From contig CACDPY010000001.1 of the NCBI GenBank assembly GCA_902554765.1, positions 62,001 to 126,000 of the forward strand: DNA of 64,000 bases, read 5' to 3'. Shown one piece after another: positions 1 through 64,000 of the stretch. Made by a program: the position numbers and the translations under genes. The first letter of the stretch is position 1. Each line of letters opens with the position of its first letter. The notes under the pieces were generated by a model. That model saw only the letters and a program-made list of their open reading frames with translations, made no database searches and had not been told where the DNA came from. Source of the stretch: an uncultured Pelagibacteraceae bacterium. Its GTDB lineage: Bacteria; Pseudomonadota; Alphaproteobacteria; Pelagibacterales; Pelagibacteraceae.

Positions 1-128
1 TTGGTATTAATAGACTAGAACTAGAAGAGGGTGGTTTTTTTGTAATATCAATAAAACAAAAAAAACTAATTCTAGAACACGAGTTTAACAATTTTTTAGA
101 TTTCCAAAGAATTTTTTTTAAAAGATAA
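1..128 (+). CDS. C-terminal fragment of an unidentified protein (5' truncated by window edge)
   Basis: Frame 3 is open from the window start and reads GINRLELEEGGFFVISIKQKKLILEHEFNNFLDFQRIFFKR, stop at 126-128. Confidence 0.4.
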   Translation, partial: GINRLELEEGGFFVISIKQKKLILEHEFNNFLDFQRIFFKR

Positions 129-230
129 CTAGTTCAAGACCAGTATATGGAGAGATAAAATAAAAAAAATTTACTTATTCATCTTGTTCAATTATAAATA
201 TTAGCATAAACACTCATGAAATTCATTAAT

Positions 231-316
231 GCCCTCGTGGTGAAATTGGTAGACACAAAGGACTTAAAATCCTTGCCGCTTGCGGAGTGCCAGTTCGAGT
301 CTGGCCGAGGGCACCA
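231..316 (+). tRNA. tRNA-Leu(TAA)
   Basis: gccctcg/cgagggc acceptor stem, long variable arm, GTTCGAGTC T-loop, anticodon TAA (ggacttaaaatcc), encoded CCA at 314-316. Confidence 0.95.
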
Positions 317-321
317 CATAT

Positions 322-1092
322 ATGATTAAACCAGTAATAATTTTTGATAAAAATAAAAATTCTATAAATATTAAAAGATCTATAGAAAAAAAAATAAAAT
401 TTTACTCTTTAAAAAAATCTAATTTAATTATTGTTATTGGAGGGGATGGTTTTATGCTCCAATCCCTAAAAAAACTATATAAGCAAAAAAAACCATTTTA
501 TGGAATTAATTCAGGTAATTATGGCTTTCTTATGAATAGATTTTCACAAAAAAACTTAGTTAAGAATTTATTAAAAAATAATAAGATAAGTGTTCCTGCT
601 TTGGAGATGAAAGTAATTAATAAACTTAATATACAAAAAAAAGCAATTGCAATTAATGAAGTTTCAATTTTAAGACAAAGTAGACAAACATCATCATTAA
701 AAATTAAAATAGGAAAAAAAACAATAATAAAAAAATTAGTATCAGATGGAGTTTTGGTTTCAACACCAGCTGGAAGCACTGCTTATAACTTATCTGTTGA
801 TGGTCCAATTTTAAGTCTTAATTCTAAAAAGTTGTCAATTGTACCAATAAGTGCTTTTAGACCTAGAAATTGGAAAGGAAAAATTATGAGTGATAAGTCC
901 AAAATTGAAATACTAAATTTAAATCCAAAGAAAAGACCAATTAGTGCAGTCGCAGATAATATAGAGGTTAGAAATGCAAAAAAAATTATTGTTAAAGTCA
1001 GTAGTAAAATAAAATTTGACATATTGTATGATAAAAACAGAAGCCTTCAAAAAAAAATTAAACTGGAGCAAATTAGAAGAGAAACTACTTAA
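322..1092 (+). CDS. nadK: NAD kinase; the ORF-track start at 280 lies inside tRNA-Leu, so ATG 322 is preferred
   Basis: IVIGGDGFMLQSL, NSGNYGFLMN and VSTPAGSTAYNLSVDGPI motifs of ATP-NAD kinases. Confidence 0.9.
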   Translation: MIKPVIIFDKNKNSINIKRSIEKKIKFYSLKKSNLIIVIGGDGFMLQSLKKLYKQKKPFYGINSGNYGFLMNRFSQKNLVKNLLKNNKISVPALEMKVINKLNIQKKAIAINEVSILRQSRQTSSLKIKIGKKTIIKKLVSDGVLVSTPAGSTAYNLSVDGPILSLNSKKLSIVPISAFRPRNWKGKIMSDKSKIEILNLNPKKRPISAVADNIEVRNAKKIIVKVSSKIKFDILYDKNRSLQKKIKLEQIRRETT

Positions 1093-1141
1093 TCTTTTAA
1101 ACTATAGTTTAGGAATTTTAAAACAATTATGAAATTTTATA

Positions 1142-1825
1142 ATGTTATTTTTAGATAAATTTTTTTTATTTTTTGCTGACTATCATCACAAACGAATAAT
1201 TAGATATTTAAAGAATCATGATTTAACAACTCTAATTGATGTAGGTACTCATAAGGGCGAATTTTTGAAAATTGCTTTAAAAATTAAATCATTTAATAAA
1301 ATTTATTGCTTTGAGCCTCAAAAAGAAATCTTTAAATTTCTTAAAAAAAATTTTTCTAAATATAAAAAGATTACTTTTTTTAACCTGGCGTTAGATAAAA
1401 AAAAAAATAAAAAATACTTATATATTAATAAGCTTACAAGCACTTCTACCTTATCCGCTTTTAATAGAAAATCAAAATGGCTTAAATTAAAGAATTTATT
1501 ATCAAACTCTAAAAAAAATTATCTCAAAAAATATAAAATAAGCACATCTTCTTTAGATCAAGTTTTTAATAACAAAAAGTTGAATAAATGCTTATTAAAA
1601 GTAGATGTGGAAGGTTTTGAATATGATGTATTGTTAGGATGTAAAAGAAAGATGAATGAAATACAATATATATTAATCGAAAATCAATTCGGCAATCATT
1701 ATAAAAAAAAAAATTATGAGATTATAAAAAAATTTTTATTTAAAAATAATTATAAAATACTAAAAAAATTTCTTTCACCAACTTTACATTATCAAGATAT
1801 TATTTTTAAGAAAGAATTATATTAA
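1142..1825 (+). CDS. FkbM family methyltransferase
   Basis: TLIDVGTHKGEFLKIAL, CFEPQKE, LLKVDVEGFEYDVLLG motifs. Confidence 0.85.
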   Translation: MLFLDKFFLFFADYHHKRIIRYLKNHDLTTLIDVGTHKGEFLKIALKIKSFNKIYCFEPQKEIFKFLKKNFSKYKKITFFNLALDKKKNKKYLYINKLTSTSTLSAFNRKSKWLKLKNLLSNSKKNYLKKYKISTSSLDQVFNNKKLNKCLLKVDVEGFEYDVLLGCKRKMNEIQYILIENQFGNHYKKKNYEIIKKFLFKNNYKILKKFLSPTLHYQDIIFKKELY

Positions 1826-1847
1826 TAATTCAAATCAATATAAGATT

Positions 1848-3290
1848 TTATAATTTTAATTTTATCAAAATATTGTTTAAACCATAAGCAAAAAAGAAAG
1901 ATATATTTATCAAACATGGAGTAAAATATCTTGGTTGACCCCATAGTCCAGCCACACTAATAAAATATAATATACTTAAAATATTTAGTATTAAAAATTT
2001 ATCATAAAATTCAAGATTTCTTTTCCTATATAACTTTGAAAAAAAATCTTTAAATCCAATTAAAACAAAAAAATATATTATTAGAGAATAAAATATATTA
2101 CGGTCCATATTTTTATGAAAATATTCTTTTGGATTTTCATTTGCTTCCGTACTACCTTTATCTAACATATAATTTTCGTATACTAATGTTGGGTGCAAAA
2201 TACACATTACAATTATTTTTTTGATTAATAATTTTGAGAAATAAATTGGGTTTTGCTTCACCTCGTTTAAAAAGAAATTGTTTCTATATTCTATATTCTT
2301 ATCTAAATCTAGTTTGTTCGTATTTTCAATAGGTAAAATAATTTTTATATTATTTTTTTTTCTCCATTTTTTTTCTAAATCATCTAATACTATCTTTGCA
2401 GTTTTCTGATTAATATTTTTTCTATCAGCATATATTCCAACTACAAAATAATGATAATACGAATAATATTCATGTTTTGAAGATATAAGATAAAAAGAAT
2501 TATGTTTTTGGAGATGATTTAAACCAATAAAGAACATTATAAAAATATAACCAAGTAATAATGGTAATATTGATAATAATTTTTTTTTATATACTAGTAA
2601 AAAGAAAATAATAATTGGGACAATAATTAAAAAACTATAAGCTTTCTGAGCATACATTAAACCTATTAAAGATCCTATTACAAAATTGACAAGAATACTT
2701 TCAGATTTTTTTATTAAAAGAGTAAACACAATTATCATCAATGTTAAAAATAAACTTTCACTCCAAAATGAAGAGTGCCATTGAATAAGAGTAGGCTCAA
2801 AACAAAGAAATAACAAAAGTATAAAAGCATAGTACTTTTTATTAATATTTAAAAATGTCTTAGAAAATTGAAGATTAAAAAAATAAACAGCTAAAAAGAA
2901 CAAAAAAATTTGAAGAAATAAAATTCCAATCTTTAAATTTTTAGTTTTAATAATTAATTTATCATTTTCATTCTTTTCATATATTTCTTTATCTAAAATA
3001 TAATAATAATAACCTACTAAAATTGGTTGTAAAAAAGCACGATCGTAAATTGGTAGTGACTCTGTAAAACTTTTTCCTTGTGATAGATCTGATCTAAATT
3101 TATCTGCCACCTCCCAAACATGCCTCATATCAGATGTGAGCATCATATGTTTTGGTTCATCAATTGAATTACTAACTATTTTATCAAATTTTTCTAAATT
3201 TTTTGAGGCAATCGTTAAACTTACTATTATCCCAATAATTATTATTAAAAAACTCTTTTTCAGTGGTAAAAAAAAATTTAATTTTTTCAT
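1848..3290 (-). CDS. Polytopic membrane protein, possibly GT-C/GT39-like glycosyltransferase
   Basis: 480 aa with many hydrophobic segments; general resemblance to dolichyl-phosphate-mannose mannosyltransferase-like proteins; no diagnostic motif confirmed. Confidence 0.5.
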   Translation of the reverse strand: MKKLNFFLPLKKSFLIIIIGIIVSLTIASKNLEKFDKIVSNSIDEPKHMMLTSDMRHVWEVADKFRSDLSQGKSFTESLPIYDRAFLQPILVGYYYYILDKEIYEKNENDKLIIKTKNLKIGILFLQIFLFFLAVYFFNLQFSKTFLNINKKYYAFILLLFLCFEPTLIQWHSSFWSESLFLTLMIIVFTLLIKKSESILVNFVIGSLIGLMYAQKAYSFLIIVPIIIFFLLVYKKKLLSILPLLLGYIFIMFFIGLNHLQKHNSFYLISSKHEYYSYYHYFVVGIYADRKNINQKTAKIVLDDLEKKWRKKNNIKIILPIENTNKLDLDKNIEYRNNFFLNEVKQNPIYFSKLLIKKIIVMCILHPTLVYENYMLDKGSTEANENPKEYFHKNMDRNIFYSLIIYFFVLIGFKDFFSKLYRKRNLEFYDKFLILNILSILYFISVAGLWGQPRYFTPCLINISFFFAYGLNNILIKLKL

Positions 3291-3335
3291 TTGAGAAATT
3301 ATTATTAGTAATACACTTATTATTTAATTTAATAA

Positions 3336-3364
3336 ATAAATAAACATTTGTTAACAAAAATAAT
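3336..3364 (+). repeat. 29-bp imperfect repeat, copy A (outside the tRNA fragment)
   Basis: ATAAATAAACATTTGTTAACAAAAATAAT; 26/29 identical to 3446-3474. Confidence 0.75.
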
Positions 3365-3386
3365 TAGTATAAATTTTATTGAGTGA

Positions 3387-3440
3387 TGGTGCCCCCGCAC
3401 GGATTCGAACCGCGGACCTATTGATTACAAATCAATTGCT
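3387..3440 (-). pseudogene. Truncated tRNA-Thr fragment (3' 54 nt, from the D-stem end to CCA)
   Basis: Exact 54-bp copy of 4185-4238; the first 22 nt of the tRNA (acceptor 5' strand and most of the D arm) are absent. Confidence 0.93.
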
Positions 3441-3445
3441 AGAGT

Positions 3446-3474
3446 ATAAATAAACATTTGTTTGCAACAATAAT
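3446..3474 (+). repeat. 29-bp imperfect repeat, copy B (inside the putative element)
   Basis: ATAAATAAACATTTGTTTGCAACAATAAT. Confidence 0.75.
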
Positions 3475-3491
3475 CTTTGAATATTTTTATT

Positions 3492-3513
3492 TGGCAACAA
3501 TCTGATAACAATG
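3492..3513 (+). repeat. Two tandem degenerate 11-mers (TGGCAACAATC, TGATAACAATG)
   Basis: Match the TGACAACAATC iterons at 4098-4128 on the other side of the cargo gene. Confidence 0.7.
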
Positions 3514-3525
3514 ATAGGATTTTGA

Positions 3526-4077
3526 ATGTATAAAATATTTTCAAAAATATTTATTATCTGTTCAGCTTTCATATTATTTGGTTGTGCTACTTCACAAGTA
3601 AGCATGGTTGGTCAAAAAGTTTCTTTGGCAAGTTATAAGAACATAGCATTAAGCGGTAACTCAGGAGTGCTTGGCCAAGCGGTTGCAAACGAGTTAGCTA
3701 GTAGAGGCTACAGAATTTCAAGTCCTGGTAAAACAAGTTCGCTTATGTTGAGACTTAATCTAAATGAAGCTGAGATTGCAGAACCAAAAAATTTACAACT
3801 ATTATCTAAAGAAGGTGTTGATGCTGTAATAGTAGTTAATGCTGTTGGTGGTTATGATCAAATGCCACAAAGTGCTAGTGTTCAAATTCTTGAAACTAAA
3901 TCTCTTGAAATTTTAGCTGGAGTAAATTGGCAAAATGGCTGGGGAGGTCAGCAAGGTTCTATAGCAGATAGAGTAATGAGAAAAGGACTGACAAGATCTG
4001 CTAAAGAAATAGTTAATGCATTAGATGCATCTTATTCAAGCGCTGGTAAAAAAGTTCTTAATGTCTTAACTAAATAA
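3526..4077 (+). CDS. Small putative outer-membrane lipoprotein, cargo of the putative element
   Basis: 183 aa; signal peptide with lipobox LFGC (MYKIFSKIFIICSAFILFGCATSQ); no family recognised with certainty. Confidence 0.75.
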   Translation: MYKIFSKIFIICSAFILFGCATSQVSMVGQKVSLASYKNIALSGNSGVLGQAVANELASRGYRISSPGKTSSLMLRLNLNEAEIAEPKNLQLLSKEGVDAVIVVNAVGGYDQMPQSASVQILETKSLEILAGVNWQNGWGGQQGSIADRVMRKGLTRSAKEIVNALDASYSSAGKKVLNVLTK

Positions 4078-4097
4078 TATTTATCGACTACTTGATT

Positions 4098-4128
4098 TGA
4101 CAACAATCTGACAACAATCTGACAACAC
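4098..4128 (+). repeat. Tandem iterons TGACAACAATC x2 plus partial TGACAACAC
   Basis: Direct reading: tgacaacaatc tgacaacaatc tgacaacac. Confidence 0.9.
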
Positions 4129-4184
4129 TTATTATCGTAAGAATTATCTTTGCATAAATTATTTTGATAAAAAAGTAAGTGAAG

Positions 4185-4260
4185 TGGTGCCCCCGCACGG
4201 ATTCGAACCGCGGACCTATTGATTACAAATCAATTGCTCTACCAGCTGAGCTACAAGGGC
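4185..4260 (-). tRNA. tRNA-Thr(TGT), intact
   Basis: Reverse complement gcccttgtagctcagctggtagagcaattgatttgtaatcaataggtccgcggttcgaatccgtgcgggggcacca; anticodon TGT, CCA encoded. Confidence 0.95.
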
Positions 4261-4289
4261 ATGCGCAATAATTATTAAGTATTTATTAA

Positions 4290-5036
4290 TTAATCAACTC
4301 TTTTTTTTATATAACTTAAGTGATGAAATACAATTGCTGCACTATTTGATATATTTAAGCTCTCTATCTTTTTATCCATATCTATTTTAACTAAAAAATC
4401 TGCGTATTTTGATGTATGTTGATGCATACCTGATCCTTCTGATCCAAACAGTAAAATATTGTTTCCTTTCCACTCTATATCTGTAAAGCATTTTTTTCCA
4501 TTTCCATCAAAACCATACACCCAGAAATTTTTTTCTTTTAAATTTTTAAGGGTTGAATTTATATTTGCTACCTCAAATATTTTCATATATTCGATTGCTC
4601 CACTAGCAGCCTTGTACATAAGTTTACTTTCACTCGGAAAGTTTCTTTCTTTAATAATTAATCCGTCAATGTTAAACGAAGCAGCACTTCTTATTAAAGA
4701 ACCTATATTTCTTGGATCAGTTACACCATCTAAACAAACAAATGTTAAATCTTTTTTATCTTTTATAAATTCTTTGAGAATAGGTTTTTCCAAATGTTCT
4801 ATTTCAGCAACATAACCTTGGTGTAATAAATTTTCCTTATTGCTATATTTATCTAATTCTTTTTTTGTTTTAAAATAAACTTTAACCTCTTTAAGTAAGT
4901 CTTTATTTGGACTTTTTCTATGAATGTTTTTTTTACTTTCTTCAGTTAAAAAAACCCTCAAAACCTTTCTTTTAGGATTACGTAAGGCTTCTATTACAGC
5001 ATGCTGACCAAGTATAAAAAAAGACGATTTATTCAT
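4290..5036 (-). CDS. rlmB: 23S rRNA (guanosine-2'-O-)-methyltransferase RlmB / TrmH-family RNA methyltransferase
   Basis: LDGVTDPRNIGSLIRSA, LLFGSEGSGMHQHTSKYAD, LNISNSAAIVFHHLSY SpoU motifs. Confidence 0.88.
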   Translation of the reverse strand: MNKSSFFILGQHAVIEALRNPKRKVLRVFLTEESKKNIHRKSPNKDLLKEVKVYFKTKKELDKYSNKENLLHQGYVAEIEHLEKPILKEFIKDKKDLTFVCLDGVTDPRNIGSLIRSAASFNIDGLIIKERNFPSESKLMYKAASGAIEYMKIFEVANINSTLKNLKEKNFWVYGFDGNGKKCFTDIEWKGNNILLFGSEGSGMHQHTSKYADFLVKIDMDKKIESLNISNSAAIVFHHLSYIKKRVD

Positions 5037-5166
5037 AAAATTTAGTAAGTTTTACACGTTTTTTTGATTATTTTCCCATTAAATCACATATTGCATTTGC
5101 ACAATAAAAATATATAAAACGCTTGTTGTTTGAAGCTTTATTGAACAAGGGGACACTTCCCCTAAG

Positions 5167-5252
5167 GGAGGGGTTCCAGAGCGGTCAAATGGGGCGGGCT
5201 GTAAACCCGTTGACTTCGGTCTTCGAAAGTTCGAATCTTTCCCCCTCCACCA
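5167..5252 (+). tRNA. tRNA-Tyr(GTA)
   Basis: ggagggg/cccctcc acceptor, long variable arm, anticodon GTA, CCA encoded. Confidence 0.95.
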
Positions 5253-5298
5253 TTCAATAAAACTTTTAATAATACTGGAGTGTTACTCTTGGGGTTGT

Positions 5299-5372
5299 GC
5301 GGGTGTAGTTCAATGGTAGAACGCTAGCCTTCCAAGCTGGATGTAAGGGTTCGATTCCCTTTACCCGCTCCA
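5299..5372 (+). tRNA. tRNA-Gly(TCC)
   Basis: gcgggtg...tacccgc, anticodon TCC, GGTTCGATTCC T-arm, CCA encoded. Confidence 0.95.
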
Positions 5373-5420
5373 AGAAATAAGATTATTAAAAATAAAAAAG
5401 AAATGTGAGGAATATAGGTA

Positions 5421-6611
5421 ATGTCAAAAGAAAAATTTGTAAGAAATAAACCACATTGTAACATTGGTACAATTGGACATGTCGACCACGGTAAAACAAC
5501 TTTAACTGCAGCTATAACAAAAGTTTTATCAGAAACTGGTGGTGCTAAAGCAGTAGCTTATGATCAAATTGATAAAGCTCCAGAAGAAAAAGAAAGAGGA
5601 ATTACAATTTCTACTGCACATGTTGAATATGAAACAGAAAAAAGACACTATGCACACGTTGATTGTCCAGGTCATGCTGACTATGTTAAAAATATGATTA
5701 CTGGTGCTGCACAAATGGATGGAGCAATCTTAGTTGTGAATGCTGCTGATGGTCCAATGCCTCAGACTAGAGAGCATATTCTATTAGCAAGACAAGTAGG
5801 TGTGCCTGCAATTTGTGTTTACCTAAATAAAGTAGATCAAGTTGATGATAAAGAAATGATTGATCTTGTGGAAGAAGAAATTAAAGAATTATTGACTTCA
5901 TATAAATTTCCAGGAGATAAAACTCCAATAGCTAAAGGTTCAGCACTAGCAGCTGTCGAAGGAAGAGATGATGAAATTGGAAAGAATTCAATTTTAGAAT
6001 TAATGAAGAACGTTGACTCTTTTATTCCGCAGCCTGACAGACCTAAGGATAAAGATTTCTTGATGCCTGTTGAGGATGTATTTTCAATTTCTGGTAGAGG
6101 TACAGTTGCAACTGGCAGAGTAGAGTCAGGTGTTTTAAAAACTGGTGACGAACTTGAAATAGTTGGAATTAGAGACACAAAAAAATCAGTATGTACTGGT
6201 GTTGAAATGTTTAGAAAACTTTTAGATTCTGGCGAAGCTGGTGACAACGTGGGTGTTCTATTAAGAGGTGTGGAAAGAACGGATATTGAAAGAGGACAAG
6301 TTCTTTGTAAACCTGGATCAGTTACACCACATACTAAATTTGAAGCTCAAGCTTATGTACTTAAAAAAGAAGAGGGTGGAAGACATACTCCTTTCTTTAC
6401 TAAATACAGACCACAGTTTTACTTTAGAACAACAGACGTAACTGGTGAAGTAGAATTACCTTCAGGAACAGAAATGGTAATGCCTGGTGATGATGCTAAA
6501 TTTACTGTTAAGTTAATAACACCCATCGCGATGTCAGAGAAACTAAACTTTGCTATTCGTGAAGGTGGAAGAACTGTTGGAGCTGGAGTAGTAACTAAAA
6601 TTATAGAGTAA
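5421..6611 (+). CDS. tuf: Elongation factor Tu
   Basis: [41 protein letters not shown]. Confidence 0.98.
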
Positions 6612-6620
6612 GCTCTATAT

Positions 6621-6696
6621 AGGAGTGTAGCTCAATTGGTAGAGCGCCGGTCTCCAAAACCGGAGGCTGAGGGTTCGAGTCCCTCCGCTCCTGCCA
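6621..6696 (+). tRNA. tRNA-Trp(CCA)
   Basis: aggagtgtagctcaattggtagagcgccggtctccaaaaccgg..., anticodon CCA, 3' CCA encoded. Confidence 0.95.
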
Positions 6697-6716
6697 ATTA
6701 AGATAATAAACTGATT

Positions 6717-6908
6717 ATGAAAAACCCGATTAAATTTATACAAGAGGTTAAACAAGAAGCGTTTAAAATATCTTGGCCAACTAGCAAAGAAACTCTACAG
6801 GGAGCTTTAATGGTTTTCGCTATGGCTGTTGTGATGTCACTATTTTTTCTTCTTTTAGATCAGGTTTTAAAATTTTTTTTAGAAATTTTACTTAAGGTAA
6901 GTATTTAA
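6717..6908 (+). CDS. secE: Preprotein translocase subunit SecE
   Basis: 63 aa, FIQEVKQEAFKISWPTSKET, directly before nusG. Confidence 0.93.
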   Translation: MKNPIKFIQEVKQEAFKISWPTSKETLQGALMVFAMAVVMSLFFLLLDQVLKFFLEILLKVSI

Positions 6909-7438
6909 TGAAAAATTGGTATATTGTTCAATCACATTCAAGCTTTGAGAATAAAGTGGCTGGTCTTATTAAAGAAGAGGCAGAAAAAGCCAAAATTTCT
7001 GAAAAATTTGAGGAAATAGTAGTTCCAACGCACGATGTAACAGAAGTTAAAAGAGGTAAAAGAATTCAAAGAAAAAAGAAATACTTTCCAGGCTATGTAT
7101 TAATTAAAAGTGAAATGGATAATAATATTTATCATATGATAAAAAATATAAAGAGAGTTAGTGGTTTTCTTGGCTCAAAGGGAATGCCAGTTCCTGTTTC
7201 TGATAAAGAAATTGATAAGATTTTAGGTCAAATAAAAGATGGTGTAGCTCAGCCAAAATCTGGTATAGAGTACAGCGTCGGTGAAAAAGTTCAAGTAGTC
7301 GATGGTCCATTCGCTTCATTTAGTGGAATGGTCGAGGAAATAGATGAAGAAAAATCTAGACTAAAGGTTTCAGTCTCAATTTTTGGAAGACCGACACCAG
7401 TAGATCTAGAGTATAACCAAGTTGAGAAAGTAAGTTAA
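6908..7438 (+). CDS. nusG: Transcription termination/antitermination protein NusG
   Basis: [43 protein letters not shown] (KOW). Confidence 0.97.
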
Positions 7439-7869
7439 TGGCAGCAAAAAAAGAGATAAGTGGTTTTATAAAATTACAAATTAAAGGTGGTCAAGCGAAC
7501 CCTGCACCTCCAGTTGGTCCAGCACTTGGACAACGGGGTGTAAATATTATGGAATTTTGTAAAGCGTTTAATGATAAAACAAAATCTCTTGCGGGCAAAC
7601 CTGTGCCTGTAGAAATAACTGTATACAAGGACAAGAAGTTTGATTTTAAAATTAAGTCTCCACCGGCGTCATTTTTTATTAGAGAAGCAGCTAAATTAAA
7701 AAGTGGATCACAAGAACCAGGTAGAAATATAGTTGCATCAATAACAAAAAAACAAGCTGAGGAGATTGCTAAGCAAAAAATGAATGATTTAAACGCAATT
7801 GATTTAGACCAAGCTGTAAAAATTATAGCAGGATCAGCTCGGTCAATGGGGATTGAGGTTAAAGAATAA
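7438..7869 (+). CDS. rplK: 50S ribosomal protein L11
   Basis: [33 protein letters not shown]. Confidence 0.98.
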
Positions 7870-8558
7870 TGTCTTCAAAAAGATTTAAAAAACTACCTGA
7901 AAAAACAAATCTTTTACCTGCTGTAAATATTGAGAAATTGTTATCTGAAGTAAAAAAGAATTGTACAACAAAATTTGACGAGTCTATTGATTTAAGTTTT
8001 CAGATTAACAACAAACAAAAAAAAAGTGAAATAAATATAAGAACTGTTGTTAACCTTCCTGGTGGATCAGGCAAAAAAGTTAAAGTTGCAGTAGTATGTG
8101 AAGATCCAAAAACAGATGAAGCAAAATCAGCTGGGGCTGATGTTGTTGGAGGTGATGATTTTATTGAAAAAATTAAAAATGGTGAAATGAACTTTGAAAA
8201 ACTTATTTGCACTCCTGCAATGATGATTAAATTATCTAAACTTGGGAAAGTTTTGGGACCAAAAGGTTTGATGCCAAATCCAAAATTAGGCTCTGTAACC
8301 GAAGATCTGAAAACTGCTATTAAAGATGCAAAATCTGGACAAGCAGAAATAAGAAATGATAAAGATGGAAATATAGGTGTTAGTATCGGAAAAAAATCTT
8401 TTAATGACGATCAACTAATTAAAAACTTTAATGCTATAATTGACACATTAGATAAAGAAAAATCAAATAACACAATTAAAGGAGATTTAATTAAATCTGC
8501 CTTTGTTACGTCGTCTATGGGCGTTTCTTATAAAATTAAATTAAGTAAAAATATATAG
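7869..8558 (+). CDS. rplA: 50S ribosomal protein L1
   Basis: GKVLGPKGLMPNPKLGSV; gene order. Confidence 0.97.
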   Translation: MSSKRFKKLPEKTNLLPAVNIEKLLSEVKKNCTTKFDESIDLSFQINNKQKKSEINIRTVVNLPGGSGKKVKVAVVCEDPKTDEAKSAGADVVGGDDFIEKIKNGEMNFEKLICTPAMMIKLSKLGKVLGPKGLMPNPKLGSVTEDLKTAIKDAKSGQAEIRNDKDGNIGVSIGKKSFNDDQLIKNFNAIIDTLDKEKSNNTIKGDLIKSAFVTSSMGVSYKIKLSKNI

Positions 8559-8567
8559 AACAAAGTT

Positions 8568-9089
8568 ATGATGAATAAAGAACAGAAAAAAAATTATATT
8601 ACAGAGATGTCTGCAAAGTTTGAAAATAGTAAGGCTGTAATGGTTACACATTATCAAGGATTAACAATGGTTCAATTAGATGAATTAAGGTCTAAGATGA
8701 GGGAACATGGAATTATTTTTAAAATTACTAAAAATAGAATTACTAAATTAGCTTTAGAAAAAACTAAATGTAAAGATCTATCTAATTTATTTACTGGTCC
8801 AACAGCAGTTGCATTTGGTGAGGATGCTATTATGTCAGCAAGAATTTTATCAAAATTTGCAAAAGAAAATGAAAATCTGAAATTAATTGGTGGAATAATG
8901 GATAACGAAGTTTTGGATCTGGCTGGAGTTCAAAATGTAGCTAATTTACCCACACTTGATGAAGCAAGGGCAAATATAGTAGGTATTTTGAATGCTTCTG
9001 CTTCAAAATTAGTAAGTATTTTACTTGCACGATCGGAAAAAATGAGTAGTTTACCCCCAGAAAATTCTGAAACACAACCCAAAGAGTAA
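8568..9089 (+). CDS. rplJ: 50S ribosomal protein L10 (start 8568 or 8571)
   Basis: [21 protein letters not shown]; between rplA and rplL. Confidence 0.96.
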
Positions 9090-9093
9090 TTAT

Positions 9094-9456
9094 ATGCCTG
9101 ACCTTAACAAAATTATAGAAGACCTATCAAGTTTGACAGTTGCAGAAGCAGCAGATCTTTCAAAACAATTAGAAGAAAAATGGGGAGTGACCCCTATGGC
9201 AGCAGCAGCACCAGCAGCAGCTGGTGGAGCAGCAGCAGAAGATAAAGACGATTTTACAATAATGCTTGTATCTGCAGGTGATAAAAAAATAAATGTTATC
9301 AAAGAAGTACGAGCAGCCACATCTCTTGGTCTTAAAGAAGCAAAAGACCTAGTTGAAGGTGCACCTAAAGAAGTTAAAACTGGTGTTCCAAAAAAAGAAG
9401 CTGAAGAAATTAAGGCTAAGTTAGAAGCTGCAGGCGCAAAAGTAGAACTTAAATAA
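9094..9456 (+). CDS. rplL: 50S ribosomal protein L7/L12
   Basis: Ala-rich hinge and [28 protein letters not shown]. Confidence 0.98.
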
Positions 9457-9471
9457 ATTAATAAGGATTCA

Positions 9472-9504
9472 TTTAAGTACTGATTTTTTTGATCAGTACT
9501 TAAA
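9472..9504 (+). promoter_or_regulatory. 13-bp perfect hairpin in the rplL-rpoB intergenic region
   Basis: tttaagtactgat (9472-9484), loop ttttttg, atcagtacttaaa (9492-9504); ends 6 nt before the rpoB ATG. Confidence 0.75.
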
Positions 9505-9510
9505 AAATAG

Positions 9511-12500
9511 ATGCAATTATCTTTTACAGAAAAAAAAAATATTAGAAAAAGTTTTGGAAAACTAAAGGAAAGTTTATCAATTCCTAATTTAATTGAAGTC
9601 CAAAAAAATTCTTATAATGAATTAACTGATTTTACTAAAGATCCTGATGAATTGACAAAAGGTTTTGATAGGGTTTTTAAAAGTATTTTTCCAATTGAGG
9701 ATCTTAACGATAAAGCAACTTTGGAATATATTTCTTATAGATTAGAAAAACCAAAATTTGATGTTGAAGAATGTATTGCCAGAGGCTTAACTTACTCATC
9801 TGCCCTTAAATGCACTTTAAGATTAGTTATTTATGAAATAGATCAAGAGAATAACACAAAAGATATTTTATCTGCCAAAGAACAAGAAGTATACATGGGT
9901 GAAGTACCAATGATGACCAACAGCGGTACATTTATAACTAATGGTGTTCAAAGAGTTGTTGTTAACCAAATGCATAGAAGTCCAGGTGTATTTTTTGACC
10001 ATGATAAAGGAAAAACTCACGCTAGTGGTAAATTATTATTTAATTGTAGAGTAATTCCTAATAGGGGATCTTGGCTAGATTTTGAATATGATGTTAAAGA
10101 TTTTCTTTATTTTAAAATAGACAGAAAAAAAAAAATTTTTTCAACCACATTATTATTGGCACTTGGTTTTACTAAGCAAGAAATAGCTAATGAGTTTTAT
10201 GAAAGTGAACAATTTTCATTTGATCAAAAAACTAATAAATGGAAGACTAAATTTAATCCTGAAAATTATAAAGCTAAAAATTTTTCTGAAGAAGTAATTG
10301 ATGCTAAATCAGGTAAAGTTATAATCAAACTTGGTGATCAAATTAATTATGTTCGTGCAAAAAAATTATCAAATGACGGATTAACTGATATTTTAATATC
10401 AAAAGAGTCTTTGTTTGGAAAATTTCTTCATAAAGATATTAAAATAAATGATGAAGAAGAGGGTGTGTTTAAAATTGGTACAGAACTTAATGATACAATA
10501 CTTCAACAAATTATTGATGCTAAAATTTATTCAATACAATTATCAGTTACTAACTCAATAAATAAAGGAGCATATTTATTAAATACTATCTTGAATGATA
10601 AAAATAATTCTAAAGATGAGGCCATTACTGAAATTTACAAAATGTTAAGACCTGGAGAACCTCCAACAATTGAAATCGCCACTCAAATATTTAATAATTT
10701 ATTCTTTAGTTCTGATAGATACGATCTTTCAGATGTTGGAAGAGTTAAAATGAACTCAAGATTAAATCAAGAATGTTCTGATAAAATTACAATTTTAAGA
10801 ACAGATGATATTATAGCTATTATTCACAAAATGCTTGATTTAAGAGATGGAAAAGATGAGGTAGATGATATTGATCACTTAGGTAATAGAAGAGTAAGAT
10901 CTGTTGGAGAGTTAGTTGAAAATCAAGCTCGTATCGGTGTTTATAGAATGGAGAGAGCTATTAAAGAAAAAATGACAACTCTTGATGTAGAGTCTGCAAT
11001 GCCACAAGATTTGATTAATGCAAAACCATTGACAGTTTCATTAAAGGATTTTTTTGCTAGTTCGCAACTTTCTCAATTTATGGACCAAACTAATCCATTA
11101 TCAGAGATTACCCACAAAAGAAGAGTTTCAGCTTTAGGTCCTGGTGGCTTAACAAGAGAAAGAGCTGGGTTTGAGGTTCGAGATGTTCATCCAACTCATT
11201 ATGGAAGAATTTGTCCAATCGAAACGCCAGAAGGTCCAAATATCGGTCTAATAAATAGTTTATCTACTTACGCAAAAATTAATAAATATGGTTTTATTGA
11301 AAGCCCTTATAAGAGAGTTAAAGACAGTGTTGTTCAAGACAATGTGGAATATTTGTCTGCAATGGAAGAAACGAAATTTACAATTGCTCAAGCAAACACA
11401 AAAATTGATAAAAATGGAAAAATTATTGAAGAACTTGTTTCTTGTAGACAAAATTTAAATTTCCTTTTAGCTAAACCAGAAACTATTGATTACATAGATG
11501 TGTCGCCAAAACAATTAGTTTCGGTAGCAGCATCTTTAATACCTTTCTTAGAAAATGATGATGCCAATAGAGCTTTAATGGGATCAAACATGATGAGACA
11601 AGCTGTTCCATTATTAAAACCTGAGTCACCTTTAGTAGGAACAGGTATCGAAAGTGATGTAGCATTAGACTCAGGTGTAACGATAGTCGCAAAGAGAGAT
11701 GGAATTGTTGACAAAATAGATGGTAAAAGAATAGTCATTAAAGTTACTGAAGAAACTGACTTTACTAAATCTGGTGTTGATATTTATAATCTACAAAAAT
11801 TCAAGAGATCTAATCAAAACACTTGTATCAATCAAAAACCTCTTGTTAGAGTTGGTGATAAAGTTAAAACAGGAGATATCATTGCAGATGGTCCTTCAAC
11901 TAAGTTAGGTGAATTAGCTTTAGGAAAAAATGTAACAGTAGCTTTTATGCCTTGGCAAGGTTACAACTTTGAGGACTCAATTTTAATCAGTGAAAGATGT
12001 GTAACAGATGATGTATTTACTTCTGTGCATATTGTTGAATATGAAATAATGGCTAGAGATACTAAACTTGGTGAAGAGGAAATAACAAGAGATATTCCAA
12101 ATGTAAATGAAGAAGCTTTGAAAAACCTAGATGAGTCAGGTGTTGTTTATATTGGTGCCGAGGTTAATGCTGGAGATATTTTGGTAGGAAAGGTTACTCC
12201 AAAAGGAGACTCAGCTTCAGGCCCAGAAGAAAAATTACTTAGATCGATATTTGGAGAAAAAGCCATTGATGTAACAGATACATCTTTAAGGATGTCACGT
12301 GGAAGCAGTGGTACTGTTGTAGATGTGAGAGTTTTTAATAGACATGGTATTGAAAAAGATGAAAGATCGATAACGATTGAAAGAGCAGAAATAGAAGAAG
12401 TACAACAAGACAAGATAGTTGAAGAGGAAATTTTAGAGAGAAGTATCAAACAAAGAGCTGCTCAAATTCTTTCAGGTTCTTCTTTGAGCAAAAAAATTAA

Positions 12501-13599
12501 AGATATTGATAGTGGTACAAAACTTGATTTTGAAACAATAAATAAACTCACAATTAATGATGTGTTTAAAATTAATGTGAGCAATACTAGTAACGAAGCC
12601 ACACTTTTACAATTAAAAGATCAATATAATAAAGCCAAACAAGACATTACTGAGAGGTTTGAAGATAAAGTCCTAAAGATTAGAAGCGGTGATGATTTGC
12701 TACCTAGTGTAATGAAAATGGTAAAAGTTTTTGTTGCTATTAAGAGAAGATTGAGACCTGGTGATAAGATGTCTGGTAGACATGGAAATAAAGGAGTTGT
12801 TAGTAAAATTGTTCCTGTTGAGGATATGCCATACCGTGAAGATGGTAGACCAGTCGATATAGTATTAAATCCTTTAGGTGTTCCAAGTAGAATGAATGTT
12901 GGTCAAATTCTTGAAACACATCTTGGATGGGCATGTAAAGAATTTGGAGAAGAAGTAAAAAGATTAGTTAATGAAAATAATAAAAAAATTGAAAAAAATG
13001 AAAAAATTTCAAAATTTTTGAAATCTGTTTATGGTGAAGAAATATTTGATGAAAAAGTTGATAAACTAACTAAGTCAGAATTTACAGACTTGTGCGAAAA
13101 TTTACAAAATGGAATAGCTATTTCTACTCCAGTTTTTGATGGTGCAAAAGAAAAAAATGTTACAGAGATGTTGGAATTAGCAAAACTACCTGGTTCTGGA
13201 CAAACTTTTTTATGGGATGGTAGAACTGGGGAAAAATTTGATAGACCTGTAACTGTTGGTATAATTTACATGTTAAAACTCCATCATTTAGTTGAAGATA
13301 AAATTCATGCCAGATCAACAGGTCCTTACAGTTTGGTTACTCAGCAACCGCTTGGTGGTAAAGCTCAACTAGGTGGTCAAAGATTCGGTGAGATGGAAGT
13401 TTGGGCTCTTGAAGCATATGGTGCTTCTTATACTTTACAAGAAATATTAACAGTTAAATCAGATGATGTAGCGGGTAGGGTAAAAGTCTATGAGACAATA
13501 GTTAAAGGTGAAGAAAATTTTGAATCTGGAATACCAGAATCATTTAACGTTTTAGTTAAAGAAATTAAATCATTAGCATTGAATGTGGAGCTTAATTAA
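9511..13599 (+). CDS. rpoB: DNA-directed RNA polymerase subunit beta
   Basis: 1362 aa; [49 protein letters not shown]. Confidence 0.99.
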
Positions 13600-13601
13600 C
13601 T

Positions 13602-16600
13602 ATGAAAAAAGAATTAACAGATCTATTTAAAAATTCAGAAATTTCAGAAGCTCAAAATTTTAGTAGTATAAAAATTACTCTTGCAAGTCCTGAAAAAATC
13701 AAATCATGGACATATGGCGAGATTAAAAAACCCGAAACAATTAATTATAGAACCTTCAGACCAGAAAAAGATGGTCTTTTCTGTGCAAGAATTTTTGGAC
13801 CTATTAAAGATTATGAATGTTTGTGTGGAAAATATAAACGAATGAAGTTTAGAGGTATTATTTGTGAAAAATGTGGAGTTGAAGTTACAAAATCTAATGT
13901 AAGAAGAGAAAGAATGGGCCATATTAATCTTGCAACACCAGTTGCTCATATATGGTTTTTAAAATCTTTACCTAGCAGAATAGCTTTAGCTGTAGATATG
14001 AAACTCAAAGAAGTAGAAAGAGTTTTATATTTTGAAAACTTTATAGTTATTGAGCCAGGTTTGACTGGTTTACAGAAAAACCAACTTTTAAATGAAGAAG
14101 AATTAGCAAAATATCAAGATGAATTTGGAGAGGAATCTTTTTCTGCAGGGATTGGTGCAGAAGCAGTCTTGGAGATGCTTAAAAATCTTGATCTTGAATT
14201 AGAAAGAAAAAGTTTAACAAATTATATAAAAGAAACTAAATCTAAAGTTAACGAAGAAAGGGCTATCAAAAGATTAAAGTTAATTGAGTCGTTTATCGAA
14301 ACTGGACAAAAACCTGAGTGGATGATAATGACTGTTATACCAGTAATCCCTCCAGAATTAAGACCTTTAGTTCCTTTGGATGGTGGAAGATTTGCCACGT
14401 CAGATCTAAATGATCTTTATAGAAGAGTAATTAATAGAAATAATAGATTAAAAAGATTAATGGATTTAAAGGCACCAGACATCATAGTAAGAAATGAAAA
14501 AAGAATGTTGCAAGAGTCAGTTGATGCATTATTTGATAATGGCAGACGTGGTAGAGTAATAACAGGTACAGGAAAGAGACCTCTTAAATCTTTGGCAGAA
14601 ATGCTTAAGGGTAAACAAGGTAGATTTAGACAAAATCTACTAGGTAAACGTGTAGATTACTCTGGCAGATCAGTAATTGTTGTTGGACCAGACTTAAAAT
14701 TACACGAGTGTGGCTTACCCAAAAAAATGGCTCTCGAGCTTTTTAAACCTTTCTTATATGCAAGGTTAAATAAATTAGGTTTAGCATCAACAATTAAGCA
14801 AGCTAAAAAACTTGTAGAGAAAGAAACAAATGCTGTTTGGGATGCTTTAGAAATAATTGTAAGAGAACATCCTGTCTTATTAAATCGAGCACCGACACTT
14901 CATAGGCTGGGTGTTCAAGCTTTTGAACCAAAGTTAATTGAAGGTGATGCAATTGAGCTACATCCATTAACTTGCGCTGCTTTTAATGCCGACTTTGATG
15001 GTGACCAAATGGCAGTACACGTTCCTTTAAGTTTAGAAGCTCAATTGGAAGCAAGAATTTTGATGTTATCAACTAATAACATACTATCTCCTTCAAATGG
15101 AAAACCAATAATAGTTCCTAGTCAAGATATGATCTTAGGTATCTACTACCTATCTCAAGAACCAATTACAGATAAACCGTCAGGATATTTTGTAAATTCT
15201 GATCAAATTGAATTTGCATTATCATCAGGTCAAATTAAAGTTCACAGTACAATTATTTCTAGATTTGAAACAGTTGATGAAAAAGGAAATAAAAAGTTTG
15301 AAAAATATACCTCAACAGCGGGTAGATTTTTACTAGCAAATTTATTGCCAAAAAATTTTAATATAAAATTTGCATTAATAGATAGATTATTACCCAAAAA
15401 GACCGTGTCTGAAATTATTGATATTGTATTTAGATTTTGTGGACAAAAAACAACCGTAATATTTTGTGATAAACTTAAAGACCTAGGTTTTAAGCATGCA
15501 TTTAAAGCAGGAATTTCTTTTGGTAAAGACGATTTAGTAATACCAGAAAATAAAACTCAATTAATTGATGATACAAAAAAATTAATTGCTGATTATGAAA
15601 CTCAATATGCTGAAGGTTTAATTACTAGAGGTGAAAAATATAACAAAGTTGTGGATGCTTGGTCAAAATGTACTGATAAGGTAGCTGGTGAAATGATGAA
15701 GGGTATTTCTGCGACAGAAAAAACCTCTGAAGGATTAAAGATTAATTCAGTTTTCATGATGGCGGATAGTGGCGCAAGGGGTTCTGCTGCACAGATGAAA
15801 CAATTAGCTGGAATGAGGGGCTTAATAGCCAAACCATCTGGAGAAATTATTGAAAGTCCAATAACCTCAAATTTTAAAGAAGGTCTTACAGCATTGGAAT
15901 ATTTTAATTCTACACACGGAGCAAGAAAAGGATTGGCTGATACAGCGCTTAAGACAGCTAGTTCTGGATATTTAACAAGAAGACTTTGTGATGTGGCACA
16001 AGACTTAACCATTACAAAAGTTTCATGTGATAAGCCTGGTTTTATTGAATTATCAGAAATATTAGAAGGTGGTAATGTTGTTGTAAGTTTATCTGAAAGA
16101 TCATTAGGTAGAGTTACTGCTGCTGAAGTAAAAAACCCTATAACTGGTGAAATTGTTATAAAAAAATCTACTATGATTGATGAAGCAGGATGTGATCTAA
16201 TAGATGCTGCAGGGGTAAAATCAATTAAAGTTTATTCGGTAATGACATGTAGTTCAAAGGAAGGTGTTTGTGCTACTTGTTATGGAAGAGATTTATCTAG
16301 AGGTAAAATGGTCCATGTTGGAGAAGCAATTGGAATGATTTCTGCTCAATCCATTGGAGAACCAGGAACTCAGTTGACTATGAGAACATTCCACGTTGGT
16401 GGAACAGCTTCCGTAAAACAAGATTCTCAAATAGTTAGTAAAAGTGAAGGTACTTTGAAAATTATAAATTCGAATATCTTAGAGGATTCGAAGAAAAATT
16501 TAATTGTTATGGGAAGAAATACTCAGCTTTCGTTAGAAGATGAGAATGGAGTTCAAATAGCAGTCTATAAAGTTGCATATGGATCTAAATTATTTTATAA

Positions 16601-17765
16601 AAATGGTGACAAAGTAAAAGCTAATACTAAAATTTGTGAGTGGGATCCATATACAACACCTGTTATTGCTGAAAAGAGTGGTATAGCAAGTTTTGTTGAT
16701 CTAATTGATGGTGTTTCAATTCAAGAAACTACTGATGATGCTACTGGTATTTCATCTAAATCTGTAGTTGATTGGAGATCTCAATCAAAAAGTGCAGATC
16801 TTAAGCCAAGAATTACTTTAAGAGATGATAAAGGCAATGTAATAAAAAAAGCTGATGACAATGAAGCAAGGTATTATTTAGTACCTGACTCAATTTTATC
16901 AGTGAAGGATGGTCAAAAAGTTTCGGCTGGAGATGTAATAGCAAGACTTCCAAAAGAGACAACTAAAACTAAAGATATTACTGGAGGTTTACCTAGAGTA
17001 GCAGAATTATTTGAAGCAAGAAAAGCAAAAGATAGTGCGATTATAGCTGAAAATGATGGCCAAGTAGTTTTTGGCAAAGAAGTAAGAGGTAAACAAAGGG
17101 TCTCTATAGTGCCAGAAGATGGTGTTGAACCTTCAAATTATTTAATACCAAAAGGCAAACATATAAACTTTAACCAAGGTGAAAAAATTCAAAAGGGTGA
17201 ATATTTATTAGATGGCCAACCTTTACCACATGACATCCTAAGAATTATGGGAATAAAAGATTTAACAGAATATTTTGTTAACCAAGTACAAGAAGTTTAT
17301 AGACTACAAGGTGTTATCATTAATGACAAACACATTGAAACTATTTTAAGACAGATGCTTAAGAAAGTTGAAGTTAAGGTTTCAGGTGATTCTAGTTACT
17401 TACCAGGTGAAATTATTGATAGAATAAAATTTGATAATAATAATGAAAAACTCAAAGCCGAAGGCAAAACTCCTGCTCAAGGAGAAAGAATACTTATGGG
17501 TATTACTAAAGCTTCTTTACAAACTGAGTCATTTATATCTGCGGCTTCTTTTCAAGAAACAACAAGAGTTCTTACAGATGCGGCAATTAAAGGTAAAATT
17601 GATCCATTAAATGGATTAAAAGAAAATGTTATTGTTGGAAGATTAGTTCCAGCAGGCACTGGTAATATTAAGAATAAATGGAATAAAAAAGCCCTCGAAG
17701 ACGATAATAAATTCCTATCAGAACAAGAAAAAATTGAACCTTCGGAAACTCAAGTAAATCAATAA
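13602..17765 (+). CDS. rpoC: DNA-directed RNA polymerase subunit beta'
   Basis: 1387 aa; [39 protein letters not shown] zinc site. Confidence 0.99.
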
Positions 17766-17822
17766 AAAAAACCTATTCTCGTCCTAGTTTTAGTTTGACA
17801 AAGTCAAATTAATAAGTAATTT

Positions 17823-17898
17823 GGCGGTGTTTTTGGTTGGAATGTAGTACTAAGCTAAGTACTAAACGCTGCCATGAATAACCTGTCAGTTATTTCAT
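17823..17898 (+). ncRNA. Structured 5' leader upstream of rpsL (candidate ribosomal-protein leader)
   Basis: Outer stem ggcggtgtt/aacgctgcc (17823-17831 with 17865-17873), inner stem tagtact/agtacta (17845-17851 with 17858-17864), second hairpin atgaataac/gttat-t-tcat (17874-17898). Confidence 0.6.
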
Positions 17899-17925
17899 TC
17901 AAAAATTTAAACTAATTAATAAATT

Positions 17926-18297
17926 ATGCCAACTATAAATCAGTTGTTAAAAAAGAAAAGGGTTAAACAGATTACAAGGAACAAAGTTCCTGCTTTACAA
18001 AAACAACCTCTAAAAAGAGGAGTTTGTGTAAAAGTTTATACCACTACTCCTAAAAAACCTAACTCAGCTTTAAGAAAAGTTGCCAGAGTGAGATTATCAA
18101 ATGGCTTTGAAGTTACAGCTTATATACCTGGTGAAGGTCATAACTTACAAGAGCATTCTGTTGTATTAATTAGAGGCGGTAGAGTTAAAGATTTACCTGG
18201 TGTCAGGTACCACATTCTTCGTGGTAATTTAGATACACAAGGTGTTGCTAATAGAAAAAAAAGAAGATCTTTATATGGAACAAAAAAAGGTAAATAG
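17926..18297 (+). CDS. rpsL: 30S ribosomal protein S12
   Basis: [46 protein letters not shown]. Confidence 0.98.
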
Positions 18298-18299
18298 AA

Positions 18300-18770
18300 A
18301 TGTCTAGAAAAAAAACACAACCCAAAAAAAACGTTGTTCCTGATCCAAAGTTTAATTCAACAATTATTCCAAAGTTAATAAATAATATAATGTATGATGG
18401 AAAAAGAGGAGTTGCTGCCAAAATAGTTTACGATGCAATAGAAAAAATAAAAACTAAATCAAAAGATGAGCCAATCAACATATTTAACGAGGCAATAAAT
18501 AATATTAAACCAACTGTTGAAGTAAGATCTAGGAGAGTAGGTGGTGCAACTTATCAAGTTCCTGTAGAAGTTAAAAGCAAAAGAGCTCAAGCATTAGCTA
18601 TTAGATGGTTGGTAGACTCAGCAAGAAAAAGAAAAGACAAGCATATGTCAGATAAAATATTTAACGAACTTTATGATGCCTACGAAAAAAAAGGGGCTGC
18701 TGTAAAAAAAAGAGAGGATGTGCATAAAATGGCTGAGTCAAATAAAGCTTTTGCACATTTCAGGTGGTAA
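18300..18770 (+). CDS. rpsG: 30S ribosomal protein S7
   Basis: EVRSRRVGGATYQVPVEV. Confidence 0.98.
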   Translation: MSRKKTQPKKNVVPDPKFNSTIIPKLINNIMYDGKRGVAAKIVYDAIEKIKTKSKDEPINIFNEAINNIKPTVEVRSRRVGGATYQVPVEVKSKRAQALAIRWLVDSARKRKDKHMSDKIFNELYDAYEKKGAAVKKREDVHKMAESNKAFAHFRW

Positions 18771-18776
18771 TAGATT

Positions 18777-20855
18777 ATGGCCAGAACTCATACATTAGAT
18801 AAATATAGAAATATTGGGATCATGGCACACATCGATGCTGGTAAAACTACTACTACTGAAAGAGTTTTGTACTATACAGGTAAAAGTCACAAAATTGGAG
18901 AAGTGCATGACGGTGCAGCAACAATGGATTGGATGGAACAAGAACAAGAGAGAGGTATTACAATAACCTCAGCCGCAACAACTTGTTTTTGGCAAGATCA
19001 TAGAATCAATATTATAGACACTCCTGGTCACGTAGATTTTACAATTGAAGTTGAAAGATCATTAAAAGTTTTGGATGGTGCTGTAGCAGTTTTTGACGGT
19101 GTTGCTGGAGTTGAACCACAATCAGAAACAGTATGGAGACAAGCAGACAAATATAAAGTTCCAAGAATTTGTTTTGTAAATAAATTGGATAGAACTGGTG
19201 CCGATTTTTTTAGATGTGTTGATATGATTAGAGATAGATTAGGTGCAAAACCTTTAGTAGTTCAAGTACCTATAGGTATAGAGGCATCTTTATCTGGAGT
19301 TGTTGATCTTGTGAAAATGAAAGCTCAAGTTTGGAAAAATGAAGCTTTAGGTGCTGAATGGGAATATAAAGATATTCCAGAAGATCTAATAGAAATATCT
19401 CAAAAATATAGAACAGAATTAGTTGAAATGGCAGTCGAGCAAGATGAAAAGCTCATGGAATCATACCTAAATGGTGATGAAATTAAAGAGGAAGATTTAA
19501 TAAAATGTATTAGAAAAGGAACACTTAATTTTAGTTTTGTACCTGTTTTGACTGGTTCAGCCTTTAAGAACAAAGGAGTTCAACCATTACTAGATGCAGT
19601 AGTAAACTTCTTGCCAAGCCCAGTTGATATAGGCTCCATCAAAGGCACTAAAATAGGCAGTGAAGATGAAATGGAAATGAAATTTGATGATAGTGTACCG
19701 TTCTCAGCGTTAGCATTTAAAGTTGCAAATGATCCATTTGTTGGCTCTTTAACATTTATAAGAATTTATTCAGGAACAATAAAAACAGGAACTGCAGTTT
19801 ATAACTCCTCCAAAGAAAAAGAAGAGAGAGTTGGAAGAATGTTATTAATGCATGCCAATTCAAGAGAAGACATTAAAGAGGCAAACGCTGGTGATATAGT
19901 TGCTTTAGCTGGTTTAAAAAATACTATCACGGGTCATACACTGTGTGATGAAGAAAATGCTGTTCTTCTCGAACCAATGGAATTTCCAGATCCTGTTATC
20001 GAAATTGCTGTTGAACCTAAAACTAAAGCAGACCAAGAAAAAATGGGTGAAGCTTTAGGAAGATTGGCAAAAGAAGACCCTTCTTTTAGAGTTACTTCAG
20101 ATGAAGAGTCAGGCCAAACTATTATTAAAGGTATGGGAGAACTCCACTTAGATATTATTGTCGATAGAATGAAAAGAGAATTTAAAGTTGAAGCAAATGT
20201 TGGTGCTCCACAAGTAGCATATAGAGAAACAATAGAGTCTTCATCAGAAATTGAATACACACATAAAAAACAAAGTGGTGGTGCAGGTCAATTTGCTAAA
20301 GTAAAACTATTGGTAGAGCCCCAAGAACCCGGCAAAGGACGGGAAGTTGAAAGTAAAATAAAAGGTGGAGCTATTCCTAAAGAATTTATCCCTGGTGTTG
20401 AAAAAGGTATAGAAACTGTTTCTGATAGTGGAATATTAGCTGGATTTCCTATGATTGACTATAAGGTTACAATATTAGATGGATTGCACCACGATGTAGA
20501 CTCAAGTGTATTAGCCTTTGAACTTGCGAGTAGAGCTTGCTTTAAGGAAGCCTGTACAAAAGGTGGTCTGAAATTATTAGAACCAGTGATGAGAGTTGAA
20601 GTAGTAACACCTGAAGATTATATGGGTGATGTAATTGGTGATTTGAACAGTAGAAGAGGACAAATAAGTACTCAAGAACAAAGAGGAAATGCAACAGTAA
20701 TAACAGCAATGGTTCCCTTAGCAAATATGTTTGGATATATCAATAATCTAAGATCTATGTCACAAGGCAGAGCTCAATATTCAATGTTCTTTGATCATTA
20801 TTCTAAAGTACCACAAAATGTTCAAGATGAAGTAACTAAAAAAATTGCAGGATAG
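18777..20855 (+). CDS. fusA: Elongation factor G
   Basis: [39 protein letters not shown]. Confidence 0.98.
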
Positions 20856-20856
20856 T

Positions 20857-21165
20857 ATGGAAAAACAAAACATTAGAATTAAACTCAGAGCATATGACAA
20901 TAAAATTTTAGATGCTTCAACAGAAGAAATTGTTAACACTGTAAAAAGAACAGGCGCAACAATAAAAGGTCCAATACCTTTGCCAACTAGAGTTGAAAGA
21001 TATACAGTTCTTAGATCTCCACATATTGATAAAAAAAGTAGAGAGCAGTTTGAGTCTAGAACTCACAAAAGATTAATAGACATAATTGAACCAACACCAC
21101 AAACAGTTGAAGCTTTAATGAAATTAGATTTAGCCTCAGGTGTAGATGTGGAGATAAAAATTTAA
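20857..21165 (+). CDS. rpsJ: 30S ribosomal protein S10; ORF-track start 20845 overlaps fusA, ATG 20857 preferred
   Basis: [43 protein letters not shown]. Confidence 0.96.
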
Positions 21166-21167
21166 AT

Positions 21168-21878
21168 ATGACTGAAATTGCTTTAATAGGAAAAAAAATT
21201 GGTATGACAAGAGAATTTTATAAATCTGGTAAACTTGTACCAGTAACAGTACTTAAGATGGAAAAAGCTAGAGTTATTCATGTCATAGAGGAAGAAAAAA
21301 GAGGCTATAAAGCAGTTCAATTAGGCTATGGAAAAATTAAAAATTCTAAACTTACTAAGGCTATGAAAGGATATTTTGCTAAGAAAAATACTGAAGCAAA
21401 AAAAAAGTTAAAAGAATATAGAGTTTTAAATACTGAAAATTATAAAGAGGGAAATGAATTCGGTCTTGAGATTTTTAAGGATACTAAATTTGTAGACACA
21501 AAATCAAAAACAATAGGTAAAGGATTTGCAGGTGCAATGAAAAGACATAATTTTGGTGGTTTAAGAGCAACTCACGGTGTTTCAGTTTCTCATAGATCTC
21601 ATGGTTCAACAGGTCAAAGACAAGACCCTGGTAAAGTTTTTAAAGGAAAAAAAATGGCAGGTCATATGGGTGACAAGTTAAGAACAATGCAAAATATAGA
21701 AATCATTAAAACTGATTTAGAAAATGAGTTACTGTATTTGAAAGGTTCAATACCAGGTTCAAAAAATTCTGAAATATTAGTTAAAAGCTCAGTTAAAAAT
21801 ATAAAAAAAATGACAATTAGTGAAAAATTAAAGGCAAATGAAGAAGCAAAAAAAACCCCAGATAAAAAGAAGAAATAA
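21168..21878 (+). CDS. rplC: 50S ribosomal protein L3
   Basis: LIGKKIGMTREF, GVSVSHRSHGSTGQRQDPGKVFKGKKMAGHMG. Confidence 0.97.
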   Translation: MTEIALIGKKIGMTREFYKSGKLVPVTVLKMEKARVIHVIEEEKRGYKAVQLGYGKIKNSKLTKAMKGYFAKKNTEAKKKLKEYRVLNTENYKEGNEFGLEIFKDTKFVDTKSKTIGKGFAGAMKRHNFGGLRATHGVSVSHRSHGSTGQRQDPGKVFKGKKMAGHMGDKLRTMQNIEIIKTDLENELLYLKGSIPGSKNSEILVKSSVKNIKKMTISEKLKANEEAKKTPDKKKK

Positions 21879-22501
21879 TGAAATTAGATAAACTAAATTT
21901 AGATGGCAAAAAAAATTCTATTGAAGTTTTAGATAAAGTTTTTTCTGTTAAAATGAATAAAAGGTTAATTAACAATGTTTTGTATAAAACTAATGCTAAT
22001 TACAAAGGTAGACACGCTAAAACAAAACAACAAAATGAGGTTTCTGGCCCAACATCAAAAATTTATGCTCAAAAAGGTACTGGTAATGCAAGACATGCAA
22101 GTAAAAAAGCTCCAATATTTGTAGGTGGTGGTATCGCTCATGGACCTAAAGGTGAATTATCCTATAAAAAAAGAAAATTAAATAAGAGTGAAAAAAAACA
22201 AAGTATTGCAACTTTAATTAGTGAAAAAAATAAGAATAAAGAATTATTAATATTTAGTGATTTTAATTCTGAAATAAAAAAAACAAAAGACATGCATACT
22301 ATTTTGAAAAAATTTGAAATATTAAAAGCAATAATCATCCTAGATAAAAAATCTAAAGAAAACATTGAAAAATCTGTGAGGAATATTCCAAATATTAAAG
22401 TTACAGATATAAATCATTTTAGTGCCTTTGATTTAGTTAAATTTAAAAAAGTTGTTTTTACCGAAAGTTCAGTAAAAGAATTAGAAAAGAGATACTCATA
22501 A
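21878..22501 (+). CDS. rplD: 50S ribosomal protein L4
   Basis: KQQNEVSGPTSKIYAQKGTGNARHASKKAPIFVGGGIAHGP. Confidence 0.96.
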   Translation: MKLDKLNLDGKKNSIEVLDKVFSVKMNKRLINNVLYKTNANYKGRHAKTKQQNEVSGPTSKIYAQKGTGNARHASKKAPIFVGGGIAHGPKGELSYKKRKLNKSEKKQSIATLISEKNKNKELLIFSDFNSEIKKTKDMHTILKKFEILKAIIILDKKSKENIEKSVRNIPNIKVTDINHFSAFDLVKFKKVVFTESSVKELEKRYS

Positions 22502-22503
22502 TT

Positions 22504-22797
22504 ATGGAAAAGTTACATTTATACGATAAAATTTTATCTCCATTTGTTACAGAGAAATCTACAAACTTATCAGATCAGAATAAAATTGTTTTTAAAGTAC
22601 CATCAAGTGCAAATAAAAATAATCTTAAAAAAAATATAGAAAAAATATTTAAAGTTAATGTTACAAAAATTAATATTATTAATAAGCAAAATAGAAAAAA
22701 ACTTACCAGAGGGAGAAAAGTAAAAGTTTCTGGTTATAAAAAAGCAATAATAACTCTTAAAAAGGGTCAAAGTATAGACCTAACTAGTGGAATATAG
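22504..22797 (+). CDS. rplW: 50S ribosomal protein L23
   Basis: LSPFVTEKSTNL, KVNVTKINIIN; gene order. Confidence 0.95.
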   Translation: MEKLHLYDKILSPFVTEKSTNLSDQNKIVFKVPSSANKNNLKKNIEKIFKVNVTKINIINKQNRKKLTRGRKVKVSGYKKAIITLKKGQSIDLTSGI

Positions 22798-22799
22798 AA

Positions 22800-23639
22800 A
22801 TGGCATTAAAAACTTTTAAACCTTATACAAAATCAACAAGAGGCACTATTCTTGTAGATAGAACAGGTCTATGGAAAGGCAAACCTTTTAAATCTCTAGT
22901 TTCTCCTAAAAATGCAATGAAGGGTAGAAATAATTATGGTCGTATAACTTCCATTAATAGAGCGGGTGGTCATAAAAAAATGTATAGACATGTTGATTTC
23001 TATCGAAAAAAATTTGATGCGCCAGGAATAGTAGAAAGAATTGAATACGATCCAAATAGATCTTGTTACATAATGTTAATTAAATTTGATGATAATTCTC
23101 ATGCTTATTATTTAGCACCTCAAAAAATTAAAGTCGGTGACAAAATTGAAAATGGAGAAAAGAAAGAAATAAAAGTTGGCAACTGCATGCCCCTTCAAGA
23201 TATACCAGTTGGTATTGATATACATAATGTTGAAATACAACCAGGTGGTGGAGGTAAAATTGCCAGATCAGCAGGGACTTCAGTTACGATTAGTGGTCTA
23301 GATGGTAATTATAGTTTAATAAAATTAGCTTCTGGAGAAGTAAGAAAAATTGACTCAAGAGCATTAGCTACAATTGGAGTTTTAAGTAACCCTGATCAAA
23401 AAAACATTAAAATTGGAAAAGCTGGTAGATCAAGATGGCTTGGTAGAAGACCACACACCAGAGGTGTTGTTAAAAACCCTGTGGATCACCCTCATGGAGG
23501 AGGTGAAGGAAAAACTGCAGGTGGAAGGCATCCAGTTTCTCCAACTGGTCAATCAGCAAAAGGACTGAAAACAAGAGATAACAAACGGACTGATAAATTT
23601 ATAGTAAGAAGAAGAAACAAAAGGAAGGATACAAAATAA
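22800..23639 (+). CDS. rplB: 50S ribosomal protein L2
   Basis: [34 protein letters not shown]. Confidence 0.98.
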
Positions 23640-23938
23640 TGGCTAGAGCTGTATGGAAAGGACCTTTTGTAGAAGAGAGCTTAATGAAAAAAGTTGATAA
23701 ATATAAAACTGATCCTAAAAAAATACCTATCAAAACGTGGTCTAGAAAATCAACTATTATACCTGATTTTGTTGGAGTTAGTTTCTTGATTTATAATGGT
23801 AAAAAATTTATTCCAATAACTATTTCTGAAGATATGGTAGGTCATAAACTTGGAGAATTTGCTCCTACAAGAACTTTTTTTGGTCATACACCAGCAGATA
23901 AAAAAGCTAAACCAGCAGAGGCAACAGATAAAAAATAA
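23639..23938 (+). CDS. rpsS: 30S ribosomal protein S19
   Basis: [31 protein letters not shown]. Confidence 0.97.
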
Positions 23939-23940
23939 TT

Positions 23941-24339
23941 ATGGGTAAGAAAAAGAAAATTGATAAAATTCAAGATAAAACAGTAAGATCTATTAATAAT
24001 AATATTAGATCCAGTGTTAGAAAATTAAATCCAATTTTGAAGGGCATAGTTGGAAAAAAAGTTGATATTGCAATAAGAGATTTACAATTTTCTGAGAAAA
24101 GAATAACAAAAGATATAAGAAAAACTATCAACTCAGCTGTAGCAAATGCTGAGAATAATTTTCAATACGATATTGATAAATTAATAGTCAAAGAGGCTTA
24201 TTGTGGAAAAAAGATTACTATGAAAAGATTTAGACCTAGAGCAAAAGGAAGAGCGGCCCCAATATTAAAACCTTATTCAAGTGTTACAATAATTTTATCT
24301 GAAGCAAAAAAAATGGAGAGTCATGGGACAAAAAGTTAA
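23941..24339 (+). CDS. rplV: 50S ribosomal protein L22
   Basis: [27 protein letters not shown]. Confidence 0.95.
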
Positions 24340-25003
24340 TCCAGTTGGTTTTAGACTAGGCGTAAATAGAGGTTGGGATTCAGTCTGGTATGCCAAAAAG
24401 AAAGATTTTGGCAATTATCTTATAGAAGATTTTAAGATTAGAGATTACATCAAAAAAAATGTAATTAATTCAGGTGTATCTAAAGTAATGATAGAGAGAA
24501 CTGCAAATAAGTGCTTTGTTACAATTTATACATCTAGACCTGGTTTTGTTATTGGAAAAAAAGGAAGTGATATCGACAAAATAAAGAATAATTTATCGAA
24601 ATTTACTTCAAACGAAGTTACTTTAAACATTAAAGAAGTTAAAAAACCTGAGACAAATGCTTATTTAGTAGCAGAAAATATTGCTCAGCAACTAGTAAAA
24701 AGAATTTCTTATAGAAGAGCGATGAAAAGAGCTATGCAATCATGCTTAAGACTTGGAGCAAGAGGAATCAAAGTTTCTATTAGCGGGAGATTAGGAGGAA
24801 ATGAAATAGCTAGGACAGAATGGTTAAGAGATGGAAGTATACCATCACATACATTAAGAGCCGATATTGACTATGCTGAAGCTGAGGCTTTAACCACTTA
24901 TGGAATTATTGGCATTAAAGTTTGGATTTATAAAGGTGAAGTTTTTGCAAAAGAATTTAGTCAGGAAACAAATAAAGTAAAATTACAAGAGGGCAAAGAA
25001 TAG
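24323..25003 (+). CDS. rpsC: 30S ribosomal protein S3
   Basis: [33 protein letters not shown]. Confidence 0.98.
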
Positions 25004-25004
25004 A

Positions 25005-25415
25005 ATGTTACAACCAGTTAGAACAAAATGGAGGAAGGCTCATAAAGGTAGAATACATGGTACTGCTGGACGAGCAAACTTTATAAATTATGGTGCATAT
25101 GCTTTGAAAGCTTTATCTCCAGAGAGAGTGACTGGTAAACAAATAGAAGCTGCACGTGTTGCTTTAACAAGACATATGAAAAGACAAGGTCGTGTTTGGA
25201 CAAGAATTTTTCCAAATATCCCTGTATCAAAAAAACCAATAGAAGTTCGAATGGGTAAAGGAAAAGGTTCACCAGAATATTATGCTTGTAGGGTAAAACC
25301 TGGGAGAATTTTATTTGAAGTTGATGGAGTTTCAGAGCAAATTGCTAAAGAAGCTTTATATAAAGCTTCAGCAAAATTGCCAATAAAAACAAAAACAATT
25401 AAAAGATTTGCCTAA
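25005..25415 (+). CDS. rplP: 50S ribosomal protein L16
   Basis: [40 protein letters not shown]. Confidence 0.97.
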
Positions 25416-25416
25416 G

Positions 25417-25608
25417 ATGAAAAAACAAGAAATTAAGAAACTTACTAAAGATCAAATTTTAAAAAATTTAGATAAATTCAAAAAAGATTTATTTAACTTT
25501 AGATTTCAAAAAATAAATTCTCAAATTACAAACCCAGCTAAAATTGGGGAAACCAAAAAAAACATAGCAAGATTAAAAACTATATTAAGAGGTAAAATAG
25601 ATGCCTAA
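25417..25608 (+). CDS. rpmC: 50S ribosomal protein L29; ATG 25417 preferred over 25408
   Basis: Short Lys-rich protein with [16 protein letters not shown]; between rplP and rpsQ. Confidence 0.93.
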
Positions 25609-25837
25609 AAAAATTTTAACAGGAATAGTTGTGAGTGACAAACCAAATAAAACGGTTACTGTAGTGGTTGAAAGAAAATATTCTCATCCATTATTAAAAA
25701 AAGTAATTAAAGTAAAAAAAAAATATAATGCACATGATGAGAATAATAAGTTTAAAACAGGTGATAAAGTTTCTATTATTGAAAGTAAACCATTTTCAAA
25801 AAATAAAAAATTTCAAGTAATGGAGAATTTAAAATAA
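25601..25837 (+). CDS. rpsQ: 30S ribosomal protein S17
   Basis: [29 protein letters not shown]. Confidence 0.97.
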
Positions 25838-26205
25838 TGATACAAGTTCAAACAGAATTACTGGTTGCAGATAACACTGGTGCAAAAAAAATTGAGTGTA
25901 TTAAAGTTTTAGGTGGATCTAAAAGACGATATGCAAGTATTGGAGATACTATTGTGATTGCTGTTAAAGAAGCCATACCTAAAGGCAAAGTTAAAAAGGG
26001 CTCAGTTCATAAAGCAGTTGTTGTAAGAGTTAAAAAAGGAATTCATAGAGATGACGGATCAAAAGTAAGATTTGATAATAATGCAGCTGTTCTAGTTGAT
26101 GACAAAGGAGAACCTGTAGGAACAAGAATATTTGGACCTGTTACAAGAGAATTAAGATCAAGAGGTCAAATGAAAATAATTTCTTTAGCTCCGGAGGTCC
26201 TATAA
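25837..26205 (+). CDS. rplN: 50S ribosomal protein L14
   Basis: [27 protein letters not shown]. Confidence 0.98.
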
Positions 26206-26453
26206 TGATTCAAAAAGGTTTAAAAGTTGTGGTGTTAGCAGGAAAAGATAAAAAAAAAGAGGGTGAAGTAATTGAAATCGACAGATCTGGTAACAGAGCA
26301 AAAGTAAAAGAAATAAATATGGTTAAAAAACATGTTAAAACAACAAAAGAAAAAAAAGGTGGAATTGTTTCTAAAGAGAGCTTTATTCATTTATCAAATT
26401 TAAAATTAGTTGAAACTAAAACAAAGTCAAAAAAAGAAGAGGCTAAAAAATAA
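26205..26453 (+). CDS. rplX: 50S ribosomal protein L24
   Basis: [26 protein letters not shown]. Confidence 0.95.
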
Positions 26454-27007
26454 TGATACCCAGATTAAAAGAACTGTATTTTAAGGAAATCCAAACATCT
26501 CTTAAAGATCAATTTGGATTTAAAAACCTTTATATGGGTCCTAAACTAGAAAAAGTAATTCTAAATATGGGTCTAGGCCTAGATGGTAACGACTCCAAAG
26601 TTTTGAAGTCTTGTGAAGAGGATTTAGCTAAAATTACTGGACAAAAACCCGTAATTACAAAGTTTAAAAAGTCTGTGGCCAATTTTAAAACAAGAAAAGG
26701 GTCAAATGCAGGATTAAAAGTAACTTTAAGAAAAAATAAAATGTATGAATTTATTGATAGATTAGTAAATATCGCATTACCAAGAATTAAAGATTTTAGA
26801 GGGTTATCACCTAATGCTTTCGATAAATTTGGCAACTATACTTTTGGTGTTAAAGAACACATAATTTTTCCTGAAGTTAGCTTTGATCGAGCTGATAAAG
26901 TAAGAGGTCTAGACATTGTAATTGTAATTTCATCAAAAAATATAGAACATAGTTTTGCTTTACTAGAAAAATTAAATTTCCCGTTCATTAAAAAAGGAGA
27001 CAATTAA
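26453..27007 (+). CDS. rplE: 50S ribosomal protein L5
   Basis: KVILNMGLG, TGQKPVITKFKKSVANFKTRKG. Confidence 0.97.
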   Translation: MIPRLKELYFKEIQTSLKDQFGFKNLYMGPKLEKVILNMGLGLDGNDSKVLKSCEEDLAKITGQKPVITKFKKSVANFKTRKGSNAGLKVTLRKNKMYEFIDRLVNIALPRIKDFRGLSPNAFDKFGNYTFGVKEHIIFPEVSFDRADKVRGLDIVIVISSKNIEHSFALLEKLNFPFIKKGDN

Positions 27008-27009
27008 TC

Positions 27010-27315
27010 ATGGCCAAACTTAGCTCAATTAATAAAAATAATAGAAGAATTCGACTTTCAGATAAATTTTATAAAAAAAGGGAAAAACTTAAGAAAATAA
27101 TTATGAACAAAAGCCTCCCTTTAGAGGAAAGATTTAAAGCCCAACAAAAATTGTCTAAACTTCCACGAAATTCGGCAAAAACTAGAGTAATGAATAGATG
27201 TCAAATCACTGGAAGACCCCATGGTGTTTATAGAAAATTAAAGATATCCAGAATTGCATTAAGACAATTAGGATTGCAAGGAAAGATACCTGGTTTAGTT
27301 AAATCAAGTTGGTAG
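27010..27315 (+). CDS. rpsN: 30S ribosomal protein S14 (101-aa form without CXXC zinc motifs)
   Basis: RCQITGRPHGVYRKLKISRIALRQLGLQGKIPGLVKSSW. Confidence 0.97.
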   Translation: MAKLSSINKNNRRIRLSDKFYKKREKLKKIIMNKSLPLEERFKAQQKLSKLPRNSAKTRVMNRCQITGRPHGVYRKLKISRIALRQLGLQGKIPGLVKSSW

Positions 27316-27325
27316 AAAGGAAATT

Positions 27326-27721
27326 ATGAGTTTAAGTGACCCAATAGGAGATATGATTGCTAGAGTTAAGAATGCTCAATCTAGAAATCATAAAAAAGTA
27401 GAATTACCATCATCAAATTTTAAATCAAAAATTGCTGATATTCTAAAAAATGAGGGTTTTATAAAAGATTTTAAAGTTAATTCCGAAAATAACAAATCAA
27501 TCCTATCTCTAGAATTAAAATATCATTCTGGTAATCCTGTAATAAGTGCTTTCGAGCGCGTATCAAAACCTGGAAGAAGAATTTTTTCAAGTGCTGATGG
27601 CTTACCTAAAATTAATAATGGCTTAGGTATTGCTATAATATCAACACCAAAAGGTGTAATGACTGATATAGATGCTAGAAAACAAAGAGTTGGTGGCGAA
27701 ATAATTTGTAAGGTGTTTTAA
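27326..27721 (+). CDS. rpsH: 30S ribosomal protein S8
   Basis: SDPIGDMIARVKNAQ, GLGIAIISTPKGVMTD. Confidence 0.97.
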   Translation: MSLSDPIGDMIARVKNAQSRNHKKVELPSSNFKSKIADILKNEGFIKDFKVNSENNKSILSLELKYHSGNPVISAFERVSKPGRRIFSSADGLPKINNGLGIAIISTPKGVMTDIDARKQRVGGEIICKVF

Positions 27722-28261
27722 ATGTCTAAAATAGGAAAAATAAACATTTCAATTCCAGAAAAAGTGAAAGTTGCTTTAGCTGGGAATATTTTAAATATAG
27801 AAGGTCCTCAAGGAAAAAAATCTTTGAATATTGATTTAGATGTTTTTAATTTAGATATTAAAGATGGGAAAGAAATATCAATTAAACCAAAAAAAATAGA
27901 TCAAAATACAAAAAGATTATGGGGAATGAATAGAAGTTTAATTAATAACGCTGTAATTGGATCAAGTTCAGGTTATGAAAAAATTTTAGAATTAGTGGGT
28001 GTTGGTTATAGAGCCGCTTTGAAGGGCAACCAATTAAATTTACAGTTAGGATATAGCCATGATATCAATTTTGATATTCCAGAGGGAATAAAGATTGTTG
28101 TCGAAAAACAAACAACCTTAAAAATTTCTGGTTTTGATAAACAACAAGTTGGATCTATTGTATCAAAGATTAAAACTTTAAGAAAAATTGAACCTTACAA
28201 AGGCAAAGGCATCAGAGAAAAAGGTCAATATGTCCTTAAAAAAGAAGGAAAGAAAAAATAA
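27722..28261 (+). CDS. rplF: 50S ribosomal protein L6
   Basis: [39 protein letters not shown]. Confidence 0.97.
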
Positions 28262-28617
28262 TGAAACTTAATACTAGTATTAGAAAAAAATTCAGAGTAA
28301 GTAATAAAGTTAAAAGATCAGCACCAAAAGATAGATTAAGACTATCTATTTCAAGATCTTCAAAAAACATCTCAGCTCAAATCATTGATGATAGTAAAAA
28401 TTTAACATTATTATCTGCTTCCTCAGTGGAAAAAGATATAAAATCTGGCACAAAAGTGAATAAATCAGAACTATCAAAAATTGTAGCAGAAAAACTAGCA
28501 AAAAAAGCCCAAGAAAAAAAAATTACAAAAATTTTTTTTGATAGAGGTACATACAAATATCACGGCAGAATAAAGATTTTTGCCGAAACACTTAGAAAAA
28601 ATGGAATGGAATTTTAA
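28261..28617 (+). CDS. rplR: 50S ribosomal protein L18
   Basis: [27 protein letters not shown]. Confidence 0.96.
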
Positions 28618-28619
28618 AT

Positions 28620-29135
28620 ATGGATGAAAGAGCAGATAAAAAGAAAGACGATATTTTAGAAAAATTAGTTCATATTAATCGTATTACTAAAGTGGTTAAA
28701 GGTGGACGAAGATTTGGTTTTTCGGCATTAGTTGTTGTAGGAAACCAGGCTGGTAAAATAGGCATAGCTCATGCAAAAGCAAAACAAGTTCCTGATGCAA
28801 TAAAGAAAGCTAACGAAATGGCAAGAAGAAAATTAATTCATATACCTTTAAGAGAAGGAAGAACAATTCATCATGATGTTAAAGCTAAAGATGGTTCTGG
28901 TAAAATTGTGCTTAGAGCAGCATCAAAAGGAACAGGTATTATAGCAGGTGGTCCTGTAAGAGCTGTTTGTGAAGTCTTAGGAGTAAAAGATATAGTTGCT
29001 AAATCAATGGGTACATCAAATGCACATAATGTAATTCGAGCAACAATGAAGGCATTACTTAAACAAAGCTCTCCAAAACAAATTTCAGTTATAAGAAATA
29101 AAAAGATTTCTGAGGTAATAGAAAAAAGAGGATAA
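28620..29135 (+). CDS. rpsE: 30S ribosomal protein S5
   Basis: [28 protein letters not shown]. Confidence 0.97.
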
Positions 29136-29587
29136 TGACAAAATTAAATAATAGATCAAAGATTAACAAACCTAAAATTAGAGTAGGTAGAGGTATTGGA
29201 TCTGGGAAAGGAAAAACATCAGGTAGAGGAGTTAAAGGACAAAAATCTAGATCAGGTGTTGCTATTAAAAGTTTTGAGGGTGGACAGATGCCGTTATATA
29301 GAAGATTACCAAAGAGAGGTTTTAATCCAATTTCTAAAAATAAAATAGCAATTCTAAATTTAGATAAAATTCAAACATTGATAGATAAAAAAACCATCAA
29401 AACAAAAGATGTACTCAATTCAGGAACCCTTATAAAATTAAAAATAATAAATAAAAATTCAAATAAACTTAAGATATTAGGAACAGGAAATATTAAAGAA
29501 AAAATTAATATTGAGGCGGATTTAGCATCAAAATCTGCTATTGATAAATTAGAAAAAATTGGTGGATCTTTACAATTAAAAAAATAA
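29135..29587 (+). CDS. rplO: 50S ribosomal protein L15
   Basis: [26 protein letters not shown]. Confidence 0.97.
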
Positions 29588-29597
29588 TTGGATTAAA

Positions 29598-30878
29598 ATG
29601 AGCTCATCTACTTCCACAAATGATTTAAGAAATAGAATAATATTTACAATTGCTATATTAGCAGTTTATAGATTTGGTACTTTTGTACCTCTTCCAGGTA
29701 TAGATCCTGAGCAACTCAAAATAATGATGGAAGGAAATCAAAAAGGCCTTTTAGGAATGTTTAACGTTTTTGCAGGGGGTGCAGTAAGTAGAATGGCAAT
29801 TTTTGCTCTAGGTATAATGCCATATATTTCTTCATCAATTATAGTTCAGCTATTAACAGGAGTTTCAGATTATTTTAAAAATTTAAAATCCCAAGGAGAA
29901 ATTGGTAGATCGAAGATCACTCAAATAACAAGATATGGAACAGTATTATTAGCAACAGTGCAAGGTTATGGTTTAGCTGTAGGATTAGAGTCATCCGTTA
30001 ATTTAGTTATTAATCCAGGATTATTTTTTAAATTATCTACAGTAACAACAATTGTAGCGGGAACAATTTTTTTGATGTGGTTAGGTGAACAAATTACTCA
30101 ACGTGGGATTGGAAATGGAATTTCATTAATTATTTTTGCAGGTATTGTTGCTGAAATACCTAGAGCTTTGGTGACAACATTTGAACTTGGAAGAACAGGA
30201 GCTGTTTCAACATTAATGATTTTAGCTATTTTTATTTTATTGATTTTAACAATCTTATTTATAGTTTTTATGGAAAGAGCACTTAGAAAAATTTTAATAA
30301 ATTACCCTAAAAGACAAATGGGCAATAAGATGTATGGTGGAGAGTCATCTCACTTACCATTAAAAATTAATCAAGCAGGAGTTATACCTGCAATTTTTGC
30401 ATCAGCGTTACTTTTATTACCTGTAACGTTCTCTAACTTCAATTTTTCTGACAATGAAACTTTTTTAAATTTAAGCTCTTATTTTACTCAAGGACAACCT
30501 TTATACATGTTGTTGTATGCATCTGGAATAATTTTTTTTACGTTTTTCTACACATCGATAACCTTTAATCCAACTGAAACAGCAGATAATTTAAGAAAAT
30601 ATGGAGGTTTTATTCCTGGAATAAGACCAGGAGAAAGTACAGCATTATATATAGAAAACATCCTAACTAAATTAACAACGATAGGTGCACTTTATTTAAC
30701 ACTAGTTTGTTTGATGCCAGAATTTTTAATAGCAAATTATCCAATTCCATTTTATTTAGGTGGAACTTCAATCTTAATCGTAGTTGTTGTTGCAATTGAT
30801 ACTGTAACTCAAATTCAAACAAGATTAATGAGTTCTCAATACGAGCAACTAATTAAAAAAACTAAATTTGGTAGATAG
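29598..30878 (+). CDS. secY: Preprotein translocase subunit SecY
   Basis: FGTFVPLPGID, GIMPYISSSIIVQLL, GIGNGISLIIFAGI. Confidence 0.98.
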   Translation: MSSSTSTNDLRNRIIFTIAILAVYRFGTFVPLPGIDPEQLKIMMEGNQKGLLGMFNVFAGGAVSRMAIFALGIMPYISSSIIVQLLTGVSDYFKNLKSQGEIGRSKITQITRYGTVLLATVQGYGLAVGLESSVNLVINPGLFFKLSTVTTIVAGTIFLMWLGEQITQRGIGNGISLIIFAGIVAEIPRALVTTFELGRTGAVSTLMILAIFILLILTILFIVFMERALRKILINYPKRQMGNKMYGGESSHLPLKINQAGVIPAIFASALLLLPVTFSNFNFSDNETFLNLSSYFTQGQPLYMLLYASGIIFFTFFYTSITFNPTETADNLRKYGGFIPGIRPGESTALYIENILTKLTTIGALYLTLVCLMPEFLIANYPIPFYLGGTSILIVVVVAIDTVTQIQTRLMSSQYEQLIKKTKFGR

Positions 30879-30884
30879 TCTAAA

Positions 30885-31448
30885 GTGAATTTAATTTTAT
30901 TTGGTCCTCCAGGAGCTGGAAAAGGTACTCAAGCTAAATATTTAGTAAATAAATTAAATGCATTTCAAATTTCCACAGGCGATATGTTAAGAAATGAAAT
31001 TAAAAAAGATAGTGAAATTGGTAAAAAAATAATTGACAACATGAACGAAGGAAAATTTGTAAATGATGAAATAGTTAACAAACTTATTGAAAATGTTTTA
31101 TTTGATCCTAAAAAAAAAGGCAAATTGATTTTTGATGGTTATCCTAGATCATTAAGTCAGGCTAGAAATTTAGAATTATTATTAGACTCTTCAAATCAAA
31201 AGATAGATCTAATTATTTTTTTGAATGTAAATAAAGATACAATAATTAAAAGGATTGAAAAAAGAAAAATAATTGAAAAAAGATCCGACGATGATCTAAG
31301 TGTAATATTGAATAGATATGACACTTATATGGAAACAACTAAACCTGTCTTGAATTTCTACTCAAAAAATCCAAATTTTCATGAAATAGATGGATCTTTA
31401 AAAATTGAGGAAATAACCAGTAAAATTGATGCTTTTCTGGAGTTTTAA
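30885..31448 (+). CDS. adk: Adenylate kinase (GTG start)
   Basis: NLILFGPPGAGKGTQAKYL, DGYPRSLSQA; short LID form. Confidence 0.96.
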   Translation: MNLILFGPPGAGKGTQAKYLVNKLNAFQISTGDMLRNEIKKDSEIGKKIIDNMNEGKFVNDEIVNKLIENVLFDPKKKGKLIFDGYPRSLSQARNLELLLDSSNQKIDLIIFLNVNKDTIIKRIEKRKIIEKRSDDDLSVILNRYDTYMETTKPVLNFYSKNPNFHEIDGSLKIEEITSKIDAFLEF

Positions 31449-31462
31449 ACGATTGAGTATAG

Positions 31463-31490
31463 TTGACTTTGAAAGATCATCTTATATAAA
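31463..31490 (+). promoter_or_regulatory. Putative sigma70-type promoter upstream of rpsM
   Basis: TTGACT (31463-31468), 16-bp gap, TATAAA (31485-31490) in the 66-bp adk-rpsM gap. Confidence 0.4.
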
Positions 31491-31514
31491 AGGCTAAAAA
31501 TTTATCACATATTT

Positions 31515-31898
31515 ATGGCTCGTATAGCAGGTATTAATATCCCACAAAATAAACTTGTTCACATTGGTTTGACTTATATTTATGGAATTGGTGATAAATT
31601 TTCACAACAAATTTGTTCTTCTTTAGAAATTCCAAAAAAAAAAAGAGTTAATGAATTAACCGACGAAGAAATTTTAAAAATTAGAGAATATATTGATCAA
31701 AATTTTAAAGTTGAAGGAGATCTTAGACGTGATTATTCCTTAAGTATAAAAAGACTAATTGATCTTGCTTCTTATAGAGGCTCACGTCATAGAAAAAAAT
31801 TACCAGTAAGAGGACAAAGAACAAGATGTAATGCAAGAACTAGAAAAGGTAAAGCTATTGCAATTGCAGGAAAAAAACTAACACCACTTAAGAAGTAA
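31515..31898 (+). CDS. rpsM: 30S ribosomal protein S13
   Basis: [39 protein letters not shown]. Confidence 0.97.
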
Positions 31899-31909
31899 AA
31901 AAATAATTT

Positions 31910-32359
31910 ATGGCAAAAGTTGATAAAGTCGAAAATAAAGATCAAAAAGTTGAAAAAACTTCAAAAAAAATAAATAAAAGTTCTTATTCTAAAAAAAAGA
32001 AACAAAAAAAAAATATTTTAAATGGAATTGCGTATGTTCAATCAACTTTTAATAACACAATAATTTCTATAGCTGATACGAATGGAAATGTTGTTTCATG
32101 GGCTTCTGCAGGTCAAAAGGGATTTAAAGGATCTAGAAAATCAACTCCTTATGCAGCACAAATTGCAGCAGATGCTGCTGCATCAAAAGCTTTGGAGTAT
32201 GGTATGAAAACTCTTTCTGTTGAAGTTAAAGGTCCTGGGTCAGGACGTGAAACAGCTTTAAGAGCCTTGCAAGCAAGAGGTTTTAAAATTCTTTCAATAA
32301 AAGATACGACACCGATGCCACATAACGGAACTAGACCACCAAAGAAAAGGAGAGTTTAA
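31910..32359 (+). CDS. rpsK: 30S ribosomal protein S11 with Lys-rich N-terminal extension
   Basis: [44 protein letters not shown]. Confidence 0.97.
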
Positions 32360-33393
32360 TGGAAACTGAAACTGAAAATGTTAATGTTAAGAATTGGAAA
32401 TCTTTAATTAAACCAACTAAGCTAGATGTAAAAATTAGCGAAGATTTAACTAAAGCGACTATAGTTGCTGAACCTTTAGAAAAAGGTTATGGTTTAACTT
32501 TAGGAAATTCTTTACGAAGAATATTATTATCTTCGATAAGAGGTGCTGCTGTTACATCAATCCAAATTGATGGCGTCTTACATGAATTTACATCCATTAA
32601 AGGTGTAAGAGAAGATGTGACTGATATAGTTCTAAACGTAAAATCTTTAGCTCTTAAATCCAACTCTGAAGGAACTAAAAAATTAGTTTTAGATGCAAAA
32701 GGTCCTGGTGAAATAAAAGCTTCAGACATATCAGAAGTAACAGACATAGAAATTTTAAACCCCGATTTAGTTATTTGTAATTTGGATGAGAATACAAATT
32801 TTCATATGGAAATGAATGTTAATACTGGTAAAGGGTATGTACCTGCAGAACTTAATAAACCTGAGGAACCACCATTAGGTTTAATTGCCATAGACTCTTT
32901 ATACTCTCCAGTAAAAAAAGTTTCATATTCAGTTAGTACCGCAAGGGAAGGTAAAGCTCTTGACTATGATAAACTAACCATGGAAGTTGAAACCAATGGT
33001 TCGATTTCTGCAGAAGATGCAGTGGCTTATTCTGCTAGAATCTTCCAAGATCAATTAAAAATGTTTATCAATTTTGATGAACCAGTTGAAGCTCCTGTTA
33101 AAGAAGTATCTACTGAACCAGAATTTAATAAAAACTTATTGAGAAAAGTTGATGAACTAGAGTTATCAGTAAGATCAATGAATTGCCTTAAGAACGATAA
33201 TATTATTTATATTGGTGACCTTGTTCAAAAATCAGAGGGTGAAATGCTAAGGACACCTAATTTTGGTAGAAAATCTTTAAATGAAATTAAAGAAGTTTTA
33301 ACAGGCATGTCACTTTATTTAGGAATGGAAATACCTAACTGGCCACCAGATAATATAGCTGAAATGTCTAAGAAATTAGAGGAAGCTATCTAA
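32359..33393 (+). CDS. rpoA: DNA-directed RNA polymerase subunit alpha
   Basis: [28 protein letters not shown]-terminal [14 protein letters not shown]. Confidence 0.98.
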
Positions 33394-33836
33394 TGAGACA
33401 CGGAATGGCTAATAAGAAGTTAAATAGAACTTCAGAGCATAGAAAAGCATTACTAAAAAATATGCTCAATTCTTTAATTAAATACGAGCAAATTAAAACT
33501 ACCTTGCCAAAAGCAAAGTTTCTAAAACCTCAGGCTGATAAAATTATAACATTAGGTAAAAAAGACACTTTACAAACAACAAAAATGTTAGTTTCGCAAT
33601 TACAAGATTTAAAATCAGCAACAAAAGTTAAAAAAACTTTGTCAAAAAGGTATGAAAAAAGAAGTGGTGGTTACACTAGAATAATTAAAGCTGGATTTAG
33701 ATATGGAGATAATGCTCCAATGGCAATTATAGAATTCGTGGATAGAGATGTTGAAGCTAAAAGAATAGATAAAAAGAAAAAAGAAACCACTAAAGAAGCT
33801 GATAAAAAAGAAGACAAAAAAGTAGCATCAGCTTAA
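33393..33836 (+). CDS. rplQ: 50S ribosomal protein L17
   Basis: [29 protein letters not shown]. Confidence 0.97.
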   Translation: MRHGMANKKLNRTSEHRKALLKNMLNSLIKYEQIKTTLPKAKFLKPQADKIITLGKKDTLQTTKMLVSQLQDLKSATKVKKTLSKRYEKRSGGYTRIIKAGFRYGDNAPMAIIEFVDRDVEAKRIDKKKKETTKEADKKEDKKVASA

Positions 33837-33853
33837 TATAATAATTAAAAATC

Positions 33854-34771
33854 ATGATTAAGAATTTTATCGTTGATTCAACGTGTAACGATATGCGTAT
33901 AGATAGATGGATAAGAAATACTCTAGGTAAACTTCCACAAGGATTAATTGAAAGAAACTTAAGAAATGGAAAGATTAAAGTTAATAAAAAAAAAATTAAA
34001 AGTTCATATAAAATTAAAACAAATGATGTAATCAATATATTCAATCTAAATTTCCAAGAAAAAAAACATCAAAAAAATATTAAATTTGATCCTTCAAATG
34101 ACATAATAAAATCTAATGAAGATTTAATTATTGAAAATAATGAAAACTTTATCGTCTTAAATAAAAACAGTGGTATATCAGTTCAAGGAGGAACTAAATC
34201 CAAAAAAAACTTAGTAGATATTTTTGCTAAAAGTGAAATTTTTTCTGGAACCAAACCTTTTTCTGTTCATAGACTAGACAAAGATACTTCTGGAGTTTTT
34301 ATAATGGCTAAGAATAGACAAACAGCTCAATTATTTACTTCATTATTTAGATTAAGAAAAGTTCACAAAACATACTTAGCAATATGTCATGGTGAATTAG
34401 AAAAAAATTCAGGTGAGTTTAATGATGATTTAATTCGTTTTGATAATGGAAAAAAGATAATTGAAAAAGCTAAAACAATTTTTAAAGTGATTGACAAAAA
34501 TAGTAATTCAACCTTAGTTCAAATGAAACCTATAACGGGTAGAAAACATCAATTAAGAAAACAATTATTTAATATAGGTCATTCAATTTATGGTGATAAA
34601 AAATATAAATCTGCAACCTCTACAAAAGGTATAAATAAAAATTTGATGCTTCATTCATTTGAAATAAAATTTATGATAAATGATAAGAAACATACTTATC
34701 AAGCGCTACTACCAGATTATTTCCGAAAATTATTAAAAACAAAAAGACTTAATTTTGTAAGTTTAAAATAA
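33854..34771 (+). CDS. RluA-family 23S rRNA pseudouridine synthase (RluC-like)
   Basis: S4-like N-terminus; [17 protein letters not shown] catalytic motif, [13 protein letters not shown]. Confidence 0.9.
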
Positions 34772-35369
34772 GATTTTTTACCAAAATATCTTCCAATTTA
34801 TCATAGTTTTGATCCTTAATTTTTTTAAGGTTAGTTATACCTTTATTTTTAATACCACATGGTATGATTGATTCATATTTTTTAAGGTCATTATCAATAT
34901 TTAATGAAAATCCATGATAAGCAATCCACTTACTTACTTTAAAACCTATAGCAGCAATTTTTTTAATTTGATTTTTATTTTTATACCAAATACCAATATT
35001 TTTTTTATCAGCGAAAGTTTCAATTTTATAAAATTTAAGTGTATCAATAATACTTTTTTCAATACAAGAAATGAATCTTCTAATGTCTTTATTTCTTTTT
35101 TTAAGATCAATAACAAAATAGCAAATTAATTGCCCAAATCCATGGTAAGTAATTTTTCCTCCTCTATTAGTTTTTACAATTTTGATCGATTTATCTAAAA
35201 TTTCATTTTCATTATAACTAGTGCCAGCTGTATAAATATCATTATGTTGTAAAAACCAAATTAGTTCTTTAGAATTATTTGTATGTAAATTCATTAAACG
35301 TTCTTGCATAAAGTTTAATGCATCTTCATATTTTACAGGTTTTTTTGACTTTTTGATCTCTATATTCAT
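34749..35369 (-). CDS. lipB: Octanoyltransferase (lipoyl(octanoyl) transferase)
   Basis: [49 protein letters not shown]. Confidence 0.93.
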
Positions 35370-35429
35370 TTAAAAATTGTAATCTTTATATTATGTATTA
35401 AAAGTTCCGACTGAATAATAGGAATATTT

Positions 35430-36803
35430 ATGACTTTAATTAAAAAAATAAAAGATAAAAAAGTCAATTTTGAATTTAATAAAGAATACATCAAAGTTGT
35501 AACGGATAAAATTGCCTCTAATGATGCGTTATTTATAACAAATTCTTTTAAGGAAATGCATCCTGCAGATGCCGCAGATATCATTGAGCATTTAAGCCAA
35601 AACGATAGAGAAAATTTAATCAAATTAAATAATTTTAAAATAGATCCTGAAGTTTTCATTGAACTAAATGAGTCTGTACAGTCGGAAATTATTAAATATC
35701 TCTCATCAGAAGCTATTGTTAGAATCTTAAAGAATTTAGACTCAGATGATGCAATTGCAATTTTAGAAAATGTAGAAGAAAAAGATAAAAATTCTATATT
35801 GAGTTCATTACCGCCGAAAGATCGTTTTGCTTTACTAGAAGGATTAAGTTATCCAGAAGATAGTGCTGCAAGGATTATGCAAAGGGAATTTACTGCTATA
35901 CCAAGTAATTGGTCTGTTGGACAAACTATTGATTATCTTAGAGAAAACAAAGATTTACCAGAGGAATTTTTAGAGATTTATATTGTTGATGAAAACTTTA
36001 AGCCTATAGGTACAGTTCCTTCTTCAAAAGTTTTAAGAACTCCAAGAGAATCTAAAATGTTAACAATTATGGATGACTCTACTTTTTTGATACCTGTTGA
36101 TATGGACAGAGAAGAAGTTGGAAATTTATTTGAAAATTATAACTTAAATTCAGCTTGTGTTATTGATAAAAATAATAAATTAGTTGGAATGATAACATCT
36201 GATGATGTGTTAACAGTTCTCAAGGAAGAAGCTGAGGAAGATGCATTAAGATTAGCTGGAGTAGGTGACGAAGAAATTACTGATGGTGTTATTACTAAAA
36301 CTAAAAGAAGATTTAACTGGTTGTTATTAAATCTTTTTACAGCATTCTTAGCTACATATTGTATAAGTTTATTTGGAGCCACTATTGAACAAATGGTAGT
36401 TTTGGCATTCCTAATGCCAGTAGTAGCCTCAATGGGTGGTAATGCAGGAATGCAAACGTTAGCTGTTACAGTAAGAACGCTTGCAACAAATGATTTAACA
36501 AAAAATAATTTTAATCAAAATATATTAAAAGAATTTAATATAGGTATTTTAAATGGAATAATTTTTGCAATTATAAGCGCTCTCATTGTACAGTTATGGT
36601 TTGAAGATAATCAACTTTCGTTAATAATTTCTATATCAATGATTTTAACAATGGTGGTAGCAGGTTTATTTGGAATACTAGTACCAGTTACTCTCAAAAG
36701 AATGAATATTGATCCTGCAATAGCATCAAGTGTTTTTGTTACAACAATAACTGATGTTATTGGATTTGTTTCCTTTTTAGGTGTAGGTGCTTACTTTTTG
36801 TAA
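35430..36803 (+). CDS. mgtE: Magnesium transporter MgtE
   Basis: MgtE N domain, CBS pair, PVVASMGGNAGMQTLAVTVR in the TM domain. Confidence 0.95.
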   Translation: MTLIKKIKDKKVNFEFNKEYIKVVTDKIASNDALFITNSFKEMHPADAADIIEHLSQNDRENLIKLNNFKIDPEVFIELNESVQSEIIKYLSSEAIVRILKNLDSDDAIAILENVEEKDKNSILSSLPPKDRFALLEGLSYPEDSAARIMQREFTAIPSNWSVGQTIDYLRENKDLPEEFLEIYIVDENFKPIGTVPSSKVLRTPRESKMLTIMDDSTFLIPVDMDREEVGNLFENYNLNSACVIDKNNKLVGMITSDDVLTVLKEEAEEDALRLAGVGDEEITDGVITKTKRRFNWLLLNLFTAFLATYCISLFGATIEQMVVLAFLMPVVASMGGNAGMQTLAVTVRTLATNDLTKNNFNQNILKEFNIGILNGIIFAIISALIVQLWFEDNQLSLIISISMILTMVVAGLFGILVPVTLKRMNIDPAIASSVFVTTITDVIGFVSFLGVGAYFL

Positions 36804-36805
36804 AA

Positions 36806-37618
36806 TTAAAAATTATCTATTAGTCGAATCTTATTAATATAGTAAGCTATAAATATTTTTGAATTTTTAATCTTATTTGATTTATTAAAGTTAAACTTAT
36901 TTCTTAGTTCAAAATATTCAATTGGAACATTAAATTCTTTTTTTAATTCCTTTTTTTTTTCAATCAAAATTCTTTTTAAATTTTTTTTATTCTTAATCTT
37001 CTTTTTAAAATTAATAATATTTGTAGCTAGTTTTCCAGCTTTAATTAATTCAGTTTTGTTAAGAAGTATATTTCGTGATGAAAGTGCCAGATTATTATTA
37101 TCTCTAATAGTTTTACAGAGAATGATTTTAGACTCATAATTTTTTTCAATATATTCTTTTAGCAAGTATAGTTGCTGATAATCCTTTTCACCCATAAATA
37201 TTTTTTTGGGTTTTATTAATTTTGTTAAACGGTCCATAACGTCAATTACACCTTCAAAATGTCCTTTTCTAAACTTTGCGCATAAAACTTTATCTTTTTT
37301 ATTTAACTTAATTTTAGATTTTCGTTTATAACCATAAATATCTTTCTTATTTGGTATGAAGACATAATCTACTCCTAATTTTTTTAAGATTGATAAATCT
37401 AATTTGTTATTTCTTGGATATCTTAAAAAATCCCTTTGGCTGTTAAATTGTGTTGGATTCACAAAAATACTAACAATAGTCTTTTTACATTGTTTTAGTG
37501 AACTTTTGATTAAAGATATATGACCCTTATGAAGACTTCCCATAGTTGGTACAAAGCCTAATTTTGTGACACCAAATAATGCCTCATTTAAATCATTATT
37601 ATTTATTAAAATTTTCAT
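36806..37618 (-). CDS. panC: Pantothenate synthetase; internal ATG giving MKILINNND preferred over the ORF-track start 37648
   Basis: GFVPTMGSLHKGHISLI, SIFVNPTQFN, FMGEKDYQQLYLL, SSRNILL. Confidence 0.92.
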   Translation of the reverse strand: MKILINNNDLNEALFGVTKLGFVPTMGSLHKGHISLIKSSLKQCKKTIVSIFVNPTQFNSQRDFLRYPRNNKLDLSILKKLGVDYVFIPNKKDIYGYKRKSKIKLNKKDKVLCAKFRKGHFEGVIDVMDRLTKLIKPKKIFMGEKDYQQLYLLKEYIEKNYESKIILCKTIRDNNNLALSSRNILLNKTELIKAGKLATNIINFKKKIKNKKNLKRILIEKKKELKKEFNVPIEYFELRNKFNFNKSNKIKNSKIFIAYYINKIRLIDNF

Positions 37619-37652
37619 TTGTATAAAACATTTTAATAAGTAAAACATTTAA

Positions 37653-38468
37653 ATGATTAAACAAGCAATTATTCCATTAGCAGGACTGGGTACCCGTCTA
37701 CTTCCACTAACAAGTGTTTTTGCAAAAGAACTTTTACCAATTAACGGAAGGCCTGGTATTGAGTATATTTTAGATGAATGTATTGATGCTGGTATTAAAG
37801 AAGTAGTTTTTATAATTTCTGATAAAAAAATAATGATTAAAGATTATTTTTATAATGACACTTTTTATAAAAGTATAATTAAAAAAAAGAAAGATCCTAG
37901 AATTACAAAAGAATACAAAAAAATATTAAGATATAAGAAAATGATAAAGTTTGTTTATCAAAATAAACCTTTAGGCACTGGTGATGCTGTATTAAAAACT
38001 GAAAAATATATTAAGAATAATTTTTTTTTAATGTTACTACCTGATGATCTTATAATTAAAAAAAATTGTTCAAAATCTATGATTAAAGTTCATAAAATTT
38101 ACAAATCATCAGTAATGGCCAGTATGAATGTCAATCGTAAAACAGTTTCTAGATGGGGCATTTATAAGATAGACAAAAAATTAAATAAAAAAAACTATTT
38201 AATAAATAAAGTTATAGAAAAACCATCAGTTAAATTTGCGCCTTCAAATAAAGCTGTAATTGGTAGATACATTTTACCTAAAAGGATTTTTTTAAAATTA
38301 AAAAAACTAAAACCAGGTAAAAGTGGAGAACTACATATTACAGATGCAATCCAATCACTAATAAATGATAAAGAAAAATTTATTGCACATAATTTTTCAG
38401 GTAAATATTTAGATTGTGGAACGATGGCCGGTTATATTAAATCATCAATGGAAATAAAAAAAATATGA
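37653..38468 (+). CDS. galU: UTP-glucose-1-phosphate uridylyltransferase
   Basis: AIIPLAGLGTRLLPLTSVFAKELLPI, YQNKPLGTGDAVL. Confidence 0.92.
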   Translation: MIKQAIIPLAGLGTRLLPLTSVFAKELLPINGRPGIEYILDECIDAGIKEVVFIISDKKIMIKDYFYNDTFYKSIIKKKKDPRITKEYKKILRYKKMIKFVYQNKPLGTGDAVLKTEKYIKNNFFLMLLPDDLIIKKNCSKSMIKVHKIYKSSVMASMNVNRKTVSRWGIYKIDKKLNKKNYLINKVIEKPSVKFAPSNKAVIGRYILPKRIFLKLKKLKPGKSGELHITDAIQSLINDKEKFIAHNFSGKYLDCGTMAGYIKSSMEIKKI

Positions 38469-39763
38469 AATTATGCATGATAGGTACTGGCTATGTTGGA
38501 CTAGTAAGTGGAGTTTGTTTTTCTGATTTAGGTAATGATGTGATTTGTGTTGATAAAGATATAAATAAAATTAATTCCCTTAAAAAAGGAAAAATTCCTA
38601 TTTATGAGCCCGGTTTATCAGAATTAGTAAATAAAAATTATAAAAATAAAAAGTTATCATTTTCTTCAGATTTAAGAACATCAGTAAAAAATAGTGATAT
38701 TATTTTTATTTGTGTTGGCACACCTACAAAAAAAGGTGGAAGCTCTGCAGATTTAAATCAAATTTATAATGTTGCAAAAGAACTGAGTTTATCAATAAAT
38801 AAGTTTAAAATAATTATAACAAAATCTACAGTTCCAGTTACTACTGGTGATGAGATTGAAAAAATTTTATCTAAAAAAAATAGTAAAAATAAATTTGCAG
38901 TTATATCTAATCCCGAATTTTTAAGAGAAGGTGAGGCTATAAGAGATTTTACTTATCCTGATAGAGTAGTAATTGGTTCTAACGACATAAAATCAAATAA
39001 GATTATGAAAAATTTATATTCACCCTTAATATCAAAAGGAGCTCAATATGTTCATACATCAAGAAGAGCTGCTGAATTGATCAAATATGCATCTAATGCT
39101 TTTTTAGCTACAAAGATCACATTTATAAATGAAATAGCAAATTTATGTGAAAAAACTGGAATTGATGTTGAAGATATTTCTATAGGAATGGGTCTAGATA
39201 AAAGAATAGGTAGTCGTTTTTTACGAGCAGGCCCAGCATATGGTGGCTCCTGTTTTCCAAAAGACACTAGAGCTATCATCTCTACAGCAGATAAATTTAA
39301 AACTAATTTATCAGTAATTAAGTCAGTAATAAAATCTAATCAAAATAGATCAAGTATCTTACTTAAGCGAGTTCATGCAATTTTAAAAAATAAAGTAAAA
39401 AATAAAAAGATAACTTTTCTTGGTGTGACCTTTAAAGCAAATACAGACGACATGAGAGACTCTTCGAGTCTTATTATGATACCAGCTTTGTCTAAAAAAG
39501 GAGCATTAATAAAGTATTATGATCCTACTGGTTTTAAAAAAGATTTTGAAAAAATTAAAAATGTTTCATATGAAAACACAATTAAAAAATCTTTAGAAGG
39601 ATCTGATCTAGTCATAATTCATACAGAATGGAATGATTTTAAATCATTAAATTTTAAAAATATGGTAAAGGGTAAAAAATTTATCATTTATGATATGAGA
39701 AACATATATTCACCATCAAAAATAAAAGCTCAAGGTTTTAAATATTTTAGTATTGGTAGGTAG
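38465..39763 (+). CDS. ugd: UDP-glucose 6-dehydrogenase
   Basis: MIGTGYVGLVSGVCFSDLGNDV, GPAYGGSCFPKDTRA. Confidence 0.94.
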   Translation: MKLCMIGTGYVGLVSGVCFSDLGNDVICVDKDINKINSLKKGKIPIYEPGLSELVNKNYKNKKLSFSSDLRTSVKNSDIIFICVGTPTKKGGSSADLNQIYNVAKELSLSINKFKIIITKSTVPVTTGDEIEKILSKKNSKNKFAVISNPEFLREGEAIRDFTYPDRVVIGSNDIKSNKIMKNLYSPLISKGAQYVHTSRRAAELIKYASNAFLATKITFINEIANLCEKTGIDVEDISIGMGLDKRIGSRFLRAGPAYGGSCFPKDTRAIISTADKFKTNLSVIKSVIKSNQNRSSILLKRVHAILKNKVKNKKITFLGVTFKANTDDMRDSSSLIMIPALSKKGALIKYYDPTGFKKDFEKIKNVSYENTIKKSLEGSDLVIIHTEWNDFKSLNFKNMVKGKKFIIYDMRNIYSPSKIKAQGFKYFSIGR

Positions 39764-39767
39764 AGTT

Positions 39768-40229
39768 TTATTTTAGCTCAAATATTGCATCAACTTCCAC
39801 TGAAACACCAAGTGGTAAACTGTTTGTGCTTACAGCAGCTCTTGTATGCATTCCAGCTTCCCCAAAAATTGAAGCTATCAAATCAGAAGCTCCATTAATT
39901 ACTTTTGGTTGTTCAGTAAAATCGTCAGTAGAATTTACAAAACCAGTTAATTTAATACATGATTTAACTTTGGATAAATCATCTCCACAAGCTTTTTTAA
40001 CTTGCGCAACAATACTTAATGCACATCTTTTAGCTGCATTATAACCTGCTTCAGTATCTAAATCTTTTCCAACTTTACCCTTTATTAATTGACCATTATC
40101 ATCAATTGATATTTGTCCTGAAATAAAAAGCATTCTTCCTGAAATCTTTGCTGCCACATAATTTCCTACTGGGGCTTTGGCATCTGGTAAATTTATATTT
40201 AGTTCCTTTATTTTGTCATTGTAATTCAT
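39768..40229 (-). CDS. RidA family (YjgF/YER057c/UK114) protein
   Basis: APVGNYVAAKISGRMLFISGQIS, TRAAVSTNSLPLGVSVEVDAIFEL. Confidence 0.88.
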   Translation of the reverse strand: MNYNDKIKELNINLPDAKAPVGNYVAAKISGRMLFISGQISIDDNGQLIKGKVGKDLDTEAGYNAAKRCALSIVAQVKKACGDDLSKVKSCIKLTGFVNSTDDFTEQPKVINGASDLIASIFGEAGMHTRAAVSTNSLPLGVSVEVDAIFELK

Positions 40230-42811
40230 TTTGATTTCCTTTTTTTTGATTTTTTAGTTTTATCGTATTCTTTTCTTTTCTCAATCAATATTAATGCTTC
40301 TTCCATAGTAATTTCTGTTGGATCTTTTTCTTCAGGTATTGTTGCATTAAGAGATTTATATTTAATGTATGGGCCGTATTGTCCTTTCATTATTCGAACT
40401 GGTTTTTTATCCTCAGGATGTTCACCTAAATCTTTGATCATTGACGAAGACATTCTTCCAGGTTTAGCTTCAGCTATTAAGGTTATTGCTCTATTTAATC
40501 CAATAGAAAAAATTTCTTCAATATTTTCTATTCGTGCCGACTTATTTTCACATTTTAAATAAGGACCAAATCTTCCAGTATTTAATGTAATTTCTTTTTG
40601 ATTGTCAGGATTAATTCCTAAAGATTTTGGTAAAGAACATAAAAATTGAGCTTTTTCCAAATCAATATTTTCTAATTCAAGACCTTTAGGAATAGAAACA
40701 TTTTTTAAAAGTTCATTGACATCCGATTTTATTTTTTTAGTTTTCTTTTTTTTCTTTGGTTGTTTTTCAATAATTAGATCTTCTGGAATTTTCTCATATT
40801 GAAGGTAAGGACCAAATCTACCATTTTTTAAATATATATCGTTACCATTTTCATGTTTTCCAATAAATTTTGGTTCAGCCAATTGTGCTTGTGCAGCAGC
40901 TTTAGCTTTTGATAAAGGTCTTGTAAACTTACATTCTGGATAGTTTGAGCAACCTATAAAAGCACCACCTCTGAAACTGTTTTTTAGACTAAGAGTTCCA
41001 GTGTTGCATAATTGACATTTTCTAACAATATTTCCATTATCATCTTTATCAAATACTAAATCTCCTAAACTGTCATTTAAGAGATCTAAAACTTCTCTAG
41101 TTCTTTTTTCTTTTACCTCAGAAACATTATTATGAAAATCTTTCCAAAATAATTCTAAAACTTTTATCCAACTTTCTTTTCCTGTGGTAATTTCATCAAG
41201 TTGATCCTCTAAACTTGCTGTAAAATTATAATCAACATATTTAGAAAATAATTTTTCTAAAAAAGCTGAAATTAATTTTCCTCTATCTGTAGGAAAAAAT
41301 CTTTTATTTAAAATTTCAGCATATCCTCTATTAGCTATTGTAGAAATTATGCTTGCATAAGTAGATGGTCTTCCAATGCCTAGTTCTTCAAGTTTTTTTA
41401 CCAAACTTGCCTCAGAATATCTTGGAGGAGGTTGAGTAAAATGTTGTTCATCTAATAAAGCTTCTATATTAACTGGTTCTTTAGACATCTCAGGTAAAAT
41501 GTTTTCATCATCATCTTTATTTGGATTATTATAAATTTTTAAAAAACCATCAAATTTAAGAACAGAACCACTAGCTTTACAAATTGTACCTTTGTCATTT
41601 GATGTAATAGTAATTGTATTTCTATCAAATTTTGCAGTTTCCATTTGAGAAGATAAAGCTCTTCTCCAAATCAAATCGTAAAGTTTATTTTGATCTGTAC
41701 TTAAATATTTCTTAATACTTTGTGGGGATCGGATAATATCTGTAGGTCTTATTGCTTCATGAGCTTCTTGAGCATTTTTTGCTTTTTTTCCAGAATAATT
41801 GAGAGCTGTTTCAGGCAAATACTCGTTACCAATTTCTTTTTTTATATAATCTCTAAATGTTAAAACAGCATCTTTAGATAAATTAGTTCCATCAGTTCTC
41901 ATGTAGGTAATTAAACCAATTGTTTCACCCTCAATTTCAATACCCTGGTAAAGTTTTTGTGCAATTTGCATAGTTCTTGATGCTCCAAAACCTAATCTGC
42001 TTGAAGCAGTTTGTTGAAGAGTAGACGTAGTAAATGGACCTGAGGGGTTTCGACTAATTATCTTGCTTGATATATCAGTTATATCAAATTTTTTTTTATT
42101 AATATTTGAAATAGCTTTGTTGATTTCATCCTTATTTTTAAAAGAAAATTTTTCAATTTTTTTATTATCTAGTTGACTAATACTAGCTGTAATATTTTGT
42201 TTTTTATTGTCATTAAATTTTACACTTAAAGTCCAAAATTCTTCTGGTTTAAAAGATTCTATTTGATGTTCTCTTTCAGTGATTAATTTAAGAGCGACAG
42301 ACTGAACTCTTCCAGCAGATTTTGAACCCGGTAATTTTGTCCAGAGTATTGGTGAAATATTAAAACCAACTAAATAATCTAAAGCTCTTCTAGCCATATA
42401 AGCATCAACTAATAATGGCTCAATTTGTCTTGGATTTTCAATTCCATGGATTACAGCTTTTTTAGTTATCTCATTAAAAACAACTCGTTCAATTTCTTTA
42501 TCTTTTAAAAGTTTTTTTTCATTTAAATATTCTTTTACATGCCAGGCAATGGCTTCACCTTCACGGTCAGGGTCGGTAGCTAATATAATTTTAGACGAGT
42601 CTTTTGCCGCATCAGTAATTTCTTTAAGATATTTTTTTGAAAAACTGTCAACTTCCCACTCCATTTTGAAATCTTGATCTGGATCAACTGAACCATTTTT
42701 AGAAGGTAAGTCTCTTATATGACCATAACTTGCTAAAACTTTATAATCATCACCCAAATACTTATTAATTGTTTTAGCTTTAGCAGGACTTTCTACAATG
42801 ACCAAATTCAT
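40226..42811 (-). CDS. topA: DNA topoisomerase I
   Basis: LVIVESPAKAKTINKYLG, TDPDREGEAIAWHV, GLITYMRTDGTNLS, C-terminal Zn motif and repeats. Confidence 0.97.
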   Translation of the reverse strand: MNLVIVESPAKAKTINKYLGDDYKVLASYGHIRDLPSKNGSVDPDQDFKMEWEVDSFSKKYLKEITDAAKDSSKIILATDPDREGEAIAWHVKEYLNEKKLLKDKEIERVVFNEITKKAVIHGIENPRQIEPLLVDAYMARRALDYLVGFNISPILWTKLPGSKSAGRVQSVALKLITEREHQIESFKPEEFWTLSVKFNDNKKQNITASISQLDNKKIEKFSFKNKDEINKAISNINKKKFDITDISSKIISRNPSGPFTTSTLQQTASSRLGFGASRTMQIAQKLYQGIEIEGETIGLITYMRTDGTNLSKDAVLTFRDYIKKEIGNEYLPETALNYSGKKAKNAQEAHEAIRPTDIIRSPQSIKKYLSTDQNKLYDLIWRRALSSQMETAKFDRNTITITSNDKGTICKASGSVLKFDGFLKIYNNPNKDDDENILPEMSKEPVNIEALLDEQHFTQPPPRYSEASLVKKLEELGIGRPSTYASIISTIANRGYAEILNKRFFPTDRGKLISAFLEKLFSKYVDYNFTASLEDQLDEITTGKESWIKVLELFWKDFHNNVSEVKEKRTREVLDLLNDSLGDLVFDKDDNGNIVRKCQLCNTGTLSLKNSFRGGAFIGCSNYPECKFTRPLSKAKAAAQAQLAEPKFIGKHENGNDIYLKNGRFGPYLQYEKIPEDLIIEKQPKKKKKTKKIKSDVNELLKNVSIPKGLELENIDLEKAQFLCSLPKSLGINPDNQKEITLNTGRFGPYLKCENKSARIENIEEIFSIGLNRAITLIAEAKPGRMSSSMIKDLGEHPEDKKPVRIMKGQYGPYIKYKSLNATIPEEKDPTEITMEEALILIEKRKEYDKTKKSKKRKSK

Positions 42812-42847
42812 AGACTACAAACTACTCAAATCACTTAGATAGTCAAT

Positions 42848-43426
42848 TTAATAAATTTTTGTCTTTGTTTCCTCTTTATTTTTCAATCTTTTGATATTTT
42901 CTCTATGAGTAAAAAATATCAAGACAAACATAATAGTAAAAAAAATTCCCTGATCAAATTGAGTTAAAATTAATAAATATATTGGTATGGAAGCTGCACC
43001 TACTAAAGATGATAACGAAGAATACTTAGAAATGAAAAAAGTTACAAACCAAGAAATAGTAAAAATAATTCCAAAATAAATATTTATAGCAAATAAAATT
43101 CCGACATAAGTTGCAACACCTTTTCCACCTTTAAATTTTAACCAAATTGGAAAAACATGACCTAAGAAAGCACACAAAGAGGCAATATATAAAAAATCTT
43201 GATAAAAAATTTTTACATAAACGACAGGAGTTATTGCTTTCAAAATATCTAGTACCAATGTTGAGTAACCTATTGTTTTATTTCCAGTTCTCAGCGCATT
43301 AGTAGCTCCAATGTTACCTGAACCAATTTGTCTAATATCTTTTTTTAAAAAGATTTTTGTTAAAATAAAACCAAATGGTATGGAGCCCATGAGGTAAGAA
43401 ATTATACCTATTAAAAAAATATCCAT
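42848..43426 (-). CDS. plsY: Glycerol-3-phosphate acyltransferase PlsY
   Basis: GSIPFGFILTKI, GSGNIGATNALRTGNK, FKGGKGVAT. Confidence 0.94.
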   Translation of the reverse strand: MDIFLIGIISYLMGSIPFGFILTKIFLKKDIRQIGSGNIGATNALRTGNKTIGYSTLVLDILKAITPVVYVKIFYQDFLYIASLCAFLGHVFPIWLKFKGGKGVATYVGILFAINIYFGIIFTISWFVTFFISKYSSLSSLVGAASIPIYLLILTQFDQGIFFTIMFVLIFFTHRENIKRLKNKEETKTKIY

Positions 43427-43427
43427 T

Positions 43428-44714
43428 CTATAGCTTAAATAATTCTTTTCCTTTTACAAAGGTATTTGTAACTTTTCCTTGAAGTTTTTTATCTTCTATT
43501 GAAGTATTTTTTGATTTTGAGATTAATTTTTCTTTTTTTACAATCCATGGTTTATCAATATCAACTATACATAGGTCAGCATCATTTCCTATAGAAAGAT
43601 TTCCTTTATTTATTTTAAGTATTTTTGCAGGATTAGATGTCAGAGACCTAATAATAGTCTCAAGCTTAAGAGATCCATTATGATATAATTCTAAACTTAA
43701 AGATAATAAAGTTTCTATACCTGAAGCTCCGGTAGCAGCTTGAGCAAAAGTTAATCTTTTTGATTCTTCATCTTCAGGTTTATGATCTGAAACAATTACA
43801 TCAATCAAACCATCTTTTAAACCTTGAACCAAAGCTAACCTATCTTCCTCTCTTCTTAATGGGGGAGATAACTTTAAAAAAGTTCTAAAATCTCCAATAT
43901 CATTTTCATTTAATGAAAGGTTATTAATTGAAACACCCGAGGTAAATTTAACAATTTCTTTTCTATGTTTTATAACTTCGACTGATTTTTGTGATGATAA
44001 TTGTGATATGTGATATCTACATTTGACTTTTTCTAGCAGTGTTAAATCTCTTTCAATTAAAATTCTTTCTGCTATTTCTGGGATACCCGATAATCCCAAT
44101 TTAGATGCAATTATTCCAGAATTTATCATACCGTTTTTCGCGAGCTCGAAGTCTTCAGCGTGTTGCATTATCAAACAACCTAAATCTTTTGCTGAGTTCA
44201 TTATCCTTGACATTAATCTAGGATTTTGAATTGTTTTTATTCCATCGGTGAAAGCAATTATTCCTTTATTTTGTAAAAGACCAAATTCTGTCATGTTGGT
44301 ACCTTCAATATTTTTTGTAAGAGAAGCACATGGAAAAATATTTATTTTTGACTTATCTCTTCCTCTTCTTTTTAAAAAGTCGACTATAGATACATTGTCT
44401 ATAATTGGATCAGTATTTGGCATTGTAACCACTGATGTTACTCCTCCTGATAAAGCTGCATTGCTTAAGGTTCTAAAATTTTCTTTATATTCATATCCAG
44501 GTTCACCAACAAAAACCCTCATATCTACCAAGCCTGGAAAAATATATTTCCCTTTTAAGTCAATCGGTTTTTCTCTACTTGGTAAATTGTTAACATTAAC
44601 TTTTTTTCCTATAGCTTCGATTTTACCATCTTCACTTATGATCAAACCTCCAATATCATTAATTGAATTATGAGGGTCGATTATATTAGCGTTTATAAAA
44701 TATTGCTTTTTCAT
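43428..44714 (-). CDS. pyrC: Dihydroorotase
   Basis: FPGLVDMRVFVGEPGYEYKE, VSDHKPEDEESK; adjacent to pyrB. Confidence 0.9.
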   Translation of the reverse strand: MKKQYFINANIIDPHNSINDIGGLIISEDGKIEAIGKKVNVNNLPSREKPIDLKGKYIFPGLVDMRVFVGEPGYEYKENFRTLSNAALSGGVTSVVTMPNTDPIIDNVSIVDFLKRRGRDKSKINIFPCASLTKNIEGTNMTEFGLLQNKGIIAFTDGIKTIQNPRLMSRIMNSAKDLGCLIMQHAEDFELAKNGMINSGIIASKLGLSGIPEIAERILIERDLTLLEKVKCRYHISQLSSQKSVEVIKHRKEIVKFTSGVSINNLSLNENDIGDFRTFLKLSPPLRREEDRLALVQGLKDGLIDVIVSDHKPEDEESKRLTFAQAATGASGIETLLSLSLELYHNGSLKLETIIRSLTSNPAKILKINKGNLSIGNDADLCIVDIDKPWIVKKEKLISKSKNTSIEDKKLQGKVTNTFVKGKELFKL

Positions 44715-45665
44715 TTATGTACAAAATATCTTCAAGCAAGCCATTCTTACAGCCACACCCAGTTCAACTTGTTCTTTAATTACGCTCTTATTTATGTCAT
44801 CAGCTAGTATTGTATCTATTTCTATACCTCTATTCATTGGTCCTGGGTGCATAATTAATGCATCGGACTTAGCATGTTCTAATTTATCAGGAGTTAATCC
44901 ATAATATTCATAATATTCTCTATTTGATGAAAGGTATGAACTTGTCATTCTTTCATTCTGTAATCGTAACATCATTACAATATCACAATCCTTCAAACCC
45001 TTTTTCATGTCAGTAAAAGTGTTAACACCAAATTTTTCTATTTCCTTTGGCATTAAATTTGTTGGAGCAACTATATTTACCTCAGCTCCTAACATGTTGA
45101 GTAAATATATATTTGATCTAGCTACTCTTGAATGAAGTATGTCACCACATATTGCAATTTTTAAACCTTCAATTTTATTTTTTCGAGTTTTAATTGTTAA
45201 AGCATCTAAAAGAGCTTGAGTAGGGTGCTCTCTTCTTCCGTCACCAGCGTTTAACACTGCACAATTAACTTTTTGTGAAAGTAAGTTACAAGCACCAGAG
45301 TCTTGATGTCTTACTACAATAATATCTGGATGCATCGCATTTAAGGTCATGGCTGTATCGATTAACGTTTCACCTTTTTTAATTGCAGAGTTACTTATAT
45401 TCATAGACATAACGTCCGCACCAAGTCTTTTACCAGCCAATTCAAATGAACTCTGAGTTCTAGTAGAAGGTTCAAAGAATAAATTGATTTGAGTCTTTCC
45501 TCTCAATACATCTATCTTTTTATTTTTGCTTTGATTAACTTTTATAAATGTATGTGCTTCATCAAGTATTAAATTAACATCATTAATTGACAAATCCTGG
45601 ATACCTAACAAATGTTTTTGGGAAATTTTAATAGCTTTATCTGTTTTAATTGCCATTAAAACCAA
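44715..45665 (-). CDS. pyrB: Aspartate carbamoyltransferase catalytic subunit
   Basis: [47 protein letters not shown]. Confidence 0.95.
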
Positions 45666-45698
45666 CTCTATAACTATAAACGTCTACAATAGCAAGTA

Positions 45699-46154
45699 TT
45701 AATTATTTAAAAAATCTATTGCTCCTTGCAATATAAAAGCAGCTGCATTTTCATCGATTTTCTTTTCTCTTTTACTCACATTAATATCTAATTGACTAGA
45801 AAGGTTAAAAGCACCAACTGTTGATAATCTTTCATCCCACAAGCAAATAGGCAGTTCAATACTCTTTTCTATATTGTTAGAGGTATCTTTTACAGATTGG
45901 GCGGAACTACCTGAAGAACCATCCATATTGAGGGGGTTTCCTATTATGATTCCTTTTATATTATTTTCTTCAATTATTCTTTTTAATTCATCAATAAGGT
46001 CTTTAGCAGTAGATCTATTAATAGTTTTAAAAGGTGTAGCAATTAATTGTTTTTCATCACAAATAGACACACCTATTCTTTTTGAGCCAAGATCCAAACC
46101 TATTAATCTGCATTTATCCAACTGTTTTTTTTTGAATTCCTTTAAGGTGATCAT
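45699..46154 (-). CDS. ruvX: Holliday junction resolvase RuvX/YqgF family
   Basis: RLIGLDLGSKRIGVSICDE, GNPLNMDGSSG, DERLSTVGA. Confidence 0.9.
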   Translation of the reverse strand: MITLKEFKKKQLDKCRLIGLDLGSKRIGVSICDEKQLIATPFKTINRSTAKDLIDELKRIIEENNIKGIIIGNPLNMDGSSGSSAQSVKDTSNNIEKSIELPICLWDERLSTVGAFNLSSQLDINVSKREKKIDENAAAFILQGAIDFLNN

Positions 46155-46204
46155 ATTGTATATTTTAAACTTAAGTGGTAGTTTGCGTCATATTAAAATA
46201 TCAT

Positions 46205-46492
46205 ATGAGCATAGATCTTAAAACAATAAAGCATATATCAAAATTATCAAGAATATCAGTGGATGAGCAAAAAGCTGAGAAATTAGTTGAAGATTTGAAT
46301 TCTATTTTTAAGTTTATTGAAAAACTTAATAAATTGAAAACAGATAATGTTGAGCCTCTAACATCAGTGGCTGAAACTACTCTTAAATTAAGACCAGATG
46401 AAGTTAAAAGCAAAGATATTCGAGAACAAATAATAAAAAATTCACCTCAAGATAATGAGGATTATTTTGTTGTTCCAAAGGTGATTGAATAA
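46205..46492 (+). CDS. gatC: Asp-tRNA(Asn)/Glu-tRNA(Gln) amidotransferase subunit C; ATG 46205 preferred over 46175
   Basis: [35 protein letters not shown]. Confidence 0.92.
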
Positions 46493-47949
46493 TGTCTGAT
46501 ATTACAAAACTAACACTTTCAGAACTAGTCAAAAATATAAAAGATAAAAAACTATCTTCTGAAGAAGTTACAAAGGCATTTATTGATAGATCTGAAAAAT
46601 CGAAAGAATTAAATACCTATATTACAGAAGATTATTCATCTGCATTAGAAAAATCTAAAAAATTTGATCAAAAACCAAATCTTGATTTAAAACTACCTGG
46701 TATACCAATAGCTGTTAAGGATTTATTTTGTACTAAGGATATTCGTACTACTGCTGGAAGTAAGATTTTAGATAATTTTATACCAAGCTATGAATCTACA
46801 GTAACCCAAAATATCTGGAACGAGGGAGCTATTCTTCTTGGAAAATTAAATTGTGATGAATTTGCAATGGGATCTTCTAATGAAACTAGTTTTTTTGGTA
46901 ACGTTCAAAATCCAATAGATAAAAATTTGGTTCCAGGAGGATCTTCAGGTGGCTCCGCTTCTGCGGTGGCTGGTCAGTTAACGCCAATAACTATTGGAAC
47001 AGATACAGGAGGATCTATTAGACAACCAGCTTCGTTTACTGGAACAGTTGGTCTAAAACCAACATATGGAAGTTGTTCACGATATGGAATAGTTGCTTTT
47101 GCATCATCTTTGGATCAAGCAGGTCCTATGGCACAAAATGTCAAAGACTGTGCTTTACTTCATGAGGTTATCAGCACTTATGATCCAAAGGATTCAACAT
47201 CTATTGATTTTAAAAGAAATGAATACAGCAAAGAACTTACAAACAATATAAAAGGAACAAAAATTGGAATACCAAAAGAATATAGAGTTGATGGAATGCC
47301 AAAAGAAATTGAAGAACTTTGGCAAAAAGGTATTCAATATGCAAAAGACTGTGGAGCTGAAATAGTTGATATATCACTACCTCATACAAGTTATGCATTG
47401 CCAAGTTATTATATAGTGGCACCAGCAGAGGCCTCATCTAATTTAGCGCGTTATGATGGTGTTAAATATGGATTTAGAGCAAAAGGAGAAAACCTTATAG
47501 ACATGTATGAAAAAACAAGATCAGAAGGTTTTGGTGCTGAAGTGCAAAGGCGAATTATGATTGGAACTTATGTTCTATCATCAGGATATTATGATGCTTA
47601 TTATCTTAAGGCTCAAAAAGTTAGAAAATTAATTAAAAATGATTTTGATGACGCATATAAAAAAGTTGACGCAATATTAACTCCATCAACACCTAGTTCA
47701 GCATTTAAGATTGGAGAAAAGAAAGACGATCCAGTCTCAATGTATTTGAACGATATATTTACTGTTCCGGTAAATTTGGCAGGATTACCAGGTATATCGA
47801 TTCCTGCTGGGCATGACTCTAAAGGTTATCCATTAGGCTTACAAATTATTGGTAAAGCTTTTGATGAACAGAATATACTGAATATTGCCTTTGCAATGGA
47901 GGAGAAGATTAATTTCAAAAATAAGATTACTGATTGGTGGATAAAGTGA
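46492..47949 (+). CDS. gatA: Asp-tRNA(Asn)/Glu-tRNA(Gln) amidotransferase subunit A
   Basis: [48 protein letters not shown]. Confidence 0.97.
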
Positions 47950-49424
47950 GTAAAAAAAATTTAGAATATTTAATCAATCGAAAAGATAATCAATATGAGG
48001 TTATAATTGGTTTAGAGGTTCATGCTCAAGTATTATCAGAGTCAAAATTATTTTCTACCTCAGCTACCAAATTTGGAGCCGAACCAAATACTCAAGTAAG
48101 TTTAGTTGATGCTGCATTCCCAGGAATGTTACCTGTAATAAATGAATTTTGTGTTAAACAGGCTATTAAAACTGGTATTGGCCTTAATGCAGAGATTAAT
48201 AAACGTTCAGTATTTGATAGAAAAAATTATTTTTATGCAGACTTACCTCAAGGATATCAGATTTCTCAATTTAAAGACCCTATAGTAGGTGAGGGTAAAG
48301 TTATCTTAGACATGCCTGATGGACAAAAAGAAGTTGGTATTGAAAGGTTACATTTAGAACAAGATGCAGGAAAAAGCATACATGATCTTGACCCTCAAAA
48401 TACTTTTGTAGATCTTAATAGATCGGGTGTAGCTTTAATGGAAATTGTAAGTAAACCAGACCTAAGATCTCCTGATGAGGTTAGTGCATACATCAAGAAA
48501 TTAAGATCAATTATGCGATATTTAGGTACATGTGATGGTAATATGCAAGAAGGATCATTAAGAGCAGATGTTAATGTTTCTGTAAGAACAAAAGGTTCAA
48601 AAGAATTAGGAACAAGATGTGAAATTAAGAATGTAAATTCTATCAAATTTATGCAAATGGCTATTGAATATGAAGCAAATAGACAAGTTGATTTAATCGA
48701 AGAGGGTAAATCTATTGATCAAGAGACAAGATTATTTGATACAAAAAAAAATGAGACAAGATCAATGAGATCAAAAGAAGATGCACATGATTATAGATAT
48801 TTTCCAGATCCTGATTTATTACCTTTAGAAGTTTCTGATGAATTTATTAACAATCTTAAAAATGATATTCCAGAATTACCAGACGATAAAAAGAAAAGAT
48901 TTATTGATGAATTTAAGCTGTCACCATATGAGGCTACCATCTTAGTCTCAGATATTGATACAGCAAAATATTTTGAAGAAGTTGTTGCTAAGATGGGTAA
49001 GAACAAAGATATGAAATTAGCTGTTAATTGGATAACAGGTGAATTATTTGCTGTTTTAAATAATAAAAATTTAGAAATTTCTCAAAGCCCAGTAAGTGCA
49101 AAGAATTTAGCTATATTAGTTAACTTAATAAAGAATGGTACTATTTCAGGAAAAATAGCAAAAACTGTATTTGAATTAATGTTAGATGGGGATAAAGATC
49201 CTCAAAAAATTGTTGAAGAAAAAGGATTAAAACAACAAAGCGATCCTAAAGCTATAGAAACTTTAATTGATAAAATAATTAATGATAATAGAGAAAAAGC
49301 AATTGAGTATAAGCAAGGCAAAGAAAAATTATTTGGTTTCTTTGTTGGTCAAGCAATGAAGGTCTCTGGTGGTAAAGCCAATCCTCAACTTATAAATGAG
49401 ATATTAAAGAAAAAACTTCAGTAG
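47934..49424 (+). CDS. gatB: Asp-tRNA(Asn)/Glu-tRNA(Gln) amidotransferase subunit B (alternative GTG start 47946)
   Basis: [39 protein letters not shown]. Confidence 0.96.
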
Positions 49425-49425
49425 A

Positions 49426-50076
49426 ATGGGTGCAAACCTTGATATTACAGAAAAATTACAAAATTACATTAATGATTTTGGTTTAAATTTACATCCAGTA
49501 CAACATGAGATAATCAATTATAATAAAACTCTAGGTGACATCAAAAGAATGCAGATTGATCCTACTCAATGTCATTTTCTTCATCTAATTATAAAGATAT
49601 CAAATATTAAAAATGTTCTTGAAATTGGAACTTTTACAGGACTTAGTGCTCTCTCAATTTCACTAGCCTTACCTGATGAAGGAAAATTAATTGCTCTAGA
49701 TAAAAACGAAGAGACAAACAAAATAGCATTAGATTTTTTCAAAAAGGCTAATCAAGATCATAAAATTCAAACAATAATAAAACCTGCCCTTGAAAGTTTG
49801 AAAGATTTAAAAAATAATAAATTTGATATGGTTTTTATTGATGCTGATAAAATGAACTACAAAGAATATTATGAAAAATCTTTAGAGCTGTTAAGTAAAG
49901 GTGGATTAGTCATTATTGATAACGTTTTATGGCATGGTGAGGTGGTAGATGAAAAAAAAAATGATAAATTCACTATAAATATTAGAGAATTTAATAAATT
50001 TGTATCTGAGGACAAAAGAGTAGAACAAATCATTATCCCACTTGGTGATGGAATGACTGTTTGTAGAGTTTTATAA
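49426..50076 (+). CDS. O-methyltransferase (caffeoyl-CoA O-methyltransferase-like)
   Basis: VLEIGTFTGLSALSISLALP, FDMVFIDADKMNYKEYYE, GGLVIIDNVLWHGEV. Confidence 0.9.
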   Translation: MGANLDITEKLQNYINDFGLNLHPVQHEIINYNKTLGDIKRMQIDPTQCHFLHLIIKISNIKNVLEIGTFTGLSALSISLALPDEGKLIALDKNEETNKIALDFFKKANQDHKIQTIIKPALESLKDLKNNKFDMVFIDADKMNYKEYYEKSLELLSKGGLVIIDNVLWHGEVVDEKKNDKFTINIREFNKFVSEDKRVEQIIIPLGDGMTVCRVL

Positions 50077-50984
50077 TGTTCAAAGTTTTTGGTTTTTATA
50101 AATTTATTAAAATTAAATCTTTAAAAAAAAATAAAGATCTTTTACAAAAATTTCTTACATCAAATAATATAAGAGGAACTATTATAATTGCCAAAGAAGG
50201 ATTAAATGGCACTATTTCTGGTGGTGTTAAAGATATAGATAAAATTATCAAAAGATTAAAATTTTTATTCTCTTTTAAAAAATTTGATAATAGCAATGAA
50301 TCTAAATCCAAATTTCAACCATTTCATAAACCCAAAGTTAAGATTAAAAAAGAAGTAGTCCCAATGAATTTGACGTTAAATTCTAAAGATAGGAATATAC
50401 AAACTCATTTAGACCCAAAAGAATGGAATAAACTGATTAAAAATAAAGATACACATATAATTGATACTAGAAAACCTTTTGAATACAAAGTTGGAACTTT
50501 CAAAAAATCAGTAAATCCAAATATCAATAATTTTAGGGACTTTCCTAAGTATCTAAATAAACTTAAAAAGAACAAACCTGTAGCAATGTTTTGTACTGGT
50601 GGAATACGTTGTGAAAAAACTTCAGTATATTTAAAAAAAAAGGGTTTTGAAAATATCTTTCAATTAAATGGAGGGATTCTAAATTATCTAAAAAAAATAA
50701 AGAAAACAGAAAGTTTATGGAAAGGTGAGTGTTTTGTTTTTGATAACAGAATTAGTCTCAAGCATGAATTGAAGATAGGCACATATTCCATGTGTAGTGG
50801 ATGCAGAATGCCTATATCTCCAAAAGACAAAAGATCAAATAAATATGAGGAGGGCGTTTCTTGCCCAAATTGTCATGATAAACTAACAGAAACACAAAAA
50901 TCACGTTTTAGAATGAGACAAAGTCAGGTATACAAAGCAAAACAATCAAGAAAAAAATATATTTTTCAAAAAGAATTTAAATAA
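50076..50984 (+). CDS. trhO: Rhodanese-domain tRNA uridine 5-oxyacetic-acid pathway hydroxylase (TrhO/YceA-like)
   Basis: EGLNGTISG, FCTGGIRCEKTSVYLKKKGF, C-terminal CSGCRMPISPKDK...GVSCPNCHD. Confidence 0.87.
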   Translation: MFKVFGFYKFIKIKSLKKNKDLLQKFLTSNNIRGTIIIAKEGLNGTISGGVKDIDKIIKRLKFLFSFKKFDNSNESKSKFQPFHKPKVKIKKEVVPMNLTLNSKDRNIQTHLDPKEWNKLIKNKDTHIIDTRKPFEYKVGTFKKSVNPNINNFRDFPKYLNKLKKNKPVAMFCTGGIRCEKTSVYLKKKGFENIFQLNGGILNYLKKIKKTESLWKGECFVFDNRISLKHELKIGTYSMCSGCRMPISPKDKRSNKYEEGVSCPNCHDKLTETQKSRFRMRQSQVYKAKQSRKKYIFQKEFK

Positions 50985-50992
50985 GGATATTT

Positions 50993-52363
50993 TTGTCTAC
51001 TTCATACAAGCTTACCAAAGATCCAATATGGTTTTTACTTCGTAAAGTCACAATACCAGCTAGTGTAGGATCTCTTTTCCAAACATTTTATAATTTAGTC
51101 GATACTTGGTTTGCAGGAAAAATCTCAGCAGAAGCTATAGGTGCTATAGCCAAATCATTTCCAATTTACTTTACTATAATAGCTGTTGGAGTTGGAATAG
51201 GTGCTGCTACTAATGCAATGATTGGCAATGCTATCGGTGAAAAAAAAGAGAGAGTTGCATCTATGTATATTGCACAATCTTTAATTTTTGCTTTAGTAAT
51301 TTCAGTATTAGTAACAATTTTTGGTTTAAATGCATCTAATTTTCTTCTCGGAGTTATGGGATCTGATGTTTCAGGGATTACACTTACGAGAGAATATTTA
51401 GATATTATTTTTTATGGAACTTTTATTGTATTGATACAAATTTCTTTAAATGGAACATTGAATGCTCAAGGTGATACGAAAAGTTATAGAAATGTTTTAA
51501 TATTTAGCTTTTTCTTAAATATTTTTTTAAATCCTCTTTTTATATGGGGATATGGAGTAATTCCTCCTTTTGGTATAGCTGGACTTGCTATAGCAACGGT
51601 GATTTCACAGCTGATCGGAACAATCTATTTAGCTTATAAAGTTAATAATTGTAAAATTAGAGAATACTTAAAAATAGCATGTTTTATTCCAAAGGTTGAA
51701 TATCTAAATCCTTTAACAAGACAGTCGGTACCTGTTATGTTTAGCATGTTGTTTATTGGAGTTGGAATTTTTAATATTTTATATTTTATTGGACAATTTG
51801 GTGATTTAGCTACCGCAGGATATGGGGCAGCTTTAAGAGTAGAGCAAGTTTTTTTACTTCCAGTGATTGGATTAAACACAGCAGTTCTCTCTATAGGAGG
51901 TCAAAACTTTGGTGCAAAAGCTTATGACAGAATAAGAGAATTATATACAAAAGCATTATTTTTTGGATCTTCTTTTATGGCTGTTGCAGGTATAATATTA
52001 TTTTTTGGAGCTGAGTTTTTTGTGTCACTATTTACGGACAATCAAGAAGCAGTAAAACATGGTGCAATTTATCTAAAAGTTGCAGCATTGATTGGCCCAA
52101 TTTATCCAGTATTCTTTATTACAACAGCCGTATTTCAAGCTGTGAAGAAACCTCTTTATAGTCTTTATCTAAGTATATTTAGATTAACTGCGTTTCCTTT
52201 TTTGAGCTTATGGTATGTAATTAATATTAGAGGGGGAGATTATGAAGATATTTTTTATACTATTATGGCGACTAATTGGGCAATGGGAATTGCTGTTTTA
52301 ATATTCATAGGTTATTTTCTTAACAATGTATTTAAACAAAATAAAACTATTTTTAGTTATTAG
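50993..52363 (+). CDS. MATE family efflux transporter (TTG start)
   Basis: PASVGSLFQTFYNLVDTWFAGKIS; 456 aa polytopic. Confidence 0.88.
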   Translation: MSTSYKLTKDPIWFLLRKVTIPASVGSLFQTFYNLVDTWFAGKISAEAIGAIAKSFPIYFTIIAVGVGIGAATNAMIGNAIGEKKERVASMYIAQSLIFALVISVLVTIFGLNASNFLLGVMGSDVSGITLTREYLDIIFYGTFIVLIQISLNGTLNAQGDTKSYRNVLIFSFFLNIFLNPLFIWGYGVIPPFGIAGLAIATVISQLIGTIYLAYKVNNCKIREYLKIACFIPKVEYLNPLTRQSVPVMFSMLFIGVGIFNILYFIGQFGDLATAGYGAALRVEQVFLLPVIGLNTAVLSIGGQNFGAKAYDRIRELYTKALFFGSSFMAVAGIILFFGAEFFVSLFTDNQEAVKHGAIYLKVAALIGPIYPVFFITTAVFQAVKKPLYSLYLSIFRLTAFPFLSLWYVINIRGGDYEDIFYTIMATNWAMGIAVLIFIGYFLNNVFKQNKTIFSY

Positions 52364-52805
52364 TATTTGCTTAATATTTTTTTTTCTTACTTACAATGAT
52401 GTAAAGTCTTATGAAATTAAGATTATTGATGGAGATACAATACATTTAAACAATGAAAAAATAAGATTTACTGGAATAGATACCCCAGAACTTAAACAAA
52501 CTTGTAAGAAAAATAGTGAAATTATCTATTGTGGAATTGAAGCAAGACAATTGTTAATAGATAAAATTGGTAAAGATAAAGTGATTTGTGTTAGAGAGGG
52601 TAAGGATAGATACAAAAGAACTTTAGCTGAATGTTTTGTAAACGATCTTAGTTTATCAAGATATTTAGTTAGAGAAGGATATGCTTTTGCTTATAGAAAA
52701 TATTCCAAAAAATTTATAAATGATGAAGATTTTGCAAAAAAAAATAATATGGGCATGTGGTCTATGAATTTTGAATACCCTTGGGATTGGAGAAAAAAAA
52801 ATTAA
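52326..52805 (+). CDS. Secreted thermonuclease-family (SNase-like) protein
   Basis: Signal peptide, then KIIDGDTIHLNNEKIRFTGIDTPELKQTC; GIEARQLL; RYLVREGYAFAYRKY. Confidence 0.88.
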   Translation: MYLNKIKLFLVISICLIFFFLTYNDVKSYEIKIIDGDTIHLNNEKIRFTGIDTPELKQTCKKNSEIIYCGIEARQLLIDKIGKDKVICVREGKDRYKRTLAECFVNDLSLSRYLVREGYAFAYRKYSKKFINDEDFAKKNNMGMWSMNFEYPWDWRKKN

Positions 52806-53533
52806 TCTTTTTTAAGCTTATTTTCTAACTTTCTAACAAAGTAAGAAACTATTAATATTAAAACTAAGTATTCTAATATTAAAAAAGTATAGATTTCCAA
52901 AGGTCTATAAGTTGTAACTACCAATTCATTTGCTTTTCTTGTCAAGTCACCTATACCAATTATCGAAACCAATGATGACATTTTCAATACATAAACAAAT
53001 TGATTTCCAATTGCTGGTAAAATATTTTTAATTGCTTGAGGTAGAATAACTAACCTCAATTTTCTAAAGAAATTTAATCCTAAAGAACTTCCTGCTTCCC
53101 ATTGAGCTTTTTTGATTGAGTTTATCCCTGCTCTAAAAATTTCAGCTTGAAATGCACTTTCACTTATAGATAAGGCAATAATTCCTGAAACAAAAGGACT
53201 AAAACTTACTCCAGTCATTATTGGTAAACCATAATAAATCCATAGAATTAAAACTAGTAGAGGAATAGCTCTTACTATTTCAACATATCCAATATTTAAA
53301 TAAGTCAAAAACTTACTTTTTGCTAAGGACGGGACTGCAACAATAAAACCAACGATCATTGAAATAACAATCGATACTACTGAAATATAGATAGTTGTAG
53401 TTATCCCACTTAATAAAAATTTAAGATTAGTTAATCCCTCAACATTGTTTGGAGATAAAATCAACCAATCAAGTTCACTTTTACCACATGAGGTTAAGGG
53501 TAGTATCAGAAGTAAAAAAAATAAATTTCTCAC
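52802..53533 (-). CDS. Amino-acid-type ABC transporter permease with N-terminal lipobox-like signal
   Basis: PLLVLILWIYYGLP, AFQAEIFRAGINSIKKAQWEAGSSLGL (EAA loop); N-term MRNLFFLLLILPLTSCGKSE. Confidence 0.87.
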   Translation of the reverse strand: MRNLFFLLLILPLTSCGKSELDWLILSPNNVEGLTNLKFLLSGITTTIYISVVSIVISMIVGFIVAVPSLAKSKFLTYLNIGYVEIVRAIPLLVLILWIYYGLPIMTGVSFSPFVSGIIALSISESAFQAEIFRAGINSIKKAQWEAGSSLGLNFFRKLRLVILPQAIKNILPAIGNQFVYVLKMSSLVSIIGIGDLTRKANELVVTTYRPLEIYTFLILEYLVLILIVSYFVRKLENKLKKD

Positions 53534-53573
53534 TCTCTGATTTATAAAGAATTAAATATTAATTACTAATTGA

Positions 53574-54341
53574 TTATAAGCTTTTTAAATTATATTTCCC
53601 TAATAACTTGGTAAAGAAGCCTGATGATTTTTTCTTTTTAATCCAGTCATTAACGTAATTGTTCCATTTATCATCACCCTTAGGAACCATCATTGCTAAG
53701 AAAGCAGGATTTTTTTCTCCATCTGGAACTATAGCAAGTTGAGGATATTTAATTACTAGTTTATTTGCTTCTGTCGAACTTGTAATGTTTCCATCAGCTC
53801 TTCCAGCTAATACTTCTTGAAAATCTCTTGCAGGTGCTTCAACTGAGTTCAATTTTGATTTAGGAAAAAATTCTTTTGCTTTTTCTTCTTGAGAAGTACC
53901 AAGTGTTGTAGCAATCGTTACACTTGAATTATTAAGTGAATCCCACGTTGAAAATTTTTTTAAATTCTTTTTAAGAACCAATGGCACAGTTCCATATTTA
54001 TAATAAGTGTCTGTAAATCCCGCTACTTCAGCTCTTTTTGGTGTTTTAGTTACACTTGTAGAAATATCATATCTTTCAGATGTGATACCAGAAACTATAG
54101 TTTTCCATTCTGCAGGAACAAATTCAACTTTAACTCCCATATCTTTAGCTAGTTCGTTCATTACATCGATGTCAAATCCTTTATATTTATTGGTTGCTGG
54201 ATCTTTCATTGTCATTGGATCCCAGTCTCCAGTAGTTCCAACTTTTAAAACTCCAGCTGAAAATATTTTGTCCAAATTAGACTCTGCGTTTAAAGAAAAG
54301 GGTAAAAAAACAAATAATGATATTAGAAGTAATTTTTTCAT
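53574..54341 (-). CDS. Periplasmic substrate-binding protein (solute-binding family 3)
   Basis: Signal peptide; [45 protein letters not shown]. Confidence 0.88.
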
Positions 54342-54375
54342 AGCTTAAAATAACCTATTTGAAAGTTTATAGAGA

Positions 54376-54939
54376 CTATAATCTTGACGCAGCGTCGTTC
54401 ATCCAAGAAAACAAATGTTGTGAAAAAGAACGTCTAACAAACAGATTAACTGCATTTTTATCATGATTATGAACTATTATATCTATTTTATTTAAAATTG
54501 TTTGTGTTACAGCTCCCTTTTTATTTTGAAAATCATTAAAATTAAAAGGAGATCCAGTTTGAAACAATTCATAAATTTTGTTTCCTTTGAGATTAATCAT
54601 CACAAACTGATCTGTAACATCTGTTACTGCACCAAGATTTAACTTTGAAATGTTATTATTTAATAATTCTTCAGTTTCATAGTTATTTGTATTTTCATCA
54701 ACTGGCTCATTAGAATAAATCATCCATTCATCAGGACTTAACCAAACTGCTGTTAATTTATCACTTTGAGTAGACGTATTGGCTTCGGTTGGTAATAAAA
54801 TATTTAAAGATTTCCCAACAGCAGAAATAAATTCTCTTTTTTTACCCCTTATTACCAATTTCATTATTGGTTTGATCTCTTTTATTTGAAGATCTTGCAT
54901 CAATATATCTTTGGGCAGTGCTTGATTATAATTAAGCAT
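54376..54939 (-). CDS. soxG: Sarcosine oxidase subunit gamma
   Basis: Directly downstream of soxA with overlap; LGAVTDVTDQFVMINLKG. Confidence 0.85.
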   Translation of the reverse strand: MLNYNQALPKDILMQDLQIKEIKPIMKLVIRGKKREFISAVGKSLNILLPTEANTSTQSDKLTAVWLSPDEWMIYSNEPVDENTNNYETEELLNNNISKLNLGAVTDVTDQFVMINLKGNKIYELFQTGSPFNFNDFQNKKGAVTQTILNKIDIIVHNHDKNAVNLFVRRSFSQHLFSWMNDAASRL

Positions 54940-57937
54940 TTAATCTCTTATTCTCCTTATCTAAAAAAACAGGATCAGCAACTGTTACGTTAATATTCTT
55001 ATTTTCCATCGGGATCATTAATTTTTGTCCAATCATATTCTTTCCACCTCTAACAACTCCTAGAGCTATAGATTTTTTAAGGTTTGGACTGTAATAACTT
55101 GATGTAATATGTCCCAACATTTCTATAGGTGATTTACTTATATCGGCTACTATTTGTGCTCCTTCTTCTAATACTTCATTAGGATCTTCAGTTAGTAATC
55201 CAACAAGCTGCTTTCTATCTTCTCTAATAGTATCAGATCTATATAAAGATCTTTTTCCAATAAAATCATATTTCTTTTTACTTACAATCCAATCCATCTG
55301 TAAATCGATAGGTGTCATTGTAGCGTCAGTATCTTGGCCAACAATTATAAAACCTTTTTCAGCACGAAGTAAATGCATTGTTTCAGTTCCATAAGGGGTA
55401 ATATTATAATCATTTCCAGCTTCCATACATTTTTCCCAAACAGATTTTCCATAATTTGCCTGAATATTTATTTCATAGCTATGTTCACCGGTGAAACTTA
55501 TTCTCATAACTCTACAATTAATTTTTCCAATTTTTGCATTTTTAAATGACATATGTGGAAAATTTTTATCTGAACAATCCAAATCTGGTATAACTTGAGA
55601 TATAATTTTCTTACTATTAGGACCACAAACACTTATTGTAGCAAAATGATCAGTTACAGAAGTTAGATATACATCTAATTCTGGCCACTCAGTTTGAAGA
55701 TAATCTTCTAATTTACCCATAACATTTGCGGCTCCACCCGTCGTAGTTGTCATTATATAATGATTTTCATCTAATCGAGTAGTAACTCCGTCGTCATACA
55801 CCATGCCATCTTCATTAAGCATTAGTCCATATCGACATTTACCAACTGCTAGTTTTGACCAGGCATTTGTATAAACACGATTTAAAAATTCAGAGGCATC
55901 TGTACCTTGAATATCAATTTTACCAAGCGTGGATGCATCTAATATACCAGCACTTTCTCTAGCAGCTTTACTTTCTCTTTGTACTGCTTGATGCATATCT
56001 TCATCATTTTTTGGATAATACCAAGCTCGTTTCCATTGACCTACATTTTCAAATTCAGCTTTATTATCTGTGTGCCATTCATGTATTGGGGTTTTTCTAA
56101 AAACATCAAAAAATTCTCGAACATTTCTTCCAACAATTGTTCCAAAAGTTAAAGGAGTGTAGGGTGGTCTAAAAGTTGTTGTTCCAAGTTCACCCATTTT
56201 AGCATCGGCTGTTTCAGAAATAATTCCAAGAGCATGCATATTTCCTAGTTTTCCTTGATCAGTGCCCATTCCAGTCGTTGTGTATCTTTTAACGTGCTCA
56301 ATTGATCTAAAACCCTCTCTCAATGCTAACTTGATATCTTTAGCAGTTGCATCATTTTGAAAATCAACAAAAGATTTTGTTTTACCTAATATTTTATCAG
56401 ACGGTAAAAGCCAAATATTTCTTTTTGATTTATTGGTTGAAGATATTATATCTAAGTTTGCATATTCGGTATTCTTGATATTTAAAAAATTTTTTAGAAC
56501 TTGAGGAACATTACTTAAAATTTCATCTAAAGTTAAATCACCATTACATGCACCTATATTTAATTGATCTGAAGGGCAATTATCTGGAATAAATGTTTGA
56601 TCTTCATCTCTAAATTTTAATTTTCCACCAGATTGTGTAAATAAGTGAACAGCAGGAGTCCATCCACCTGATATACCAAGACAATCACAAAATAAATTGA
56701 TTTTGGAACCTATAACTTTTTGTCCATCTTTAGACAGTTGCATAATAGAAATTCTATTTATTCGTTTATAACCACTAGTATCTGTTACGGTGAAACCCTT
56801 AAAAATTTTTATATTATTTTTTTCTACCTCATAAACTAATTTAGAATCCACTTCTTCTCTGATGTCAATTATTGCCTCAATGTTTATACCTTTTTGAATT
56901 AAACTAATTGCAGTTTCGTAGGCACTATCATTATTTGTAAATAAAATATTTTTTTCACCACAAGCTACTCCAAATAGGTCTGCATATCTCTTGATTGATG
57001 ATGACAGTAATATTCCAGGACGGTCATTATTATCAAATATCATTGGTCTTTCTATTGACCCTGTGGCAGAGATCACTTTTTTTGCTCGTATTTTAAGTAA
57101 CCTGTGCCTTGTTTTGTCTTTTCTTTGTTCAATAGGTAAATGATCAGTAAGATTTTCTCGTGCCAACAAAAAGTTGTACCCATGATAAGCAGCTACACTT
57201 GTTCTAGTTTTAATTTCTAAATTTTTTAATTTTTTAATTTCATTAATTTCTTTTTCTAACCACGATCCTGAATTTTGATTGTTAATTTTAAAATGATCTG
57301 AGTTTTGATAAATAGTCGATCCTCCGAGATTAGGTTTTTCTTCAACTAAAAGAGTTTTGAAACCATTTTTAGCTGATATTTTTGCAGCAATAATTCCTGA
57401 AATACCTGAGCCAATGATCAAAACATCACAATGAATATACCTGTGTTCGTATACATCGGGATCTGGTTTCGTTGGTGATTTACCTAAACCGGCTGACTTT
57501 CTTATAAAATATTCATATTTTTCCCAAAAACTTGCTGGCCACATAAAAGTCTTGTAGTAAAAACCTGCAGGCAAGAGAGGAGATAAAAAATTGTTAATAC
57601 CACCAACATCGAAATTTACTGTGGGCCAACAATTTTGACTTGAAGCTACTAGGCCCTCATAAATTTCAATTTCTGTAGCTCTTACATTTGGTTCTGTTCT
57701 GTCTGAATTGTCGTGTAGTTGAACAATAGCATTAGGTTCTTCAGAGCCCGCAGTCATAATACCACGTGGTCTATGATATTTAAAGCTCCTTGCAACTAAG
57801 TGCACATCATTAGCCAAGAGTGCAGAAGCTAGTGTATCACCTTGAAAACCATAATAAGTTTTTCCATTGAATTGAAAAGAAATTCTATAAGTTTCATCAA
57901 TTATTTTTCCTCTTTTAACTCTTAAATTTTTATTCAT
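54932..57937 (-). CDS. soxA: Sarcosine oxidase subunit alpha
   Basis: 1001 aa; SFKYHRPRGIMTAGSEEPNA, FAD-binding LIIGSGISGIIAA, C-terminal GcvT-like domain. Confidence 0.95.
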   Translation of the reverse strand: MNKNLRVKRGKIIDETYRISFQFNGKTYYGFQGDTLASALLANDVHLVARSFKYHRPRGIMTAGSEEPNAIVQLHDNSDRTEPNVRATEIEIYEGLVASSQNCWPTVNFDVGGINNFLSPLLPAGFYYKTFMWPASFWEKYEYFIRKSAGLGKSPTKPDPDVYEHRYIHCDVLIIGSGISGIIAAKISAKNGFKTLLVEEKPNLGGSTIYQNSDHFKINNQNSGSWLEKEINEIKKLKNLEIKTRTSVAAYHGYNFLLARENLTDHLPIEQRKDKTRHRLLKIRAKKVISATGSIERPMIFDNNDRPGILLSSSIKRYADLFGVACGEKNILFTNNDSAYETAISLIQKGINIEAIIDIREEVDSKLVYEVEKNNIKIFKGFTVTDTSGYKRINRISIMQLSKDGQKVIGSKINLFCDCLGISGGWTPAVHLFTQSGGKLKFRDEDQTFIPDNCPSDQLNIGACNGDLTLDEILSNVPQVLKNFLNIKNTEYANLDIISSTNKSKRNIWLLPSDKILGKTKSFVDFQNDATAKDIKLALREGFRSIEHVKRYTTTGMGTDQGKLGNMHALGIISETADAKMGELGTTTFRPPYTPLTFGTIVGRNVREFFDVFRKTPIHEWHTDNKAEFENVGQWKRAWYYPKNDEDMHQAVQRESKAARESAGILDASTLGKIDIQGTDASEFLNRVYTNAWSKLAVGKCRYGLMLNEDGMVYDDGVTTRLDENHYIMTTTTGGAANVMGKLEDYLQTEWPELDVYLTSVTDHFATISVCGPNSKKIISQVIPDLDCSDKNFPHMSFKNAKIGKINCRVMRISFTGEHSYEINIQANYGKSVWEKCMEAGNDYNITPYGTETMHLLRAEKGFIIVGQDTDATMTPIDLQMDWIVSKKKYDFIGKRSLYRSDTIREDRKQLVGLLTEDPNEVLEEGAQIVADISKSPIEMLGHITSSYYSPNLKKSIALGVVRGGKNMIGQKLMIPMENKNINVTVADPVFLDKENKRLNA

Positions 57938-57940
57938 TTT

Positions 57941-58216
57941 TTAATATGTTGGTGGTTTTTCATCCATTTTATAAACAGCTTTTATTTCGTCATTTGACGT
58001 ATCGCGAACCAGATTGAACCACTTTCTACATCCATGAATATGATTCCATCTTTCAAATTGAACTCCTTTGATATTTTTTCTCATAAAAAGATACTCCGCC
58101 CATTCATCATCACTTAATTCGGTAGGTTGTTTTGGTCTTATTATATGCGCTTCGCCACCTGCTTTGAATTCACTTTGATCACGTTCACCGCAAAAAGGAC
58201 AGTTTATTATAAACAT
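57941..58216 (-). CDS. soxD: Sarcosine oxidase subunit delta
   Basis: NCPFCGERDQSEFKAGGEAHIIRP...HIHGCRKWFNLVRDT. Confidence 0.95.
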   Translation of the reverse strand: MFIINCPFCGERDQSEFKAGGEAHIIRPKQPTELSDDEWAEYLFMRKNIKGVQFERWNHIHGCRKWFNLVRDTSNDEIKAVYKMDEKPPTY

Positions 58217-59469
58217 TAATGTGCCACTGCTGCTGCACCATGTTCATCAACAAGGTCACCACTTATAAATCGGTTAATATTAAAAGCAGCATTAAGTTTA
58301 TGAGGTTCATCATTCGCAATGGTATGTGCAAACAAATCACCTGATCCAGGTGTTGCTTTAAATCCACCGGTTCCCCATCCACAATTAAAATACAAACCTT
58401 TAATAGATGTTTTACTTATTATTGGGCTAGCATCAGGGCAAATGTCTACGATACCTCCCCATTGTCTTAACATTCTCATACGACTAAATATAGGATACAA
58501 TTCAAGTATTGCATTTAATGTACCCTCTACAATTTCATGGCTACCTTTTTGTGAATAAGAAATATAATCATCAGTACCAGCACCAATTACCAGTTCACCT
58601 TTATCAGACTGACTTACGTATGCATGTACAGCGTTTGACATTACTACTGTATCAATAATTGGTTTTACTGGTTCAGATACTAAAGCCTGTAATGGTTTGC
58701 TTTCTAAAGGCAGTCTAAGACCTGCCATATCAGCAATTACACTAGAATGACCAGCCGCAACAACACCTATCTTGTTAGTCTTAATAAAACCTTTTGTTGT
58801 TTCGATACCATCAACTTTATCACCATTTCTTTTAATACCTTTTACCTCACAATTTTGAATTATATCAACACCCATTGAATCTGCACCTCTCGCATAACCC
58901 CAAGCTACAGCATCATGTCTAGCTGTACCTGCTCTTTTTTGTAAAGTTCCACCTAAAACTGGATAACGAATATAAGGAGAGGTATTTATTATTGGGCAAA
59001 ATTTTTTAACTTGATCTGTGTTCAGATAAACCGCATCAATTCCATTTAATCTATTTGCGTGAGTTCTTCTTTTTAAATCTCTGACATCTTGAAGATTATG
59101 CGCAAGATTCATAACACCTCTTTGACTAAACATTACATTATAATTTAGTTCTTGAGATAAATTTTCCCAAATTTTTAATGCATGATCATAAAGTCCAGCA
59201 CTTGCATCCCATAAGTAGTTTGATCTTATAATTGTTGTATTTCTTCCTGTATTACCACCACCGATCCATCCTTTTTCTATTACAGCAATATTTTTCATAT
59301 TGTGTTTTTTTGCTAAGTAATAAGCCGTTGCTAGACCATGACCACCACCACCTACGATGACTGCTTCATATTCTTTTTTAGGCTCAGGGTCTTTCCAAGC
59401 TTTACCCCAATTTTCATGATGTGAAAAAGCATTTTTAATTAATGATAAAAATGAATATTTATTGCTCAT
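58216..59469 (-). CDS. soxB: Sarcosine oxidase subunit beta
   Basis: [35 protein letters not shown]. Confidence 0.95.
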
Positions 59470-59609
59470 AAATCAAAAGAATTAAAACATTAAAATACAA
59501 TTATCAACCACAAAGAATTTAATTAAGAAGGGATTTATCCAGTAAAAATTGGTTATAGATTGGTCAAAAAGTCTTACTTTATGTGCAAGGGATTTTAAAA
59601 TTGATTATT

Positions 59610-60344
59610 TTATAATTTTGAAAATGGCATCCATATTTCTTTATCACAAAAAATAAGAGATGGACCACAAACACTCACAAGATAGTATCCATGATTTTCT
59701 AAAAAAGTAACAGCTTCTATATTTTTATAATTTAGAACTGAATAATTATCTTCATTTTTCCCTAAAAAAATCTCAACACAAATTAGTGGGATTTTATAAT
59801 TGATATTTTTAAGTTCCAAAACTAATTTTTCTTCAGCTCCCTCTATATCCATATTCAAAAAAAAAGGTTTAGAAAATTTTTTTTCACAAGCTGTTAAAAC
59901 TTCAGAAAGTTTGATCGTTTTAGCTTCATAATAAGATAAATTTTTTTTATCTATATCAGGTAAAGCAGTTTCATTTGCTGCATTTTTTTCTTTAAAATAA
60001 ATCTTTATTTTTTCTTCAGAGTATTCGTTTGTAACTATGGCAGAATTGATTACAAAATCCCTTGGTCTTATTCTATGCCAATTTTTAGTTTTATCAGTGC
60101 TTGGTTCAACAATTACCCCACACCAATTTTGCTGATATAATTTATATGTATTGCTATATAAGATTGGATTAAAACCACCTATATCAATGTAGTGTTGTTT
60201 TATTCTGTGTTTGGAAGCTATTCTTTGAATAATATTAATGATTATTTTTTCTTCTCCAAGCTGAGAAAAGTCAAAATTTGGTCTTTTCCAAGACTTAATT
60301 AAACTTAAAATTTTTGATGTAACATAATCTTTTATTAATGACAT
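59610..60344 (-). CDS. FkbM family methyltransferase
   Basis: HYIDIGGFNPILYSNT, GVIVEPSTDK, FFLNMDIEGAEEKLVLEL. Confidence 0.82.
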   Translation of the reverse strand: MSLIKDYVTSKILSLIKSWKRPNFDFSQLGEEKIIINIIQRIASKHRIKQHYIDIGGFNPILYSNTYKLYQQNWCGVIVEPSTDKTKNWHRIRPRDFVINSAIVTNEYSEEKIKIYFKEKNAANETALPDIDKKNLSYYEAKTIKLSEVLTACEKKFSKPFFLNMDIEGAEEKLVLELKNINYKIPLICVEIFLGKNEDNYSVLNYKNIEAVTFLENHGYYLVSVCGPSLIFCDKEIWMPFSKL

Positions 60345-60410
60345 ATACTATTATAATTTAAACATCTTTTATCTAAATTGATACATGATATATAATCATA
60401 TTTGATAAAT

Positions 60411-60502
60411 GGAAGAGTGGGTGAGAGGCTTAAACCAGTCGTTTGCTAAATGACCGTGCGAGGAAACTTGTACCGAGGGTTCGAATCCCTCCTCTTCCGC
60501 CA
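60411..60502 (+). tRNA. tRNA-Ser(GCT)
   Basis: ggaagag/ctcttcc acceptor, long variable arm, anticodon GCT, CCA encoded. Confidence 0.95.
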
Positions 60503-60505
60503 CAA

Positions 60506-62728
60506 TTAATACAGTGGATCGTTTTTAAAAAAATCTTTCATCTGTATTGGTTTTTGCTCTAATATATATCTATAAACGTTATAATTCTCTAAAACTCTTT
60601 GAACATAATTTCTTGTTTCTTTAAATTTAATTAGTTCAATCCAATCAACATAATTAATTTGATTTTTCTGAGGATTCTTATTTATTTTTTTCCAATATCT
60701 TACTCTCTTAGGGCCAGCATTGTAAGCTGCAATAGCAAAAGGGTAAGCACCTTCGTATTCAAGAATTAACCCAGCAATATAATGAGAACCTAAATTTATA
60801 TTATATTCAGGGTCAGTAGTTAATCTTGATTTTGAGTATGGAAGTTTTGCCTGTTTAGCAACTAATTTTGCAGTGTAAGGCATAAGTTGCATTAATCCTT
60901 TTGCACCTGCATGACTGTTCGCACTTAAGTCAAATTCACTCTCTTGTCTTATTAAAGATAATATAAAAGCATTTTCAGGGATTTTTCTACCATTAACATA
61001 TTTAGGTGTACCAATTATTGGATAATTATATTTATTATGAAATCTTTTTTCATATGAGGCTAATTTAGAAATTTGGATTGCAAAATCGAAACGATCAATA
61101 TTAGTTGCAAGTTCAGCTGCTAAAATTTCACTACCACTATTGATATTGTCATTAGCTAAATGTCTAAGTATATGTTTTGTATATTTGTCTTCATCAAGTT
61201 CATCTAATAGATAAATTAATTTAACAATTTCTTTTTTAAAAAAATAATCACGATATTCTTTTTCTACTTTTATATCTTTTGAAAGTTCAAAAGTATTATT
61301 TTTATCTAATTCCATAAAAGCTAATTGCCCGTAGTAAGTTGTTAGATAATTTGAAGCCTCTTTAAACCATTTAATTGATAAATCTTGATCACCTAGTTTT
61401 TTATAAGTTCTACCAAGCCAATAAGCTCCTCGAGCAACACTGATTGGATATCCAACGTTACTATAAAAATTCTCAAAATGATCTTTGGCTAATAAAGGAT
61501 CCTCTAAAAAACTTAAAGCTATCCATCCACTCATCCATTCAGCTGCAGCAAATTCAGGTCCTTCTGTCATCGCATGGTTACTTGATATTTTATATGCTAA
61601 TTCGTATTTTTTTTTATATATCAATGACCTCGAAATTATTTCTCTTTCTATCCACCATTTATCAGGGCGTACTAAGTAATCTTTTGTATTTTTAATCTTT
61701 AATAAGATTTCAACGGAACTATCAACTCTACCACGTTTTCTTCTCCACTTTAATCTATCATAATTCAATCCAGCATCATTTTTGAATTTGGCTGGTACCT
61801 TTGATATAGCTGTATCAACACCATAAGATTTACTCATTAATAACTGTCTAGCATTATATAAAAGTTCATAATCCTTAGGCAGATATCTTAATAATCTTTT
61901 TAAATCCCAATATTTGTTGTTCCAAGCAAGATAGTCGGCACGTTTTATATAATCGTCAGCATTTAGAAATTTCTTAAATTTTTTTCTATAAAATCTCAAT
62001 TCTGATTTTGTGAGATCTGCTGTAATCCATCCATCTTTTATAAATTTAGTTCCTTTTTCGATCTCACCAGTTAAAATATAACTTTCACCTAATATCATTT
62101 TACCAAAACCGCTTAGTGGTTCAGACGAGGCAAATGAATTTATAATTTTTTTTGGAGAGATTTTATCTGTCGATAATTTATGTTCTGCTAAATATTTTAC
62201 TCTACCAATCCTAGGATAATTTTCATTTTTATCAATAAATGTCTTATATTCATAATATGATGCCTGATTTCCTTTTGTGATTAAGTGTCTCCATTGAATA
62301 AAATTATATATTGATTTATCTTTTGCTTTGTTAGCAATCTTAAGAGCGTTTATCCATTTTCGTTTTTTCATCTCTGAAATAGCTTTATCAGCTAGATTAA
62401 AATCTTTTTTACTATAATATTTTGAAATTTTTACATCAGCTGTTTTTTTAGATCCCGAAATTTCAGAACCTGAAATTAAAGGTTTCTTTTTTGGTAATAT
62501 AAATTCATTCTTTTTGTCTTTCTTAACAACAATTTTTTTTTCAATTTTTTTAGTTTCAGACTGTTTAATTGGTTTTGGTAAAGGTCTTAAAATATCAATT
62601 AATAATTTTTTTTGGGTATCTTGTTTTGATTGAAATGGTTTTTTAGGAGGAATAATATCAGAAAGACAAATACTATTGATGCCAATTAAGTTAAACAAAA
62701 CTATAAAAAATACTATTTTTTTTGACAT
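60506..62728 (-). CDS. Soluble lytic murein transglycosylase (Slt70-like); start MSKKIVFF preferred over 62752
   Basis: ILSLIRQESEFDLSANSHAGAKGLMQLMPYTA, AIAAYNAGPKRVRYW. Confidence 0.92.
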   Translation of the reverse strand: MSKKIVFFIVLFNLIGINSICLSDIIPPKKPFQSKQDTQKKLLIDILRPLPKPIKQSETKKIEKKIVVKKDKKNEFILPKKKPLISGSEISGSKKTADVKISKYYSKKDFNLADKAISEMKKRKWINALKIANKAKDKSIYNFIQWRHLITKGNQASYYEYKTFIDKNENYPRIGRVKYLAEHKLSTDKISPKKIINSFASSEPLSGFGKMILGESYILTGEIEKGTKFIKDGWITADLTKSELRFYRKKFKKFLNADDYIKRADYLAWNNKYWDLKRLLRYLPKDYELLYNARQLLMSKSYGVDTAISKVPAKFKNDAGLNYDRLKWRRKRGRVDSSVEILLKIKNTKDYLVRPDKWWIEREIISRSLIYKKKYELAYKISSNHAMTEGPEFAAAEWMSGWIALSFLEDPLLAKDHFENFYSNVGYPISVARGAYWLGRTYKKLGDQDLSIKWFKEASNYLTTYYGQLAFMELDKNNTFELSKDIKVEKEYRDYFFKKEIVKLIYLLDELDEDKYTKHILRHLANDNINSGSEILAAELATNIDRFDFAIQISKLASYEKRFHNKYNYPIIGTPKYVNGRKIPENAFILSLIRQESEFDLSANSHAGAKGLMQLMPYTAKLVAKQAKLPYSKSRLTTDPEYNINLGSHYIAGLILEYEGAYPFAIAAYNAGPKRVRYWKKINKNPQKNQINYVDWIELIKFKETRNYVQRVLENYNVYRYILEQKPIQMKDFFKNDPLY

Positions 62729-62770
62729 AATCTTTACTATATGAATCAACAATCTATGTTATAAGTATTT

Positions 62771-63652
62771 ATGTTTAAAGGTTCAAATGTTGCTTTAGTT
62801 ACTCCATTTAAAAATGATAAACTTGATGATGATACTTATATCAAGTTGATACATTTTCACATTAAAAATGGTACAAATGGTTTAGTTCCAGCTGGAACGA
62901 CTGGAGAGTCACCAACTTTGAGCCATGATGAGCATGAAAGAGTTATAGAGCTCTGTGTCAAAGAAAGTAATAATCAAATACCCGTATTTGCAGGTACTGG
63001 ATCAAATTCAACAGAAGAAGCCATTTCTTTGACAACTCATGCAGAAAAAATTGGAGCTAATGGGGCACTCATAGTGACACCTTATTATAATAAGCCAACT
63101 CAAGAGGGTCTTTATCAACATTATAAAGCTATAAATGACAAATGTGGGATTCCAATATTAATCTATAACATTCCTGGAAGATCTGTAATTGACATGTCTG
63201 TTGATACAATGGCTAGATTATATGAACTCAAAAATATCATTGGTGTTAAAGATGCTACAGGTGATCTTAATAGAGTTGATGAAACTTTAAAAAAATTAGG
63301 AAAAGATTTTATTCAACTTACAGGAAATGATGATAACGCGCTAGAATTTAATAAAAGAGGTGGTGTTGGGGCGATTAGTGTAACAGCTAATATTGCACCA
63401 AAACTTTGTTCTGATTTCCAAAAATTTTCTATTATGAGGGATGAAAAATCAAAATTAGAAGCTGATAAACTTGATAAAATTTTACAACCAGTTCATCATT
63501 CAATGTTTGTTGAGAGCAATCCTAGTCCAGTAAAATATGCTGCTAAATTATTAGATCTCTGCCAAGATGATGTCAGATTACCTTTAGTTAAAGTAACAGA
63601 TCCGACAAAAGAAGTAATTAGAAAAGCTCTACAATCTGCAAAATTGATTTAA
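62771..63652 (+). CDS. dapA: 4-hydroxy-tetrahydrodipicolinate synthase
   Basis: [47 protein letters not shown]. Confidence 0.96.
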
Positions 63653-64000
63653 TGAATAATAAAACCAATTCTGGTTTAAAAATAATTTGCTTAAATCGTA
63701 AAGCTAGTTTTAATTATTTTTTTGAAGATTTATTAGAAGCTGGCATAGTTCTTAAAGGTTCTGAAATAAAATCAATAAGAAATGGAAAGGTAAATATTGC
63801 AGACTCTTATGCTGTAGAAAAAAATGGAGAAATAGTTTTAATAAACTCACATATAGCTTCTTATAAACAAGCAAGTTTTTCAAATCACAAACCTATGGAT
63901 GAAAGAAAACTTCTTCTCAACAAAAAGGAAATTAATAAACTCATTGGTAAAATGCAAAGAGATGGTTTTACAATTGTACCAACTAAAATGTACTTTAAAA
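63652..64000 (+). CDS. smpB: SsrA-binding protein SmpB (3' truncated by window edge)
   Basis: Reads [68 protein letters not shown]...; overlaps the dapA stop by 1 nt. Confidence 0.93.

Follow-up and report, generated by a model that had tools for sequence, protein, structure and literature searches.

We analysed a window of 64,000 nucleotides from an uncultured Pelagibacteraceae bacterium, whose genome (G000; 0.88 Mb in 39 contigs) is 71% complete. A repeat search showed that nucleotides 3387-3440 match 4185-4238 at 54 of 54 positions, with a start-to-start spacing of 798. The second copy is the 3' part of an intact tRNA-Thr gene, and 744 bp separate the two copies of this core (Table 1). An exact 54-nt repeat is far beyond what chance would produce. 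A preliminary description, made from the DNA alone, had reported this repeat bracketing one lipoprotein gene with no integrase. Both points hold: a single sizeable ORF, encoding a lipoprotein, lies between the copies, and the bracketing pattern recurs in 61 of the 140 loci compared below. Three features had gone unnoticed: 11-bp direct repeats, an eroded remnant at ca. 3336-3386, and a larger variable region that runs from the NAD-kinase stop (1092) through to tRNA-Thr. Because the NAD-kinase gene lies 2294 nt from the distal core, an older insertion must intervene; no core copy was found adjoining the NAD-kinase stop of the window. The class-B-like right end of the remnant (3356-3386) is identical to AAAAATAATTAGTGTTGATTTTATTGAGTGA at 28 of 31 positions.

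Table 1. Features of the window from the NAD-kinase gene to tRNA-Thr
Feature	Position	Strand	Basis or remark
NAD kinase gene	280..1092	+	Its stop codon ancestrally lay next to tRNA-Thr, on the left, and bounds the hotspot
Older insertion between NAD kinase and distal core	1093..3386		Absent at empty sites
FkbM-type methyltransferase, in older insertion	1142-1825	+	PF05050, E=7.7e-15
480-aa membrane protein, in older insertion	1848-3290	-	ORF
Eroded remnant of earlier element	3336..3386		Class-A left-end piece ATAAATAAACATTTGTT fused to class-B-like right end
Distal core copy, att site	3387..3440	-	54/54 identity; homologous copies in 61/140 loci
Conserved class-A left end (TAAATAAACATTTGTTTGCAACAATAATC...)	3441..3490	+	Consensus of 34 class-A elements
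Left 11-bp direct repeats, two copies (GGCAACAATCT/GATAACAAT), candidate arm-type sites for integrase	3493..3512	+	Lag-11 pair
-10-like promoter element GATAGGATTTTG, just 5' of start codon	3513..3525	+	Putative, from position and resemblance to GATAAAGTTTTTTTATG of other cassettes
Cargo gene, 183-aa predicted lipoprotein	3526..4077	+	Only sizeable ORF between core copies; lipobox-like LFGC
Conserved right-end motif GACTACTTGATT	4086..4097	+	Common to class A/B right ends
Right 11-bp direct repeats, three copies (ACAACAATCTG x3), candidate arm-type sites for integrase	4100..4129	+	Lag-11 pair, cognate match to left end
Inverted fourth copy overlapping third right repeat (GACAACACTTATTATCGTAAG; partly degenerate in window)	4121..4142		Covarying dyad in 15 sequences
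Conserved class-A right end (...TTTTGATAAAAAAGTAAGTGAAG)	4143..4184	+	Consensus
Intact tRNA-Thr(TGT), target gene	4185..4260	-	ARAGORN; 3' part regenerated by element

The cargo protein gave a weak TraT match in Pfam and no credible match in PDB, NCBIfam or PHROGs. A match to the Epimerase model PF01370 (21.0 bits against a cut-off of 20.9) was marginal and, since the query is a lipoprotein, judged probably spurious. A structure model computed without an alignment had low confidence (pLDDT 48). Homologues were found in none of the 200 other genomes of the genus, where the single weak match (G084) was 26% identical over 68 aa and contained stops, and in none of the 297 other genomes of the order.

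States of the tRNA-Thr site across the genus

A search of the genus with the tRNA gene covered 201 genomes; 140 loci were fetched, 139 of them with an intact gene, and with the window these made 140 oriented loci, mostly from incomplete assemblies. Partial copies of the tRNA-Thr 3' part on the same strand as the gene are present in 61 of the 140. They bound 79 segments, one to four per locus, which carry mostly different cargo and range from 0.4 to 7.7 kb (median 1.7 kb; 59 of the 79 are no longer than 2.3 kb); at 16 loci two to four segments stand in tandem. Another state is represented by 26 empty sites, where there is no core copy and the NAD-kinase stop lies 0-4 nt from the tRNA-Thr 3' end. 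At L053, L083, L089, L091, L169 and L174 the NAD-kinase stop abuts the distal core at exactly 0 nt. The preliminary description had proposed looking in relatives for an empty site, for other cargo between the same repeats and for a larger version with an integrase. All are found, the last as L174, at the same tRNA.

Comparison among relatives thus shows sites that appear empty, occupied or filled by a tandem array, and the empty and occupied loci read as clean before and after states of site-specific integration. As far as sequence comparison can tell, the window element almost certainly lies at a site-specific tRNA-Thr integration locus, and the pattern points to a common gene-swapping slot at this tRNA that is operated by outside enzymes.

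L135 has a core copy beyond a NAD-kinase gene that itself abuts tRNA-Thr, possibly through duplication or misassembly. In L115 (G028) the tRNA-Thr gene lies in a Lon-side island, not beside NAD kinase, and a cut-off integrase ORF lies near tRNA-Leu(tag); this arrangement is either a rearrangement between two hotspots or a misassembly.

Cassette format, 11-bp repeats and movement

Left ends were assigned to classes by a simple local alignment against three consensus sequences; on this basis the 79 segments divided into 34 of class A (the window included), 23 of class B, 12 of class D and 10 unclassified. Class A and B elements measure 0.4-4.3 kb, and class D elements are large (median 6.1 kb). 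Of the 133 class A and B ORFs of at least 60 aa, 130 face the tRNA, and an in-frame start falls at +136 to +150 in 48 of the 57 elements. A common format unites the small cassettes: conserved ends, one tRNA-facing cargo operon with a start near +142, and 11-bp repeats inside both ends. The cargo starts ca. 140 nt inside the distal end, preceded by a conserved leader that contains a -10-like box, so each cassette probably comes with its own promoter. The class-A junction was found in 34 stretches of the genome collection, all titled Pelagibacteraceae, Pelagibacterales or Pelagibacter, which places the host in SAR11. Each of the 12 matches to a strict right-end pattern lies at a tRNA-Thr locus or on a short contig whose end is close by.

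The smaller cassettes encode, among others, proteins with trypsin-like, Mrr, DpnI-like, SRA, T5orf172, M60 peptidase and globin domains; for several the matching model is that of a known or candidate defence protein. Class D cargo includes Mrr/helicase proteins, a lectin/autotransporter and MmeI-type enzymes, the last in L077, to which part of L168 is 70.5% identical over 1.1 kb. We also observed genes that pair a near-constant signal peptide (MKKLLGIVVLGLLLSGNAYA) with a differing mature protein, 18 of them in the 79 segments (cassettes of L048, L053, L054, L064, L077, L081, L084, L085, L101 and others) and 25 in other parts of these loci. Pilin-like genes, arranged in tandem, keep their N-terminus nearly unchanged (GFTLIELLVVVAIIGILAAVGVVAYNGYT) while the remainder varies; 23 lie in seven segments and 54 outside (L076, L081, L085, L095, L101 and L166; also L038 and L056).

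A lag-11 pair is present in 64 of the 79 left ends and 70 of the 79 right ends, compared with 10% and 16%, respectively, of shuffled ends and 17% of interior windows; among lags of 6-19, none other than 11 stands out. The left and right ends of one element share 3.54 8-mers, versus 0.78 between elements (0 of 2000 permutations), although the elements are related by descent and permutation tests therefore overstate their independence. The 11-bp repeats match within an element and vary between elements. The inverted copy after the third right repeat covaries with it, with 10 both-side changes in 15 sequences (0 of 500 shuffles; slid controls all lower). Arms like the ACAACAATCTG repeats of the window are common to ten elements with mostly unrelated cargo, and a 147-aa MPTDKQKLG protein is carried between different arms in L244 and L267. 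Similar arms with different cargo, and the same cargo with different arms, indicate that the parts are modular.

By their placement and pairing, the 11-bp repeats look like arm-type integrase sites, which are known from lambda-like integrases. They could instead be iterons or operators, bound by a replication initiator or by a repressor of the cargo promoter. Iterons are typically iterated short repeats, and the left pair overlaps the putative promoter region of the cargo, both of which count for this explanation. We nevertheless consider it unlikely: the repeats lie near the core at both ends, in integrase-bearing elements as well, and the right set consists of three direct copies and one inverted copy with no gene directly after it.

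Some cassettes, or large parts of them, are 94-99% identical across genomes in which NAD kinase and rlmB are only ca. 78-85% identical. Thus, the L072 and L082 cassettes are 98.7% identical and their rlmB genes 81.1%; L088 and L120 show 94.2% against 78.1% in the flanking genes, L048 and L084 96.9% over 382 nt against 78.7-80.2%, and L122 and L167 97.0% against 83.6-85.1%. Near-identical cassettes between diverged flanks show that the cassettes move. Could they do so mainly by homologous recombination, with integrase activity ancient or absent? The conserved flanks and the 46-54-nt core copies and ends could provide the homology, the small cassettes have no integrase, and allele exchange would account both for the mosaic elements of L122 and L167, which combine ends of different kinds, and for identical cargo between different arms. 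Yet the exactness of the empty sites and of the core abutment to NAD kinase requires site-specific joining. The repeats, moreover, match within elements, and the integrase satellites have the same geometry. We therefore regard exchange by homologous recombination as rather improbable.

Integrases and a proposed mechanism

No integrase was found in the small cassettes, and PF00589 had no match in the window's own genome (71% complete). Products of the 7.7-kb element of L174 include a tyrosine integrase of 451 aa, which has an Arm-DNA-bind_3 domain, and a primase/helicase-like protein. GACTACA repeats occur at both of its ends, and these arms are shared with the integrase-less L107 and L162, not with the window. 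Integrases also occur at other tRNAs: L222, at tRNA-Met(CAT), encodes a 329-aa integrase and a 671-aa AAA-domain protein, and L215, at tRNA-Pro(TGG), a 481-aa integrase; both have paired lag-11 repeats at both ends. An integrase-less cassette at tRNA-Val(TAC) (L220:6622-8351) carries a 38-nt copy of the tRNA 5' half, and its TGATCACA arms match those of L222. It is the 5' side of the tRNA that is repeated in L215, L222 and L220, and in L220 the repeat ends in the anticodon loop. The preliminary description had suggested seeking a tyrosine recombinase elsewhere in the genome or population. Integrases are present in relatives (L174, L215 and L222); none was found in the window's own genome, and no integrase with the window's arms was found.

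Of 399 genomes, only 3 contain a relative of the L174 integrase, and no relatives of four integrases were found in 34 further class-A loci. An HMM built from XerC/D-type matches detected no integrase in the loci but is uninformative, having also missed the divergent integrase of L174. Among INPHARED phages, the L174 integrase had no match, and a query with the tRNA core returned, among the matches listed, mostly ordinary phage tRNAs, none covering 80% of the query.

The preliminary description had left open whether the segment is a non-autonomous unit or what is left of a larger island. Its conserved ends and arm repeats argue for the former, and the window cassette is very probably an intact non-autonomous unit. 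That it is instead the fixed remnant of a larger island or satellite from which deletion removed the integrase would fit the larger integrase-bearing element at the same tRNA in L174 and the older eroded element at 3336-3386 of the window. We judge this quite unlikely, however, since dozens of small elements with different cargo repeat the same format, down to conserved ends, cognate repeats at both ends and a fixed leader length, which random deletion would not reproduce; near-identical small cassettes in divergent genomes also speak against it. Finally, although the repeat is local and exact, it is vanishingly improbable that the tRNA 3' end was duplicated locally long ago and then became fixed, as the preliminary description would have concluded from relatives that all carried the same gene with no empty or alternative alleles: the lipoprotein was found in none of the 200 other genomes of the genus, and the empty sites, many alleles and tandem arrays refute this reading.

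We thus favour the view, with good though not complete confidence, that 3387-4184 and the tRNA end that it regenerates form an integrative cassette that is non-autonomous, arm-coded and mobilised in trans. The distal core copy combines the original 3' part of tRNA-Thr, now displaced, with a short stretch past the anticodon loop that the element brought. Distal copies either continue unbroken to position 45-54 or stop matching the window's tRNA allele sooner, at scattered differences. The two states of tRNA-Thr and the shared minimal repeat would place strand exchange in or beside the 7-bp anticodon loop (positions 39-45 of the + strand tRNA sequence). A tyrosine recombinase from an integrase-bearing satellite or phage would act in trans, and elements like L174 and L222 could be the helpers. 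This integrase would be heterobivalent, recognising the 11-bp repeats close to each end as arm-type sites. Excised as a circle, the element would have its right and left repeats on either side of the tRNA core, in a single compact attP; insertion would place the cassette at the tRNA 3' end and restore the tRNA, and each new cassette would displace earlier ones outward, so that an array forms. Judging from the anatomy of the elements and what is generally known of lambda-like arm-type sites, mobilisation in trans by an arm-reading tyrosine integrase is probable.

More tentatively, and with the balance of our judgement slightly against it, SAR11 may have a genus-wide cassette economy. Integrase-less cassettes would occupy the tRNA-Thr anticodon loop and, more rarely, other tRNAs, including their 5' side, each with an 11-bp arm "address" that selects a rare satellite or phage integrase; such a system would be integron-like without a resident integrase. 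Interchangeable cassettes in a single-tRNA slot would explain how genes are traded without a transposase or integrase in each cassette. Restriction-type genes and others that resemble defence genes are among the cargo, as are genes for secreted proteins and pilin-like genes. The arm-repeat reading also makes a testable prediction of which integrase moves which cassette.

Comparison with known systems

Our search of the open-licence literature turned up no tRNA-Thr cassette system described for SAR11. Integrase-bearing relatives recall phage satellites (PICMI, VEIMEs), whose gene content is echoed by L174 and L222; PICMI carry int, alpA and primase (PMC10803314), none of which is present in the window cassette. 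Integron cassette arrays that lack an integrase (CALIN; PMC11389934) resemble the SAR11 cassettes as promiscuous cassettes held in arrays and served by a recombinase from elsewhere, but in SAR11 a tRNA core with arm-like repeats serves as the site and each cassette apparently has its own promoter. Tycheposons, as summarised second-hand in PMC10872708, are cargo elements of 4-200 kb with a tRNA border and a tyrosine recombinase. The likeness to them drawn in the preliminary description extends to the tRNA border, the cargo and the streamlined marine host; it fails on size and recombinase, the window cassette being 0.8 kb and class A and B cassettes 0.4-4.3 kb, with no recombinase.

Closer parallels come from additive islands and from CIMEs. 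The available portions of two papers describe additive flexible genomic islands with direct repeats of tRNA fragments in Ca. Actinomarinales (PMC7771536) and tRNA-Lys repeats in Ca. Methylopumilus (PMC10872708), and there, as in SAR11, arrays grow by addition. Hosts and tRNAs differ, and conserved ends, cognate 11-bp repeats, a fixed leader or integrase satellites with matching repeats do not figure in those portions. In Dehalococcoides, 15 ssrA islands without an integration module were proposed as possible CIMEs (PMC3146451). CIMEs and ssrA islands share with the SAR11 cassettes att-flanked cargo free of recombination genes, in tandem with autonomous islands at one RNA gene, and the window element likewise has att sites flanking such cargo. 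The ssrA islands differ in using serine recombinases and a 20-bp repeat, whereas the SAR11 cassettes are smaller and have element-specific arm-like repeats. On our best reading, the SAR11 cassettes belong with the known cassettes of tRNA-targeted additive islands and with CIMEs.
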